Source: Pseudomonadota bacterium (GTDB lineage Bacteria; Bdellovibrionota; Bacteriovoracia; Bacteriovoracales; Bacteriovoracaceae). Taken from it: 64,000 bases of DNA. The DNA is taken from positions 1-64,000 of the forward strand of contig JAIYDC010000081.1 of NCBI GenBank assembly GCA_027487685.1, in the 5' to 3' direction. The translations under genes were made by a program, and so were the position numbers. The notes beneath the pieces are model-generated. The model searched no databases and was not told where the DNA came from. It worked only from the letters and a program-made list of their open reading frames with translations. How positions within the stretch are numbered: the first letter of the stretch is position 1; each line of letters begins with the position of its first letter. This document shows, in pieces, positions 1-64,000 of the stretch.

Positions 1-106
1 AAAGGAACAGTTAGTCTTGAAATATTTGACACTTAAGACTAGATTTTTCAAATCCACTTTTCAATACCGAAATTGGTTATAACTTTTTTTGTTTAAGGAG
101 TCTCTC

Positions 107-691
107 ATGGCACGTTTAGTTGGAAACAAAGCGCCCTTCTTTAAGGCCGATGCCCTCGTTAATGGCGAGAACAAGTCTGTCTCTCTGGACGACTTCAAAG
201 GCAAGTGGAAAGTGCTCTTCTTCTATCCTCTCGACTTCACCTTCGTATGCCCAACAGAGATCATCGCTTTCTCTGACGCCGCTGAGAAGTTTAAGGGCAT
301 CAACTGCGAGCTCATCGCATGTTCTGTCGACTCGTTCTTCTCGCACCTCGCATGGACGAAACAGCCCCGCAACGACGGCGGTCTTGGTGAAGTAAGGTTC
401 CCGATCATGGCCGACCTCGACAAGAAGGTCGCTCGGGATTATGAGGTTCTGGTCAACGACTCCGTCGCTCTACGCGGCCTTTTCATCATCGACAATAATG
501 ACGTCATCCAGCACTCAACGATCAACAATCTTTCAGTAGGTCGGAACGTTGAAGAAACACTGCGCCTCGTAGAAGCCTACCAGTTCACGGCCAAGTCCGG
601 AGAAGTTTGCCCGGCCAATTGGAAGAAAGGTGCAGACAGCATGAAGCCAGATACACAGGGCTCAAAGTCTTGGTTCAAAAAGAACGCATAG
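107..691 (+). CDS. Peroxiredoxin (AhpC/Prx1 type, 2-Cys)
   Basis: FYPLDFTFVCPTEIIAF active-site motif and C-terminal GEVCPANW resolving-Cys motif; AAGGAG SD upstream of ATG 107. Confidence 0.95.
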   Translation: MARLVGNKAPFFKADALVNGENKSVSLDDFKGKWKVLFFYPLDFTFVCPTEIIAFSDAAEKFKGINCELIACSVDSFFSHLAWTKQPRNDGGLGEVRFPIMADLDKKVARDYEVLVNDSVALRGLFIIDNNDVIQHSTINNLSVGRNVEETLRLVEAYQFTAKSGEVCPANWKKGADSMKPDTQGSKSWFKKNA

Positions 692-720
692 TTCCTGACC
701 ATTTCGTTCAGTGACTTTTT

Positions 721-748
721 GGGGGGAGCGTTTTGCTCCCCCCTTTTT
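721..748 (+). terminator. Rho-independent terminator after peroxiredoxin
   Basis: GGGGGGAGC-GTTTT-GCTCCCCCC hairpin followed by TTTTT. Confidence 0.9.
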
Positions 749-913
749 AGTTAGACGCGAAAAGTCACCACCTTTAGCACTGACAGGTGGTGTAAGAAGT
801 GTAAATTGTTCCGGTTTTTCTCCCCGCGCCATCAGTAATCTTTACAAAAACTCAAGGGCCAGCTGAGTTTGTCCTTCATAAAGGGTTCTAGGGCCTATAA
901 AAAGACCCCCTTC

Positions 914-996
914 GAATTACTAAATGAGTTTGTTGAGGTTTGGCCTCGCGTTTGTAATTCACATACGACAGACCATCTGAACACGAGGTTCGGATG
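914..996 (+). promoter_or_regulatory. Putative structured 5' leader of the 88-aa ORF (two hairpins)
   Basis: GAATTAC(914-920)/GTAATTC(954-960) enclosing GAGG/CCTC; CATCTGAAC(974-982)/GTTCGGATG(988-996), 9 bp with one G-U. Confidence 0.5.
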
Positions 997-1014
997 CTAC
1001 CACGAGGAACATGA

Positions 1015-1281
1015 ATGAACGTGATTTGCTTAACTGACTACAAGGAAACTAAAGAACTTCAGCGCTGCGAGGAAACTTACACCCGCTATTTAAAGTCACT
1101 GGGAAACTCCCAGCTTGAGATCGAGGTCAATGTTCTCTTAGAGGAGTTTTCCGGCGACATCTATGGTAAGGATTTTTTCTCAAAGGGTCGCCTTATTCTA
1201 AATGAAATTGGCCTGAGGGCCCAGGAACCGGTACGTACAAAGATTCAGAACATCGCTCGCGAAACTCTCCGCCTGATTTAG
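1015..1281 (+). CDS. Hypothetical protein (88 aa)
   Basis: ORF with GAGG 7 nt upstream of ATG; no family recognised. Confidence 0.65.
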   Translation: MNVICLTDYKETKELQRCEETYTRYLKSLGNSQLEIEVNVLLEEFSGDIYGKDFFSKGRLILNEIGLRAQEPVRTKIQNIARETLRLI

Positions 1282-1304
1282 TCAGTAGCGTCCGGCCTCT
1301 TAGC

Positions 1305-1518
1305 CAGGTCCTGCGCTCCTTATAGGGCGTAGCACCTGAAAGCTCTCATGCTAGACCTTCTCTGATAATTCCCTTCAAATTTTCATCTCCCTCTCAAGCT
1401 TTCATGGGCAGTTCATGTCCACTACTGCTTGAGCAAAAAGCCATTCTTCCAAACCTGACCGGGGAAAAACTCCCCGAAGGTGCAAGACCTTCTCCTCTTT
1501 CGGGTCGAGCGGCCGGTC
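1305..1518 (+). ncRNA. Candidate structured RNA / cis-regulatory region upstream of dps (strand uncertain)
   Basis: Three successive inverted-repeat elements: 1305-1338, 1393-1433 and 1457-1518 (the last multibranched). Confidence 0.35.
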
Positions 1519-1579
1519 ATTGTGTGGCTTGCCCCTTGCTCATTAACTAAAATGATAGCTAATAAACATGGAGGTCCAT

Positions 1580-2095
1580 ATGGTCAACAAGATCGAAGCG
1601 GAATTCACCCAGCAACCGATTAACATCGGGATCGACGAGCAGGCGCGCAAACAGGTCTGCAAAGGTCTCTCGAGGCTTCTCGCTGACTCCTATCTCCTCT
1701 ACCTTAAGACGCAGAACTATCACTGGAACGTTACGGGAAAGATGTTTCAGTCACTGCATACGCTCTTCGAAGAGCAGTATAAAAACCTCGCCGAGGCCAT
1801 TGACCAGATTGCTGAGCGAATTCGGGCCCTCGGGGAATTTGCACCTGGCTCTTTCGCTGCCTTTTCGAAGGTGACCTCTCTCAAGGAAGAAAATGGCATC
1901 CCTACCGCTGAGGAAATGGTCCATAACCTCGTCGTTGGTCATGAAACAGTTGTGAGTTCGGCGAGAGAGATCATCAACCTCTGCGGAGAGGCAGAGGATG
2001 ATGTGACGGCCGACCTGATGGTCGAGCGGATGCAGATCCACGAGAAATATGCTTGGATGCTAAGGTCGATGATCACCTCACAGAGGGGTCACTGA
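1580..2095 (+). CDS. dps: Dps-family ferritin-like DNA-protection protein
   Basis: LLADSYLLYLKTQNYHWNVTGKMFQSLHTLFEEQYKNLAEAIDQIAERIRALG ferroxidase motifs; GGAGG SD. Confidence 0.93.
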   Translation: MVNKIEAEFTQQPINIGIDEQARKQVCKGLSRLLADSYLLYLKTQNYHWNVTGKMFQSLHTLFEEQYKNLAEAIDQIAERIRALGEFAPGSFAAFSKVTSLKEENGIPTAEEMVHNLVVGHETVVSSAREIINLCGEAEDDVTADLMVERMQIHEKYAWMLRSMITSQRGH

Positions 2096-3612
2096 AGGTA
2101 GCGTCTTACATTTGTGACCAGGCCCTCAAGGTCGATGGGCTTGGTGATGATGTGCTGATAAAGCCCAGAGGGTACGTTCCGTTCGACTTCTTTAGGTGAA
2201 GCAGAGATCATTACGACCGGACACTGCTTCACCTGCGAGATTTGACTTTTATGAACAACGAACTCACTGCCCTTCATGTCGTCCATATGATAGTCCACGA
2301 CGATGAGATGGGGTGCGCCTGACTCTTCTCGTAACACCGCCAGCGCCTCTAAGGGCGAGCTAAAGGCACGGACCGCTATCCCCTCTTTTTGTAGGGCCCA
2401 GCACATGACCTCCCGAAGATCATCGTCGTCGTCGACAATGTAGACGAGTTTTCGCTGATCAGTCCGTCGATCGGCGCGCCTTATATCGGACACTGGCCCC
2501 TTCGGAAGAGTAAAACTAAAACGAGCTCCTGCTTCAGGGAGATTTTCCGCGCCAATATGCCCTCCGTGGGCCTCCACGACAGACTTGCAAATGAATAACC
2601 CAAGTCCCGTTCCCGAGATCTTACCATCGCCACCGGTCCAGTACTTATCGAAGACTTTATGCAGGTCAACTTGAGACAGCCCCGATCCGGAATCATTGAC
2701 GGCAACGGTCACCTCATGCTCGTGCTCCTCGAGTGTGATGCAGATCGTTCCAGCAGCGGGACTGAACTTAACGGCATTACTCATGAGATTGCAGATCACT
2801 TGAAACATTTTGTTTCTATCCACCGAGAAAAAGGCCCCCTGAGGAATCGCGGTGAGAAGGATCAGCTCTTTCTCCTGCGCCAAGGGGCGAAGCGAGTCGA
2901 TCACGTCCTGAACAAGTTTAGCGACACTTACGTTTTGCCTTGTGAGCTGAGTGAGGCCATTTTCGGTTTTGTTCTTGTCCAGGAGGTCTGAAATCAAAAC
3001 CTTCATCCGATCAGTTGTTTTTAAAATGCGGTTGGCCTGAATTTTCACTTCTTCTGAGAGGACGGATTTGCCGGCCCGGTCCGCTGCTCGGAGAAGCATC
3101 TGGGCCTCTAGTTGGATCGCGCTCAAAGGATTTTTAATGTCGTGGGAAACGATCGCGAGCATCTGCTCCTTGGCCCCGAGGGCCTCATGGGCGAGCTGAT
3201 GGGCGCGTGCTTCCTTTTCCCGAGTTTCGTTTTCACGTCGGATACGGCGAACAACACTAGTGAGCCGCTCGAGGTTTGAGCGCAAGACTACATCCTCGAC
3301 TCCAGACTTTATCAGGTCGACAACAATCTCATCTCCGATACCATCGGTCACGAGGACGAGAGGTGCCTCTGACCCCTCTTTACGGAGCAATCCCAGGACG
3401 TCAGGCACAGATACGGTGGTAAAGGCGCTGTTGAGGATGACCATGGACCAGCTTCCGGCCGCAAGGTGAGTGCGAAACTCGGCCAGTCCGGAGACAACCT
3501 CGGCTTCCACGGCGAGTTCATCTCGGGCCAGCTCCCGGATGAGCGGCTCAGGCGAGGTCACCGGATCTTCGATGATTAGGACACGGAGTTGTTGATTGGC
3601 GTACATGTGCAC
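2089..3612 (-). CDS. Hybrid sensor histidine kinase: N-terminal pseudo-receiver, HisKA/HATPase, C-terminal receiver
   Basis: AIVSHDIKNPLSAI H-box, DSGSGLS and GTGLGL boxes; C-terminal YIVDDDDDLRE...VVDYHMDDMKG...TKP. Confidence 0.93.
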   Translation of the reverse strand: MHMYANQQLRVLIIEDPVTSPEPLIRELARDELAVEAEVVSGLAEFRTHLAAGSWSMVILNSAFTTVSVPDVLGLLRKEGSEAPLVLVTDGIGDEIVVDLIKSGVEDVVLRSNLERLTSVVRRIRRENETREKEARAHQLAHEALGAKEQMLAIVSHDIKNPLSAIQLEAQMLLRAADRAGKSVLSEEVKIQANRILKTTDRMKVLISDLLDKNKTENGLTQLTRQNVSVAKLVQDVIDSLRPLAQEKELILLTAIPQGAFFSVDRNKMFQVICNLMSNAVKFSPAAGTICITLEEHEHEVTVAVNDSGSGLSQVDLHKVFDKYWTGGDGKISGTGLGLFICKSVVEAHGGHIGAENLPEAGARFSFTLPKGPVSDIRRADRRTDQRKLVYIVDDDDDLREVMCWALQKEGIAVRAFSSPLEALAVLREESGAPHLIVVDYHMDDMKGSEFVVHKSQISQVKQCPVVMISASPKEVERNVPSGLYQHIITKPIDLEGLVTNVRRYLQ

Positions 3613-3615
3613 CTT

Positions 3616-3822
3616 TTATGACTCGAACATCATCGCGTTCAATGCGGTTTGAAGAACCTGGCCACGGAGCAGGATTGCCCTAGGGACTTCTTGCCTTAGG
3701 AGTCCTTCCCCCAAGAGCCGGCGCAGGGAGCGCCGGAAGAGTCTGTCGACCTTTAACTCATTATTTTCCCTCGATTTCTTCTTCATTCCGTCCCTCTGCT
3801 CTTCCATCGTCGAATTCAGCAC
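3616..3822 (-). CDS. Hypothetical small basic protein
   Basis: ORF fills the gap between Hpt and hybrid kinase on the same strand. Confidence 0.45.
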   Translation of the reverse strand: MLNSTMEEQRDGMKKKSRENNELKVDRLFRRSLRRLLGEGLLRQEVPRAILLRGQVLQTALNAMMFES

Positions 3823-4091
3823 ACCGTCATTCGGGCCGTCTTCAGAACCCCCTCTATTTTCTGAATCAGAAGCTTAATCCGGTCCTTGTCTCGCTTCTCT
3901 GCAGCACGTTCCATTTCAAAACCCAGGCCTGCGATCTGTGGGAAGTCGAAGGTCACGGCATTACCTTTGATCTGGTGACCCATCTTTTGAGCGAAAGAGA
4001 AGTCCTCAGCATCTAAACTGAGGTGCAGCTTCTCGATATCCTGAAGCCGGCGGAGCAAGTACTTGACCTTCAATTCAGCGGGAACCTTCAT
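3816..4091 (-). CDS. Histidine phosphotransfer (Hpt) domain protein
   Basis: AQKMGHQIKGNAVTFDFPQIAGLGFEMERAA matches the HxxKG Hpt motif; start set to internal ATG. Confidence 0.8.
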   Translation of the reverse strand: MKVPAELKVKYLLRRLQDIEKLHLSLDAEDFSFAQKMGHQIKGNAVTFDFPQIAGLGFEMERAAEKRDKDRIKLLIQKIEGVLKTARMTVC

Positions 4092-4286
4092 AAGTATTCT
4101 TTGGTATAAGAGGTTATACAAACTCGCGCGGATCATAATCATTAGCAGCAGTCCATGGCCAATTTTGTTGTTTAAATTTTTCCTTAAGGTAAACGCTGTG
4201 GTGTAGGTAATATTTTCAACTCCCCTAGGCCACGATGTGAAATTCACGCATAATGCAAAAGTTCGACTTCCCTGGAGACAGCTCCT

Positions 4287-4820
4287 ATGAAAAATCTAAG
4301 CCTACTTATCCTCACTTTGAGCGTTATGGCCTGTGATCCTTACGGCTTCGGATTTAAGAATAATCCTGCCTATGTCATGGATGAGGCCTTCAAGGCGATC
4401 ACGAACCTAGACGTCGAGTCATTTCTAGAGGTCACGGCCAAGGAAGCTCTCTGCGTTTATGGAAACGAGAAGGGCGTTCTTTTCTTGAAAGACCAGCTTC
4501 AGATAAAAAATGAGGATGTACGCCTCATTCCCAAGATGAGCGCTTCCCGCCACAATTCTGTCCCGGTGTTCGTTGGTTACTGGTCCTACTATCACGAACG
4601 ATACACCATCGAGATCCGCGATAGAGCAACAGAAAAATTACTGGTCCAAACGATTATTGATTGCGACTACGGGACTGATGGGGAAAAGAGCCCAAAGCTC
4701 TTGAACCTGCGGAAAGATAAATACAAGAAGAAAGAATGTCGTGCGGTGAAGCTCATTCCCGCAAGCTTCACTTCCCTTCAGGTACCACCCAGGTGCGATC
4801 TCCTTCGGGTCGACCTATAA
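4287..4820 (+). CDS. Putative lipoprotein, unknown function
   Basis: N-terminal MKNLSLLILTLSVMAC lipobox-like signal. Confidence 0.75.
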   Translation: MKNLSLLILTLSVMACDPYGFGFKNNPAYVMDEAFKAITNLDVESFLEVTAKEALCVYGNEKGVLFLKDQLQIKNEDVRLIPKMSASRHNSVPVFVGYWSYYHERYTIEIRDRATEKLLVQTIIDCDYGTDGEKSPKLLNLRKDKYKKKECRAVKLIPASFTSLQVPPRCDLLRVDL

Positions 4821-5378
4821 CCACTGAAGTCCTTTGTAGTCTGATGTGACTGTTGACCGGAGTTCAGCGATCCGATCCGTTTCTCCGTAGCCCAGGATTT
4901 GTGCTAGAGTGCGGGCCTTCAGTCGGGTCTCCTCGCTCGTATTGAAGGAGTCAAGAAGCGTCTGAAGAAAGATCAGGTTGGCAGTAAAGTTTCCGACGAA
5001 CTCTTCGATACAGCGAGAATCCTGATCGGACACTCGCACGAACTCTAACCCCACTCGAACCTTAAAAATATTATCGAGACTGGTCGAGAGTTGCTCCCGG
5101 CGAACAATCCTGGCCGTAGCACGGATCACATGCCGGGAGAAAATCTCATAGGTAAAAGTCTGAAGCTTTAGTAGAGAGAAATTTTTCAGAGCTGGAAGCT
5201 TAGTGAGTGCGAAGATCACCGGCACTTCGTCCTTCCGGGGGATCCTAGGGATCTCTGAAAGAAGAATGCCTCCTTCAGAGATGTTGATCGCCCGGGCCTT
5301 AAGAACGTAAGGCCCGTCCGCAAAGAGGATATCCTCGCGGAATGGGGCCCGTAAGTGCCTTCTTTGGTAGTCTTTCAT
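4815..5378 (-). CDS. PilZ-domain-like protein
   Basis: RRHLRAPFREDILF ... AINISEGGILL PilZ signature. Confidence 0.8.
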   Translation of the reverse strand: MKDYQRRHLRAPFREDILFADGPYVLKARAINISEGGILLSEIPRIPRKDEVPVIFALTKLPALKNFSLLKLQTFTYEIFSRHVIRATARIVRREQLSTSLDNIFKVRVGLEFVRVSDQDSRCIEEFVGNFTANLIFLQTLLDSFNTSEETRLKARTLAQILGYGETDRIAELRSTVTSDYKGLQWL

Positions 5379-5380
5379 GC

Positions 5381-6700
5381 TTATAGGAGTTTCGAGGCAA
5401 TCTCCGAGAGCGGCGAGCGCTCCCCAACCTGGAGTTTAACATGGGCCACGATATCTTCGCCTTTGAGCTTGTCGATCGTGTAAACTAGACCATTATTGAG
5501 GGAGTCCAGGTAGGGATTGTCGATCTGCTCTGAGTCCCCGGTCAGGACAATCTTAGTCCCCTCGCCCGCGCGAGTGATAATTGTCTTGATCTCATGCGGA
5601 GTCAGGTTCTGTGATTCATCCACAATCATAAACTGCTGCGGCAGCGAGCGGCCTCGGATGTATGTCAATGGCTCAACGTGGAGGAGCCCTTGGTTAATGA
5701 GTTCATCCCAGGTTGTCATTTCATTGCGAGCGCGCTGGTTCCCAAATAGGAAATCAATGTTATCAAAAATCGGCTGCATCCATGGACCCAGCTTTTCGTT
5801 AATGTCACCGGGTAGAAAACCAAGGTCTCGCCCCATAGGGACAATCGGCCGTGAGACCAGAACACGGGAGTAGTTCTGCTTGGTGATCGCGCACTCAAGA
5901 CCAGCGGCGATAGCAAGGAGGGTCTTCCCGGTTCCTGCTTTTCCTACCAGGGAAACAAGGTTGATTTCGTTGTTTAGGAGAGCGTCGAGCGCGAACTGCT
6001 GCTCGATATTCTTTGGGTGGATTCCCCAAACCCCTTCTTTTGGCTTAATTAACGGGACGATGCCGCCCTTCTTGGCGTGGAAGCGCCCGAGGACCTTTTT
6101 GAAAGGATTGTTTCGGTCAGCGAGAACCAGGTACTCGTTGGGATAAATGCTCGGGATTTCGCCTGCGTCTAGACGCAGGAAGCGTTCCCGTTCGAATTCT
6201 TCAATTTTTTCCAGGTCAAAGCCCACAACCCGCTGACCTGAATAGAGCTCGTCGACGGTAACGTCGGTGGTCTCGTAGTCTTCGGCATGAATGTTGACAG
6301 CATCTGATTTAATCCGAAGATTGATGTCCTTCGTAATCAGAGTGACGTTCTCACCCGCCTCTTTAAGGTTCAAGGCGCTAGCGAGGATAATGTTATCGTT
6401 AAGGTCGAGCTTGAGGCCAGCCGCAGCGCTGCCACTATACTCTTTAGTGACGCTTACCTGAAGCGTTCCTCCCTGCTCAAGTTTGATCCCCTTGAAGAGC
6501 GAGCCTTCACTGCGGAATCCGTCAATCAGCCGTGAAAAGTAGCGGGCATTGCGACCGTTTTCATTTTGATCCTTTTTGAACCGATCGAGTTCCTCGATGA
6601 CGGTTAAAGGGATAAAGACTTTATTGTTTGGTCCAAACTTGTTGATGGCAAGGGGGTCTAGTAGCAGGACGTTAGTGTCCAGGATGAACGTTTTATTCAA
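5381..6700 (-). CDS. PIN-PhoH family ATPase (YlaK/PhoH2-like)
   Basis: N-terminal PIN (FILDTNVLLLDP) and PhoH Walker A VGKAGTGKTLLAIAAG, FMIVDESQNLTPHE; TTG start with GGAGG SD. Confidence 0.95.
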   Translation of the reverse strand: MNKTFILDTNVLLLDPLAINKFGPNNKVFIPLTVIEELDRFKKDQNENGRNARYFSRLIDGFRSEGSLFKGIKLEQGGTLQVSVTKEYSGSAAAGLKLDLNDNIILASALNLKEAGENVTLITKDINLRIKSDAVNIHAEDYETTDVTVDELYSGQRVVGFDLEKIEEFERERFLRLDAGEIPSIYPNEYLVLADRNNPFKKVLGRFHAKKGGIVPLIKPKEGVWGIHPKNIEQQFALDALLNNEINLVSLVGKAGTGKTLLAIAAGLECAITKQNYSRVLVSRPIVPMGRDLGFLPGDINEKLGPWMQPIFDNIDFLFGNQRARNEMTTWDELINQGLLHVEPLTYIRGRSLPQQFMIVDESQNLTPHEIKTIITRAGEGTKIVLTGDSEQIDNPYLDSLNNGLVYTIDKLKGEDIVAHVKLQVGERSPLSEIASKLL

Positions 6701-6751
6701 GAGAGTCCTCCAATCCGTGGGGGGGGGTATGCTTCAATTTAGGATAGGGAA

Positions 6752-7867
6752 TTAGGCGTCGAATGAAAAGTCAAATAAGGACACGTAGATGATAAAGCGA
6801 CGGCCCTTCGTTTGCTTATACCTGGAGCCCAGTTCAACGTCGTAAAATCCTGCGGTAAAACTGGCGAAGGCAAGATCCACTGTTGCACCGTAGCTGTAGT
6901 AGCCGCTGTTCATTCCGGCGAGGACTTTTAGCCCTGGGATTCCGACCTGTGCTCCAAGACGAAGGCGCTTCCCTAGCTCCATGCTCTCATTCAGGCCTCG
7001 GACATCGGCCGAGAGGATGTAATGGAAAAGTTTAAAGTCCTGGCCCGCGGCAAGGCCTAGGTTGAGCTGATCACGAATGTCCGCCACCTGGAGTTTGTCG
7101 GCAGTCTCCGGCTCTGAGAACTTGGTTCCCCTGATATCCAGGGCCGCCAGACCTAAAGCGATCTGACTATTTCCACTGCGGTAAACATGCTCAAGTCCAG
7201 CGTCGAGGCCGTATCCAACACCCTTAACACGACCAAAAGATTTTATGAGCTTATCGAGCTCTTCCTGCCCAAGAGAGTCAAGTACTGTCGGACCTGCCAG
7301 CGCCAGCGTATCTCGCAATCCCGTGCGTTCGATGTACTTTGCGCCAAGGCCCAGAGTGGTCTGTGAACCACTTTGGGACTTGGAACTTAAGCGCCCTGAT
7401 CCAAGTGGAATGCCAACGCCCAAGAGGACACCCTTGTCGCTCCGAAGGTCAAGGTCGAGCATTGGTCTCGAAGGATTTCGCAGCAGTAAGTCGTAGCTTT
7501 CAGAAGCGAGGAATGAAACTCCCACGTTGAAGAGCTTAAAACCCGGAGCGATTCCCGCGCCCGCATGAACAGGATAATCCATCAAGACCCGTGAAGCCCC
7601 GATGGGTTCCTGAGGGAAATCGTTGAATCGATCAAGGTCTCCCAGCACATTAGTTCCAGTGAACAAGGGGTTCAGTGGGGTCAGAGTTAGGTCTCTTTTG
7701 TGTCGCCCAAGGCTTGCAGGATTATAGAAGAGCGTAAAGGCATCATCATTAACCGCCGTGAAGGCATCTCCCATGAGTAGGCCCTCGGGAGAGCGGAGCG
7801 TGTAAGGATTATCAAAAGCATGGAGCCCAGTCGACGCAAGAGCGAGGACTAAGAGCAGGAGTTTCAC
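6752..7867 (-). CDS. Putative outer-membrane beta-barrel protein
   Basis: Signal peptide; DAFTAVNDDAFTLFYNPASLGRHK resembles PorV/TraF-like barrel proteins. Confidence 0.65.
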   Translation of the reverse strand: MKLLLLVLALASTGLHAFDNPYTLRSPEGLLMGDAFTAVNDDAFTLFYNPASLGRHKRDLTLTPLNPLFTGTNVLGDLDRFNDFPQEPIGASRVLMDYPVHAGAGIAPGFKLFNVGVSFLASESYDLLLRNPSRPMLDLDLRSDKGVLLGVGIPLGSGRLSSKSQSGSQTTLGLGAKYIERTGLRDTLALAGPTVLDSLGQEELDKLIKSFGRVKGVGYGLDAGLEHVYRSGNSQIALGLAALDIRGTKFSEPETADKLQVADIRDQLNLGLAAGQDFKLFHYILSADVRGLNESMELGKRLRLGAQVGIPGLKVLAGMNSGYYSYGATVDLAFASFTAGFYDVELGSRYKQTKGRRFIIYVSLFDFSFDA

Positions 7868-8823
7868 AGAAGACCTGCATCGAACACCAGAGCATAAAGA
7901 TATTCGAGATCGCTCAAATTAGGAGCAGTCGCGACATGTGCTTCGCATTCAGACTGAGAGGTCATATTGATCAGCGTTCCCAGCCCCTGAGAAATGGCCG
8001 CAGCCTTCAGGTCGTAGATCTCAGTGGCGATGTCTTCGAGTTTCGAGAGCGTGCTTGATCCGGAGAGGTCGAGACTTTCAAGAACGTCGAAGGTGTTCGT
8101 CAGAAGTACAAGACCCTCGCACAGCCGTCGTTTACCAGTGGCAGTTGACTGATCAAGATCGGGATGGCCATCAGTCGTGCTAAGACAAGCGCCGGTCGAA
8201 ACTCCGGTGCTAACGAAAATCTGAGCTCGGCCATCATTATAATCGATGAAGCAATTGTTACCAGTCAACCCGCCCTTTGCTCCGCTAGAGTCAGTGTTGC
8301 CGTAGTAGTTCAAGAACTTGCCGAGATTAACCAACGAGAGGAGAAGCACCTGAAGGCTCAAGTCTCCCGCCTTGCGTGGCCCGAATTTCCTCACTCGCTT
8401 GGCGTGAGAAGGGGCCCCGCTGGTTGAACCGTTAATGGTGTTGAGCGCCGTTCGAAGTGATACATAGCTTGCGGAGTCCGCAGCGCTTTCGTCTGAAAGC
8501 CGAAGCGTTGAGAGAGACTTAAAAATGTCTTGTCCAGATGATACGGAGATTGAGGATAAGTCATCGGCGATGAATCGGACCTCGTCGTAGTCAGCCTCAC
8601 AGGCATAAGCGCTGGCGAGAACCTGAAGGTATACTGGATTCCCATTCTGAGGACCGACCTCTCTAAGGAGGTCGAGGGCCTTGTCACAGTCTTCATTTGA
8701 GAGATGGGTCAGGGCAAGATCAATCGCCTCGAGTGTCGCTTCGGTGGAGTTCTTCGCGCAGCTAAGGGCCAGCAGAAGAGATACAATGGTAAGGATGGTT
8801 CGCACGGCGCCTCCCACAAACAT
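7864..8823 (-). CDS. Putative lipoprotein, unknown function
   Basis: LLLALSCAK lipobox; 4-nt overlap with downstream gene. Confidence 0.7.
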   Translation of the reverse strand: MFVGGAVRTILTIVSLLLALSCAKNSTEATLEAIDLALTHLSNEDCDKALDLLREVGPQNGNPVYLQVLASAYACEADYDEVRFIADDLSSISVSSGQDIFKSLSTLRLSDESAADSASYVSLRTALNTINGSTSGAPSHAKRVRKFGPRKAGDLSLQVLLLSLVNLGKFLNYYGNTDSSGAKGGLTGNNCFIDYNDGRAQIFVSTGVSTGACLSTTDGHPDLDQSTATGKRRLCEGLVLLTNTFDVLESLDLSGSSTLSKLEDIATEIYDLKAAAISQGLGTLINMTSQSECEAHVATAPNLSDLEYLYALVFDAGLL

Positions 8824-8870
8824 TATAGGATGCCCGGGGGAAATAAGAAGCGCGGCGGAATCTTCCGGGG

Positions 8871-10085
8871 CTAAGCCTGGTTCAGGTACCTGACAATTCT
8901 GCTTATCGCCTCTTGAAACGGAACTTCCTCAATGACGAGGGATATCCTGGCCGTATTGGGGATTCCAAAGTCGGTGCCCGGTACTACGGTGATACCCTCA
9001 CCTTCCAGAAGTTCGTCAGTGATAGCGTAGGAATGATCCTGATCAGGGTCAAAGCGTTGAAACATTGGCGTTCGAGAGAAGTCGAGCATGAAATAAAACG
9101 CTGAGGAACTCTGGTACCAGCAGTGGCCCAGATTCGCCTCACGGAACTTCTCCCTCAGTGTCGCCGCATTCTGTCGAATGTGAGTGTTCACGGGAACAAG
9201 AAAAGTTTCGATGAAGTGAAAGTCAAAATCCAGAAGGGCACGCTGGATAAGTGAATTTGGGCCCGAGGTCGTCTGACCTTGAATCCGAGACATAGCACCT
9301 ACCAGTGACTTCTGTGCAATCACCCAACCAAGGCGAAGGCCGGTTGCCGCCAGGGTTTTCGAGATCGCGTGCACGATAACCGTCCTCGGGAGTAAGGTGG
9401 GATCGTGTTGATAAAAGTAGGTCGGCTTGGGGTCGAAGTAAGTGATGTCGGAGTAGACCTCATCGGAGATAACGATGAGATCCGGGTAGTCTCGAAGAAG
9501 GCCTGCGAACTCTCGCATCCAGGCGTCAGAGTAGTTAACTCCTGATGGATTGTTGGGACTGTTGACGATGATGACTTTCGTCCGTGGGGTCATCACTTTA
9601 CGGATATCCTCAATTGCTGGAACAAAGGCATCGAAGACGTTGGACCTCACAACCGTGGGAATCCCCCCCCAGAATTTGATCATCTCCGGATATGAGACCC
9701 AGTAGGGAGCGAGAAGGATCACCTCATCACCTGGATCCACAAGGGCCCCAAGTGCATCGTAGAGCGAATGCTTCGACCCATTGGAAAGAATCACATCCCA
9801 TTCAACTTCAAACAACTCAGTGGGTAAACGACGAGTGGCGATAAAACGATCCAGGAGCTTCTTCCTTAGTGCAGGAAAGCCCGCCGATGGGGAATACTGG
9901 TAACTCTTAAGGAAGTTCAGCTGATGGTGAATTTTCTCAACGAACTCAGGCGTTGGCTTTATCGGCAACTGACCTCCGGAGAGATTGTAAATCACCTTTC
10001 CTTCTTCAGTCAGCGCAATCGCCTTTTCGTTCAGCTTCATGGTGATGCTGTCGTGGATTCCCTTAACTCGTGAGCTCAGAAGCAT
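8871..10085 (-). CDS. Pyridoxal-phosphate class I/II aminotransferase
   Basis: NSPNNPSGVNYSDA, VISDEVYSDITY, HAISKTLAATGLRLGWV. Confidence 0.93.
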   Translation of the reverse strand: MLLSSRVKGIHDSITMKLNEKAIALTEEGKVIYNLSGGQLPIKPTPEFVEKIHHQLNFLKSYQYSPSAGFPALRKKLLDRFIATRRLPTELFEVEWDVILSNGSKHSLYDALGALVDPGDEVILLAPYWVSYPEMIKFWGGIPTVVRSNVFDAFVPAIEDIRKVMTPRTKVIIVNSPNNPSGVNYSDAWMREFAGLLRDYPDLIVISDEVYSDITYFDPKPTYFYQHDPTLLPRTVIVHAISKTLAATGLRLGWVIAQKSLVGAMSRIQGQTTSGPNSLIQRALLDFDFHFIETFLVPVNTHIRQNAATLREKFREANLGHCWYQSSSAFYFMLDFSRTPMFQRFDPDQDHSYAITDELLEGEGITVVPGTDFGIPNTARISLVIEEVPFQEAISRIVRYLNQA

Positions 10086-10093
10086 AACGTATC

Positions 10094-10576
10094 CTAGTCT
10101 TTAATCTTCTTTAATTCTTCGTGCACCAGAGGCGGCACAAAGGCGGTGACATCACCATGATGCAGATAAACTTCCTTCACCAAAGAGCTCGAGATATAGT
10201 AGAGCTTCTCACTGGTCATGAGGAAAACAGTATCACAATCTGGATTAATCTTCCGGTTCATAGACGCCATCTGGAACTCGATTTCGAAATCGCCTGTTGG
10301 ACGGAGGCCCCGAACGATAGATCCAATCTTATTTTGACGGGCATAATCAACGATCAGGCCCGTCCAGCTTTCGACTTTAACTTTCGGCTCATGAGCGAAG
10401 AGCTTTTTCAGGACGTTGACCCTTTGCTCAGTAGACATGAGGGGTTTCTTCGTCGGCGAAACGGCGACGAGCACAATGATTTCGTCAAAAATTTTAATGG
10501 CCCGTTGGACGATGTCGAGGTGTCCATTGGTAAATGGATCAAATGTCCCCGCGTATATCGCGCGATTCTTTTCCAC
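10094..10576 (-). CDS. coaD: Phosphopantetheine adenylyltransferase
   Basis: AIYAGTFDPFTNGHLDIV, VRGLRPTGDFEIEFQMASMNR; GTG start. Confidence 0.95.
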   Translation of the reverse strand: MEKNRAIYAGTFDPFTNGHLDIVQRAIKIFDEIIVLVAVSPTKKPLMSTEQRVNVLKKLFAHEPKVKVESWTGLIVDYARQNKIGSIVRGLRPTGDFEIEFQMASMNRKINPDCDTVFLMTSEKLYYISSSLVKEVYLHHGDVTAFVPPLVHEELKKIKD

Positions 10577-10613
10577 GGCCGGTCCTTTGAGAGTTTTGGC
10601 TATCGAATTAATC

Positions 10614-11195
10614 CTATACCAATTTCCCAACGACGACAAAGTGATCCCCTTGCTCCACGGTCTTAATAACCGTTTGGAATGCTCCAGTGAGATCATCCCT
10701 CTTGGGGCCTTTGAGCCGATCGGCCTCTAACCAGAGCTCTCCCTTGAAACCCACATCACGCAAAAGCCGGAGCACCTCTGTATAAAGCGCATGGTTTTCG
10801 TAGGGTGGATCAAAATAAAAAATCGCAGCTTCTGTCTCCGGAAGCTGATAGGTGAGTTCTCGTTGGATCCAAGCCTTCACGTCAAGATTTGTGACCGTTA
10901 TCTGGGTCGACTCGAACCCGAAGGCACGCTCGAGGTTCGACTTATTATCTTTCAGTATATGAAAGGCCGGTCTTGTGAGTTCATTTAAAAAAACTCGCTG
11001 GGCCCCACGGGAGAGGGCCTCGAAGCCCATGGCACCAGAACCAGCGCAGAGATCCACAAAAACGTGGTCATCAAGGCGCTGACGCCAATCAAAGAGCTTC
11101 CGCTTGATCATCACGGCGGTAGGACGTGTGGTTTCTGCCCGCGGGGTTGCCAGCGGATAGCCTTTGGCAATGCCCCCCAGGATTTTAAGCGACAT
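10614..11195 (-). CDS. rsmD: 16S rRNA (guanine966-N2)-methyltransferase
   Basis: LKILGGIAKG...RPTAVMIKRKLFDW, DLCAGSGAMGFEALSRGA, FDPPYE. Confidence 0.93.
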   Translation of the reverse strand: MSLKILGGIAKGYPLATPRAETTRPTAVMIKRKLFDWRQRLDDHVFVDLCAGSGAMGFEALSRGAQRVFLNELTRPAFHILKDNKSNLERAFGFESTQITVTNLDVKAWIQRELTYQLPETEAAIFYFDPPYENHALYTEVLRLLRDVGFKGELWLEADRLKGPKRDDLTGAFQTVIKTVEQGDHFVVVGKLV

Positions 11196-11198
11196 GAA

Positions 11199-11708
11199 TT
11201 AGACGACTTTTTTGAGTTCGGATTTTTGTTTCATGGGGACAGTAAACTTCATTCCGCCTTCCATTTCAATAGAAAGTCCTGATTCTGTTACTTCCAACGC
11301 AACGGTCTGACCGCCGATGTCGAAGGCCAGCTCAAGTGTCAGGTCACCAGAAACTTTGAATCTCATAGAAGTCGAAGCTGCAGGACGGTGCTCGTTAGTA
11401 TTGATAAAAGTGGGTCGATGCTCGAGCGCAACAACATTATCTATTGAGCCTGTGTGTTCGGGCACATGTTCGGCTTGAGGGGTGGTCGATGGGGATTCAT
11501 GGAATTCTTCAGTCAGCTCGGTCTCCGCAACAAACTCACCAGATGGGACTGTATCAGAAGCGATGACTTCGGAATTTGAACTGGTGGCCAATTCTTCTAC
11601 TGTCAAGGATTCATTCACTGCCTCAGTTGAAGGGATAAAATCCTGCTCCAGGGCTTCGATTTCTTTCATTATGTCCGACAGCTCTTGGTCATTGAAGCTT
11701 TTATCCAT
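11199..11708 (-). CDS. Hypothetical acidic protein
   Basis: ORF between rsmD and divergent region; low-complexity acidic N-terminus, compact C-terminal domain. Confidence 0.65.
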   Translation of the reverse strand: MDKSFNDQELSDIMKEIEALEQDFIPSTEAVNESLTVEELATSSNSEVIASDTVPSGEFVAETELTEEFHESPSTTPQAEHVPEHTGSIDNVVALEHRPTFINTNEHRPAASTSMRFKVSGDLTLELAFDIGGQTVALEVTESGLSIEMEGGMKFTVPMKQKSELKKVV

Positions 11709-12037
11709 AGCTAAACTCTCCGCACAAAATTATTGAATGCAAAAACTTAAGTACCATTTCGGCACACCGCAAAAGAACTTTATTAAATTCCCTTACCGCG
11801 GGTCCTTTTCTCATGACAAAAAAGGTTGGATAAGTGAAAATCCTCATTCGCAAATTAACTGTTATTTCAATACTTTTGCTTTACTAGGGAAGAGGTTTTT
11901 CGTCTTGGAGTAAGAAAACATTCTCCGCATCACAGGGGCTTCAAAAGGACCTTGAGTCGATCAAAGACTCAGGCCAGTATGCTATTGAGCAGAGTCTTGC
12001 CCAGGCGCTACGTCCCCGGGGCCGCTTCCCGACTTTC

Positions 12038-14752
12038 GTGAAACCCATTTTAACCAACCCTATCCCAAAGGTGGCGGATGAGAAGTTCTCGCCGCTCCAT
12101 TGCTTCGTTCCAGGCTGGAAAGGCGACTCACTTCTCTCGAAAAGCGTCATCAAGCTGGAGCGGCTTTTAACCCTCCTTCAGCTTGAAGTTAAGAACGAGC
12201 TTTTAAAAACAAAGGACTTCCCAAAATTTATAAAGCTTGGCCTCTATAACGAATTCCTGTCTTACACTGAGACATTGGGCCTTCATTTTGAAGGCCTAGA
12301 CGACCTTGGCCGATTTTGGAATATGATGGAACCCGAGTGCCTGGCCGAGGAGCCACACCTCGCAGAATTTATTGATATCTACGCCAACCGAGTCGCAACA
12401 ATCACCTTTCTAAAGCTGCGCTTCATGTCTTCCCTTATTGACCGTTGCGGTATCGAGCTTACGGACAAGGCACTTCTCTATCCCTCGGCGTTCCTTTCGC
12501 AAATCTTCAAAAAAGGTTCCCTGACAGAACTCCAAAGCCGGGCCCTCGAGAGTAACCTCTATAGCTGGTACCGACCACACGAAGGCCTTCGAGAGAGTAT
12601 GCGCGAACTCCTGGCAATCTCCCGCGAGCTACGGATCACAGAGATCACAAAACACATTTCACTTCGAACACAGGTCATCCAGGACCAGCATAAAGTTTAC
12701 TCCCACGCCCTCTCACACCTCTCCATGGGTCTGTTCCTGAACTCACTCCAGATCAATTACCCGCTTTGGCTCGAGGCCATCGAAGGCAAGTACATGCCCC
12801 CAGGCAATCCTGAGGGTGAAAAGATCATCAGCTGCAAGTATTTTGGCGACTACCTCGAGTCACTCTCCCTCTCTCATTGGTTGGCGCAAGAAAACAACAT
12901 CGACTTCCATTGGGACGAGATTCTTTGTCCGGACTTTAAGGGTCTCGAGTTTGTATCCGGGGCCTTCACAAAGGTCTGCAACGAGCTTCAATTCCTAACG
13001 TTCCTGGCACACAAGGCGCCCCACCAGAGTGAGAAGCCGATCGACTATATTTGTAAAATCATGGGAGGCCATTTCCGAAACCGCAAGAACGCTCAGATAA
13101 AGCAGGGCCTACTTCTTGAGGATAACGATAATCCATTCTACGCCTCAACCTACGATCGGGTGGTATTGAACCTCTGTCAATTCCCGAAAAATAATCCGCA
13201 GCACTACCTCATGAGCCAGATCCTTGATCAGGTCAAGTACCTGAAGCCTAATGGGTACCTGTTTGTGCTGTCATCGAAGAAGCTCTTTGTTCCTTCTCTG
13301 AGAGAGCGCCTAGAGCCTGTCTTGCGCGAACTCAAGACCGAGGCAATCTTCGACTTTGAGAATGTCAAAGGCAAGGGAGAGCTAGGATCTTACGTGTACG
13401 TCTTCAGGAGGAAGAGCAAATCGGAGTCTGACCGCCAACTCTGCTCCTACTTCCGCATCTCAGCGGAGCTCTCGAATTTTCAGGAGTTCGCTGCTGTCAC
13501 CGAACACCTCCGGAGCTTTTACTTATCCCACCTCACTGAGGTCCCACCCATGGCCTCAGTGGACTTTCCGGACTCATTCCGGCTCGAGTTCTTCCAGGAG
13601 GCCGTGGTAAATGGCATGCTGATTCACTCAGCGAGCGAAGACTCAACTCGCATCACGCATCCCTCCTATTTTAAAGGACTCCTCCAGAGCTGCGTCCCCC
13701 TTGATACTATTTTCGAGATTCGCTCACTCCATGCCGAAGAAAAGAACATCCGGAACGATAACGCCCTCAACCTAGGCCTAAAGCGCGACGTTTCCTATTT
13801 CCTTGTCGTCGACTTCCGCCAAGGCGACGCCAACCTTGAACTCCATCCGATGGACACCTTCCGGTCCATCTACTCAGAGTACGGTGGGACCCTCTGTAGC
13901 TACTTCCAGTTGTTTCCGAAAATCCCGGGTCTTAATCCTAATCTTCTCCGGAACTACTTCCTAACTCCCGTCGGAAAGCAAGTGACGAACCTCACTTTCA
14001 CCGGGGGCCATAATCTTGTGAAGGGGAGCCTTTCGAAGTTCCTCGTACCAAAGTTTTTGACTGAGACTGAACCACTGCCGGATCACCTCCGCTCGGCGTT
14101 CCGAATCCTCGACCTCAATGAAGCCCAACTCCTGGAGGCCACACCGAAGGAAATCCAGCGGACATTTTCCCACATCGATCAGCTCACACGGGACCTCTTT
14201 CCGCGCCATGCCTGTGAGATCCTCTCAAGATTTTCGAGTTTCGAGCGGACTCTCCAGGGCCTCATTTGGAAGATGGAGGACGTCCGCTTGGGGCAGAAGG
14301 TGAGCTTTGTGAACCCGGTCATCCAGTCGCAGCTTGTGGCCACAGCAACGAAACCCCTCTATCCGAAAAATGACGATGTCTTTATAGAATTCGTCGAGGG
14401 AACAGTGCCTTCGGACATTCACCTCACTCTTACGGAAACTCAACAAGTACTCACCAACGACGGAGAGTTGCGCTTGTTCTCTCTTGAGCTCATGCACCAA
14501 CGGAAGACGGTTGTTCGGCTACACGCCGAAGAGTCCATGATCCTCTTCATTCAGTTCGTCCTCACTCATGCCGCTGGAGTCCCCATATCGAAGCTCCTTC
14601 GGGCAGTCCACGTTCCAGCACTTCAGGACCTGAAGAATATCATCGATACAACAAAAGACTTTAAAACCACCTACGAAGAGCTTCTGGGTCAGGTCCAGGG
14701 TGCGATCATGAATGCAATGCGGTTGAATGTCTTGCCGAGCAGAAGATTATGA
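12038..14752 (+). CDS. N6-DNA-methylase-like protein with degenerate catalytic motif (start uncertain)
   Basis: YDRVVLNLCQFPKNNPQHYLMSQILDQVKYLKPNGYLFVLSSKKLF resembles HsdM motif IV context but lacks NPPF; frame is open upstream to 11888. Confidence 0.6.
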   Translation: MKPILTNPIPKVADEKFSPLHCFVPGWKGDSLLSKSVIKLERLLTLLQLEVKNELLKTKDFPKFIKLGLYNEFLSYTETLGLHFEGLDDLGRFWNMMEPECLAEEPHLAEFIDIYANRVATITFLKLRFMSSLIDRCGIELTDKALLYPSAFLSQIFKKGSLTELQSRALESNLYSWYRPHEGLRESMRELLAISRELRITEITKHISLRTQVIQDQHKVYSHALSHLSMGLFLNSLQINYPLWLEAIEGKYMPPGNPEGEKIISCKYFGDYLESLSLSHWLAQENNIDFHWDEILCPDFKGLEFVSGAFTKVCNELQFLTFLAHKAPHQSEKPIDYICKIMGGHFRNRKNAQIKQGLLLEDNDNPFYASTYDRVVLNLCQFPKNNPQHYLMSQILDQVKYLKPNGYLFVLSSKKLFVPSLRERLEPVLRELKTEAIFDFENVKGKGELGSYVYVFRRKSKSESDRQLCSYFRISAELSNFQEFAAVTEHLRSFYLSHLTEVPPMASVDFPDSFRLEFFQEAVVNGMLIHSASEDSTRITHPSYFKGLLQSCVPLDTIFEIRSLHAEEKNIRNDNALNLGLKRDVSYFLVVDFRQGDANLELHPMDTFRSIYSEYGGTLCSYFQLFPKIPGLNPNLLRNYFLTPVGKQVTNLTFTGGHNLVKGSLSKFLVPKFLTETEPLPDHLRSAFRILDLNEAQLLEATPKEIQRTFSHIDQLTRDLFPRHACEILSRFSSFERTLQGLIWKMEDVRLGQKVSFVNPVIQSQLVATATKPLYPKNDDVFIEFVEGTVPSDIHLTLTETQQVLTNDGELRLFSLELMHQRKTVVRLHAEESMILFIQFVLTHAAGVPISKLLRAVHVPALQDLKNIIDTTKDFKTTYEELLGQVQGAIMNAMRLNVLPSRRL

Positions 14753-15186
14753 GGATCGTCGTCCAACGCGTGCGCGAGGCGGCGGTCACTGTCGATAACG
14801 AGACAGTCGGCTCTATCGCTTCAGGGCTCCTGCTCCTGGTTTGCTTTGAGCAGGGTGACGGCGATGAAGCTCTTACCAAGGCCGTGGAGAAGATCTTCAA
14901 GCTCCGGATCTTCGACGATTCGGAAGGAAAGATGAATCTGGATATTTCAACCGTCGGCGGCAAGATCCTTTCCGTAAGCCAGTTCACCCTGAGTTGGGAC
15001 GGCTCCGGTGGTCACAGGCCTAGCTTTGAGCGCTCTATGCCTCCACAGGAAGCACGCCTGAAGTATGCGCTTTTTAACCGCGAACTTCGTGCCCGAGGTC
15101 TCGACGTCAAAGAGGGAATCTTCGGCGCTTCAATGAAGATCTCGCTCATCAATGACGGTCCGGTGACTTTTTTTCTTCAATTCTAG
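14749..15186 (+). CDS. dtd: D-aminoacyl-tRNA deacylase
   Basis: MRIVVQRVREAAVTVD, SVSQFTL, GHRPSFERSMPP; overlaps upstream stop (ATGA). Confidence 0.95.
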   Translation: MRIVVQRVREAAVTVDNETVGSIASGLLLLVCFEQGDGDEALTKAVEKIFKLRIFDDSEGKMNLDISTVGGKILSVSQFTLSWDGSGGHRPSFERSMPPQEARLKYALFNRELRARGLDVKEGIFGASMKISLINDGPVTFFLQF

Positions 15187-15214
15187 GTAAAAAAAGGCCA
15201 CCCTCAGGCGGCCG
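15184..15214 (-). terminator. Rho-independent terminator for the 470-aa gene
   Basis: Minus strand GGCCGCC-TGAG-GGTGGCC followed by TTTTTTT. Confidence 0.75.
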
Positions 15215-15241
15215 TAAATGACGTGAGAGCTAACTCAAGAG

Positions 15242-16603
15242 CTAATTCATAAGCTCACGGGTCAGATCTTTCTTCTTTCCTTTCATCACCGAAACGAGCT
15301 TTGAACGCTCCTTCGGTGTCCGGTTTAGGGAGAAACGAATATTCATTCCTGTGATTGTGCCGTTGCGGTCAACTTTATTTTCAAGATGTAACTGAGCACC
15401 TGACTCAGTAACCATCTCCTTTAGGATGACCAGATTCATGTCAATTACATCCCCCATGACGGCCTTGCCACCCTGGGCGAATTCAAGCTCGGAGATATTA
15501 AACGTGTTTCCGGCGAGGAAAAGATTCAGAACCGACTTATCAGAGTGAATCTGATTCCCGATCATGATTTTTTTATTCTCGCTCTTCCGAATGGCGAGCT
15601 GGTTTACTGCAGCACTCAACATCTGTTCAAAAGCTTCGTAAGGCACGTCGAGCTGGACATCGCGGACTTCAGACATATGAATTGTGTCTTTCGGGTGGAG
15701 GTTCTGAATCGAAATCAGAACCTCTTTAAGAGAAGTCTTGTGCACAGTGGGCACAGGAGCGGACTCAGCTTGAGAAGCAGTGGCTTCACTTACCTCCACC
15801 ACTTGCCTTGCTCTCGGGGTAGATTCTTGTTCGGATCTCAAGGGTGCCATCTTTTCGAGAAGGTCGCCGTGATAATCCCGGAAGATCTGCGCTGTGACCG
15901 CCAGGCCCTGGCCGACTAGTGCACGGTCGACTAACTGATCAACAAGAGCACCGACATCTGAATTACCTGCTTTTAGGAAATTCAGCGCTTCGCGCTCTAC
16001 CTCTTTTTTCAGCTGATTACGATTAAAATCCTGGAGCGATAAAAGCGTAAGAGCAAGGACAAAGAAGATAAGACCTGAGCCCATAAGGAGCTCATCATTC
16101 ATCTGAACCACCCGCAGCTGCGTCGTGGTTGCGTCGATCTCATCAGCAAGACCCATCTTGTAAGTTTCCATCTTCCCAAACCGGTCCGTGAGTGGTCCAA
16201 GGACCATTGGGACCGAAGGGTTGTTCAGAAGAGGCCCATGGAGCTTTGTCACTTTCTCGTGGAACCAGTGAACCTCAGAAATCAACTGGTTCAGAGTTTC
16301 GTAGCCCTTGCCTACGTTTTTCTTGAAAGGGTTAATTCCTTTAATCGTCTCATTCAGGCACTCGTCGGAGAGACCCATGAATCCACGGTTAAGATACGGG
16401 GACTGCACGTCTTTAATCATCATGGCGGTAAAAGTCTGTGATATACGATTAAAGCAGGTTCCGATGCCCTGGTTCAAGATATTCAGCCGGTCGAGCTGCG
16501 ACTGGTTGGCCTGGTGATGCCAGAAGGAGCCAAGGGTCACAAACATCGATAGAGCGCAGAAGAGGTAAATCTTCGACGGAGAGAGTCCAAGTAATTTTTT
16601 CAT
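15242..16603 (-). CDS. Membrane protein with C-terminal histidine-kinase-like ATPase domain
   Basis: Two TM segments flanking a periplasmic domain; C-terminal region resembles a degenerate HATPase fold. Confidence 0.55.
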   Translation of the reverse strand: MKKLLGLSPSKIYLFCALSMFVTLGSFWHHQANQSQLDRLNILNQGIGTCFNRISQTFTAMMIKDVQSPYLNRGFMGLSDECLNETIKGINPFKKNVGKGYETLNQLISEVHWFHEKVTKLHGPLLNNPSVPMVLGPLTDRFGKMETYKMGLADEIDATTTQLRVVQMNDELLMGSGLIFFVLALTLLSLQDFNRNQLKKEVEREALNFLKAGNSDVGALVDQLVDRALVGQGLAVTAQIFRDYHGDLLEKMAPLRSEQESTPRARQVVEVSEATASQAESAPVPTVHKTSLKEVLISIQNLHPKDTIHMSEVRDVQLDVPYEAFEQMLSAAVNQLAIRKSENKKIMIGNQIHSDKSVLNLFLAGNTFNISELEFAQGGKAVMGDVIDMNLVILKEMVTESGAQLHLENKVDRNGTITGMNIRFSLNRTPKERSKLVSVMKGKKKDLTRELMN

Positions 16604-16800
16604 AGGGAAGGCAGCGTCCTTGTTGTAACGGCGGCTTACCGCAGTCCTGACCATTGTCTCTTCTCTCCACTACCTGAGTCAAGTTGGGAAACTTTATCCG
16701 AGTACTCCGTTCAGATAGTAATCTCTTGCCGGATATGCCACAGTGTTTGATTCTTTAAGACACGTAGTGCTAGGATCATGCTTGAGTAAAGGAGTCTCAA

Positions 16801-17685
16801 CTGAGCGCTGAGGGCATTCAGATTAAGCTTAGGATCAGTTTTCCGGGGATCGTTTTCACGGTCCTGATTCTGCACGCTCTTCTTTTGGTACTCGACGGCA
16901 TCCCTGGATTCACTCTCGCTCATTTTCTACCCAAGGAGGATCCGGTCACCCTCAAAATTCGCCGGGTCAAGACTGCGAAGGTTGAGCACTCTCAAATAAA
17001 ACCCATGGACGCAGTCTTTGATGCCGGAGCACCGAAACCAAAGATGCCCCGGGCCCGTGACCAGATTAGCCTTCGGGACCTTGCGATCGGTGGAGGAAAA
17101 AACGAGACTTCCCAACCGATGGTACAGCCGAAGATTCCACGGCCAGGGACCCGCCCGGAAGTGGTGGCCTCTCCCTCTCCAGTGCGAGCGATGAATCAGA
17201 TGAGCCTAAGGAGCAAGGAGTTCAAGGACTTCTCGCGGTCCTTTCCGTCCGGAGGTCTGGCGATCTCTGATATGATCACGGGTGCTCAGAAAATAAGTGA
17301 TGCCGTAGTGAGCATCGAAGTCCCCGATGGTATAAAGCCGGATGAGCTGAACGAATACGAGCTAAAATTTTATGGCTTTCAGAAGCGGACGGCGGTCAAT
17401 TACATCAATTCTATCCTCCGTAACCTGGACAAGTTCCAGAAGAAGTACCCAAACTACCGGATCCCGACCACGGGACGAATTACGATGACGGCACGAATCA
17501 CCTACGATCCTGAGGGCAACGTTCAGCAGATTAAGATGATACGCTGGACCCATATCTCAGAGCTGCAAAATCTTTTTGAAGATATCGTTAAGAACATAGA
17601 TCAACTCCACAATCCGCCGAAGTCACTGTGGGAGAAGAGTGGGGAATTCTCGATGTTTTACACTTTAGAAATTCTCAACGGCTAG
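16801..17685 (+). CDS. TonB-like / energy-transducer C-terminal domain protein, probable CTG start
   Basis: AAAGGAG 6 nt before CTG 16801; the frame from CTG gives LSAEGIQIKLRISFPGIVFTVLILHALLLVLDG, a TM anchor that the TTG 16885 start would remove. Confidence 0.65.
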   Translation: MSAEGIQIKLRISFPGIVFTVLILHALLLVLDGIPGFTLAHFLPKEDPVTLKIRRVKTAKVEHSQIKPMDAVFDAGAPKPKMPRARDQISLRDLAIGGGKNETSQPMVQPKIPRPGTRPEVVASPSPVRAMNQMSLRSKEFKDFSRSFPSGGLAISDMITGAQKISDAVVSIEVPDGIKPDELNEYELKFYGFQKRTAVNYINSILRNLDKFQKKYPNYRIPTTGRITMTARITYDPEGNVQQIKMIRWTHISELQNLFEDIVKNIDQLHNPPKSLWEKSGEFSMFYTLEILNG

Positions 17686-17694
17686 AACCAACTC

Positions 17695-18012
17695 TTAGCG
17701 GTTACGAAACTCTTCCCAGCGGATCCGAAGCCCATCAAACAGACCCTCAGGCTCTTCCCGGAGAAGGTTAAAAATCGACGTGCGCATCTCGTTTTCAAGG
17801 GCCTCTCGTGAAGCTGGAGATAAGACTGCCGCCGGAATTTTACCCGTCAGAAGCTGCAATTCCTCCTGGCGCGCCTTAACCTTGGCATTAAACTCTGGGT
17901 GCGTCCGGACGAAGGCCTCAAACTCGGCGAGGTCCTCTTTTGAGAGGGCCCCATCAAGGTAGGGGATGATTTTCTTTTCAAACGCCTTGTGCATCGGTAC
18001 GGATTCAATCAT
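17695..18012 (-). CDS. Putative anti-sigma-factor-like protein
   Basis: IIPYLDGALSKEDLAEFEAFVRTHPE resembles anti-sigma N-terminus; overlaps sigma-like gene by 4 nt. Confidence 0.55.
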   Translation of the reverse strand: MIESVPMHKAFEKKIIPYLDGALSKEDLAEFEAFVRTHPEFNAKVKARQEELQLLTGKIPAAVLSPASREALENEMRTSIFNLLREEPEGLFDGLRIRWEEFRNR

Positions 18013-18491
18013 GGTGTGGCACCGGGGAGAAGATTGTCTAGAAGCAGGAAGCGTCCGTTGTGAAGCTTTTCAATCACCTCGTAGCGAGGAATCGCCAGAA
18101 TCTCGGCGATCTCTTCGACACTAAAGCGAGCGTCGTAGCGAAGCCCCATCACGATGCGAACCCTTGCCTCAAGCCCGTAGAACTCAGCATGTCCTGGAGG
18201 TCGCATATCTTTAAGTTGATCGGTCAACTGACCGGAGCGACGAATCCCGATGTCACTCAGATACTTCAAAAGTCCCTTAAAGTAGAATCTTCGCAGTTTC
18301 TGGGCCTCCCTCTTATTTTTTGGATCGAATTCGAGCTTTATGATCTGCTTTTGTTCTTTAATCAGGTAGGCGTTTAAAGAATCGATCACGAGCTGCTCGG
18401 CCTGAAGGTCGTCAGGAATTAAGGTGTAGGCAAACCGATAAAGCTGCTCAGACAAAGGGGCCACAAGCTGGAAAAGATCATTGCGTTTCAT
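18009..18491 (-). CDS. ECF-type sigma-70-like protein
   Basis: LYRFAYTLIPDDLQAEQLVIDSLNAYL region-2-like; RYDARFSVEEIAEILAIPRYEVIEKLHNGR region-4 HTH-like. Confidence 0.65.
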   Translation of the reverse strand: MKRNDLFQLVAPLSEQLYRFAYTLIPDDLQAEQLVIDSLNAYLIKEQKQIIKLEFDPKNKREAQKLRRFYFKGLLKYLSDIGIRRSGQLTDQLKDMRPPGHAEFYGLEARVRIVMGLRYDARFSVEEIAEILAIPRYEVIEKLHNGRFLLLDNLLPGATP

Positions 18492-18655
18492 AGGCCTTTA
18501 TTTTAGCCACCACGGGGAAATTCCGCAAAGGGACTTTTATCTGTTAATTGCTGTCAGCTTTTTATAAAAATCAAGCACATGACCATTTAGATCTAGGATT
18601 CTATCAAGTTTTACCCCGTGCGTTCCGAAACGCAATGGAGAAAGGATAAAATCTT

Positions 18656-19597
18656 ATGAAACAGCTACTTCTCATCCTCACCTTCCCTCTCCTATTCCTG
18701 ACAGCGTGTCAGGAGAAGGGCGCTACCAGGAAGAGCAGTAGTTCGAGTCAACTTCAGTGTAACTTGAATCAGAATTTCTATTACCAGCCCGGTTGTCCCG
18801 GCTTCTGCCAGAGCTACCCTACTCATGCGATGTGTTATAGCTCTAACACTGGGGGAACGACAGGAACCACCACTGGCACAACCGTCGGTGGAACGAGCGG
18901 GGGAACCACCGGAATCATCACCAATCCGTTTGATCAAGTGGCCTCAAGTGCAGTGAACTCGAACTGGGGTGTTAAGTATCCCGGAGGTGTTCCGTCCGGG
19001 AGCTGCTCAGCTCCCTACAATCCGTCAGGGATAAATTTCACTCCCTATAATACGCGAAAAGCGACGATGACCATCGTAGGAAAGTCCTTCTACAGCCCGG
19101 CCTCGGGAGTCGCCGCCAATTACACGAATACCTCTTCGCTCTTAAAATCTGTTTCCGGTGCTCAGACGCTGTTCTCAACCGATGCCGCTCTAAAAGTCCG
19201 GTTTAAAGTTATCCAACAGCCTGAGACCTCGAATGCATCTCCCTACTGCTACGGCCGCGCCAGCGGCGCTTCGATTCCAGGCTACACCAAGTTACAGTTT
19301 AACGTGCAATTAGTCGGAACTCGCGCGAACGGCACCACTGAAACGGAACCTCTCGGCACCTACACCATCGGTGTCAACTCTTGTACCCCGGCCATCGACC
19401 TATCGTCCTATGCCTCAGCATATCCGGGAGGCGTGTATCTTGTCGTCGGCAGCGTAAGAGGTAACCAGGGCCCAGTGAACTTTGATTACTGGACCATCGG
19501 TTTCAATAGCTCGTCCTCTTTCGCAGACATTAGAACGCAAGATTGCTGGGTGCTTGACGTGGAGGTCGCGGCCGACGGAACCAAGACCTTCGACTAA
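18656..19597 (+). CDS. Secreted lipoprotein with Gly/Thr-rich linker
   Basis: LFLTACQ lipobox; GGTTGTTTGTTVGGTSGGTTG linker then globular domain. Confidence 0.75.
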   Translation: MKQLLLILTFPLLFLTACQEKGATRKSSSSSQLQCNLNQNFYYQPGCPGFCQSYPTHAMCYSSNTGGTTGTTTGTTVGGTSGGTTGIITNPFDQVASSAVNSNWGVKYPGGVPSGSCSAPYNPSGINFTPYNTRKATMTIVGKSFYSPASGVAANYTNTSSLLKSVSGAQTLFSTDAALKVRFKVIQQPETSNASPYCYGRASGASIPGYTKLQFNVQLVGTRANGTTETEPLGTYTIGVNSCTPAIDLSSYASAYPGGVYLVVGSVRGNQGPVNFDYWTIGFNSSSSFADIRTQDCWVLDVEVAADGTKTFD

Positions 19598-20541
19598 AGC
19601 TTCATGAGGTCGAGAATGGCGTCCGCAAGGTTGCGCCTGAGAGCAAAACTCACTTCGACTAAGAGACCAGGACAGGTGATATTCACCTCCTGCACAGAAT
19701 CCCCGAGAATATCAAAGGCGACCCAATCCACTCCGAACGTTGAGAGCTCGGCAACTATCGCTTCGCACTGCTGGCGAGTCTTTGCAGTCAGAGGCTCAGC
19801 GTGGAACGTTGCACCCTGAGCGATGTTTGATAAAAACTCACCATCCTTAGGAGTCTTGAGAATTGTTCCAAGTTCGTGCCCTTTAAAGTAAAGGGAGCGA
19901 ATCTCGCCTTTTGTGACCGCCTCGATGAACGGCTGGACAATCACCGGCCCTTGAAGCTCAATCACTTTTTCCTCAAAGCGTGACTCCCATTCATCTGGCC
20001 CAAGCTTCTCCACTCCGAGGCCAGAATAGAGGTCCATAGGCTTCAGGATCAGCGCCGAGGGCCTCGGGTCCAGGTGGTGCACGAATTGCCGCGCCAGCGC
20101 CAGATTCTGGCCTACGTAGCTCGCCGTCGCTCCAGGTGTTCTGTAAGCATAAAGCTTCTCATTAAAATTCATGATGCCACGGGGATCGTTCATGACCTTA
20201 ATTCCCATCGCCACCAGATTATCAAGCATCCAGAGAATGCGCAGGTAGCGGGAGTCGAAGGGCGGGTCAAGCCGCATATGGATCACGTCATCAGTCGTAA
20301 GCTCAATGACTTTCTCGTCGAAAGTTTCAAAGTCCGCCAGATAGATCTGATCTTCTCGGAGCGTTCCTCGAAACGAGTGAACCCGTAGTTTCTGAGGGCC
20401 CAAGTTATGGATCGCGAAGTCACGCTCGAAAAAAATATATGTCTCAATTCCCCGGCGCTGCATGGCCAGGGCGAGCATCAAAGAGGAATCTTTCTTGATC
20501 GTTAACCGCTCAAGGGGATCAATCAGCAGCAATTGGCGCAT
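19594..20541 (-). CDS. gshB: Glutathione synthase
   Basis: MRLDPPFDSRYL, VMNDPRGIMNFNEKLYA, VDWVAFDILGDSVQEVNITCPG. Confidence 0.85.
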   Translation of the reverse strand: MRQLLLIDPLERLTIKKDSSLMLALAMQRRGIETYIFFERDFAIHNLGPQKLRVHSFRGTLREDQIYLADFETFDEKVIELTTDDVIHMRLDPPFDSRYLRILWMLDNLVAMGIKVMNDPRGIMNFNEKLYAYRTPGATASYVGQNLALARQFVHHLDPRPSALILKPMDLYSGLGVEKLGPDEWESRFEEKVIELQGPVIVQPFIEAVTKGEIRSLYFKGHELGTILKTPKDGEFLSNIAQGATFHAEPLTAKTRQQCEAIVAELSTFGVDWVAFDILGDSVQEVNITCPGLLVEVSFALRRNLADAILDLMKL

Positions 20542-21598
20542 GTGGTACCTTTAGTTTGAGCTTCAGATGATCTTCAAAAGTTGGGGCCTTATCCTGATCC
20601 CGGAAGTACTTGTGCTCCATCTTAAGCCAAGCGAGGAATTGTTTTAAGTTCAAATTATTCTCAATCTTAAGTTTCTCCAAGAAGTCTTGCTCTTCCTCAT
20701 AGGTCAGGAACGCAGCGAAGGAGGCCTGATTCCATTCATCCTTTATGTCGCAATCATCCTCAGGTAGCTCGAGCTTTCGGCAGTGGGCGTTAATTTCTGG
20801 CAGAAAAACCTCTGCTACAAAGCGCTGAGTCAGCTCGTCTGCTTTCTTATCCGTAAGAAAGCCCCCGAGCTTTCCGAACTCACCCTGAAGGATTGCAATC
20901 AAATCCACAACCCGTTTGGCGAGAAGCGTCTTCTTTCGCTCGGTCGCGAGGTAAGTTTCGAGTTCTGTCCTACCCTTGAAGTACTCCTGAAGGAGTTCCT
21001 TTCCGTAAAGAGTGGCCAGGTTCTCATTCAGGTCGACCTCGTTTTTGATAAAAAAGATCGTATGAAAGAGTTCGTGAAAAACAAGCTCTGCGAGTTCCAG
21101 GTCATCGTAGTGAAAAAAAGACGAAAGGATCCGGTCTTCAAAATAGCCCAGAGTTGAGTACGCATAGACAGGCCTGACATAGGTGACAAGATTTTCATCC
21201 TCCGTGAGTTCCTTGGCGAAGGCCTCGGCCGATGACTTCTCATAGAATCCAAGATACGGAAAACTCCCGAGGAGGGGAAAAGAGTGCTCTTTCGCTTCGA
21301 TTTTTCGATGCTCACTGGCGATCACAAGGTAAGTCACGGCCTTGTTTGCCAGCATCGTCGTCTTAGTGTAGATCCCTGTCTCGCGCTCCCCGAAATAATG
21401 ATAGAAAAATTTCTTATACTCCCCCACCAGAAGTACCTTGCGCTTCATCTCCTCCGGCACTTTGGGATCGTCTAGAAACTCCTCGTTGGAGCGAGCACCA
21501 TACTGAACCCTACTCCAGCCTATACCTTGCTCTGTGATGTAACTCATCATAGAGCAGCCCGAGCAGAAGACAAGAATGATCAGAAGTTTTAGAGTCAT
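20519..21598 (-). CDS. Putative zinc aminopeptidase lipoprotein (PF10023-like)
   Basis: LAELVFHELFHTIFF...NENLAT motif; CSGC lipobox. Confidence 0.8.
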   Translation of the reverse strand: MTLKLLIILVFCSGCSMMSYITEQGIGWSRVQYGARSNEEFLDDPKVPEEMKRKVLLVGEYKKFFYHYFGERETGIYTKTTMLANKAVTYLVIASEHRKIEAKEHSFPLLGSFPYLGFYEKSSAEAFAKELTEDENLVTYVRPVYAYSTLGYFEDRILSSFFHYDDLELAELVFHELFHTIFFIKNEVDLNENLATLYGKELLQEYFKGRTELETYLATERKKTLLAKRVVDLIAILQGEFGKLGGFLTDKKADELTQRFVAEVFLPEINAHCRKLELPEDDCDIKDEWNQASFAAFLTYEEEQDFLEKLKIENNLNLKQFLAWLKMEHKYFRDQDKAPTFEDHLKLKLKVPHAPIAAD

Positions 21599-21667
21599 AG
21601 GAATTATTCTAACCCAATGGCATAAACCTTCAACCCATCAAGAGGACCAAGTGCTCCACTCTCCTAC

Positions 21668-22027
21668 TTAAGGCCAATTCTTTCGCGTGACGACGAAGAG
21701 ACAGACTGAAATCAGGATAAGAGTGACTCCAAGTTTAACGGCGAAATGAATGGTGGGAGTCGAATAGATGACAACCAAAGAGAAGGTGATCATGGTGGCA
21801 CATAGGACCTTGGCCCGAGGTCTGATGACCCGATTATCCTGCCAGTCTTTAATTCCCCTGCCGGCAATAGGAAGTGCCAAGAGCCAGGCGTGGAAGCGCG
21901 GGGATGACTTGGAAAAAAGGTAGGCCGATAGGATCAAAAATGGGGTGGTCGGGATTATCGGGAGAAAAGCTCCAATAATCCCCAGGACGAAACTGATCCA
22001 GGCAATGCCGAACCAGAGAAGCTTCAC
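21668..22027 (-). CDS. YbaN/DUF454 family membrane protein
   Basis: GIIGAFLPIIPTTPFLILSAYLFSKSSPRFHAWL. Confidence 0.9.
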   Translation of the reverse strand: MKLLWFGIAWISFVLGIIGAFLPIIPTTPFLILSAYLFSKSSPRFHAWLLALPIAGRGIKDWQDNRVIRPRAKVLCATMITFSLVVIYSTPTIHFAVKLGVTLILISVCLFVVTRKNWP

Positions 22028-23442
22028 GGCCTTTTACCGAGATCCCGCAGAACTTTCCCTTGGGTCGACAGTGCTGTCGCTGAGGTGATCTCAACGTCGA
22101 CCCAGTGCCACTGGTAATCTTGCTCGAGGGATTCCGGCTCAAAGTGGACCAGGCGGTAACACGAGGTTCGCCCGGTCCACTTGGTGACTCCTTTAGATAG
22201 CCCCTTCTCTTCGACTAAGATGCGGAAGGTCTTCCCTATCATCCCCTGGCGGATCGATTCTTGGATCTTGAGCTGCCGATCCTGGATCTCACGCAGGCGA
22301 CGGCCCCGGATATCGTCAGAAAGGACGTCATTCATGCGCGCCGCCTTGGTCCCTTTGCGAGCGGAGAAGGCGTAAGAATAAATAAAATCAAACTGCGCTT
22401 GATCTAGAAGTCGGAGTGTTGCTTCATGCTCCTCCTCGGTCTCATTGGGAAAGCCAGCGATGATGTCGCTTGAGATAGTCATCTGTGGATTCGCTGCGCG
22501 CATCTTACCAATCAGGTCGAGGTAGTGCTCGGCGGTGTACTCACGGAGCATGCGCTGGAGAACCGTATTAGAACCGGACTGGACTGGAAGGTGAAGGTGG
22601 TTTGCAAGCTTCTTGGAGTTCCGGTGGGCCTCGACCAGATCGTCGGTCACGTCATAGGGGTGAGAGGTTGTATACCGCAGGCGCTCGAGACCCTGAATTG
22701 CCTCGAGCTCCATGATGAGTTGCCCTAAGGATTCACCATTATCTTTGCCGTAGGAATTCACGTTCTGACCCAGCAGCATGACCTCCTGAACTCCAGAGAT
22801 CTCTACCAGGCGGCGTACATCTTTAACCACCTCTTCCAGCCGGCGGGATTTCTCCCGGCCACGAGTGAAGGGAACAATACAGTAGGAGCAGAATTTATCG
22901 CAGCCCTTAATGATGTTCACAAAGGCCATAGGAGATCCGTGAGTGATTTTCGTTTCGATCGAATAATTGTCGGAGCGATCCCAGCTTGTTACCGCGAATT
23001 TTTTCTCGCCTGCGTATGCTCGGTAGACCATCTCACCGATGTTGTCCACCACGTCGGTCCCGAAGGCGAAATCGAGCTGCTTGTACTTACCAATCAACTC
23101 CTTCCCCTCAGTCTGGGCGATACAACCGCCGGCCGCAACGATGACGTTTTTCTTAAGACCTGTCTCCGGATTGATGTCCGCATTCGCCTTGAGTTTCTTC
23201 ATTTCCCCAAGATGGGAATAGAATTTTTGGTTCGCAAGATCTCTCACTGCACAGGTGTTAAAGATCACCAAATCAGCGTCTGACTTCTCTTCGGTCTTGG
23301 TGAAGTTAAGTCCCGAGAGGTGGGACATGATGCGCTCGCTATCGTGGTAATTCATCTGACAGCCGTATGTCTTCATCCAGACTTTACGGGGGGGGAATTC
23401 GAGCTCTCCGACTTTTACAGTCGTGGTTTCAGTTGGTTCCAT
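22024..23442 (-). CDS. miaB: tRNA-2-methylthio-N6-dimethylallyladenosine synthase
   Basis: MKTYGCQMNYHDSERI, IKGCDKFCSYCIVPFTRGREKSR, TSHP, LPVQSGS. Confidence 0.97.
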   Translation of the reverse strand: MEPTETTTVKVGELEFPPRKVWMKTYGCQMNYHDSERIMSHLSGLNFTKTEEKSDADLVIFNTCAVRDLANQKFYSHLGEMKKLKANADINPETGLKKNVIVAAGGCIAQTEGKELIGKYKQLDFAFGTDVVDNIGEMVYRAYAGEKKFAVTSWDRSDNYSIETKITHGSPMAFVNIIKGCDKFCSYCIVPFTRGREKSRRLEEVVKDVRRLVEISGVQEVMLLGQNVNSYGKDNGESLGQLIMELEAIQGLERLRYTTSHPYDVTDDLVEAHRNSKKLANHLHLPVQSGSNTVLQRMLREYTAEHYLDLIGKMRAANPQMTISSDIIAGFPNETEEEHEATLRLLDQAQFDFIYSYAFSARKGTKAARMNDVLSDDIRGRRLREIQDRQLKIQESIRQGMIGKTFRILVEEKGLSKGVTKWTGRTSCYRLVHFEPESLEQDYQWHWVDVEITSATALSTQGKVLRDLGKRP

Positions 23443-23524
23443 GCATACCTCAAAACTTTAGCTGTTAAATCTAAGACTGAGTTTGTTTTGGCGCAATATA
23501 GCAAGGCCTGTCAGCAGCGTCTAC

Positions 23525-24127
23525 TTAGATAATGTCCAACTGCAGAGCGATATAGAAGGTCAGGTTAAACATGAAGTGTAGGAAAATAGGTGCGAAGACT
23601 GAATGGAACCGAAGCATCGCCTGCCCACAGATGAGGCCCAAGACGAAAGTGTAGAACACCTGGAATCCGATGAACGGAACGTACTCCGCACTAAGGACCT
23701 GGAGTCCCACCAGATGGGAGAAGGCGAAAACGGCAGCGACGAGCAGACTTGTAATGTTCTTACCTCCGACGCAACCCACTAGATAGCGCTGGAAAGTCTG
23801 CCGGAACACCAACTCTTCAAGAATCGGTGCAAAAAACAGTAAGTGCCACTCAAGGCCCGAGACAAGTCGGAAGGGAGTCTCGATATCCATGTACCAGATC
23901 GCTGCCAGAGCACCGACCGCGAGAAGAAAGATCTCTGCCATGGCCTTGAAGGTCTGAGTATTGATGGACCAGCGGAACTTCCAGGGAAGTCGAAAAATGA
24001 ACGAGACACCAAGGGCAAAGAAAAGATCAAAAATGTAGGAAAAAGAAATCGCAGTGGGCAGTTTGTGCCACGGGAGACCCCAGGAAAATCCGAAATAGAT
24101 GGCAACGAGCAAAAAAAAGCCTATCAA
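23525..24127 (-). CDS. CPBP family intramembrane metalloprotease
   Basis: PILEELVFRQTFQRYL and FAFSHL motifs. Confidence 0.88.
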   Translation of the reverse strand: MIGFFLLVAIYFGFSWGLPWHKLPTAISFSYIFDLFFALGVSFIFRLPWKFRWSINTQTFKAMAEIFLLAVGALAAIWYMDIETPFRLVSGLEWHLLFFAPILEELVFRQTFQRYLVGCVGGKNITSLLVAAVFAFSHLVGLQVLSAEYVPFIGFQVFYTFVLGLICGQAMLRFHSVFAPIFLHFMFNLTFYIALQLDII

Positions 24128-24837
24128 ACGATTTCTCCCACCTGGGCCAGCTGATGCAGTAGCTTTGTTATTTCATCATAAAACTGAGGTTTTGTAACTT
24201 TGATTGTTTGCTGGAAGGCCGGGGCCTTGCTCTCCCCATGGCCCTGATCTCTATCATTGAAGACAACAATCAGAAGAGAAAAGTCATCTTGAAGGTAGAA
24301 AAAAATATCAAGGTTAAACGCCATCAAACGCAGGACTCTTACACCCGTCTCCGGAACAATCCCAGAAAAGCACGCCGCTGTGAGAATCAGGTCAGGCCTT
24401 GACCGCAGAGTCTCCAGCGCCCGTGACAGGGTCCCGAAGCTCGCCTGGATCCACTGTAAGGCCCGGGCCTCGCTCTGAAAGTCCAGAGCTGTCGCTCCTG
24501 ACACAGGTGCCCGCATGAACTCGTGGCCCGATTCGATCCCGAATTTTAGGGTGGAGTGAATCGCAAGATTCATGAGAGTGCGGGATTCCTCAATAGATCC
24601 CCGCAGTGACTTTCGACGAATGAGCTTGTCCTTTTCAAAGAACAACAACTCGTTGCCGCCGGAACGAAGCCAGTGGATAACTTTTGACGAAGGACCCTGC
24701 ACCTCCACAGTCCATTGCCGACTACCGGGAACTTTTAAGTCGAAGTTCCAGGTCACGACACGCCAATAACTCCCCAACGGATTAAACTCAAGAAAAAGGT
24801 CTTTCGGTGCAGGCCCAAAGAATCCCCACAGGCTCAC
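24124..24837 (-). CDS. Hypothetical protein
   Basis: ORF in compact operon; 4-nt overlaps on both sides. Confidence 0.65.
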   Translation of the reverse strand: MSLWGFFGPAPKDLFLEFNPLGSYWRVVTWNFDLKVPGSRQWTVEVQGPSSKVIHWLRSGGNELLFFEKDKLIRRKSLRGSIEESRTLMNLAIHSTLKFGIESGHEFMRAPVSGATALDFQSEARALQWIQASFGTLSRALETLRSRPDLILTAACFSGIVPETGVRVLRLMAFNLDIFFYLQDDFSLLIVVFNDRDQGHGESKAPAFQQTIKVTKPQFYDEITKLLHQLAQVGEIV

Positions 24838-25283
24838 GAGAGGATTTTCCCGAGGCTGTACTCGTGGAACCCCGGTGCCTCATGGTCCCGGTGATAACCC
24901 TCGATGGTGTATCCCTGTTTGAGTTTAATGGAGATCATGGCGTGGTTGGAGGAAAAGATCGTCGTCATGACCTTCCGGATTCCGCAGCGGCGGCATTCCT
25001 CTTCAATCGCTTGCGAAAGGCTTTGCCCTACCCCCTGACCTCGGTAGTCGTGAAAGACGGTGGTCTTAACAGTTTCAGCGAGAGTTGGTGTTTTAATTAT
25101 ATACCCCGTAATCCCTAGTTGAGTCTCCCCGCGGAACGCGCGGAAGTAGTGAGTGCCTCCCTGCATGATCTTTTCCACTGAAGGAAGCCAGGGGGAGGTC
25201 GGGTAATATTTGGCAAAGGCGGCAGCGAGCTCTGCTGCCTCTTCAGGATCTTGAGTATTGTAGGGCACGAGGTGGATTTTCAC
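24834..25283 (-). CDS. GNAT family N-acetyltransferase
   Basis: TTVFHDYRGQGVGQSLSQAIEEECRRCGIRKVMTTIFSSNHAMISIKLKQGY. Confidence 0.9.
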   Translation of the reverse strand: MKIHLVPYNTQDPEEAAELAAAFAKYYPTSPWLPSVEKIMQGGTHYFRAFRGETQLGITGYIIKTPTLAETVKTTVFHDYRGQGVGQSLSQAIEEECRRCGIRKVMTTIFSSNHAMISIKLKQGYTIEGYHRDHEAPGFHEYSLGKILS

Positions 25284-25822
25284 GTTTTCTGCTCCCGAAA
25301 GTAGTTCCAGATGTTGCTCCAGTCCTGGGCCGCGAAGAGCAGCTCACGATCCGACTCCTTCACCAGGCCCTGGGTCACGGCGTGGTCCAGGAAGGCGAGC
25401 AGGTGATCATAGTACCGCCCTACATTCAGAAGTGCGACAGGCTTTCGGTGAAACCCTAGCTGGCGCCAAGTGAGGATCTCAAAGAGCTCATCCAGTGTCC
25501 CCATGCCGCCTGGCAGGACAAGAAACGCATCAGAGAGATCATACATTAACTTTTTCCGGTCGTGCATACTGTTCACGACGTGAAGTTTCGTCAGGCCCCC
25601 ATGCGCGATTTCCTTTGTCTTCAGGGCCTCGGGGATGACCCCGGTCACCTCGCCGCCCAGTTCAAGCAAGCGGTCGGCCAGGGCCCCCATGATTCCGATG
25701 CTCGCACCTCCGTAGACCATGCCGATGTTTTCTTGGGCAAAGGATTCCATCAGATTCGACACGGCCCCAGCGACGGCGGGATCTCGGCTTCCACTCGCAC
25801 CGCAAAAGATACAGATTTTCAT
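25280..25822 (-). CDS. LOG/TIGR00730 family Rossmann-fold protein
   Basis: FCGASGSRDP, YGGASIGIMGALAD, LPGGMGTLDELFEILTWRQLG. Confidence 0.95.
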   Translation of the reverse strand: MKICIFCGASGSRDPAVAGAVSNLMESFAQENIGMVYGGASIGIMGALADRLLELGGEVTGVIPEALKTKEIAHGGLTKLHVVNSMHDRKKLMYDLSDAFLVLPGGMGTLDELFEILTWRQLGFHRKPVALLNVGRYYDHLLAFLDHAVTQGLVKESDRELLFAAQDWSNIWNYFREQKT

Positions 25823-26376
25823 GAAGGTCTCCTGATGGTCAGTCGCAGAAAAAGGATTTCTGCAACCAGGAACCCACCAAACGCGAGATAGAATCCTCCA
25901 GTCTTCCAAAAAAGCCAGACGGCCGTTGTTTCCCGTACCGCTACCCATGCCATAAAGGCCGCGAAGGTCAGGAGGAAAACGCACAGATGCCACTCGAGCA
26001 TACGATAAAATTCCACCGGAAGTGGTGGCGTCTGCTTTAAGTCCTTGAGCATCTCTAGGAGTAGAGATTCCTTACGTATTTTTTTAAAAATCAGGTAACC
26101 GCCCACCGCGATACCGGTGAATGTAGGTTGAAGTTTAAAAAAAAGACCTTCCTTTGCAACTAGGGCCACCCCTCCGAGGACGACAATTAGTGAAAGATTC
26201 AGTTTTGATAGGGTGTGGACATGGCCCGAGAATTTTTTCTCAAAGAGGATTTCGATCACACCCAGGATGACGCCACCAACAAGAGCAATCTCGAGGCTGT
26301 GGTATGTTTCAAGATACCAGTAAGCGAGTGCCGGCAGGAACGACAAGAGGAAATAAGGCCTTTGGGCGGTGTCCAT
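25819..26376 (-). CDS. YciB/IspZ-like inner-membrane septation protein
   Basis: Multi-TM; LVGGVILGVIEILFEKK... LQPTFTGIAVGGYLIFK...EFYRMLEWHLCVFLLTFAAFMAWV. Confidence 0.65.
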   Translation of the reverse strand: MDTAQRPYFLLSFLPALAYWYLETYHSLEIALVGGVILGVIEILFEKKFSGHVHTLSKLNLSLIVVLGGVALVAKEGLFFKLQPTFTGIAVGGYLIFKKIRKESLLLEMLKDLKQTPPLPVEFYRMLEWHLCVFLLTFAAFMAWVAVRETTAVWLFWKTGGFYLAFGGFLVAEILFLRLTIRRPS

Positions 26377-26389
26377 GTTGCCCAGAATC

Positions 26390-27322
26390 TTAAGCTATTT
26401 TGCGCAACTTTTCCTCACAATAGATCAGGTATTCTTCTCGAAAGTTGAGCGGATCGAGGATCTCGACGTGTTTCCCCAGCGTCATGAGCCACTCGAACAA
26501 AGATTCACAGGGCTCCACATAGGCGGCCCAAATAAGATCCCCTTGAGGATTGGTTATCATGCAGGGTTTACCTAGAAAATGGTGGTCTGGGAAAAGGTTG
26601 ATCGACTGGGGGTCATGAATTTTAAGGATAAGCCGTGTTTCGCGCTCGTTCATGGCCCGGATAGCGGCAATGAACTCTTCCACCTCAAAGGTCGTCACCT
26701 TAACCGGAGCTCCCTTCTGGAGTTCGCGGTATTCGTGGACCTCTTTGAGAGGAACCACCGTCAGGCAGTGATCTTCAAAATCTTCGGCTATGAGGGAAAG
26801 CTGACCTTCAAGGTGAAGGATCTTGCAGGGCACGAGTACGTACTCCCGTCCCTCAACGGTCGCAAGACCAATAAGCTGGCGCTCTTGAATGGCGGCTTCA
26901 AGATTATAGATCATTTGCTGCTGGTGCTCCGAGAGCTCCTGGTCCCAAAGGTCGATCTGATTCACTAAATCCATCACTACCCGAATCGGTCCATTTTCGG
27001 TGACCTTTCTTCGAAGCGATTGGGTAATAGCGGTGTGGGGCCCGGAGAAATTGTCCAGGATCTGATGGAGTTGGATCCATTCGGCCGGTGAAAGCGGGAG
27101 CATGTATTGAATGGCATCAGTCTTCAGATCAACCCAGTACTCGTTGTTCTTATGATAGACTTCCATCCCTGAGCCCGCCGGGAAAATCTGCCGCATAAAA
27201 CCCAGGGCCTCCTCAGGCTTCAGATTCATCTCCAAGGCCAGATCGGTGAGCCTGATTGATCCCTGCTTCTGCCCGAGCACCATGAGCTTTTTCCATACCA
27301 CTGAACTGAGAGCTCTATTCAT
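26390..27322 (-). CDS. WYL-domain transcriptional regulator
   Basis: HTH-like N-terminus; LVPCKILHLEGQLSLIAEDFEDHCLTVVPLKEV WYL-type region. Confidence 0.75.
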   Translation of the reverse strand: MNRALSSVVWKKLMVLGQKQGSIRLTDLALEMNLKPEEALGFMRQIFPAGSGMEVYHKNNEYWVDLKTDAIQYMLPLSPAEWIQLHQILDNFSGPHTAITQSLRRKVTENGPIRVVMDLVNQIDLWDQELSEHQQQMIYNLEAAIQERQLIGLATVEGREYVLVPCKILHLEGQLSLIAEDFEDHCLTVVPLKEVHEYRELQKGAPVKVTTFEVEEFIAAIRAMNERETRLILKIHDPQSINLFPDHHFLGKPCMITNPQGDLIWAAYVEPCESLFEWLMTLGKHVEILDPLNFREEYLIYCEEKLRKIA

Positions 27323-27409
27323 CCGTACCTCTTTTCTTGAGTAGTCTTATCGGGTACTCGCGAACAAGTCTTTAGTGCAAAAAGTAGGGATAAGGGTCAT
27401 AATTACGAA

Positions 27410-27892
27410 ATGAAGTATCTCATGGAAAAACCAGTACTTGCCCTCGGACTGCTCATGTTTGGCCTCTTCATTTACCAAGTCTCTAATGGCCAGAAGTGGG
27501 GCATCTTTCATAATGATAAATTGCTTACAACAAGCTGTCGGGGTGTTCTCATTCGACTTGAGAAGAAAGTCCCGGCCAACTGGAACATCCTGTGCGAAGG
27601 AAACAATCTTGCCGTCATCATCGACGAGGTGGCAGTGCCGCCGGGGGCCACCAACCTGCGCACCCTGCTCTATCGGCAGTTGGCGAACCATATGAGTTTC
27701 GTAGCACGGAATTCCCATTCGGATATTTTAGAGAAGGTCATGTTCGTGCGCTTCAAGCTGATTCACCCTAAGCTCACCATCAACGCTGTCACCGAGGGGC
27801 AGTTTATCGTGAAGCTTGCGACCTTAGAGTCGTCCGAGCATATCATGACTCACCTGAAGAGCACTGTTCAGGTCAAAGAAGACGCCAAATAA
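27410..27892 (+). CDS. Hypothetical membrane-anchored protein
   Basis: N-terminal TM; overlaps the convergent RluA gene by 69 nt. Confidence 0.6.
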   Translation: MKYLMEKPVLALGLLMFGLFIYQVSNGQKWGIFHNDKLLTTSCRGVLIRLEKKVPANWNILCEGNNLAVIIDEVAVPPGATNLRTLLYRQLANHMSFVARNSHSDILEKVMFVRFKLIHPKLTINAVTEGQFIVKLATLESSEHIMTHLKSTVQVKEDAK

Positions 27893-28720
27893 CTCGGCAT
27901 CAGCGTCTTCCGCCGTCTGGGAAAACTCATAGCGAAGGGCGTGAAGGAAGAGTCGCTCTGCCTGACTTCCTCCATAGAGTTCGTCTCCGAGGATAGGAAA
28001 GCCAAGGTGCGCCAGCTGAGCTCGAATCTGGTGCCGTAGTCCGGTCTTTAGCTTTACCAGCACGAGTGACTTCCCCTGTCTTGAGCTCACCTTGAGAACA
28101 GAAAGCGTCCCCTCAACTCCCTCGCCACCGGGAGCATCGGAGACCCGCTGCTTAAGACCTTTCTGCCCCGTAGGTCGCAAATAGTGGGTCCAGTGTCCCT
28201 CTTGTGCGAAGTCTCCCTCCACAATCGCCCAGTAGAATTTACGCTTCATCGCCGTCTCAAACTGTCCCCGGATAGTGCGCTGAAAAGCTATCGTCTTCGC
28301 AAGAACTACCACGCCTGAGGTTTCGTAATCGAGGCGGAACAGAAGGCCCCGGTCGTAGTTCTCCCGGTTCACTAAGAGCGGCGCCCAGCGATTCTCTACC
28401 ACGAGGAAGTTCAAGAGCGTATCTTTGTCTGAGTAAGACAATGGATGGCAGTGAAGAAACGGCGGCTTGTGAAGCACGAGATAGTCTTCAGTCTCCGCCA
28501 ATACCTTGACCGTCGGTCCCTCAAAGCATGGGTTAATTTCCATATGGTTCACCAGGGCCAGAGGCAGACGCACAACGTCTCGCGCTCGCACAGGAGAGGA
28601 CTGCTCTTTGGAGGAAAAAAATTTTTTGATGAGCTGCCCTGAGCTTCCGAGGAGCTCTTTTAGAGAGTCCTTAAGCGTCGTCCCGTCCCGGAGCCAGCAG
28701 ACCTCGACATGTTCCACCAT
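27824..28720 (-). CDS. RluA-family pseudouridine synthase
   Basis: LVLHKPPFLHCHPLS, LLFRLDYETSGVVVLAKT, TGLRHQIRAQLAHLGFPILGDELYGG. Confidence 0.95.
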   Translation of the reverse strand: MVEHVEVCWLRDGTTLKDSLKELLGSSGQLIKKFFSSKEQSSPVRARDVVRLPLALVNHMEINPCFEGPTVKVLAETEDYLVLHKPPFLHCHPLSYSDKDTLLNFLVVENRWAPLLVNRENYDRGLLFRLDYETSGVVVLAKTIAFQRTIRGQFETAMKRKFYWAIVEGDFAQEGHWTHYLRPTGQKGLKQRVSDAPGGEGVEGTLSVLKVSSRQGKSLVLVKLKTGLRHQIRAQLAHLGFPILGDELYGGSQAERLFLHALRYEFSQTAEDADAELFGVFFDLNSALQVSHDMLGRL

Positions 28721-29518
28721 TTAGCGCGCCTCAACTTTGCGGCCCTCCACCCGTAGGTCGTTCTTCTTTAGAACGAACTCCACCCGCCGGTCATGGATCA
28801 GACCATTGACCTTTTGCTGGGGCCTTGAGTCACCATAGAACACGGTGGTAATTCTGTCAGCGGAAACTCCCCGCTGGATAAGAGATTTAGAAACGGCCAG
28901 AGCACGTGCGCTGGAAAGCGTATAGGCATCGGTCTGATCTTTCGTCCCGACCTCACCCGCCTCGGCGTGGCCTTCAACAAGAACGTTCCAGTTGTTTTCC
29001 CGTAGGAGCTTCACAAGTGAGTCGAAGACCTGGATATTGATCTCGTCGATCCCCGTAGAACCCTTTTGGAAATTGATTTTATCTTTCATGCGAACCAGGA
29101 TCGACTCGGGCATTTCGTAGACCGTTGCCGCTTCGCCAAGCTCATTATCAGCGAGCATTTTTTTCAACTGATTGAGCTGGGTGTCAGACTCCCGGTTGAC
29201 CTCGTGCTTATCCAGAAGACCCTCTGCGGTTAGGAATTCAATCGGAAAGGGCTTGGCCGGCATGTCGCTGTCTACCATTGTCGGTGCATCGTTGGGCGAC
29301 TTCCCGGAGCGCATGACTTCACCGGCCTTGAGCACGTTACCTCCGAAGGCGTTACGGAGCGAGCCGATGGCCGCTTCATACTTGGCCGTCTCGGTCTTTG
29401 CAAACGAGAGGAGCAGGATGAAGAAGGTCAACAGGAGCGTACATAAGTCTGAAAAGGTCGCAAGCCAACCGGGGGCACCAGGCTTACAAGGAGGACACTT
29501 AGGTGCGACGTCACTCAT
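28721..29518 (-). CDS. motB: Flagellar motor protein MotB
   Basis: PGWLATFSDLCTLLLTFFILLLSFA plug/TM; OmpA-like VEGHAEAGEVG...LSSARALAVSKSLIQRGVS. Confidence 0.93.
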   Translation of the reverse strand: MSDVAPKCPPCKPGAPGWLATFSDLCTLLLTFFILLLSFAKTETAKYEAAIGSLRNAFGGNVLKAGEVMRSGKSPNDAPTMVDSDMPAKPFPIEFLTAEGLLDKHEVNRESDTQLNQLKKMLADNELGEAATVYEMPESILVRMKDKINFQKGSTGIDEINIQVFDSLVKLLRENNWNVLVEGHAEAGEVGTKDQTDAYTLSSARALAVSKSLIQRGVSADRITTVFYGDSRPQQKVNGLIHDRRVEFVLKKNDLRVEGRKVEAR

Positions 29519-29521
29519 GAC

Positions 29522-30286
29522 TTACTCCTTGGCTTCCGGCTGCAGACGATCCTTCGGAGGTAAGAATGAGTCGAGCTTTTCACGGATAACTCGCGGATTT
29601 TCACCGGCCACGATCCCGAGAACACCAGCGACGATGATATTCATCTTGGTCGCCTCCTGCTTCGAGCGCTGCTTGAGCTTGGTTGCAATCGGGATTGTGA
29701 AGACGTTCGCGATCACCGCACCGTAGAAAGTTGTCAGGAGTGCTACCGCCATCGCAGGACCGATCGACGACGGGTCAGACATGTTCTGGAGCATCTGCAC
29801 CAAACCGATGAGAGTTCCGATCATACCGAAGGCCGGACCGTCGGCGCCCATGCCTTCAAGAATATCGACACCTTTAGAGTGTCGGTCCTCCATCGCGGCG
29901 ATCTCAAGAGAAAGAATGGAGGTGATGACTTCTGGTGGCCGGTTATCGGCCGCAAGCGTCACGGCCTTCTTAAGAAACTTATCCTCCACTGGAATCTTCT
30001 CGAGAGCAAAGACTGATTCTCGTCGTGCGGTCTCAGCGAGTTTTTGAATTTCGTCGATCATGGCCTTTGAGTCCGTATTCGAATTGAAGATGGACTTTAA
30101 GAAAATCGCCACCAATGCCTTCACATACTCCATCGGCCACTTAATGAGAGTGGTCGCGATCACACCACCGCCCACCACCACCACCGAAGGAACGTCGATG
30201 AAAATTGAAAGCGGAGATCCATAGAGGATGGACCCCAAGATCGCTAAACTTGCTAACACTAATCCCGCTACCGTTGAAATATCCAT
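29522..30286 (-). CDS. motA: Flagellar motor protein MotA
   Basis: Four-TM; GPAFGMIGTLIGLVQMLQNMSDPSSIGPAMAVALLTTFYGAVIANVFTIPIATKL. Confidence 0.95.
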   Translation of the reverse strand: MDISTVAGLVLASLAILGSILYGSPLSIFIDVPSVVVVGGGVIATTLIKWPMEYVKALVAIFLKSIFNSNTDSKAMIDEIQKLAETARRESVFALEKIPVEDKFLKKAVTLAADNRPPEVITSILSLEIAAMEDRHSKGVDILEGMGADGPAFGMIGTLIGLVQMLQNMSDPSSIGPAMAVALLTTFYGAVIANVFTIPIATKLKQRSKQEATKMNIIVAGVLGIVAGENPRVIREKLDSFLPPKDRLQPEAKE

Positions 30287-30400
30287 ACTTCACCTAATGA
30301 AAAAAGAGTCTGTGTGTTCAAAGTATCGGAATTTGATAGGCGAACTTAAATGGAGGATTTCACTGGAATAAAGCGGTCAAGATTGAGGGGACGAGGTCAG

Positions 30401-30428
30401 GAAAAAACCCCCGCTACAGCGGGGGTTT
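30401..30428 (-). terminator. Rho-independent terminator (possibly bidirectional)
   Basis: CCCCCGCTACAGCGGGGG flanked by A6 and T4. Confidence 0.85.
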
Positions 30429-30431
30429 TGA

Positions 30432-30644
30432 TTACTTTTCTTCAGAATTCAGCATCGCGGAATCAATAAAGGAGAGCATTGCGCTCCGCAGCTCTTCAAG
30501 GGATACTTGAGATCTGTCTTCACCCTTAAAAACCTCGTCCCTGATTAACTCAACCGGAAAACCGGTCAGATTGGCGAGCATTTCCAAGCTCACTTTTCCA
30601 TTCTTGTCTTCAGGTCCCATCATGGTCTGGTCACTCGTTGTCAT
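30432..30644 (-). CDS. Hypothetical 70-aa protein
   Basis: ORF with SD (CAAGGAG) and own terminator. Confidence 0.7.
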   Translation of the reverse strand: MTTSDQTMMGPEDKNGKVSLEMLANLTGFPVELIRDEVFKGEDRSQVSLEELRSAMLSFIDSAMLNSEEK

Positions 30645-30816
30645 TCTTGACTCCTTGAACTATTACGCTACCTAAATCCATTTTGGTAGCTGTTGCAACA
30701 GAGCGTATCTTTCAAGGAAAAACAAAGTCAATGTGACATAACATTAATGTAAGATTATGTAAGGGTATTCTTGAGAATTTGGCTCTAACTCTTAGGAATT
30801 ATTGTATTTACTGACC

Positions 30817-31977
30817 CTAATACCCGGGTGTTCCGAGCAATGTTAGAAAGCTCGAGACCTTATTCTCCATTTCCTGAAACTCCTGGACTGGCCTGGACAA
30901 AAGAGTGATGCCTCCCCCTGCTCCGTATCTCCATAAGCGGTCACTCGCAGAGAGTGAGGCCGTCCTGATGTTAATGCTGGCAGATTTTCGCTCTCCGAGA
31001 CAGAGAAGAGTTGAGCCACAGTAGATGCCCCGTTGGTAGCGTTCGACCTCTTGTATGATCTGCATCACTCTTTTTTTAGGGGCTCCCGTCACACTGCCAC
31101 CCGGGAAAAGGCACTCGAGGGTTCGCCGCAGCCCGAGAGGGCGCTCTAGGTCCACCGCTAGAACAGAGCACTGGTGCAAGAGTCCTGGCACTCGCAAGCA
31201 AGCACGCTCCTTAAGAACCTTGGCGCGAGGCCGCTCCAGGCGATTGAGATCATTCCGGAGAAGATCGGTGATCATCGTCAGCTCCCCCTCCTCTTTCACA
31301 TCTCCAAGCATCTCTTGCCACTCCTTGCGCCAATTCTTCCCCACTCTCCGAGTGCCCTTGATCGGCATCGTCAGCATCCGGTTGCGATCGTACTGGAACA
31401 GGCACTCAGGTGAGTTACTAAGAATCATTTCATCGCCTAGGAATGTTCCGTGGGCGTAGGCACTGACTCCGGGACGAGAAAAGAAGAAGTCCGAAAGGTC
31501 ACGAGGGTCAATGAGCGCTTCGGTCTCAAAATCGAAGGGATAAGTCAGATTGACCTGGTAGCAGTTACCGTCCAGGAGATGATCTTGGATCCGGTGAAAG
31601 GCCAGCTTATACTCGCTCCAGGAAGGACGCTCAATCGAGCGAAGATGGACCTGCTTCAGCCGCGATTTGGGCAGGGCCTTTATTCTCTTGCGGCCAAACT
31701 CAAGCTCGATGGCCAGTGGTAACTCTGGCCCAACAGTATGTCCCAGGCCCATGAGGATCAGACCTAGCTCATAGTAGAAGTGATAAACGCGGGGCCTTTT
31801 CACTTTCTCCTGAATTGTTACCAACTCCAGTGAGGTGAGGAAGTTCTCCAGGGGATACGCCTCGGGAAAGCCTGTCAGAAGATTGAACCGGTGTTCCCGG
31901 TAATACACGTAAGCAACAGAGGCTTCCGAGAGCTCGAGGACCGCATCCCGGTTCCATTTGAACGTTGAGGTGATCAT
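30817..31977 (-). CDS. pabB: Chorismate-binding aminodeoxychorismate/anthranilate synthase component I
   Basis: IKGTRR, LTMITDLLRNDLNRL, FPGGSVTGAPKKRVMQIIQEVE. Confidence 0.9.
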   Translation of the reverse strand: MITSTFKWNRDAVLELSEASVAYVYYREHRFNLLTGFPEAYPLENFLTSLELVTIQEKVKRPRVYHFYYELGLILMGLGHTVGPELPLAIELEFGRKRIKALPKSRLKQVHLRSIERPSWSEYKLAFHRIQDHLLDGNCYQVNLTYPFDFETEALIDPRDLSDFFFSRPGVSAYAHGTFLGDEMILSNSPECLFQYDRNRMLTMPIKGTRRVGKNWRKEWQEMLGDVKEEGELTMITDLLRNDLNRLERPRAKVLKERACLRVPGLLHQCSVLAVDLERPLGLRRTLECLFPGGSVTGAPKKRVMQIIQEVERYQRGIYCGSTLLCLGERKSASINIRTASLSASDRLWRYGAGGGITLLSRPVQEFQEMENKVSSFLTLLGTPGY

Positions 31978-33326
31978 CAGGACTCGTGCTTCCCTTGAGG
32001 TGCGAGATCAGCAAACTTCGTCTGCGAACCGATCCAAGAGAGTTCGATGGTGCCCGGTTCGCCATTACGGTTTTTGGCAACAATAATTTCAGCAATCCCC
32101 TTCTTCGGCGTTTGAGCGTCGTAATACTCCTCGCGGTGAATAAGCAAGACGATGTTAGCGTCCTGCTCGAGAGAGCCCGACTCACGTAGATCTTGGAGCT
32201 GAGGACGCCGGTCGGTACGCGAAGCGGCGGTACGGTTGAGCTGTGAGAGGGCAACGACGGGAATCTCAAGCTCGTTGGCGAGCATCTTAAAGCCCCGCGA
32301 GAGCTCTGCGATCTCCTGCTCACGGTTCTGCTTTTTCACGTGCATCGGCATTATCTGGAGATAGTCGACCACGATCATGGCAAGGCCCTGCTCGGCCTTG
32401 AGTTTCCGGCAATAGGAGCGGATATCCATGAGGTTCGTTGAGCCAGAGTCGTTAATGTAGAGCTTAAGATTCGAGAGCTTCTGAACTGCACTGGCTATAG
32501 ATCGCAAGTCGAGCTCGTTAAATTCTTTGGTTTTGAGTTTACGGCCATCGATGCAAGCCTCGGAGGCCAGAAGTCGCATCGAAAGTTCGGCGTACATCAT
32601 TTCGTAAGAGAACACGGCGACCGCCATGTTGGTCTGTTTGGCAGCGGCCACGGCCCAGTTGAGCGCCAGGGCCGTCTTTCCCATACCCGGTCTGGCCGCG
32701 ATAAGGACCAACTGCCCCGGTTGAAGTCCCAGGAGGGAGCGGTCAATGGCCTGGAAGCCGGTGGAGACTCCCATGATCTCGCCCTTGGCCCGAGCTGGCT
32801 TCTCGAGTTCAGCGAGGTTCTCGAAGAGCGCCTGCTTGAGTGGGATCATCTTATTATTCTTGGTCTGCGCGGTTAACTTAAAAAAGCTCGCTTCCACGTC
32901 CTGAAGGAACTCCCCGACGTCTCCAGAGAAGTTCGTCCCGGTGGAAGCGACTCGGGTCGCAGTCCGGACAACCTCACGGAGCATGCTCTTTTGCTTAATG
33001 AGCTGAGCGTAGTACTCGACGTTCGCAGCAGAGCCCACTTCATCACAGATCGTGATCAGGGCCGTTTGCCCTCCGATGCGTTCGAGCTTTCCGTGATCGT
33101 TGAGCTTACTGGCGACAGTGACGATATCAAAGGGCATCCCTTCCATGAAGAGGTCTTTGATGGACTGATAGATCACGCCATATTGCGGGTGATAGAAATC
33201 TCCGCTATCGAGATTAACGTCGGAGATCTCATCGAAGCTACGGTTATCGATCAGAAGGCAACCGAGGAGGGCCTTCTCAGCTCCGATGTCATGGGGTAAT
33301 TCGTTGCGATTTTCTTGCGCCATCAC
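31977..33326 (-). CDS. dnaB: Replicative DNA helicase
   Basis: LPHDIGAEKALLGCLLID, AARPGMGKTALALNWA, VVDYLQIM, LRESGSLEQDANIVLLIHREEYY. Confidence 0.97.
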   Translation of the reverse strand: MMAQENRNELPHDIGAEKALLGCLLIDNRSFDEISDVNLDSGDFYHPQYGVIYQSIKDLFMEGMPFDIVTVASKLNDHGKLERIGGQTALITICDEVGSAANVEYYAQLIKQKSMLREVVRTATRVASTGTNFSGDVGEFLQDVEASFFKLTAQTKNNKMIPLKQALFENLAELEKPARAKGEIMGVSTGFQAIDRSLLGLQPGQLVLIAARPGMGKTALALNWAVAAAKQTNMAVAVFSYEMMYAELSMRLLASEACIDGRKLKTKEFNELDLRSIASAVQKLSNLKLYINDSGSTNLMDIRSYCRKLKAEQGLAMIVVDYLQIMPMHVKKQNREQEIAELSRGFKMLANELEIPVVALSQLNRTAASRTDRRPQLQDLRESGSLEQDANIVLLIHREEYYDAQTPKKGIAEIIVAKNRNGEPGTIELSWIGSQTKFADLAPQGKHES

Positions 33327-33424
33327 AAGGCTCCGAGGGAAAGGGTGTCGAATGGAGGAGACTTTAGCGCATGTGCGGTTTGTCGAGGTAGGAATATGTA
33401 CGGAATGTTAACGAAAGTTAGGAA

Positions 33425-33461
33425 TAAAAAACGGAGAGCGAGCACTTGGCCCACTCTCCGT
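33425..33461 (-). terminator. Rho-independent terminator between rplI and dnaB
   Basis: Minus strand ACGGAGAG...CTCTCCGT followed by T-tract. Confidence 0.8.
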
Positions 33462-33469
33462 AAATAAGA

Positions 33470-34048
33470 TTACTCTTCTGTGCCGTTCGCAGCGGCTTCA
33501 GCTTCAGCAGCGGCCGCGGCCTTAGCAGCTTCGGCCTTCGCCTTTTTCTCAGCGTTGCGTCTCTGAGCTTCTGCCTGCTGGCGCTTGAGTTCCTCCGCCA
33601 TAGCGGCGTCGATAGAAACTTTGAGCTTGAATTCAGCAGTCACGTCGCTGAAGAGCTTCGCCTTCACATCGTAAGTTCCGAGAGACTTGATTGATCCGTC
33701 GAACTGAAGGAGACGGCGCTCAATCGACACGCCCTGCTTCTCGAGTTCTTTGACGATATCCTGAGATGTTACGGCGCCGAAGAGGCGACCGTTAGCGCCA
33801 ACTTTCTTGATCAATTCAACGGTTATGCCGTCGATCTTTGTCTTAATAGCTTGCGCAGTTGCCTTCTCGGCGAGAATTTTCTTAGCGAGACCTTTCTGCT
33901 TGTCCTTAAGGACGTTTGAGTTCTTCTCGTCGGCGAGGATTGCGAGCCTCTTAGGGAAGAGGAAGTTCCGGGCAAAGCCAGCGGATACATTAACGATCTC
34001 ACCGATCGTTCCGAGGGCCTTAACCTTTTCAGTGAGGATGACTTTCAT
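33470..34048 (-). CDS. rplI: 50S ribosomal protein L9 with Ala/Lys-rich C-terminal extension
   Basis: MKVILTEKVKALGTIGEIVNVSAGFARNFLFPKRLA; about 40-aa extension after the L9 core. Confidence 0.97.
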   Translation of the reverse strand: MKVILTEKVKALGTIGEIVNVSAGFARNFLFPKRLAILADEKNSNVLKDKQKGLAKKILAEKATAQAIKTKIDGITVELIKKVGANGRLFGAVTSQDIVKELEKQGVSIERRLLQFDGSIKSLGTYDVKAKLFSDVTAEFKLKVSIDAAMAEELKRQQAEAQRRNAEKKAKAEAAKAAAAAEAEAAANGTEE

Positions 34049-34062
34049 ATAATTCTCCTAAA

Positions 34063-35061
34063 TTAATCTTTGATGTTACGTTTCACAAAAAACTTTCTAA
34101 AATCAAACCAGTTATCGAACAGGCCTGCCACCGCAATGAGATAGCCACCGACGAAGATCGTTACCACCACGATAAGGGTCCGAAAAAAACCTACAATCCC
34201 GGCAAAGTTCAGGAGGTCACTAAAGACTCCAAAACCCTGAAAAAAGTAGAAGATTCCAAGACACTTCACCAGAGTAAGCCCGATCATTTCAAGGGATGGC
34301 CCTACCAGCTCTGCTCCCCAAACCGCAGCCGCTAGGCTCAGCGCGAGCAAAGCGACGAAGGCGAAGGGAACACGAAAGGTTAGGAGCTCACGCTCGGAAT
34401 ACGGATAATCGTTCCCTGAAAAGAGGAGCCGGCGGCTCTTCAAAACGAGGGACATGTTAAACCACAGCATCAGAAAGACCCCCATAAAGAAGTAGCTGGG
34501 AAATGATTGGATCATCTCCGCGGCCAGGAGGTCAGGGCGGTCTAGCAGCTGGAGGACCTGGATCGCGTCCTTGTCCCCACTTTGCTCCACCGCTTTCTTT
34601 TGCTCAGCGATTTTATCCGCACTCTTCTCAATCTGCTGGACGATAAACCCCGTTGGCGTCGTCTTCATTGTGGACAAGACCACGGCAAAGAGTCCTGCTA
34701 TCGACAGGATGAAGGTCATCCCGAAAGCAACAAGTCCCTTAACAGGAGCAATTCCCCGAAGAACGACTTCAGCAATGGCGGCGGCAAAAAGAGCGATACA
34801 AGCATAGAATCCGAAAAGCGTCAGATCTCCGTAGATGAACCCGGCCAGGCCAAAACTCAGGGCAAGCCCCGCGGCGAGAGTCAGGTACCCCTTTACCCTA
34901 CCGTACATGACGATGGCCAGAGCGAGTGGAAACGGAGCAAAGATCGCCATGATGAAACTCATGCACAAAATCACCGAAGAAGCGCCGAGAAGGAGCAACC
35001 TACTGGTAGAGAGTTGTGGGGATTGCATCACGTCGGTATTCATACCTGTTCTGGTCTCCAA
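34063..35061 (-). CDS. DUF2232-like multi-pass membrane protein
   Basis: Multi-TM ORF in rpsF/rpsR-rplI-dnaB synteny; C-terminal FLxFFQGFGV-like region. Confidence 0.8.
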   Translation of the reverse strand: METRTGMNTDVMQSPQLSTSRLLLLGASSVILCMSFIMAIFAPFPLALAIVMYGRVKGYLTLAAGLALSFGLAGFIYGDLTLFGFYACIALFAAAIAEVVLRGIAPVKGLVAFGMTFILSIAGLFAVVLSTMKTTPTGFIVQQIEKSADKIAEQKKAVEQSGDKDAIQVLQLLDRPDLLAAEMIQSFPSYFFMGVFLMLWFNMSLVLKSRRLLFSGNDYPYSERELLTFRVPFAFVALLALSLAAAVWGAELVGPSLEMIGLTLVKCLGIFYFFQGFGVFSDLLNFAGIVGFFRTLIVVVTIFVGGYLIAVAGLFDNWFDFRKFFVKRNIKD

Positions 35062-35670
35062 TTAGCGAGCGACTTCGTTTGACTGGTAGCTGATGAGGAG
35101 CATGTTACGACCGCGCTTGATGGCCTCATTTGCCCGGCGCTGGAACGTAGGTGTTAGGCCCGTAATCCGTGACGGAGAGATTTTACCAAACTCGTTAACC
35201 AGCCAAGAATAAGACTTCGGATCTTTCCAATCCGGAGACGTCTTTTTAGCAGAGAACCAGCAAGACTTGCGCTTAGAATGCATTTTCTTGTCTTTGTCTT
35301 CTCCACCGAACTCATCATCAATCGCAGCCGCTTGGGTGTGATTAGGGTTCTTGTAGTCTTTAACGATTTCGGCCTGGTGCTTATCTTCACCGAGCTTGAT
35401 GATGAGGTGACGAACAAGATGCTCGTTAATATGGAACCGACGCTCGATCTCTGCGTTCAGGTTTCCTTCACCTTTGTACATGAAGTAGTGGTAAGCGCCT
35501 TTTTTGAGGCCGCTTTCCGTAGGCTGAGCGAAAGTTTTCACTCCCCATGAATCAGTGATGAGAACTTCTGCACCGAACTGCTTGAACGTTTCAGTGAGAG
35601 CGTTCTTGATGGATGACACAGCTTCTTCCGATGCGTCAGGGCGAACGACAAATGCCGTTTCGTAGATCAT
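35062..35670 (-). CDS. rpsF/rpsR: Ribosomal protein bS6-bS18 fusion
   Basis: N-terminal S6 (MIYETAFVVRPDASEEAV...YHYFMYKGEGNLNAEIERRFHINEHLVRHLIIKL) continuous with S18 (MHSKRKSCWF...GKISPSRITGLTPTFQRRANEAIKRGRNMLLISY); AGGAGG SD before ATG 35670. Confidence 0.92.
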   Translation of the reverse strand: MIYETAFVVRPDASEEAVSSIKNALTETFKQFGAEVLITDSWGVKTFAQPTESGLKKGAYHYFMYKGEGNLNAEIERRFHINEHLVRHLIIKLGEDKHQAEIVKDYKNPNHTQAAAIDDEFGGEDKDKKMHSKRKSCWFSAKKTSPDWKDPKSYSWLVNEFGKISPSRITGLTPTFQRRANEAIKRGRNMLLISYQSNEVAR

Positions 35671-35690
35671 ATTTCCTCCTGGATCTAAGC

Positions 35691-35708
35691 ATTCACCACA
35701 CGGTGAAT
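35691..35708 (-). promoter_or_regulatory. Leader hairpin upstream of rpsF/rpsR (candidate S6:S18 binding element)
   Basis: Minus strand ATTCACC-GTGT-GGTGAAT, 7-bp perfect stem, containing CCG next to the loop. Confidence 0.5.
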
Positions 35709-35843
35709 ACATTTATTAAGAGCCCACAGAACTATTCCTGTGAGCGAGATGAAATACATTAAATGAATGTCTTCGGGAACTTAGCACGAGTGAGGAAGCT
35801 TAGTCTAAGCCTTTCTAGGGGGGGAATTAGACCTCTTCTCTGT

Positions 35844-37535
35844 CTAATTGCCTGAATTTTCTGGGGCAGGTTCTACTTTAGGCCTAAAAAACCTAGTGTA
35901 GTTCAGAATATAGCGGACGGATATCTGCTGAAACAGTGAGGTCTCAGGATCCTTGGATATATCCTGTTCACTGCCCTCGAAGTTGGCAAGGCCCTCCTCC
36001 ATCGTAGAGGCGGGAGTTGTTGCCACGGTCGCAGCAGGGTCTTCGGTCGAAACTGGCGAAGAATCACTACCAGCAGAAGGCATAGCGACGGCATCCCCGC
36101 CGGATTCTGCGACTGGCCCCGTTGGCCCTTCTTCTGGCTTGGTCTCTGATACGGCGGCTTCGCCCTTCTTATTGAGGTCTGAGAGGTTAAGACCTTTGAG
36201 CCCGAGTGACCTGTTAGCGCCGGCCTGCATGCTCGCGAGGGTCCGCTGCACTTCCTGGTCAAAGTTCAAAGGCTTCTTTTTCTGGGCCGCGCGCTGCTTG
36301 TTGATAGCGTCGAGGGCCGCGAGCTTTGCTTTTTCGACCCGCGCCGCTCCATTGGCAAGCTGCCCCGCCAGCACGTCGGCCCGGGCGGTGTCCCCAGCGT
36401 TGAGTGCGTTCGCAAAGTCGGTTGCTATGTTCGATTGTGAGCGGAGGGTATCGGTCCCGAAGTTCGCGCTAAAGTTGGGCCGGTTAAGCCGCAGGGGTCT
36501 CTGGCATGCCTTCTCTGAGAAAACAATCCCCGCGCCACCTGAGCTGACGCAGGACTTCACTTCAGGCTTGATGCCATCGGCGAGGAGGGTCACATCCCCG
36601 TTCTTGGATCCGCCGTTTACGCCTCCGTTTCCGCCGGAGGTCGAGCCACCATTGGCACCCGAGGTCGAACCGCCCGTACTTCCGGAGGTCGAGCCGCCAG
36701 TTTCCCCGACGCTATTCGTGTCTTGAGTCGCCTTGTTGAAATCTGCGAGGAGTTTCTCCATCTTTTTGATGTTGTCCTTTAGCTTGGTCTCGGAGCTCAT
36801 TAGGTCCATCAAAACGAAGCCGGCGATCGCCGTTGCGCCGCCGAAGATGGCTGCGCGCGAGTAAGGATTATTCATAGCGGTCGTGATTTGCGTGATGAGG
36901 CCAGGGATGACCAGTTCGAAGTACATCAATGCTCCTGCAATTCCGACGACTGCTGCGCTTCCGAGCATTCCGGTGCCACCCGCCTTAACTGAGAGGAAAC
37001 TGTAGGCAGCTATAATCGCGTACTTTGTCGTACTTACCGCCGCCACGCCTGGTCCAGTTGGACCGCATCCATCTGGGGTCAGACCCAACAGGCTCGAGCC
37101 CTCGGCGAGTGCTAACGCGGTGGCGACGCCGTAAGCGGCCGAGACCGCCATCATCCACATCTTCCGCTTCTGAACGAAAGCCAGCTGATCCTTTTCCTCT
37201 TTAAGCTTCGCCTCTAACGTAGCCTTCTGAAGGTCTCCGCCATTAGCCATGGTCTTCTTTACCTCGTCGACCTTCTGTTCCTGATCCTTATGGTGCTTCT
37301 TTTGCTGCTGACCTCCGAGGAGTTCCGCGGCGATGTAAGCCACGGAGCCGGCCATAAACACATAGATCGACGGACTCTTCGGAGCAAGACAGTTGAGAAT
37401 GATAGTCGAGCCGACAGCCGCGGTCCCAAGACCCAGCACCTGATTCGCAATCGGCCCCATGCTCATCGCGCGAGCAGAGTTCACAGGGGCTATGATGAGC
37501 ACAAAGCTTAGTATGATGGCGAAAAACTTATTCAT
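35844..37535 (-). CDS. Putative membrane protein with Gly/Ser repeat linker
   Basis: Signal peptide, several TM segments, GGSTSGSTGGSTSGANGGSTSGGNGG linker. Confidence 0.75.
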   Translation of the reverse strand: MNKFFAIILSFVLIIAPVNSARAMSMGPIANQVLGLGTAAVGSTIILNCLAPKSPSIYVFMAGSVAYIAAELLGGQQQKKHHKDQEQKVDEVKKTMANGGDLQKATLEAKLKEEKDQLAFVQKRKMWMMAVSAAYGVATALALAEGSSLLGLTPDGCGPTGPGVAAVSTTKYAIIAAYSFLSVKAGGTGMLGSAAVVGIAGALMYFELVIPGLITQITTAMNNPYSRAAIFGGATAIAGFVLMDLMSSETKLKDNIKKMEKLLADFNKATQDTNSVGETGGSTSGSTGGSTSGANGGSTSGGNGGVNGGSKNGDVTLLADGIKPEVKSCVSSGGAGIVFSEKACQRPLRLNRPNFSANFGTDTLRSQSNIATDFANALNAGDTARADVLAGQLANGAARVEKAKLAALDAINKQRAAQKKKPLNFDQEVQRTLASMQAGANRSLGLKGLNLSDLNKKGEAAVSETKPEEGPTGPVAESGGDAVAMPSAGSDSSPVSTEDPAATVATTPASTMEEGLANFEGSEQDISKDPETSLFQQISVRYILNYTRFFRPKVEPAPENSGN

Positions 37536-37709
37536 GACCCAATTATCGGTACTTTGGAGAGAAACGTTCGGAGTTTTTGCAGAATCCTCTGGTTAGCCTT
37601 CTAGAGGGTAGTCAATGCTGCCAGTTAAGCTTGGCACTCCTGTTGGCCATCAGGAATTTTTTTAAGGGATTTTTTAAGTTGACCGATAAAGTTAAATCTT
37701 AGGAGACCT

Positions 37710-38420
37710 ATGATTATTCAAATGCGCTACATCCTTCCACTGATTCTGATTGCGGCACCTGCTCTGGCCGTAACAGTCAATGATGTCTGCGAAGCTCTGA
37801 ACATCAAGCACGCTCGCTCTGGCTCCGCATGCCGCGTATACGAGAATCGGAACTTCGACCCTGCAGCTCTAACAGTCATCCGCGAGATGGCCAATTATAA
37901 TCCCGCCAATACCCTCGATTCGCTGCATGCCAGTGCTGATCATCGTTTCAACGCTGAGGCGGCGGCTAGCTGTGGCGCGGTCGCAAGAAATAATACGCTT
38001 TATGGGCGCTTTTGTTTAGAAACGATCCGAGACAAAACACCCTCCCCTCTTTTATCACAGATCGTCTCACGCCTCGCTGTGAGGGCCCCTCAGCAAGCGG
38101 TCGACGCCTTCCGGGACGCTGGGACCGCTCAGATTGCAGCACCACTGGCCGCGATCTGCCTAAGACTTGCAGATGTAAACCCTTACCAGACACTAGATTG
38201 TGTGAAGAGTATTGCTAACAAAACGATAGCTCCTGGAGCCGAGCTTCGATGCCTGGAGCCGCATACTCGCTCTACGGACAGTATGCTCGCCTGTATTGCG
38301 AGTCTGCCTTCTAACCCAGGGGAGAATTGCGAACAAGGTGGGGCCGTGTCCTCTCCAGGAACAGGTCTATCAACTCTATTTAACGCGGGGGAACAGCTGC
38401 AAGTAGCTCCCCGAAAATGA
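37710..38420 (+). CDS. Secreted Cx13C-repeat protein, paralogue 1
   Basis: Signal peptide; CEALNIKHARSGSAC, CGAVARNNTLYGRFC, CLRLADVNPYQTLDC, CLEPHTRSTDSMLAC. Confidence 0.75.
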   Translation: MIIQMRYILPLILIAAPALAVTVNDVCEALNIKHARSGSACRVYENRNFDPAALTVIREMANYNPANTLDSLHASADHRFNAEAAASCGAVARNNTLYGRFCLETIRDKTPSPLLSQIVSRLAVRAPQQAVDAFRDAGTAQIAAPLAAICLRLADVNPYQTLDCVKSIANKTIAPGAELRCLEPHTRSTDSMLACIASLPSNPGENCEQGGAVSSPGTGLSTLFNAGEQLQVAPRK

Positions 38421-39199
38421 GGGATATCCTGAGCATGAAATTAACCTTAGTACTTTTACTCCTTGCAACGTTTCTGGTTCAGGCAACAAAGGCCGACACC
38501 AACATTGTCGAAGTCTGCCATGAAATCGTTACTAAGCGTCCCTCCCTCACGGACTCCTGCCGCCGGCTCTCGGCAGGCAAGTTTGATGAAGGTGCACTGA
38601 GGGTTTCCCTTCAAGCACTCAAAAGTAACCCTTCGATCGCCCTCCAGGTGCTACAAACAGCGCAAGGGCGAAGTGTCGATAGAGTCGCAGCAGGGGTGTG
38701 CGAAGAATATGCCTACTTTCATCCATGGAATGCAGGCCCATGCATTGATGCCATCTCAAACCGAAAGCTTTCAACGCAGATTCTGCGTATCGCGAGGCAA
38801 ATGATTCAAAAAAAGAATGGTCGCCTGGCGCTGGACATCCTTGCTTGGCGTGATGTCACAGAACTAAATCCTAAGCTCTCAATGGTCTGCGAAGAAGTTG
38901 CGGCCAGATCGCCGGAGCTCGCCGAGAAGTGCGTACGGACCATCCTAGGTAGGAAGAATTCCCAGGGAGTCGAAAGCTGTCAAAGCGCTGATCAGAGCGG
39001 AGAGGAAAAAATTGATTGTCTGGCGGGCCTTAAAAGATATGGGGAGCGAGCGCCTGCAAGTCTTAAAACCATAGAAATGGTCGCCATCCGGCCGCCACAG
39101 GTCGAGCGTGATGAGGTTGGTCGATTGATGAGGACCCAAACCCGAGTCCGTTATCGGAATGGGCCCGCCGGCAACCTCGATGCTTTGGTCATGCCCTAG
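38417..39199 (+). CDS. Secreted Cx13C-repeat protein, paralogue 2
   Basis: Signal peptide; CHEIVTKRPSLTDSC, CEEYAYFHPWNAGPC, CEEVAARSPELAEKC, CQSADQSGEEKIDC. Confidence 0.75.
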   Translation: MRDILSMKLTLVLLLLATFLVQATKADTNIVEVCHEIVTKRPSLTDSCRRLSAGKFDEGALRVSLQALKSNPSIALQVLQTAQGRSVDRVAAGVCEEYAYFHPWNAGPCIDAISNRKLSTQILRIARQMIQKKNGRLALDILAWRDVTELNPKLSMVCEEVAARSPELAEKCVRTILGRKNSQGVESCQSADQSGEEKIDCLAGLKRYGERAPASLKTIEMVAIRPPQVERDEVGRLMRTQTRVRYRNGPAGNLDALVMP

Positions 39200-39288
39200 C
39201 AGGCGTTGTGCCTGTATAATTTTCCTGTAATTAACAACAGGATTGAAACTTCGACTAGTATCCCCCCAACAAACCCAGGGAGGAATCT

Positions 39289-40080
39289 ATGAGGAAGTCA
39301 CTTATCGCCATGATCGCTGCTCTTAGCATCGGTCAAGCCTATGGCCAGTCGGCCTCGCAGGTCTGCCAGCGCATGGCCGGAATCAACAGCACAAACGCAG
39401 CTCAATGTGCACAACTCATTTCTCGGAACCGCTTCGACCCGCGTGCTCTCGAGATGGCGAATACTGCACTTAATTCCAGCAGCACACGGGCGCTCGAGAT
39501 TCTCCAGCTCACCGCCAACCGCCGGCTCGAGGACAATAGCGCCGCCATATGTTCGGCGATGCTACCGATCAATTCCGATAATGGTATGAAATGCCTGAGC
39601 CTTGTACTCGACAACAAGGTATCCAACGAGCTTCTAAAAATCGCCCAGAAGATGCTCCAATCTAGCAGCACGAACGCCCTCGAGTCGGTCAAAGCTGGCC
39701 TAAACGCACGCCTAGCTCCTCAGCTCGCTGACATCTGTGAGCGCATGGTAGCAATAAATACGACGAATACTGTTCTCTGCATCCAGACAATCAGCAATAA
39801 GATCTCCTTAAACGGGGCAGAACAAGTCTGCGCGCAATTGCTAAATTCGGGCACAGATAGGGCGATCCAGTGTCTCCAAAACATCGTCATCGACGGCAGG
39901 CAAGAGCCTCAGGACCGCGACGTGGTAGTGAGCTCAAGCGAATTGGTTGAAATCCGCCGTGGCATGTCTCGGGCCCGCTCCCAGATCGACCGCGGGATGA
40001 TCGACGAAGGTCTGCGCTCTTTAGACCGCGCGATCCAGCAGATCAGTGACCTCTCCGGCAATAGCAGAAACTCTCGCTAA
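39289..40080 (+). CDS. Secreted Cx13C-repeat protein, paralogue 3
   Basis: Signal peptide; CQRMAGINSTNAAQC, CSAMLPINSDNGMKC, CERMVAINTTNTVLC, CAQLLNSGTDRAIQC; GGGAGG SD. Confidence 0.8.
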   Translation: MRKSLIAMIAALSIGQAYGQSASQVCQRMAGINSTNAAQCAQLISRNRFDPRALEMANTALNSSSTRALEILQLTANRRLEDNSAAICSAMLPINSDNGMKCLSLVLDNKVSNELLKIAQKMLQSSSTNALESVKAGLNARLAPQLADICERMVAINTTNTVLCIQTISNKISLNGAEQVCAQLLNSGTDRAIQCLQNIVIDGRQEPQDRDVVVSSSELVEIRRGMSRARSQIDRGMIDEGLRSLDRAIQQISDLSGNSRNSR

Positions 40081-40089
40081 GAATAATTT

Positions 40090-40127
40090 GAGGGGGCCCC
40101 AAGTGCCCCCCCTCTCTCTTTTTTTTC
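40090..40127 (+). terminator. Rho-independent terminator after paralogue 3
   Basis: GAGGGGGCCCCAAGTGCCCCCCCTC followed by T-tract. Confidence 0.8.
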
Positions 40128-41563
40128 TAGTCTTCGCCCTGTGCTTTAGTAAATCCGGGCTTGCCATCAAAGAGCTGAAGCTTCTCGATGTGCACCCACT
40201 TCACCTTAGCGTCAGTGATTCGGTAGAGAAGATCGTAGATCTGCCGGTCAGAAATCTCTTTACCATTTCTATTGATAAACCGGCAGCGCCAGTGGTCCAC
40301 GCAGGCGGTATCCGTCTTCCCCGGATAAACTTTAGTTCCCCGGTTCGAAATCATCTTGAGCTTCATCGCCGTCGATTCGCCACAGATTTCCATAATCGCT
40401 CCGAGATCACCCGGACCACCTTTGAACTCGACGAAGATGTCAGCGCCGTCCACCTTCCCTACCGCAGGTGAGGACTTGAGATTCTCGACAATCTTCACCG
40501 TATCAACACGACCCGGACGCGGCTTAGGTTTTCCGGCCGGCGCGAGGTTGGAGATTACTTTGGCCGTGAAATCCGTCGTGGAGGCACTCAGTGAATCTCC
40601 GGCAATGTCCCGAGTTTTACCATCTGGTGAGGCCCAGGTCTTTCGAACCGCGACTTCGATCCGTTCGGCGGCATCGAGCTCGCCAATGTACTTCAACATA
40701 AGGACACCAGAGAGGATCGCGGCGGTAGGATTAATGACGTTCTTTCCGGCATACTTAGGTGCCGATCCATGAACAGCTTCGAAGATAGCAGCATTGTGCC
40801 CAATATTCGCCGATGGCGCAAACCCCAGCCCCCCGATGAGGGCCGAGGTAAGGTCACTCATGATATCGCCGTTCATATTGGTCGTAACGATGACGTCGAA
40901 CTGCTCAGGCTTTTTCACTAGCTGATGACAGCAGTTGTCGATGATAATATGGTGCGCTTCGATTTCTGGATAATCCTTGGAAACTTCTTCGAAGACCTTT
41001 TTGAAGAGACCTTCCGTGAGTTTCATGATGTTTGCCTTTGTGGCGCAATGAACCGTCTTTCTGCCTTCCATCCGAGCGTACTCGAAGGCGTAGCGCATGA
41101 TCTTCTCACAGCCCGGTCGGGAAATGAGCTTTAAGCATTGCGCGACGTCTGGAGTCTGCATATGCTCAATGCCGGCATAGAGGTCCTCTACATTTTCCCG
41201 AATGACAACGAGGTCAAGCTTGCGACCAGAATAGGGCGTGGGAACTCCTTCGAACTCGCTTACTGGCCGAACGTTGGCGAAAGTTTCAAATAGCTTCCGA
41301 AGAGTAACATTGGCCGACTTCTCCCCAAAACCAACCGGAGTTTCCAAAGGCCCTTTAAGTACGATCCGGTTCTTCCGGATGGACTCAATGGTCTCCTCAG
41401 GGACACCACTCTCTATACCCTGCTTAAAGACCGAGGCACCAGCGTGGCGGATTTCCCAGTCAATGGTTACCCCTGCAGCTTCGATAATTTTCCGGGTAGC
41501 GTCGATGACTTCCGGCCCTATGCCGTCTCCGGGGATGAGGGTGATTGTATGTTTAGCAGTCAT
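40127..41563 (-). CDS. icd: NADP-dependent isocitrate dehydrogenase
   Basis: LIPGDGIGPEV, VIRENVEDLYAGIEH, TTNMNGDIMSDLTSALIGGLGFAPSANIG, AVHGSAPKYAGKNVINP. Confidence 0.93.
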   Translation of the reverse strand: MTAKHTITLIPGDGIGPEVIDATRKIIEAAGVTIDWEIRHAGASVFKQGIESGVPEETIESIRKNRIVLKGPLETPVGFGEKSANVTLRKLFETFANVRPVSEFEGVPTPYSGRKLDLVVIRENVEDLYAGIEHMQTPDVAQCLKLISRPGCEKIMRYAFEYARMEGRKTVHCATKANIMKLTEGLFKKVFEEVSKDYPEIEAHHIIIDNCCHQLVKKPEQFDVIVTTNMNGDIMSDLTSALIGGLGFAPSANIGHNAAIFEAVHGSAPKYAGKNVINPTAAILSGVLMLKYIGELDAAERIEVAVRKTWASPDGKTRDIAGDSLSASTTDFTAKVISNLAPAGKPKPRPGRVDTVKIVENLKSSPAVGKVDGADIFVEFKGGPGDLGAIMEICGESTAMKLKMISNRGTKVYPGKTDTACVDHWRCRFINRNGKEISDRQIYDLLYRITDAKVKWVHIEKLQLFDGKPGFTKAQGED

Positions 41564-41573
41564 CGGTAACTCC

Positions 41574-41693
41574 TTAAAGGACGAATCCAGTCATGTGGGT
41601 GTGATGTTCAACTTGCTTGGCCTCTGACTTAGTGGTCACTTTGAGGATCATGGCAGTTAAGAGTGTGAGTAACAGAAACATTGTGTGTAGCAT
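41574..41693 (-). CDS. Putative small membrane protein (39 aa)
   Basis: AAGGAG-aactc-ATG; MLHTMFLLLTLLTAMILKVTTKSEAKQVEHHTHMTGFVL; hydrophobic N-terminus. Confidence 0.5.
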   Translation of the reverse strand: MLHTMFLLLTLLTAMILKVTTKSEAKQVEHHTHMTGFVL

Positions 41694-41777
41694 GAGTTCT
41701 CCTTGGTAGCTTAATAATAAGCCACCTGCTACAATTGCAGAAATAGATAAATACCATGGCATCCATTGGAGTTTCGA

Positions 41778-42650
41778 ATGAATTGGCTGAACTACCATCA
41801 TCTCTTTTACTTTTATAAAATCGCAGAGTTTGGTTCCGTATCCAAGGCCGCACTAGAGCTTAGGATTGGACAACCAACCCTAAGCTCCCAGCTAAAAGAG
41901 CTCGAGGGGCGACTGGGGATTCTTTTTGAGCGTCGCTCCCGCTCCCTCATCCTGACGGAGCGAGGAAAGATTGTGCTCAAGTACGCGCGAGAGATCTTTA
42001 CCCGTGGAGAAGAACTTTTGGGAGTTCTGGAACGAGGCCAGTTAGCTCTTCAACGGGAGCTGGTCCTTGGCGCTCAGGAGGGAGTGCCAAAGGCGATTAT
42101 CTGCGAGACTCTTCTAAGGCTTCACAGGCGCACGAACCTTAAGGTGCGAGTGAGTGAGGGTGAAGCGCCAGTGCTCCTAGATCAGCTCCTCGAGGGAAAG
42201 GTCGATCTGGTGGTCTTTGACCATGAGCTGTCCCACACCGATGGGACCATCGTCTACCGCCCCATCGATAAAGAGAAGATTGCCTTCTGGGGGGGTGACA
42301 ATTTTAGAAAGAAGGCACGTGGCTTCCCGAAGTCTCTTGATGCTCAGCCGATGATTCTCTCTTGCGTAGGCCATCCTCTGAGGCAAACAGTTGAGCGGTT
42401 TTTTGTCGAAAATGACCTCGAGCTACAGATCGCTATCGAGGCACCAGATACGGCCCTCATCAAGGAGCTAGCTGCTAACGGCGGCGGAATCGTGGCCCTA
42501 GGAGAGAGTACCGTGAGGGGTTGGGTGGACGCGGGACGACTCCATAGGATAGGGAATCTTCCTTACACGCAGAATTATAGTCTTGGGATTCTTAAGAAGT
42601 TTCTAAAGGATCCCCTATCAGAGATCATTCTTCAGGAGTTTCGAAGATAG
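41778..42650 (+). CDS. LysR-family regulator (NhaR-like)
   Basis: MNWLNYHHLFYFYKIAEFGSVSKAALELRIGQPTLSSQLKELE HTH. Confidence 0.92.
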   Translation: MNWLNYHHLFYFYKIAEFGSVSKAALELRIGQPTLSSQLKELEGRLGILFERRSRSLILTERGKIVLKYAREIFTRGEELLGVLERGQLALQRELVLGAQEGVPKAIICETLLRLHRRTNLKVRVSEGEAPVLLDQLLEGKVDLVVFDHELSHTDGTIVYRPIDKEKIAFWGGDNFRKKARGFPKSLDAQPMILSCVGHPLRQTVERFFVENDLELQIAIEAPDTALIKELAANGGGIVALGESTVRGWVDAGRLHRIGNLPYTQNYSLGILKKFLKDPLSEIILQEFRR

Positions 42651-42794
42651 CTAAATTTGGCACTAGTCGTCGGCAAATAATCGTCTAGATCTTTGACACC
42701 TGACAACTTTTTTATAATCAAGCTCCCCCTCATCAAAAATTGCGGTACCGTGGAGCCACCTTGCCAATAACTGATAACTCTTAAAGGAGAGCTT

Positions 42795-43505
42795 ATGAAA
42801 TTTGTGGCCATGCTATCAATTGTATTTGTGTCTGGTTTTTCAATTGCTGCGGAGGCGTGCATAGGACGCCAGTGTTCGAGCATCCAGTGGACCTCATCTG
42901 GCGGTTGCGCAGAATACACGCCGAATGGTACCTACATTCAGGGAGTCTCACTGGATTTATGCCGCCAGAGCCAGGGGAGTAGCTATCAGTGGACCTCATC
43001 TGGCGGATGCGGAGAATACGCTCCCAATGGAACCTACATTCAAGGAGTGTCGGTGGATTTATGCCGCCAGACCCAAGGGAGTAGCTATCAGTGGACCTCG
43101 AGCGGGGGCTGCGGTGAGTACTCGCCGAACGGAACTTACATCCGAGGTGTGATCACAAACTACTGCCGAAATGAGCAAGGAAGTAGTTTCCAATGGACCT
43201 CATCCGGTGCCTGTGGGGAATACGCTCCGAACGGAACATACATCCGCGGAGTGGAGCTTAATTACTGTCGTCGAACTTCCAGAAGTCACGTAAACTGGAC
43301 GTCGTCAGGAGGTTGCGCTGAATATACTCCCAATGGAACATACGTAAGGGGAGTTAGCCTCAACGATTGCCGCGCAAGGAAAGGTAGTAAGTACGACTGG
43401 ACCTCTAGCGGCGGTTGTGGCGAATACTCACCCAATGGTACCTACATCCAAGGAGCACCTCTAAGTGCTTGTCGGAACGAGTGTGGTGTTGTTCGTCGAC
43501 GTTAA
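42795..43505 (+). CDS. Secreted protein with six 34-aa WTSSGGC repeats
   Basis: Signal peptide then six tandem WTSSG(G/A)C(A/G)EYxPNGTY(I/V)xG...C units; AAAGGAG SD. Confidence 0.9.
   Translation: MKFVAMLSIVFVSGFSIAAEACIGRQCSSIQWTSSGGCAEYTPNGTYIQGVSLDLCRQSQGSSYQWTSSGGCGEYAPNGTYIQGVSVDLCRQTQGSSYQWTSSGGCGEYSPNGTYIRGVITNYCRNEQGSSFQWTSSGACGEYAPNGTYIRGVELNYCRRTSRSHVNWTSSGGCAEYTPNGTYVRGVSLNDCRARKGSKYDWTSSGGCGEYSPNGTYIQGAPLSACRNECGVVRRR
42882..43484 (+). repeat. Tandem ~102-bp coding repeats (six units)
   Basis: TGGACCTCATCTGGCGG...GAATACnCnCCnAATGGnACCTACAT repeated at about 102-bp spacing. Confidence 0.85.
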
Positions 43506-43534
43506 TCAATTCCTATGTCGGGGAGATTCTCCCA

Positions 43535-43567
43535 AAGAAGGCTGCCACATCGGTGGCCTTCTTTATT
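43535..43567 (+). terminator. Rho-independent terminator after repeat protein
   Basis: GAAGGCTGCCAC-ATC-GGTGGCCTTC followed by TTTATT. Confidence 0.75.
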
Positions 43568-43670
43568 AGTTTACTGGCCACCAGAAAGTAGACAGTATGA
43601 ATTCTTTTCTCAACGAATCCCCACTACGATGGTCCCGGCTACAATGAATAAAACACTTCCGGAGTCCTCT

Positions 43671-44672
43671 ATGAAGCTGCCTCTATTTATTCTATCCATC
43701 GCCCTCCTCTCTGCCTGCTCCAAGGTCAAAGAAATCGAAAAGAGGACCCAAAGCCTGGAGCGATCAACCGAAGAGGTTTCAACCACCACTGAGGAGCTCC
43801 TGGAAACCACGACCGTCATGTTCCAGCAGAATCGGGCGAGAGAAGCTGAGGCCACTCGTGAAGAGAAGTTTCAAATCCTCATGGATGATGAGGCAGAGCT
43901 CGGTGGCCGGATCACTGCAGCGGGTGTCTACCTCAGGTCTTTCGAATTTCAGCTCTGGTCCGGAAACCCAACCTTCGACGATCAACGCGCTTTGGATCAA
44001 TACTACCTGGATGCCGTCAATGAATTCACAGGCCGGAGTGCTGACTTATTCGAAAAAATCAACCTTCGTAGGATGTCTACCGTTCGCAAAGATAAAATGG
44101 AGATGTCATTTTATGCACTGGCAGCAAGCCTTCATTTGAATCATACCTTTCAAGAAGAACAGGCAAGAAATACAGGCCGGCCTCTAGTCTCGATGTATAG
44201 TCTGATTAAGAACGCACTCAAGAAGGAAAAAGAAAGGCAGACGCTTCTCCCCCATGAGGAAGTTCTGTTGAGCGGCATCAATAAGGAAATCATGACTGAG
44301 TTCCTAAAGGCACGGGTTGATATACTTTCCGCTTTCGCACTTAGAAACCTCACCGACAGTAGCGACATGACACTCACGCAAAGAGCGAAGTCCCTTATTT
44401 TCCGAATAACTGGAGGACGCTTGGGAGAAATTGATCTCCCCGAGGTCTACGAACAAACCAATGCCGCCACAAGGAACTCGATTACCAGATACCTCGATGA
44501 TGCTGTTGCAACACGGCAGTTTCTTAAAACAGTCGACATCGATAAGGTACTTGAGCGGACACTGGAATCAGCATTTAAGAGCATCGATCTCAATGAATCA
44601 AGGACCACTCCTCCGGCCGCTGACGAGCGCCGCGTAGGAATTAAAAAACTCATCGACCTTCTCCTGGGATAG
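43671..44672 (+). CDS. Putative lipoprotein with N-terminal coiled coil
   Basis: MKLPLFILSIALLSACSKVKEIEKRTQSLERSTEEV; GGAG SD. Confidence 0.78.
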   Translation: MKLPLFILSIALLSACSKVKEIEKRTQSLERSTEEVSTTTEELLETTTVMFQQNRAREAEATREEKFQILMDDEAELGGRITAAGVYLRSFEFQLWSGNPTFDDQRALDQYYLDAVNEFTGRSADLFEKINLRRMSTVRKDKMEMSFYALAASLHLNHTFQEEQARNTGRPLVSMYSLIKNALKKEKERQTLLPHEEVLLSGINKEIMTEFLKARVDILSAFALRNLTDSSDMTLTQRAKSLIFRITGGRLGEIDLPEVYEQTNAATRNSITRYLDDAVATRQFLKTVDIDKVLERTLESAFKSIDLNESRTTPPAADERRVGIKKLIDLLLG

Positions 44673-44798
44673 ATCGCTCCGGCGCCCCTACCCTGCCCCT
44701 ATCTGTTATTTTCTTCTGCCGGTGTGCTAATTGCTTTGCATTTTTCTCTACCTTCCTTAAGCTCATAGGACAAACCATGACCCTTCAAGGAGGAAGAT

Positions 44799-45338
44799 TT
44801 GAAGCGATTACTCGTCGTCGTTATCGCCGCTAGCGTGTCGGTAACAGCCCTGGCCCAAAGTGGCAAGAACACTGGACTCATCGGAAAGTCAGTTGACCAG
44901 TCTGGCCAATCAGCCGCTTACGGCATGTCCGGTTGCGGACTTGGCTCTGTACTCTTTGGTGAAACTGAAAGCCGCGGAGGTCAGATTCTCGCATCAACAA
45001 CGAATGGTATCTACGGAAACAATACCTTCGGTATGTCTTCGGGAACATCGAACTGCGTCCCGGACAACTCTGCCACAAGTGCGGCCATGCGGAAGAACAT
45101 GGAAATGTTCGTTGCTGCCAATAAAGAGTCACTTGCTAATGATGTGGCCAAGTCAAATGGTGAAACGATCACGGCCATTTCAAACATCATGGGCTGCACA
45201 GATTCATCGTACCTCGGAGCGAAACTCCAGGCACGCTATGAAACCATCTTCGCTACGAAAGAGGCAACTCAGGTCTCTGAAAGCATGATGACTACCGTGG
45301 CCACAGATCGGTACCTCGCCGAAACTTGCAAACTCTAA
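44799..45338 (+). CDS. DUF3015-family protein
   Basis: Signal peptide; YGMSGCGLGSVLFGE...ILASTTNGIYGNNTFGMSSGTSNC; TTG start with AAGGAGG. Confidence 0.85.
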   Translation: MKRLLVVVIAASVSVTALAQSGKNTGLIGKSVDQSGQSAAYGMSGCGLGSVLFGETESRGGQILASTTNGIYGNNTFGMSSGTSNCVPDNSATSAAMRKNMEMFVAANKESLANDVAKSNGETITAISNIMGCTDSSYLGAKLQARYETIFATKEATQVSESMMTTVATDRYLAETCKL

Positions 45339-45353
45339 GGAAAGGTTAAGACT

Positions 45354-45815
45354 ATGAAATTCATCCTCATCGCATTTGCTCTTTCTCTCTCTCTTGCCGC
45401 TCTTGCAGCAAAGCCATACGGCATGGCCGGCTGTGGACTCGGATCTCAGCTGATGGGCAAGGAAGGCAATCAGATCCTCGCCGCGACCACTAACGGCACA
45501 GGAACTCAAACCTTCGGCATCTCTTCCGGAACATCGAACTGCGTGACCGCAACTCAGCAGACGGCCATGATCCGAAACTTCATTGAGGCGAACTATGCGG
45601 CCCTCGTCACTGACATGGCCAAAGGTCAGGGCGACGCCGTTAAGACCCTCTCTGGCTTCTACGGATGCGATACAACTGCTTTCGCCACTGAAATGAAGAC
45701 CAACTACGAGCGCATCACGCCGAGCACTGAAAACGCTACCGCTGTCATGGCGAACATTAACGCCGTGATCGAAACCACGCCGGCGCTCGCTTCAACCTGC
45801 ACACATGCTATCTAA
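45354..45815 (+). CDS. DUF3015-family protein
   Basis: Signal peptide; YGMAGCGLGSQLMG...ILAATTNGTGTQTFGISSGTSNC. Confidence 0.88.
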   Translation: MKFILIAFALSLSLAALAAKPYGMAGCGLGSQLMGKEGNQILAATTNGTGTQTFGISSGTSNCVTATQQTAMIRNFIEANYAALVTDMAKGQGDAVKTLSGFYGCDTTAFATEMKTNYERITPSTENATAVMANINAVIETTPALASTCTHAI

Positions 45816-47634
45816 GCTCCTCACGAGCAAGGGCACCCTTTGGGGTGTCCTTTTTTTTTGCTCCTTTGAAGTACTTGCCCAAAACTGGCAAGATCCCCAG
45901 TGGCAGCGCCTGCTCATCTACCGAGCGACACTAACAGGCCAGGAGTCTGAAGCTGATTCCCAAGAATTTTTTCTTCACAAAGATGGTAAGAGTAGACCTG
46001 ACCTCGAACTCAAAGCGCTGATCAGTGCTCTCGATGTTGAAGATTCGGATCCGACTAAGAATGCCTTTTGCCGCTTTCCCGCTCGGGTTCGTTGGCTCAG
46101 GAAGCACCGTTCAGTCCCTATTTCCAAGGTCCGCTGTGAAAATTATGAGAAATTTCGAGACCGAGTTGCTGCGAAAGCAGTCTCTGTTGTGTTCTCATCC
46201 TACTACCTGAATAATCCCGCTTCGAGCTTCGGCCATACGTTCCTGCGTCTGGGGAAGCAGGCAAATGAAGTCCGGGACCATGACTCCACAGCGACCGAGC
46301 TCCTCGACACCGGCATCAACTACGGCGCTCTGACAGATGGCGCGGGGCCAGTGGTCTTTGCCATCGGAGGCCTCACCGGCTGGTTCCAGGGCAATTACAA
46401 TGCTGTTCCGTACTACTACAAGGTGCGTGAGTATAACGATTTCGAAACCCGCGACCTCTGGAGCTATCAGCTCGACCTATCCTCAGAAGAAATTGACCTC
46501 ATCGTCGATCATATCTGGGAGCTGGGTCATACGAAGTTTGACTATTTCTTTCTGACGGAAAACTGCTCGTACCACGTTTTGAGTATCCTTGAAGCGACGA
46601 GACCAACACTAAAACTCCACGACCGGCTTCCACGTCTCTACACCATTCCATCAGAGACCCTAAAAGCGCTAAATGCCGAAGGACTGGTTCGGAAAGTGAC
46701 CTTCAGGCCCGCGCCAAGCACGCAATTCTACCACCAACTCGAGCTTCTCTCGCAGGCAGAACGAACAGAAGTTCGTCACCTGGTAGACTCCGGACAACGG
46801 CCGGAAACTGCGGCCCCACGTCGACGATCGCTGGTCTATGATGCGGCCCTGAGCCTCGTCGACTATAAGTACGCCAAAAAAATCCTGAAAGGTGACGAAG
46901 AGGCGCAAGCTCTCAAACGTCCACTCCTCATAGAGCGCTCGAAGATTCCTGTTCGAAGTGATGATATTGACTATTCCTACAAACTTGCTCGAGCGCCGCA
47001 CTTGGGGCACGGGCAGAAGCGACTTGGGATCGGTTACGTAAACCGTGACGGAAAGACCATGGGTGAAATCGAAGGACGCTTCGCTTTCCACGATGTTCTC
47101 GATATAGACGTCGGTTATCCACCTCGCACTCGCCTTGAGGTCATGAAGGCGCTGGTACAGACAAACGGAAATGAATTCCAGTTGCGTGACTTGTCCGTGG
47201 TCGATGTCCTCATGCTTGGCAAGAGAGATCAGTTCAATAAATCTCCAAGCTGGAAGGTTAAAATGGGCCAGACCCAGACGCGACTCGGTTTAAAGGATCT
47301 CACGACCCAGGGTTTTTCCGGGGGCTATGGCCTAAGTTTCGATCTTGGCGCTATCACTCCTTACCTCCTGGCCCACATCGAGACCGCCTACGTATCCGAA
47401 TACCGCCAACGCTTAAAACTTGGATACGGCGCAGATGCCGCAGTCATAAGTGACATAGGGGAACACTGGAAAATGCTAAATCTCCTTGAAGCACGCTTCG
47501 GGGAATGGAACGAGACACGTCTTTTGAATGAGCTCCGCTACTCGACCTCGGAGTACGGCGCAGGGGCCTTCCATCACAGCTGGCCCGAAGATGGCAGCTG
47601 GGAAACAGGCCTTCGCCTCTACCGCTACCTCTAG
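45805..47634 (+). CDS. DUF4105-like periplasmic/outer-membrane protein
   Basis: VVFSSYYLNNPASSFGHTFLRLG, FFLTENCSYHVLSILEATRP; signal peptide MLSKLLTSKGTLWGVLFFCSFEVLA. Confidence 0.85.
   Translation: MLSKLLTSKGTLWGVLFFCSFEVLAQNWQDPQWQRLLIYRATLTGQESEADSQEFFLHKDGKSRPDLELKALISALDVEDSDPTKNAFCRFPARVRWLRKHRSVPISKVRCENYEKFRDRVAAKAVSVVFSSYYLNNPASSFGHTFLRLGKQANEVRDHDSTATELLDTGINYGALTDGAGPVVFAIGGLTGWFQGNYNAVPYYYKVREYNDFETRDLWSYQLDLSSEEIDLIVDHIWELGHTKFDYFFLTENCSYHVLSILEATRPTLKLHDRLPRLYTIPSETLKALNAEGLVRKVTFRPAPSTQFYHQLELLSQAERTEVRHLVDSGQRPETAAPRRRSLVYDAALSLVDYKYAKKILKGDEEAQALKRPLLIERSKIPVRSDDIDYSYKLARAPHLGHGQKRLGIGYVNRDGKTMGEIEGRFAFHDVLDIDVGYPPRTRLEVMKALVQTNGNEFQLRDLSVVDVLMLGKRDQFNKSPSWKVKMGQTQTRLGLKDLTTQGFSGGYGLSFDLGAITPYLLAHIETAYVSEYRQRLKLGYGADAAVISDIGEHWKMLNLLEARFGEWNETRLLNELRYSTSEYGAGAFHHSWPEDGSWETGLRLYRYL
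45830..45859 (+). terminator. Rho-independent terminator inside the signal-peptide codons of the DUF4105-like gene
   Basis: AGGGCACCC-TTTG-GGGTGTCCT (about 9 bp, one G-U) followed by T9. Confidence 0.85.
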
Positions 47635-47640
47635 CAGTGC

Positions 47641-49215
47641 CTAATTCTCCGGCACGTAGATCTCGTACTGTTCAGCGTGATAATTATTATCCGCCCGCAC
47701 AAGGAGTGTCTTATTGTACTGCTCCTCGAGCGCTTCGATGATCCCGAAGTCCTCAGAGGAGAGCTTGGCACAAACCTCAGGATGGGCAAAGATCGTCAGC
47801 TTCGATGAAGGAGTGCGCTTGATGACCTTTTGCACCTCGCGGATGATCTCGAAACTCACCGTTTCAACCGACTTCACACGACCTACCCCTTCACAGTACG
47901 GACACGGCTCGCACATCGTTCGGATCAGAGTGTCCCGGGTGCGCTTTCTGGTCATCTCAACGAGACCTAGACCTGAGATCGGAAGAACATTGGTCTTCGA
48001 GCGATCCTTCTTCAAGGCCTCAAGAAGAGCGACGTAGACCTGGCCCCGGTGCTCTTCTTTTTCCATATCAATGAAGTCGATGATGATGATACCACCACAG
48101 TTCCGTAGCCGGAGCTGGTAGACAATTTCTTTCACGGCCTCAAGGTTCGTCTTCAGGATCGTATCTTCGAGAGTCTTTTTACCGACGAACTTCCCGGTGT
48201 TGACGTCGATGGAAACGAGGGCCTCGGTCTGGTCAATGTTGATGGAACCACCGGACTTTAGAAACACCTGATTCGAGAGGGCGCGCTCAATTTCGATGTC
48301 GATCCCGAAGTGTTCAAAGATCGGCATTTCACCGTCATAGAATTTGATCTTTGCTTTATGGTGCGGGATGAAGCGCTGGATGAACTTCTCGACCTGCTTG
48401 ACTGCTGCTTTCGAATCCGAGACGAGGTTATCGACGTCCTCGTCCATGATGTCCCGGAGGGCACGCTGGATGAAGGAGAGGTCCTGGTGAAGCTCAAGCG
48501 GGGCCTTCGCCTTATCGAATTTCTTTTGGACGTCCTTCCAGATTTTCACGAGATTGTTGTAATCGTTTTTTAAGACTTTGTAGCTCTGGCCCTCGGCCAC
48601 GGTGCGGGCGATCACGCCGACGCCTTCAGGGCGGATAGAGTCAAGAATATCCTTCAGGCGCTTTCTCTCTTCTTCGGATTCAATCCGGCGGGAGACGCCT
48701 GTGTGTTCGATAAAAGGCATATAAACAATATGCCGGCCTGCCAGGGTGATATGCCTCGTCACACGAGGCCCCTTGGTAGAAATGGGTTCCTTGGCGATCT
48801 GAACAACGATCTCATCGCCCTCTTTCAGGAAGTCCTGGATGCGGACATCAGGTCGAAACTTCATGTCCACCGTTTCAGTGAGCGTCGAAAACTCATCAGG
48901 GATGACTTCGCCGAGACGTTTAGAGGCCGACTCCACGGTCGAAATCCGGTTCTGCATCTCCCGCTGCTCATCAAGTGTTGGAAGATAGGCATCGTCGACG
49001 TAGAGGAAGGCAGCACGGGCCTGACCAATGTCGATGAAGGCCGACTGCATCCCAGGAAGGACCCTAAGCACGCGGCCTAGGTAGATGTTCCCAACGATAG
49101 GAGAGGATTCGTTTTTTAGGGACTGACGTTCGATGAGAAAGTCGAGTATTTCACCATTTTCAATGAGGGCAATACGCGACTCACTGTGGGTTTGGTTAAC
49201 CACTAATTCTTTCGC
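47641..49215 (-). CDS. rng: Ribonuclease E/G family protein (RNase G)
   Basis: NIYLGRVLRVLPGMQSAFIDIGQARAAFLY, IIIDFIDMEKEEHRGQV, LGLVEMTRKRTRDTL, CPYCEGVG. Confidence 0.95.
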   Translation of the reverse strand, partial: AKELVVNQTHSESRIALIENGEILDFLIERQSLKNESSPIVGNIYLGRVLRVLPGMQSAFIDIGQARAAFLYVDDAYLPTLDEQREMQNRISTVESASKRLGEVIPDEFSTLTETVDMKFRPDVRIQDFLKEGDEIVVQIAKEPISTKGPRVTRHITLAGRHIVYMPFIEHTGVSRRIESEEERKRLKDILDSIRPEGVGVIARTVAEGQSYKVLKNDYNNLVKIWKDVQKKFDKAKAPLELHQDLSFIQRALRDIMDEDVDNLVSDSKAAVKQVEKFIQRFIPHHKAKIKFYDGEMPIFEHFGIDIEIERALSNQVFLKSGGSINIDQTEALVSIDVNTGKFVGKKTLEDTILKTNLEAVKEIVYQLRLRNCGGIIIIDFIDMEKEEHRGQVYVALLEALKKDRSKTNVLPISGLGLVEMTRKRTRDTLIRTMCEPCPYCEGVGRVKSVETVSFEIIREVQKVIKRTPSSKLTIFAHPEVCAKLSSEDFGIIEALEEQYNKTLLVRADNNYHAEQYEIYVPEN

Positions 49216-49221
49216 CATTAA

Positions 49222-49271
49222 ATGTATCCTAACTGTAAAAACCAAAAACTGTAATTATGGTCAGGATACAT
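49222..49271 (-). promoter_or_regulatory. Inverted repeat in rng leader overlapping the SD
   Basis: ATGTATCCT (49222-49230) and AGGATACAT (49263-49271); minus-strand SD AGGA lies in the start-proximal arm. Confidence 0.5.
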
Positions 49272-49280
49272 GGTTTTAGA

Positions 49281-50498
49281 TCAAATAAAAAGTCCGGCAA
49301 TACATGCTGTCATGTAGCAGGCCAGGGTTCCAGCGATCATAGATTTGAACCCGTAGGCCGCTAGGACGGGGCGTTTTTCTGGTGCCATGGTCCCAATTCC
49401 GCCGAGCTGGATAGCGATGGATGAGAAATTGGAGAAGCCGCACAGAGCATAAGTGGAAAGGATGGTGGCACGCTCGGAGATCTGACCCTTCGCTGCAATA
49501 AGATCCAGGTAGCCGACGAATTCGTTGAGAACAAGCTTTTTACCGAGGATGGCGCCCACTGTCAGGCAGTCTTGCCATGGAACTCCAATCAACCAGGCAA
49601 TCGGTGCGTTAACATAACCCATAAGGAATTCAAAGGAGAGCTGCGGAAATCCGAAAAGGCCACCGAGACCAGAGAGGATGCCGTTGAGCATGGCGATGAG
49701 AGCGATGAAAGCGAGGAGCATAGCACCTACGTTAACCGCAAGCTTCATGCCGTCGGAAGCACCAGATGCAGCTGCGTCAACGACGTTGGCCGAGACTTTC
49801 GGTAGATCGACTTTAACGACTCCCGCGGTCACCGACTCCTCGAGTTCTGGCACCATCAGCTTAGCGCAGACAAGGGCCGCTGGGGCCGACATGACTGACG
49901 CCGCGAGAAGATGACCAGCGTCGATACCGAACCCAACGTAGGCAGCGAGGACACCACCAGCGACCGTGGCCATGCCACCAGTCATCAGGCACATAAGTTC
50001 AGATTTTGTCATCTTGCCAACGAAGGGCTTGATCACCAGAGGCGCCTCAGTTTGGCCAACAAAGATATTCGCGGCGGCAGCGAGAGACTCAGCTCCAGAG
50101 GTCTTCATGGTCTTCATCATAACCTTGGCCACGAGTTCAACCACCTTTTGCATGATGCCGACATGGTAGAGCACAGACATGAGGGCACTCATGAAAATGA
50201 TCGTTGGAAGAACCATCGTGGCAAAGATAAAACCCATGCTATCCGAAGGGGTAGCAAGATTGCCAAAGAGGAACTTGGCCCCTTCGCCGGTGAAACCGAG
50301 TATAGCGTTAAATCCTCGGCCTATGCTGGCGAAGACATTGTGCCCAAGGTCGGTTTTGAGGATCACCAGACCGAACACCATCTGAAGAACGATACCCGTT
50401 ATAACTGTTCGCCATTGGATCGCTTTCTTGTTCTCAGAGAGGAGGTAGGCGACCCCTACCATAAAGAAGAGACCAAGCAGAGAAACCAAACGATCCAT
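49281..50498 (-). CDS. nupC: Concentrative nucleoside transporter (NupC/CNT)
   Basis: FVGQTEAPLVIKPFVGKMTKSELMCLMTGGMATVAGGVLAAYVGFGI; YALCGFSNFSSIAIQLGGIG. Confidence 0.93.
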   Translation of the reverse strand: MDRLVSLLGLFFMVGVAYLLSENKKAIQWRTVITGIVLQMVFGLVILKTDLGHNVFASIGRGFNAILGFTGEGAKFLFGNLATPSDSMGFIFATMVLPTIIFMSALMSVLYHVGIMQKVVELVAKVMMKTMKTSGAESLAAAANIFVGQTEAPLVIKPFVGKMTKSELMCLMTGGMATVAGGVLAAYVGFGIDAGHLLAASVMSAPAALVCAKLMVPELEESVTAGVVKVDLPKVSANVVDAAASGASDGMKLAVNVGAMLLAFIALIAMLNGILSGLGGLFGFPQLSFEFLMGYVNAPIAWLIGVPWQDCLTVGAILGKKLVLNEFVGYLDLIAAKGQISERATILSTYALCGFSNFSSIAIQLGGIGTMAPEKRPVLAAYGFKSMIAGTLACYMTACIAGLFI

Positions 50499-50579
50499 AG
50501 CGCCATCCTGAGGTAGAAGTTTAAGCCAAAAACTTATACCGACTGCATCAATCAAGTGGCAATGAAAAAGTCGATTGAA

Positions 50580-50987
50580 CTAGAAGCGAAATTGGACGAT
50601 GGAGGTGCCAAACTGCACCAGGGGATTTGAAAACTTCTCCACGTTCTCTGTGTGCCAAGCCACTCTTTCTGAGGAGTTAAAGTGGCTCGATGACTGAAGC
50701 TGCTCAGAGTTTTTAGTGGCACTAATGTAGGCCACGAAGATCACCCCGGCGATGATACCGAGAGCGGCCCCGGTCCAGATGTTGCGGACGTGCCGCGAGG
50801 GCTTGTCCATAAAAGAGAGCGTGGACAGGCCCAGGATCGCCCCCCCGCCGCCGGCGATACCGACGAGCATGATGTCTTGTTGGGTATTTTTGACGATGTC
50901 GTCTTCCGACTCCTGGGCGAGGGCCGGATTAAAAGTCGCGCTGCTGAGGATGAGAGTCACTGTTAAGATAGCGCAAAGAAACTTTTT
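50580..50987 (-). CDS. Hypothetical membrane protein
   Basis: Signal peptide MKKFLCAILTVTLILSSATFNPALAQ; two further TM-like segments. Confidence 0.65.
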   Translation of the reverse strand, partial: KKFLCAILTVTLILSSATFNPALAQESEDDIVKNTQQDIMLVGIAGGGGAILGLSTLSFMDKPSRHVRNIWTGAALGIIAGVIFVAYISATKNSEQLQSSSHFNSSERVAWHTENVEKFSNPLVQFGTSIVQFRF

Positions 50988-51076
50988 CATAGCGGATCCT
51001 GATCGGGTTAAAATTGCCAAGGGGAAAACCTTAGGCTTATGATAATTCCCCTACCGAAGGTTTGCAAACGAGTTAT

Positions 51077-52399
51077 ATGAGTAAAAACGACTTCCAGGTC
51101 TACCCGCTGATCGACAAAAAAAAACGCGGTGAAAAGTTGACCGCCGCCGAAATTAAATGGTTTATCCAGCGCTATACCGATCAGCAGATACCTGATTACC
51201 AAATGTCGGCGATGCTCATGGCCATGTTCATCCGCGGAATGGACACGGCCGAAACAGCGGCGCTCACAGACGCTATGCTCAACTCCGGTGAATGCTTAAG
51301 CTTCCCGGGTCGCAACGTGATCGATAAGCACTCCACGGGCGGCGTTGGCGATAAAGCTTCATTCGTGCTTGCTCCGATTGCAAGTGCAGCGGGGGTCCGA
51401 GTTCCGATGATCGCAGGCCGGGGCCTGGGTCACACCGGGGGGACAGTCGATAAAATTGAGGCCGTCCACGGGTTCAAAACGAACCTCTCACTGAGCGAAT
51501 TCTCAGACAAACTCAAAAGCGAGGGCCTGGTCCTGATTGGCCAGACTCCAGAAATCGCTCCCGCCGACCGCCTCCTCTATGCTCTTCGAGACGTCACGGC
51601 GACGATTGATTCGATTCCCCTCATCACGGCTTCAATCATGAGTAAGAAACTGGCCGAGGGTGCCAATGGTATCGTCTTTGACATTAAGTGCGGTACCGGT
51701 GCTTTCATGCGCACACCTAAGTCAGCACGGGCCCTTGCAAAAAGCCTTATCGAGACCTCGACTCGATTTAAAAAGAAGGCCGTCGCTTTAGTGACCGATA
51801 TGAATCAGCCCCTAGGCCTTGAGGTGGGGCACTCCAACGAACTGATTGAGAGTATCGAGACCCTCAAAGGCAGAGGCCCTGCGGACCTGACGGAACTCTC
51901 CCTCCACCTGGCCGCCCACATGATTCATATGGCGGGCGTTCAGAAGAGCTTTCCTAAAGCGCTGGCCAAGGCGCGGGAGATGGTGAGTTCAGGCAAAGCA
52001 CTGGCCGAGTTCCGAAAACTTCTATCCTCTCAGGGTGGCGATGTCCGTGTCATCGACGACTACTCGCTCCTCCCTCTGGCCTCCGAGCGCACGGCGGTGA
52101 CTGCGTCAGCGGCAGGCCATGTTAAAATGTTCGACAACACCCTCATCGGACTGCTCCTGATCGAACTCGGTGGTGGCCGTCGCTCCAAAACAGACACCAT
52201 CGACCATGGAGTGGGCTTTACGTTCCATAAAAAGATCGGAGACCAGGTCAAAAAGGGCGAGCCAATCTTCACGGTGATCCATCATCCGCACCAAAAAGAC
52301 TTGGTCAAATCCATCAGAGCTCGTTTCCTGAAAGACGCACTGACAATGAGCAAGACTAAGGTCAGAACACCGAAACTCATCCTCGACCAACTACCCTAA
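51077..52399 (+). CDS. deoA: Pyrimidine-nucleoside/thymidine phosphorylase
   Basis: KHSTGGVGDKASFVLAPIASAAG, GRGLGHTGGTVDKIEAVHGF, GTGAFM. Confidence 0.95.
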   Translation: MSKNDFQVYPLIDKKKRGEKLTAAEIKWFIQRYTDQQIPDYQMSAMLMAMFIRGMDTAETAALTDAMLNSGECLSFPGRNVIDKHSTGGVGDKASFVLAPIASAAGVRVPMIAGRGLGHTGGTVDKIEAVHGFKTNLSLSEFSDKLKSEGLVLIGQTPEIAPADRLLYALRDVTATIDSIPLITASIMSKKLAEGANGIVFDIKCGTGAFMRTPKSARALAKSLIETSTRFKKKAVALVTDMNQPLGLEVGHSNELIESIETLKGRGPADLTELSLHLAAHMIHMAGVQKSFPKALAKAREMVSSGKALAEFRKLLSSQGGDVRVIDDYSLLPLASERTAVTASAAGHVKMFDNTLIGLLLIELGGGRRSKTDTIDHGVGFTFHKKIGDQVKKGEPIFTVIHHPHQKDLVKSIRARFLKDALTMSKTKVRTPKLILDQLP

Positions 52400-52409
52400 G
52401 GAATTCATT

Positions 52410-53243
52410 ATGCCGATGACTCAAATCCTCGAGGCTTCACGCTACATTCAGTCGAAGATCAAGACCAAGCCCCGAGTCGGGATCGTTCTAGGATCGGGAC
52501 TTGGGATATATATTGAGGAGATACAGGACAAAACGGTCATCCCCTACCAAGACATTCCTCACTTCAAACGCACCTCCGTTGAGGGCCATTCAGGTGCTCT
52601 CATTTTAGGCACCGTCTGCGGCGTTCCCGTAGCAGCACTCCAGGGTCGCCACCACGCCTACGAGGGCCACGACCTGCAAGACATCGTTCTGCCGGTCAGA
52701 ACTCTGGCCCAGCTTGGGATTGAGTACCTTTTCCTTTCTAATGCATCCGGCGGTATTAATACGAACTTCCACCCTGGAGACCTGGTGGCGATTTCTGATC
52801 ACATCAATCTCTCGGGTAAAAACCCTCTAGTAGGCCCCAACCTTGCGGACCTCGGACCCAGATTCCCAGACATGGGCCATGCCTACGATAAGGATCTGCG
52901 GACTCTCCTCCACCAGGTCGCGAACCGGAGCGGAGTAGCTCTTAAAGACGGAGTTTACTGCTCGGTTTTGGGCCCAACCTACGAAACTCCAGCCGAGATC
53001 CGGATGCTTCGCATCCTAGGTGCCGATCTGGTTGGGATGAGCACAGTCCATGAAGTCATCGCCGCTAACCACATAGGCCTCAAGGTGGCCGGTGTCGCCT
53101 GTGTTACGAACTACGCGGCTGGGATCAAAGAAGAAAAGCTAAGCCACGCCGACGTAAAATTGGTGGCAGAAAAGGCCATGATTGGTTTCGCGACAGTTTT
53201 AACAGAAACTATTCATGAACTAAAAAAGATGGGAAAAGTCTGA
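52410..53243 (+). CDS. punA: Purine-nucleoside phosphorylase
   Basis: GIVLGSGLG, LQGRHHAYEGH, NASGGINTNFHPGDLVAISDHINL, GPTYETPAEIRMLRILGADLVGMSTVHE. Confidence 0.96.
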   Translation: MPMTQILEASRYIQSKIKTKPRVGIVLGSGLGIYIEEIQDKTVIPYQDIPHFKRTSVEGHSGALILGTVCGVPVAALQGRHHAYEGHDLQDIVLPVRTLAQLGIEYLFLSNASGGINTNFHPGDLVAISDHINLSGKNPLVGPNLADLGPRFPDMGHAYDKDLRTLLHQVANRSGVALKDGVYCSVLGPTYETPAEIRMLRILGADLVGMSTVHEVIAANHIGLKVAGVACVTNYAAGIKEEKLSHADVKLVAEKAMIGFATVLTETIHELKKMGKV

Positions 53244-53629
53244 TGAATCACGAGCTACGATTGAGGGCAAAGGATGCAGCAACTCGCGCTCACTCGCCGT
53301 ATTCCAAGGCGAAAGTCGGATCGGCAGTCAAGACGGCCGATGGCCAAATCTACGAGGGCTGTAACATAGAAAATGCGAGCTTCGGCGGAACTGTCTGCGC
53401 CGAACGTGTGGCCATCTGGAAGGCCGTATCCGAGGGGCACAAGAAACTTAAAAGCATCTACGTCTACACCGTTGATGGCTGGCCTCCTTGCGGAATGTGC
53501 CTCCAGGTCATGACAGAGTTCGCGGATGGCAACCTTGAGATCGTGATCGGCGACGAGGCCGGACGCGAGACGATTCTCAAGCTTAAAGAACTTCTTACCA
53601 ACGCCTTCACTCCCGATCACATGGAGTAA
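53243..53629 (+). CDS. cdd: Cytidine deaminase
   Basis: AHSPYSKAKVGSAV, GCNIENASFGGTVCAERVAIWKAVSEG, PPCGMCLQV. Confidence 0.96.
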   Translation: MNHELRLRAKDAATRAHSPYSKAKVGSAVKTADGQIYEGCNIENASFGGTVCAERVAIWKAVSEGHKKLKSIYVYTVDGWPPCGMCLQVMTEFADGNLEIVIGDEAGRETILKLKELLTNAFTPDHME

Positions 53630-53671
53630 GGGCGATCAAAAAGGAATGGAGCGAATGTTCCATTTAATCAC

Positions 53672-54988
53672 ATGCTAGAAAAAGAAAAAACCTTCGAGTC
53701 CTCGGACGCCCTCCTAAGGTCCCTCGAATTTTGTATCATTGACCTCGAGACTACGGGGGGAAATCCGGATACCGAGAAGATCATTGAAATTGGTCTTGTG
53801 AAAGTCGAGAATCGCAAGATCTCTGAAGAGCGATCATTCCTCATTAATCCGCAGAAAGAAATCCCAGACTTTGTCCAGAAGCTCACGGGTATCCGGCGGG
53901 CCGACGTTGAGCACTCGCCAAAGATTGAGGAAGTGATCGACGAGATCGTGCAGTTCATCGGAAACTCGATTTTGGTCGCTCATAACACCTCCTTCGACGT
54001 GCCCTTCTTAAATGGAGTGCTTAAAAAACTTAAGCGCCCCACCCTCGACAACAAGGTCATCTGTACCAACATCATGACGAAGTACATGATCCCCGACATC
54101 ATGAGTTCGAACCTGAACTACATGGCCTCGATCTTTGGGATTCACCACTCCCAGGCCCACAGGGCGGTTGAGGATGCCCGGGCGACAGGGCTCTTACTCC
54201 TGAAGTACCTGGAAATTTTTGAGGCCAAAAATATCAGAAAGGTTAACCAGCTCTACTACCCTAGGAACAAGTTTGAACTCGATCGAGCGATCATCGAGCC
54301 GTCGGATGGCATAGAGAAAGTCCACCAGGTCATCGCCGAGATTAACAATCCCTGTGTTCTCACGATCAAGGGTGACAACGGTGTGATCCTGACCATCCTC
54401 CCCCTCCAGAATCCCAGCGCGGAGCTGGAGGACCTCAAACTCTACCTCGCCGAGTTCCGTTGGAGCCAGATCCACCTGCGGCTCTGCGGGCCCTTTATTG
54501 AAGGCCTCTTCTTCATGAATTCAAATTTCGTGAAGATCCCCGAATCCTACCGGAAAAAGACCATCGATTACCTGCGGGCGAAGCATCAGCTTCCCTTGGC
54601 GCCAAAATTCATGGATGAGCACGATTTCGTCGTGACCCCACACCTAATTAACGGCCAGTTCATCGTCTATAGCTTCCTGAACTTCTCCACTTATTCGCAA
54701 CTGGTCTTTAAGTTTCCATCCCATAAGAAGAAGCTCCACCAGTTCCTCCTGGGACAGGTCGCGCGTTTTGAAACGCAGCAGAAGGGGAAAAAGAAAGTCT
54801 TCATCCATAATGACGTGAAGGATATCTTTCTCGCACTCTTTAGCAACGCTCTAGCAAGGGAGCCAAAGGTCTACCAGACGCTTAAGATCGCCGACATTCG
54901 TGACGAACAAAAGCGCTATCTTGATCGCATTGAGGAGCTCTCCGTAGGAGAGGCGGACCGGTATAAGTTCCCTGTGAAACACCTCTAG
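53672..54988 (+). CDS. DnaQ/PolC-like 3'-5' exonuclease with C-terminal extension
   Basis: FCIIDLETTGGNPDTEKIIEIGLVKV, VAHNTSFDVPFL, HRAVEDARATGLLL DEDDh motifs. Confidence 0.9.
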   Translation: MLEKEKTFESSDALLRSLEFCIIDLETTGGNPDTEKIIEIGLVKVENRKISEERSFLINPQKEIPDFVQKLTGIRRADVEHSPKIEEVIDEIVQFIGNSILVAHNTSFDVPFLNGVLKKLKRPTLDNKVICTNIMTKYMIPDIMSSNLNYMASIFGIHHSQAHRAVEDARATGLLLLKYLEIFEAKNIRKVNQLYYPRNKFELDRAIIEPSDGIEKVHQVIAEINNPCVLTIKGDNGVILTILPLQNPSAELEDLKLYLAEFRWSQIHLRLCGPFIEGLFFMNSNFVKIPESYRKKTIDYLRAKHQLPLAPKFMDEHDFVVTPHLINGQFIVYSFLNFSTYSQLVFKFPSHKKKLHQFLLGQVARFETQQKGKKKVFIHNDVKDIFLALFSNALAREPKVYQTLKIADIRDEQKRYLDRIEELSVGEADRYKFPVKHL

Positions 54989-56674
54989 CTAGGGGTTGTG
55001 GATGAAGCGCAGGGAATAGTCCGAGACCTGGAGGACAAAGTTTTCAATGGTCACGAGATTCTGGATGAGCTTTGAGAGACTCAAATTCGAAATATTGAGC
55101 TCATGAAGCTGGATCTGAATCTCACGGGAGCTCTCGATGATCTCCCCTTTGATCACCTTCTCGATCTGGTTCTTATTGGCGACCAAAAGCTGGTGCGAAT
55201 AGAGGGTCATCAGTTCTCCGAGAATCAAATAGAAAGTCATCGTCAGAAGGCTCGGATTGACTCGTGCCTTGAACTCAGCGTGCTTACTCGAGTCGAAGTT
55301 AAAGCGTATGCCACTTTCTACAGTACGGAAGCGCAACAGATTCTGCGCCTGCTGGTAGCAAATGTCGATGGTGCTTCGTGGATCTTCTGAATACGCCAGA
55401 GATTTTGGATTGGCCCGCGAGAAACCAAGGAACGTCTCGATCAACTGCTTGCACCTTTGAGCGCCGTTTTTCATCTCCACCAAGGTTTGCGTCGCTTCCT
55501 GATCATGGTCCTCATCCAGAAGAAGCAGCGTCAAGGCGGCCTGGATACCAGCAATCGGGTTATTCAGCTCGTGAGCGATGCTCGAGCTGATAATTCCGAG
55601 TTCCTGACCTGAGGGAGTCAGGTTACCATCACCCTTAAGAAAGAAACTCTCGGTGAAGAAGACGAAGAGAATCTTCTCCTGGTCCATATGATAGATATTC
55701 TTCCGGAAGATATTGTACGGGATATCGTTGATGAGGATTTTTTCTCGCAGCTTGAGTCGCAGGCAGTGGGCCGGAGGATGCCCCAACTTTCCGAAGAGCG
55801 TATTATGCTGGTGCACTTCTCCACTCCCAGAAAGAAGGGCCACAGGAAACGGTATGCCATCGAGCACACTTTCCCACAGAGATTCATCGAAGAAGGGGTC
55901 TTTGATCTCCTGCTGGGAACGGAAGAAGTTAACCAGCGTAGTGAAAAAGAAGAGTCGCTTCATGAGCCGAATGGCGTCGTCGTCATCCCAGTGAAGTTCC
56001 ATACCGATAAATTCACCCTTAAAGGGTGGAAGAATCAGAAAGGACTCCGTTGGATGAAAAGAACCCAGGTCTCGGGCCGTAAGGAAGCGGAAGCGCGCCC
56101 GTTCGATGTGAACCTTGACGAATTGCTTCAATACTTTCTCTAGCTTAAGGATGTCGTCGGACTGGATGAGGTCTCGCTCGAGGTGAACGAGCGCCTGGGC
56201 GTAGTCCAGAAGAACCTCGGTGGTAAAGACTTCGTCGGCCTTGAGGGAGATGACCTGGCGCACCTTCAACTCAAAGCGCCGCAGGTTTTTCAAACCCCGT
56301 GACATAAAGATGTCTTCACGGGCCAGGATAAACTTTTGAAGCGACGGTCTTAGTAGGCGTTCAAGTTGCCGGCGATCAATTCCATCGTCTAGGACAGCAT
56401 CGGCCTGAGACTCGCTGATGTTCTGGCCGAAACTAAAGAGCCCCTGATTCTGATCCAGAAGACAGATGCGAAATTCTTGACCGGCAGAGATCCCGTGGAG
56501 CGAAGTTTCCGAAATAAAGTCGACGACGAACTTATCGGCGGTCGCCGGAGTAGCGAGGGACTCGGATAGAATGGCATCTCTGAACTCAGAGAGTACAATT
56601 TCGAGGCTTTTCCGGAGATCCGGGGAGAGCATCGGGTCAATCCGGAACTGAAGGACTCCTGAGTACTGCTGCAT
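54989..56674 (-). CDS. Sensor histidine-kinase-like protein
   Basis: SSSIAHELNNPIAGIQAALTLLLL H-box; conserved catalytic ATPase boxes not obvious. Confidence 0.75.
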   Translation of the reverse strand: MQQYSGVLQFRIDPMLSPDLRKSLEIVLSEFRDAILSESLATPATADKFVVDFISETSLHGISAGQEFRICLLDQNQGLFSFGQNISESQADAVLDDGIDRRQLERLLRPSLQKFILAREDIFMSRGLKNLRRFELKVRQVISLKADEVFTTEVLLDYAQALVHLERDLIQSDDILKLEKVLKQFVKVHIERARFRFLTARDLGSFHPTESFLILPPFKGEFIGMELHWDDDDAIRLMKRLFFFTTLVNFFRSQQEIKDPFFDESLWESVLDGIPFPVALLSGSGEVHQHNTLFGKLGHPPAHCLRLKLREKILINDIPYNIFRKNIYHMDQEKILFVFFTESFFLKGDGNLTPSGQELGIISSSIAHELNNPIAGIQAALTLLLLDEDHDQEATQTLVEMKNGAQRCKQLIETFLGFSRANPKSLAYSEDPRSTIDICYQQAQNLLRFRTVESGIRFNFDSSKHAEFKARVNPSLLTMTFYLILGELMTLYSHQLLVANKNQIEKVIKGEIIESSREIQIQLHELNISNLSLSKLIQNLVTIENFVLQVSDYSLRFIHNP

Positions 56675-57513
56675 TATTCCTTAAAAGCTTTCTTGGTCTC
56701 TGAGATCATGACGTCGCCGTCGATGTACTGGCCCTGCACTTTAACACCCCAGTGGAGGTGTGGTCCAGAGGTTCTTCCGGTATTTCCGGAGAGGCCAATG
56801 AGCTCTCCACGTTTAACGAAGCGCCCCGCTTCGATCAGGGTCTTTGAGAGGTGACCATAGACAGTAAAGATATCCAACCCGTGGTCGATGATGACGGTTC
56901 CACCGGTATAAAAAAGATCTCCAGAAAAAACCACCTTCCCCGCGTTAGCAGCTGGAACATTATCCCCTACCGCTGCACGATAATCGATCCCCAGGTGCTG
57001 GCCCTTTTTTTGCTTATTATAAACGCGCTTAGTTCCGTAAATACTCGTGACAGCACTACTCATAGGCGCTTGGAATGCGGTCTTAAACTGCATCCGATCC
57101 AGAGAGAGCGAATAGAGCTTATTAAGGACTAACTGCTCTGCATCGGCGCGCTTTTGGTTCACGGGAGAGAGCTTGATAGTCTTCGGTTCAACTTTAAGTT
57201 TCTCCGCCGGGTACTCCCGGTTCTCAACTTTAAAAAAGAGATCGGCGAGCACCTGATCCCCTTGCTTGAAGGTGCAAGTAAATGGGTTCAGGTCGGAGAA
57301 GTAGCTCTGGATGATGAAGGCCTGCACCTGTTTTCCCTCGCGCTGGAGCTTGACCCTCTGGTCACCGCAAAAGAGTTTTACGTCTTCGCCTGGGAGTTCA
57401 AGCTCGATCCAACGGACTTCTCCTGGGCGGATTGTAAGCTCTTGTTGAATCGGATTTTTCGCCCAGGCAGTATTCAGGCAGAGGATGGGAAGGAGGGAGA
57501 TGAAAAGCTTCAT
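56674..57513 (-). CDS. M23-family peptidase
   Basis: GQHLGIDYRAAVGDNVPAANAGKVVF...TVYGHLS...SGPHLHWGVKV. Confidence 0.95.
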   Translation of the reverse strand: MKLFISLLPILCLNTAWAKNPIQQELTIRPGEVRWIELELPGEDVKLFCGDQRVKLQREGKQVQAFIIQSYFSDLNPFTCTFKQGDQVLADLFFKVENREYPAEKLKVEPKTIKLSPVNQKRADAEQLVLNKLYSLSLDRMQFKTAFQAPMSSAVTSIYGTKRVYNKQKKGQHLGIDYRAAVGDNVPAANAGKVVFSGDLFYTGGTVIIDHGLDIFTVYGHLSKTLIEAGRFVKRGELIGLSGNTGRTSGPHLHWGVKVQGQYIDGDVMISETKKAFKE

Positions 57514-57514
57514 A

Positions 57515-58783
57515 TTATTCCTTTAATGCCTTTCCCTTACCGTCATGAAAAACAAGGTCCATCTTCGTGCCTGAGGCGAGGCGCTCAAAGCCGTCACGGG
57601 AAGTGATGACGGAGCCATTGGAGAGCGAAACGTAGGAATACCCCCGGCCCAAAACATTGGTCGGATTCAGCGCCCGAAGGACCTGCTCCAGGCGCTGAAG
57701 CATCTCGCTGCGCCGCTGGCCTTGAAGTTCTGTGAGGTGACCTAACCGAAGGATCCCGTCATCGAGACGCTGTGTCCTCTCTCTTAGTCCGGTAAGCTCA
57801 GGGCCCCGGTCGGTGAGACGTATCCTTTCAAGACGCTTGTCTGCGTCACGGAGCTTCTGGCGCATAAGGTTCAGGAGTTCTCTCGGATGAAATCTGTGCA
57901 TCAGAAGTTGAATGTGCTGATTCAGTTTAAAGAGATTTGACTTCAAGTGTGTGTGACAGAATGTGAGCCTCGCGCGCAGCTCGGTCTGGGGCTGCGATAA
58001 GGTCTCGGCCGCTGCGGTCGGTGTCTCAGAACGATGATCGGCCACGTAATCACTGAGAGTATAATCAACCTGATGACCCACGGCCGAGATGACCGGAATC
58101 GGACACTCGGCAATGGCACGGACAAGTGCTTCGTCGTTGAACGCCCAGAGATCCTCAAGGCTTCCTCCACCTCGGGTGAGAACAATCACCTCGATCCCGG
58201 AAATTCCCTGAACCTTCTGGAGTGCTTCACGAAGTGATCGAGGGGCGCCCTCCCCTTGGACTAAGGCCGGAGCAATGAGAACGTCATGCCAGAGAGAACG
58301 CCGATCCAGGACGTTCAAAAAATCCTGAAGAGCAGCACCGTGCTCAGCGGTTATCACAGCGATCCGCTTAGGAAATGCCGGAAGGGCCTTCTTCTTCTCC
58401 AGATCAAAGAGCCCCTCTTGGGAAAGGCGCGCCTTCAGTCGTTCGAACTGGAGTTTGAGCTGGCCCTCCCCGGCGGGAAAGATGCGCTTTGCTAAGAGCT
58501 GGAAGGTCCCACGCTTCTGATAAACACTCAGAGGTCCAACGACAACAATCTTATCGCCGTTCTTTAGGTTTCGTATGAGTGGATTTCTGAGGGCGTCTCC
58601 CCGGAAGAGAGCGCAAGAGATACTGGCATTTTCGTCGGAAAGAGTGAAATACCAGTGCCCAGCACCCGAAGGCGAAAGGTTAGTCACTTCCCCTTGAACC
58701 ATGACCTCATGGAACTGCTCCTCAAGAACATCCTTGATGGAGTTGACGAGGTCGGAGACGGACGCCGCGTCAACGCCAATCAT
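57515..58783 (-). CDS. xseA: Exodeoxyribonuclease VII large subunit
   Basis: VMVQGEVTNLSPSGAGHWYFTLSDENASISCALFRG, VLTRGGGSLEDLWAFNDEALVRAIAECPIPVISAVGHQVDYTLSDYVADHRSETPTAAAE. Confidence 0.97.
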   Translation of the reverse strand: MIGVDAASVSDLVNSIKDVLEEQFHEVMVQGEVTNLSPSGAGHWYFTLSDENASISCALFRGDALRNPLIRNLKNGDKIVVVGPLSVYQKRGTFQLLAKRIFPAGEGQLKLQFERLKARLSQEGLFDLEKKKALPAFPKRIAVITAEHGAALQDFLNVLDRRSLWHDVLIAPALVQGEGAPRSLREALQKVQGISGIEVIVLTRGGGSLEDLWAFNDEALVRAIAECPIPVISAVGHQVDYTLSDYVADHRSETPTAAAETLSQPQTELRARLTFCHTHLKSNLFKLNQHIQLLMHRFHPRELLNLMRQKLRDADKRLERIRLTDRGPELTGLRERTQRLDDGILRLGHLTELQGQRRSEMLQRLEQVLRALNPTNVLGRGYSYVSLSNGSVITSRDGFERLASGTKMDLVFHDGKGKALKE

Positions 58784-60210
58784 TGGCCCCGATCCACCTT
58801 CGACTTCGCTTCAAAAACGCGGAAGCCCTGAAGGTAACGGATCGCCTGTTGGACCTGATAGTCCTGAGACGGATCAAAGGTTTTAAAGATGTCCTCGTCT
58901 TTTTCCTTTTTGTCTTTAGCGACCCGTGCCTCACTGCGCTTGGCCTCAAGCTCACGGACACGCTGAACGCGCTCCTTCCTCTCGGTGGCCTCCCGGGATG
59001 CACGCTCGTCATTTGTTTCAATGGTTGCAGTGAGATGCCCCTTCAGATCCTTCTCTCGGATGTAACGGTCCTCTTTTAGACCCCGCTCGAACTCCCCGGC
59101 CGAGAGCTCCTCAATCGCTACGTCGGGGGTAATTCCAATCGCCTGGATCTTCCGGTTCTTCGGCGTCATGTACTGGGCAATCGTGAGCTTCACGCCGCTC
59201 TCTTTATCGACCTGTGCTACCGTCTGGACCGAGCCTTTACCAAAGGAAAGGGATCCCATGATGACAGCACGGCCGTGATCCTGGAGCGCTCCTGCCACGA
59301 TTTCCGAAGCTGAAGCCGAAGCGCCGTTAATCAGCACCACCATCGGTGTCGCGAGGTCTTTAACGCCCGACTTCTTCACGTAGCGGATATCTTTGTTCTG
59401 AGGGTCACGGGCCTCTGTTGTAACGACGATACCTTCCTTCAGGAAAATTGAAGAGACGTCAACCGCCTGATCGAGGAGACCTCCTGGATTGGAACGCAGG
59501 TCGAGAATAAGACCTGAGAACTCGCCACCGGTGGCCTTCGCCTTCATGGACTTAAGCGCCTGCTCGACCGATTCAGCCGAGCGCTTCTGAAACTGAGTCA
59601 GTCGCACGTAAGCAAACTTCTCTTTTATGAGCTCGGCCTTGACTGGCTTGACCTTGATGATTTCCCGCTGAAGAGTAAAGTGCTTCACACCTTCTACCCC
59701 ATCGCGCAGGATGCCTAGGTGGATTTTCTCACCGACTTTTCCCCGCATTTTCTCGATCGACTGATCAAGGGTCATGCCGACGATGGGCTCGTGGTTTATC
59801 TCAACGAGTTTGTCTTTAGGCTTAAGGCCCGCTCTGAACGCTGGTGTATCGTCGATCGGAGTCACGATGAAGATCACCCCATCCTTTTGTGTGACCTCAA
59901 GACCCAGACCACCGAACTCGCCAGCGGTATCGTTCTGCATCTTCTCGAAGAAGTCTTTATTCAGGAAGGCAGAGTGAGGGTCTAGTGTCTCCATCATTCC
60001 TTTGAGCGCCCCTTCGATAAGTTTCTCGGTGCTCACGGGACGGTAATACTGGGTCTCAACGAGGTGAAGGACCTTATTGAAGAGTTCGAGCTGTTCGAAA
60101 CGGGATTTGTTCTCGGTCAGCTTGGGCGCAGGCCCTGAAGCTTCCTCACGTGAGTATAATGGGGTAGAGAGTAAGAGAGTTGAGAGAGCGAGTGTCGCAA
60201 GACGAGACAT
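58780..60210 (-). CDS. S41-family C-terminal processing peptidase with PDZ domain
   Basis: ALKGMMETLDPHSAFL, LILDLRSNPGGLLDQAVDVSSIFL, NGASASASEIVAGALQDHGRA, FGKGSVQT. Confidence 0.96.
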   Translation of the reverse strand: MSRLATLALSTLLLSTPLYSREEASGPAPKLTENKSRFEQLELFNKVLHLVETQYYRPVSTEKLIEGALKGMMETLDPHSAFLNKDFFEKMQNDTAGEFGGLGLEVTQKDGVIFIVTPIDDTPAFRAGLKPKDKLVEINHEPIVGMTLDQSIEKMRGKVGEKIHLGILRDGVEGVKHFTLQREIIKVKPVKAELIKEKFAYVRLTQFQKRSAESVEQALKSMKAKATGGEFSGLILDLRSNPGGLLDQAVDVSSIFLKEGIVVTTEARDPQNKDIRYVKKSGVKDLATPMVVLINGASASASEIVAGALQDHGRAVIMGSLSFGKGSVQTVAQVDKESGVKLTIAQYMTPKNRKIQAIGITPDVAIEELSAGEFERGLKEDRYIREKDLKGHLTATIETNDERASREATERKERVQRVRELEAKRSEARVAKDKKEKDEDIFKTFDPSQDYQVQQAIRYLQGFRVFEAKSKVDRGQ

Positions 60211-60238
60211 GAGTACTCCTGGGAGCGTAAAGGTGCCC

Positions 60239-61267
60239 CTAGATTTTACTCACTCCCTTTTGGTCTAACCACAAAATTGTGTTCTGCGCGGTGTTTTTCT
60301 TCCGGACTTCAAAGTAGAGATTCTGAGGTTCTTTGGTATCGTTGCGCGTGTAAGCGAGGATGTCGCCACTACCAACGGTATCATCTTTTTTCACCCGAAT
60401 ATCCATCCGCCCTAGAAGAACCGTCCGGAGGTCGTTGCCATGGTCAATCAAGACAACCTGGCCATAGGCCGCTAGGTCGCCAGCATAGACAATCTTTCCG
60501 CCACCCACCGCCTTCACTGGTTGGGTCGCCGAGAACTTGAAGGTCACGCCCTTTGGGCTCGGTGTGAAGCTCATGTAATCGTCGACAGGTCGGGAGAATA
60601 AGCGGTCCGGTTTACTCTGAATCACCGGTGCCCCGCTAAGTTCTTTTTTAACTGCTGCGAACCGCGACGCGAGCTTCGACGACTGGACCTGGGACTCGGC
60701 TTTTTTCTTGCTTTCAACTCTCAAAAGGTAGGATGCCATGACGGCTTTTTTCCGCGCCTCAAGCTCTCCGATGACTGCGGCCAGTTCCTCTTCATTACGG
60801 CGGAGTTCAATGAGCTTTTGATCGAACTCTGCTACCTTGGCGTCGTAACCTGTAAGTTCGGTCTCGCTTTGTTTGAGTTTGTCCTGAGCGCGGCGAAGAA
60901 GCTCAAGATGAACCTTCCGCTGCCACGGCTCAGTGGTCTCATTTTCGCTCTCAAGAAGATAGCTCTGAAGGATCCGCTTGTTCTCTGCTTGAGTTGTCCG
61001 GACTTCCTCGCGCTTTCTGGTGAGCTCGTCCCGGTACAGCTTAATATCGCCCTCGAACTGACGGATTTGCTCGAGGCTTGAGACATAGAGATTGTTCTTT
61101 GCTCCTAGCTCCTTCTCGAGTGTCGAGAGCCGCGCCCCGAGTTCGAGAACCTCCGTGCGATAACGAGCGAGCTGGTCACCGGGCCTTCTCACTGCGGCCC
61201 CCGTAGTCAGGGAGAGTGTGAGGGCAAGAGGAAAAACAAGGAAGCTCTTCATAGCGTTGGTTTCCAT
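60239..61267 (-). CDS. Murein hydrolase activator EnvC-like (coiled coil plus M23 domain)
   Basis: Long coiled coil; C-terminal GGGKIVYAGDLAAYGQVVLIDHGNDLRTVLLGRMDIRVKKDDTVGSGD. Confidence 0.85.
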   Translation of the reverse strand: METNAMKSFLVFPLALTLSLTTGAAVRRPGDQLARYRTEVLELGARLSTLEKELGAKNNLYVSSLEQIRQFEGDIKLYRDELTRKREEVRTTQAENKRILQSYLLESENETTEPWQRKVHLELLRRAQDKLKQSETELTGYDAKVAEFDQKLIELRRNEEELAAVIGELEARKKAVMASYLLRVESKKKAESQVQSSKLASRFAAVKKELSGAPVIQSKPDRLFSRPVDDYMSFTPSPKGVTFKFSATQPVKAVGGGKIVYAGDLAAYGQVVLIDHGNDLRTVLLGRMDIRVKKDDTVGSGDILAYTRNDTKEPQNLYFEVRKKNTAQNTILWLDQKGVSKI

Positions 61268-62049
61268 CTCCAGTCCTGCATTGAGAAGGTCCAGAATATG
61301 GAGAAGATCATGAATAAAATGAGAGAGTCGGTCACCTTGAGGGTCCCGTTCCAGATTCCGACGGCTGTAAAAATCGCGTAAACGAGGGTAAGGCCAGCAG
61401 CGATGCTCTTGGCGGCCACGAACTTCTTGCGCTGAAACTTCTCAATCAGATAGGCACGAGAACGGAAGACGTCGTAGCAGAGCCAGAAACAAACGATCCA
61501 AAGGAAGGCCACAATCCCCACGGCACCCCAGTCACCCGCCTTAGCGAGGAAGCCGTAAAACGGATGTGCTTTCATAACCCCGGTGATCTCGGGGTACTTG
61601 ATGTCTGTGGCGGTGACATGGTCTGCGCCTCCGAGCTTGACCACCTGCCCCCTAACGAAGTCGAGACTTTCGGCCGAGAGCGAAGAACTCATGACCACTC
61701 GAAGTGATTTAAATTCGAGAAGGCCCGCATCGAGGGCATAGCTACTTCCCAGCTCGCCGACCAAGGCACGGAGCTTCGAGCGCGATCGCTCAGACTCTTT
61801 ATCGTCGACAGCAACGACGCCTGGAAGTCGAGCTAGGAGCGTTTTGACTTTCACTGTATCCACCGTGCCGTCGAGAACGGCAACGAAGTACGGACTTACC
61901 ATCTTCTCAGGCGAGAGCTGCTCGATACTGGCTGCTAGCCAAGGCCTGTGCGTGAGACCCAGCGCTAGGAGGCAGGAGAAGAGTACAAAAGAAGCACCTC
62001 GGATGGGTGACTCCCCGATGGACTTGAAAAATTCTTTTAAATAAAACAT
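61249..62049 (-). CDS. FtsX-like permease
   Basis: Signal-anchor, large extracytoplasmic loop, C-terminal TM helices; adjacent to FtsE-like ATPase and EnvC-like gene. Confidence 0.75.
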   Translation of the reverse strand: MFYLKEFFKSIGESPIRGASFVLFSCLLALGLTHRPWLAASIEQLSPEKMVSPYFVAVLDGTVDTVKVKTLLARLPGVVAVDDKESERSRSKLRALVGELGSSYALDAGLLEFKSLRVVMSSSLSAESLDFVRGQVVKLGGADHVTATDIKYPEITGVMKAHPFYGFLAKAGDWGAVGIVAFLWIVCFWLCYDVFRSRAYLIEKFQRKKFVAAKSIAAGLTLVYAIFTAVGIWNGTLKVTDSLILFMIFSIFWTFSMQDWRWKPTL

Positions 62050-62747
62050 GCGTGACCCGCGTAAACGAGGCGTCCGTTTTCGAGGTGGGCGATTTTACCA
62101 GGGAACTGTTTAATCAGTTCCTTGTTATGGGTGGCCCACACAAGAGTCAGACCCTTCTTATGGTTAAAATGGTTTAGGACTTCAAACAAGCGGTAGGAGT
62201 TTTCTTTGTCTAGGGAGCTAGTGGGTTCATCCGCCAGGAGTGCCGTCGGCCGGCACAGGAGTGCTCGGATCATGGCAATCTTCTGGCGAAGACCCCCGTT
62301 ACAGTCTTCGATTTTCTGGCCCAACTGATCTTTCACCTGAAGCAGTCGAGCAAGGTCTTCCATCTCCCGATAAAATTCGTTCCGATCATTGTAGATGGCC
62401 GAATCGTAAGCAAGCCAGAGGTTATCCTCACAGGTTTTCTTCTGCAGAAGTCGTAGGTCCTGAAAGACGGTAGAGACGAAGTGCTTTGAATTTCGATCGT
62501 GGGGAAGGATCGCCTTGCCTGAGGTTGGTTGCAGATGACCACCGAGGACGCTTAAAAGTGAGGTCTTTCCGGCACCGGACGGGCCGGTGACAAATAGAAT
62601 CTCTCCCGGATAAATCGTTAATTGCACGGACTTCAGGGCCTTGACGGCACCATATTCTACGGAAAGATTATCCAAGTGGAACAAATAATTCTGCTGAGTT
62701 GTCCCCTGTCTAGGACGACCTTGTTGGGGAAGACGACCGGTTAACAT
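62037..62747 (-). CDS. ABC ATPase, FtsE-like
   Basis: VTGPSGAGKTSLLSVLGG Walker A; CNGGLRQKIAMIRALLCRPTALLADEPTSSLD. Confidence 0.88.
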   Translation of the reverse strand: MLTGRLPQQGRPRQGTTQQNYLFHLDNLSVEYGAVKALKSVQLTIYPGEILFVTGPSGAGKTSLLSVLGGHLQPTSGKAILPHDRNSKHFVSTVFQDLRLLQKKTCEDNLWLAYDSAIYNDRNEFYREMEDLARLLQVKDQLGQKIEDCNGGLRQKIAMIRALLCRPTALLADEPTSSLDKENSYRLFEVLNHFNHKKGLTLVWATHNKELIKQFPGKIAHLENGRLVYAGHACFI

Positions 62748-62889
62748 CCGTGAAACCTCTGCCTGAGTTGTTCGGGGTTCCTTCTTGGCACCCCGCTGAC
62801 CATTATGCAAACATTGTACCGAGCTTAGCCTGGGAAAGTAAAGAATCTGCCCCCGCAAAATACTCTACCTATCTACTCTGGATCAACTC

Positions 62890-64000
62890 CTAATCAATGA
62901 TCCCTTCGGCCTTGAGAAGCTCGTAAGCCGAGTCGGAACAGTAGACGTTGGGGACGAAGTTAAACTTCTGCTGAAGATCCGAGATGATCGAGTTTTCAAC
63001 GTCACCTAGGAGCTTGACGTCCCCGTCCTCCATTAAGATCTTGGCCGGATCCCGCTCGAGAAGAAGATTCTCATTGGTCTTTCCCTTTACAAGCTTACGG
63101 CGCGATTTAACGAACACGATATGCTTAGTGGGGAGATCCTCGACGATCCAGTCCATCGCCGTTCCTTTTTTCTTCAGGATTTCCTTAATCTCACGGATCT
63201 TCTCCTCCGCGCGCTTCATAATTTTATCGAGGACGTGATCTTCATCTTGGTTCAGTATCCGTTGCTTAAACTCCTCACACTTCACCGTCCGTGGTGCCTT
63301 CTCAAACAGAAGACAATGAGCAAGATCCTTCATTCGCGGATTGCGATCAAAAGTTCCGTCGGTGTAGCACCGGTGAACCTGCTGCATAAAATACTGATCA
63401 TTAAAGGTGTAGAAGTTATCCGGCTCGAATTCGATCATCTCCATGAGCTTTGAGTAGGTGTAGATCTGACCTTTCTCAAGCATATAGAAACAAAGTTCTT
63501 CGGCGATAGCATCGAAGCGAGCACCACGAGCAGAACGGATGACTTGTGAGTACCAGGCGAAACGCGCCATGAGAAAGTCCTCAACGGCATGAAGGGCGTT
63601 GTGGCCAATAGCGAGGACGTCGTGCCCATTCACGGAAGCGACCCGGAAGTGATGCAAAAGGTAGTCACGGTCATAGGTGCCGTACTTAATCCCTGAGTAG
63701 TGGGCGTCTCGGAGGAGATAGTCCATCCGATCGCAATCAACCTCTGAATGGAGGATCTGGTTGGCAAGGATGGACGGATCTATCCCCTTCACCAGATTTG
63801 AGATCTTCTGCGGGTCAATTTTATATTTTTTTAGGACGTAGGTTATCCCCCGCGGGTAATCAGTGTTCTTGATGATGTAGGAGCCCAGGTGTTCATGATC
63901 GTCCGGGTGGCGCTTGCCGTTTTTATCATTGGTGGTCTCTCCATAACGGATATAGGCCATCTCCGTGGTATGAGAAAACATAAATGTGCCTAAGTCATGG
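62890..64000 (-). CDS. HD-domain phosphohydrolase (partial, 5' end beyond window)
   Basis: Frame continues past 63981 as HDLGTFMFSH; HSEVDCDRMDYLLRDAHYSGI motif. Confidence 0.9.
   Translation of the reverse strand, partial: HDLGTFMFSHTTEMAYIRYGETTNDKNGKRHPDDHEHLGSYIIKNTDYPRGITYVLKKYKIDPQKISNLVKGIDPSILANQILHSEVDCDRMDYLLRDAHYSGIKYGTYDRDYLLHHFRVASVNGHDVLAIGHNALHAVEDFLMARFAWYSQVIRSARGARFDAIAEELCFYMLEKGQIYTYSKLMEMIEFEPDNFYTFNDQYFMQQVHRCYTDGTFDRNPRMKDLAHCLLFEKAPRTVKCEEFKQRILNQDEDHVLDKIMKRAEEKIREIKEILKKKGTAMDWIVEDLPTKHIVFVKSRRKLVKGKTNENLLLERDPAKILMEDGDVKLLGDVENSIISDLQQKFNFVPNVYCSDSAYELLKAEGIID

Follow-up and report, generated by a model that had tools for sequence, protein, structure and literature searches.

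Ribosomal proteins bS6 and bS18 are encoded as a single in-frame fusion in most Bacteriovoracia

The window analysed here, a whole stretch of 64,000 nucleotides, carries on its minus strand an rpsF-rpsR fusion gene (35062–35670; bS6-linker-bS18, 202 amino acids plus stop), whose translation runs without a stop across all 202 codons. A sequence-only reading had proposed that bS6 and bS18 are joined here in one in-frame fusion, and this was borne out by Pfam and NCBIfam, both domains being complete within one open frame. The bS6 domain (residues 1–95; 35386–35670, minus strand) matched Pfam Ribosomal_S6 (PF01250) at residues 3–92 (4e-19) over model positions 2–90 of 90, with 68.9 bits against a cut-off of 27, indicating a full-length bS6. 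Full length is also indicated for the bS18 domain (residues 130–202; 35065–35283, minus strand), which matched Pfam Ribosomal_S18 (PF01084) at residues 143–193 (5e-14; model 2–52 of 52; 52.5 bits, cut-off 21). NCBIfam models TIGR00166 and TIGR00165 scored 55.5 (cut-off 42.9) on the S6 part and 53.7 (cut-off 38.75) on the S18 part, respectively, and a search with the fusion protein found no NCBIfam model covering S6 and S18 together. The rpsF start codon at 35670 is preceded by a strong Shine-Dalgarno sequence, CCAGGAGG (35675–35682, minus strand), with a predicted anti-Shine-Dalgarno pairing of -10.3 kcal/mol. The predicted mass of the product, 23.2 kDa, agrees with the earlier estimate of about 23 kDa. 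A whole-genome search of the 149-contig assembly detected one S6 locus and one S18 locus, both of them the fused frame; a separate rpsR elsewhere in this genome was looked for and none was found.

The fusion gene is followed on the same strand by a DUF2232 membrane protein gene of the same operon (34063–35061; assigned by Pfam), by rplI (bL9; 33470–34048; Pfam and NCBIfam) and by the replicative helicase gene dnaB (31977–33326; NCBIfam), and the order fusion-DUF2232-rplI-dnaB is conserved in relatives. Upstream of rpsF lies a 563-residue frame without a Pfam match (35844–37535, minus strand). At 30401–30471, a GC-rich hairpin between A and T runs, on which several sub-threshold Rfam matches are stacked, looks like a bidirectional intrinsic terminator.

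Upstream of the Shine-Dalgarno sequence, a conserved leader hairpin was detected at 35722–35748 (minus strand; CTC followed by GCTCACAG...CTGTGGGC), with the consensus CTC-GC[T/C]...[G/A]GC in Bacteriovoracia, and we propose it as an autoregulatory element. Covariation was assayed over 48 related leaders in an alignment made without regard to structure, revealing 94.7% of cells paired. Double-sided changes numbered 107, as opposed to 34 after shuffling, and the covariation score reached 0.704, relative to 0.196 for the shuffled alignments and at most 0.24 for slid helices. No Rfam model matched at the leader at the thresholds used, and the hairpin is a candidate new ribosomal leader family. 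A second hairpin (GTATTCACC-GTGT-GGTGAATGC; 35689–35710, minus strand), located between the conserved one and the Shine-Dalgarno sequence, was seen only in the window and in its nearest relative (L038). E. coli has a structured RNA at the corresponding position, through which rpsF is repressed by the S6:S18 complex and by neither protein alone (PMC4647458), and a further S6:S18 leader has been described in Chlorobi (PMC7247131). As the E. coli complex acts in this way, and as the hairpin is conserved and covaries, the fusion is, by analogy, probably its own repressor, acting on its translation as the putative ligand of the leader hairpin.

The fusion extends far beyond the window. Among 130 genomes of the window's family, which corresponds to the Bacteriovoracia (Bdellovibrionota) judging by named records with the fusion, 121 contained an S18 match, exactly one in every case, so that no second rpsR was found in any of these 121. 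The sequence-only reading had also pointed to related genomes as a place to look for rpsF-rpsR fusions, and there the fusion was present in 115 of the 121, distributed over 41 of 46 genera. In 113 genomes the S18 frame is 203–252 residues long and S6 matches fall in equally long frames; every fetched locus of this length class showed the fusion on direct reading. Two further fusions (G033 and G137) are cut by contig ends only, with the linker visible, and separate rpsF and rpsR genes occur in five genomes from four genera (G026, G113, G114, G115 and G119). A scan with Bacteriovoracia-specific peptide patterns retrieved named records carrying the fusion from Bacteriovorax (sp. DB6_IX and BSW11_IV), Halobacteriovorax marinus and Bacteriovoracaceae, among them isolate records, not labelled as metagenome assemblies. 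Outside Bacteriovoracia, no fusion was found among the phylum's matches listed, whose S18 frames have at most 167 residues; for two large families among these, every S18 match was checked and all were within this length. The fusion is thus neither a sequencing error nor a one-off, since a frame open in 113 related genomes excludes chance or a missed stop.

Two genomes showed peculiarities of their own. In G126 (L112) the linker contains an in-frame TAA that no start codon follows before the S18 domain, an observation that counts against one uninterrupted chain there; it reflects either a sequencing error or a genuine stop subject to readthrough. G128 encodes, beside the fusion, another S6 that stands alone and differs in type (L246, G128:C102:487-744), possibly derived from a contaminating contig.

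The linker (residues 96–129; 35284–35385, minus strand) is predicted to begin as a helix continuing S6 and to pass into a disordered acidic/lysine stretch, with a net charge of -3. Within the genus, pN/pS was 0.20 for the linker, 0.16 for S6 and 0.07 for S18, and the value of 0.20 supports that the linker is selected as coding sequence. Across 93 distinct fusions it comprises 33–48 residues of variable sequence, charged and acidic in the middle. An AlphaFold2 model based on 35 family sequences exhibited two well-predicted domains (mean pLDDT 80.9, pTM 0.76), with pLDDT below 50 at residues 112–134, the presumably disordered stretch, and the S6 part matched solved S6 chains with a target TM of up to 0.91. 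In S18 of E. coli, residues K60, R61 and R63 contact the rRNA and the leader (PMC4647458). The equivalent residues in the window are K185, R186 and R188, of which K185 and R188 are invariant in the 35 fusions of the family alignment.

Three alternatives to one uninterrupted S6-S18 chain were considered. That an assembly or sequencing error took out a stop or a frameshift could be imagined for a genome in 149 contigs, but the probability is practically nil, as the identical frame is open in 113 genomes, isolates among them, and the linker shows coding-type selection; a missed stop or frameshift was accordingly rejected on the grounds of this conservation. Production of some additional S18 from the internal ATG at 35283–35281 (minus strand) is very improbable. 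This codon has a GGAG 17 nt upstream, as had been claimed, and each of the 26 distinct fusions from the window's genus carries an ATG where S18 begins, which would favour its use. Against it, the predicted anti-Shine-Dalgarno pairing just ahead of this ATG is only -1.2 kcal/mol, compared to -10.3 kcal/mol at the rpsF start, the corresponding codon in other genera specifies T, L, I, Q, A, K or R, and the linker contains no ATG in 42 of the 93 distinct fusions and no ATG, GTG or TTG in 30 of them. Moreover, the internal Met aligns with a Met (DKDRRMFSRKKSCWFC) inside unfused S18, whose start, with its own Shine-Dalgarno sequence, lies about 50 residues upstream; because the same Met is internal there, sequence homology marks it as an inherited residue rather than a former start codon. 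The earlier wording, that separate S18 initiation was possible but poor, was therefore right about the weak Shine-Dalgarno sequence, while "possible" fails for many relatives, whose linkers are devoid of start codons. Internal initiation was rejected on that account, and for the window itself the weak pairing and the Met homology argue that S18 is not separately initiated. Finally, one chain might be made and then cut in the linker, yielding separate S6 and S18 in the 30S subunit. The linker is predicted with low confidence, is probably disordered and has many Lys/Arg residues close to where S18 starts, all of which would give access to proteases; however, it varies freely in length (33–48 residues) and sequence with no obvious common cut-site motif, and its K/R-rich end belongs to S18 and is found in unfused S18 too. 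Cleavage hence appears improbable, if somewhat less so than internal initiation, and the uncut chain is the reading that we favour.

How this chain arose may be read from the linker and from the S18 cysteines. KNYKSPF and a few further residues typically form the C-terminus of unfused S6, and unfused S18 opens with an acidic extension whose last residues are DKDRRMFSRKK. In fused linkers, KNYKTPFSKKYNGS is typically followed by an acidic stretch, and this in turn by EKDRRxFSRRK. As both motifs thus appear in order, the linker looks like an S6 tail (YK-P) followed by the N-terminal extension of S18. The unfused S18 proteins (L101, L102, L103, L107 and L134) all have the long acidic N-terminal extension, a CxxC and a third Cys (5/5), and CxxC is found in S18 of many outgroups too. 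No fused S18 has CxxC, the second Cys of the motif being absent in all fused copies. The reduced Cys pattern noticed in the sequence-only reading is therefore present and marks fused copies within Bacteriovoracia, but it is not odd in itself, as S18 of E. coli and B. subtilis normally has just one Cys as well. Because CxxC was kept in unfused copies and outgroups and is absent from fused ones, a single fusion, later than the divergence of the unfused lineages, is favoured. The alternative, confined to the question of origin, is that there were several independent fusions or that some lineages re-split the gene. Parsimony on a quick DnaB+L9 tree required three changes, and in this tree the unfused L107 lies among fused rows, with non-starred support. 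Nevertheless, placing all fused genomes in one clade costs 9.6 log-likelihood units, and such a clade is not rejected (p-AU 0.357; DnaB+L9), and re-splitting would require regain of the CxxC shared by the five unfused S18s and many outgroups. We consider repeated fusion or re-splitting unlikely, although with a better chance than any of the alternatives concerning the protein itself; the tree does not resolve the matter, and the data are best explained by a single fusion of an S6 tail to an S18 extension.

S6 and S18 are separate chains in most other bacteria, and their free ends are modified in some. Our proposal, which we hold with considerable confidence, is that in most Bacteriovoracia one covalent bS6-bS18 protein replaces the two, with 1:1 synthesis, tethered assembly, a single origin and autoregulation. 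Translation would have a single start, the strong rpsF site, from which the ribosome would continue through a flexible linker of 33–48 residues into S18; with one start and one chain through both domains, S6 and S18 would be made 1:1. The S6-S18 protein would then arrive at the S15-16S rRNA platform like the ordinary heterodimer, but with its two halves tethered, and surplus protein would probably bind the conserved leader hairpin shortly before the Shine-Dalgarno sequence and block its own translation. In evolutionary terms, an in-frame junction between an S6 tail (YK-P) and a pre-existing acidic S18 extension would have created the fusion within Bacteriovoracia. The more specific hypothesis that the 30S subunits of most Bacteriovoracia contain the uncut chain, that the tether turns a secondary-binding heterodimer into a single unit of assembly and autoregulation, and that its appearance coincided with loss of the S18 CxxC seems likely to us, albeit with less assurance.

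S6 and S18 are a well-studied pair that dimerises before rRNA binding and jointly represses its own mRNA, and a natural fusion makes the role of the dimer testable in assembly order, stoichiometry control and autoregulation. It also allows the dispensability of free S6 and S18 ends to be addressed. The fusion furthermore constitutes a clear lineage marker for most of these predatory bacteria, and their unfused relatives preserve the likely pre-fusion state.

A literature search, with most subscription papers outside its reach, found no published S6-S18 fusion; entries for the fusion may already be labelled as multifunctional fusions in automated databases. We compared the Bacteriovoracia protein with known systems. 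In E. coli, bS6 and bS18 heterodimerise before binding the 16S rRNA-S15 complex (PMC4647458). The fusion shares both domains, over curated cut-offs, with stand-alone bS6 and bS18, as well as their adjacency and order in an operon that includes rplI, and it keeps the RNA-contact Lys/Arg of E. coli bS18; it differs in being one polypeptide without a free S6 C-terminus or S18 N-terminus, and in E. coli K-12 priB is located between rpsF and rpsR. Both the rpsF_leader of E. coli and the Bacteriovoracia leader are structured, covarying RNAs directly upstream of the rpsF Shine-Dalgarno sequence, the latter differing in its lack of an Rfam match at the thresholds used and in that its binding to the fusion is putative. 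The unfused Bacteriovoracia rpsF and rpsR share the neighbouring genes with the fusion, and the end of their S18 extension (DRRMFSRK) corresponds to the end of the fused linker, whereas they occupy separate frames with their own Shine-Dalgarno sequences and encode an S18 with CxxC and a third Cys. Finally, NCBIfam NF011110 (signalling protein / bL9) likewise links a ribosomal protein to a second protein in one gene product, but the partner of L9 there is non-ribosomal, whereas the Bacteriovoracia fusion joins two ribosomal proteins in direct contact. What appears to be new is the lineage-wide covalent form of two known ribosomal proteins.
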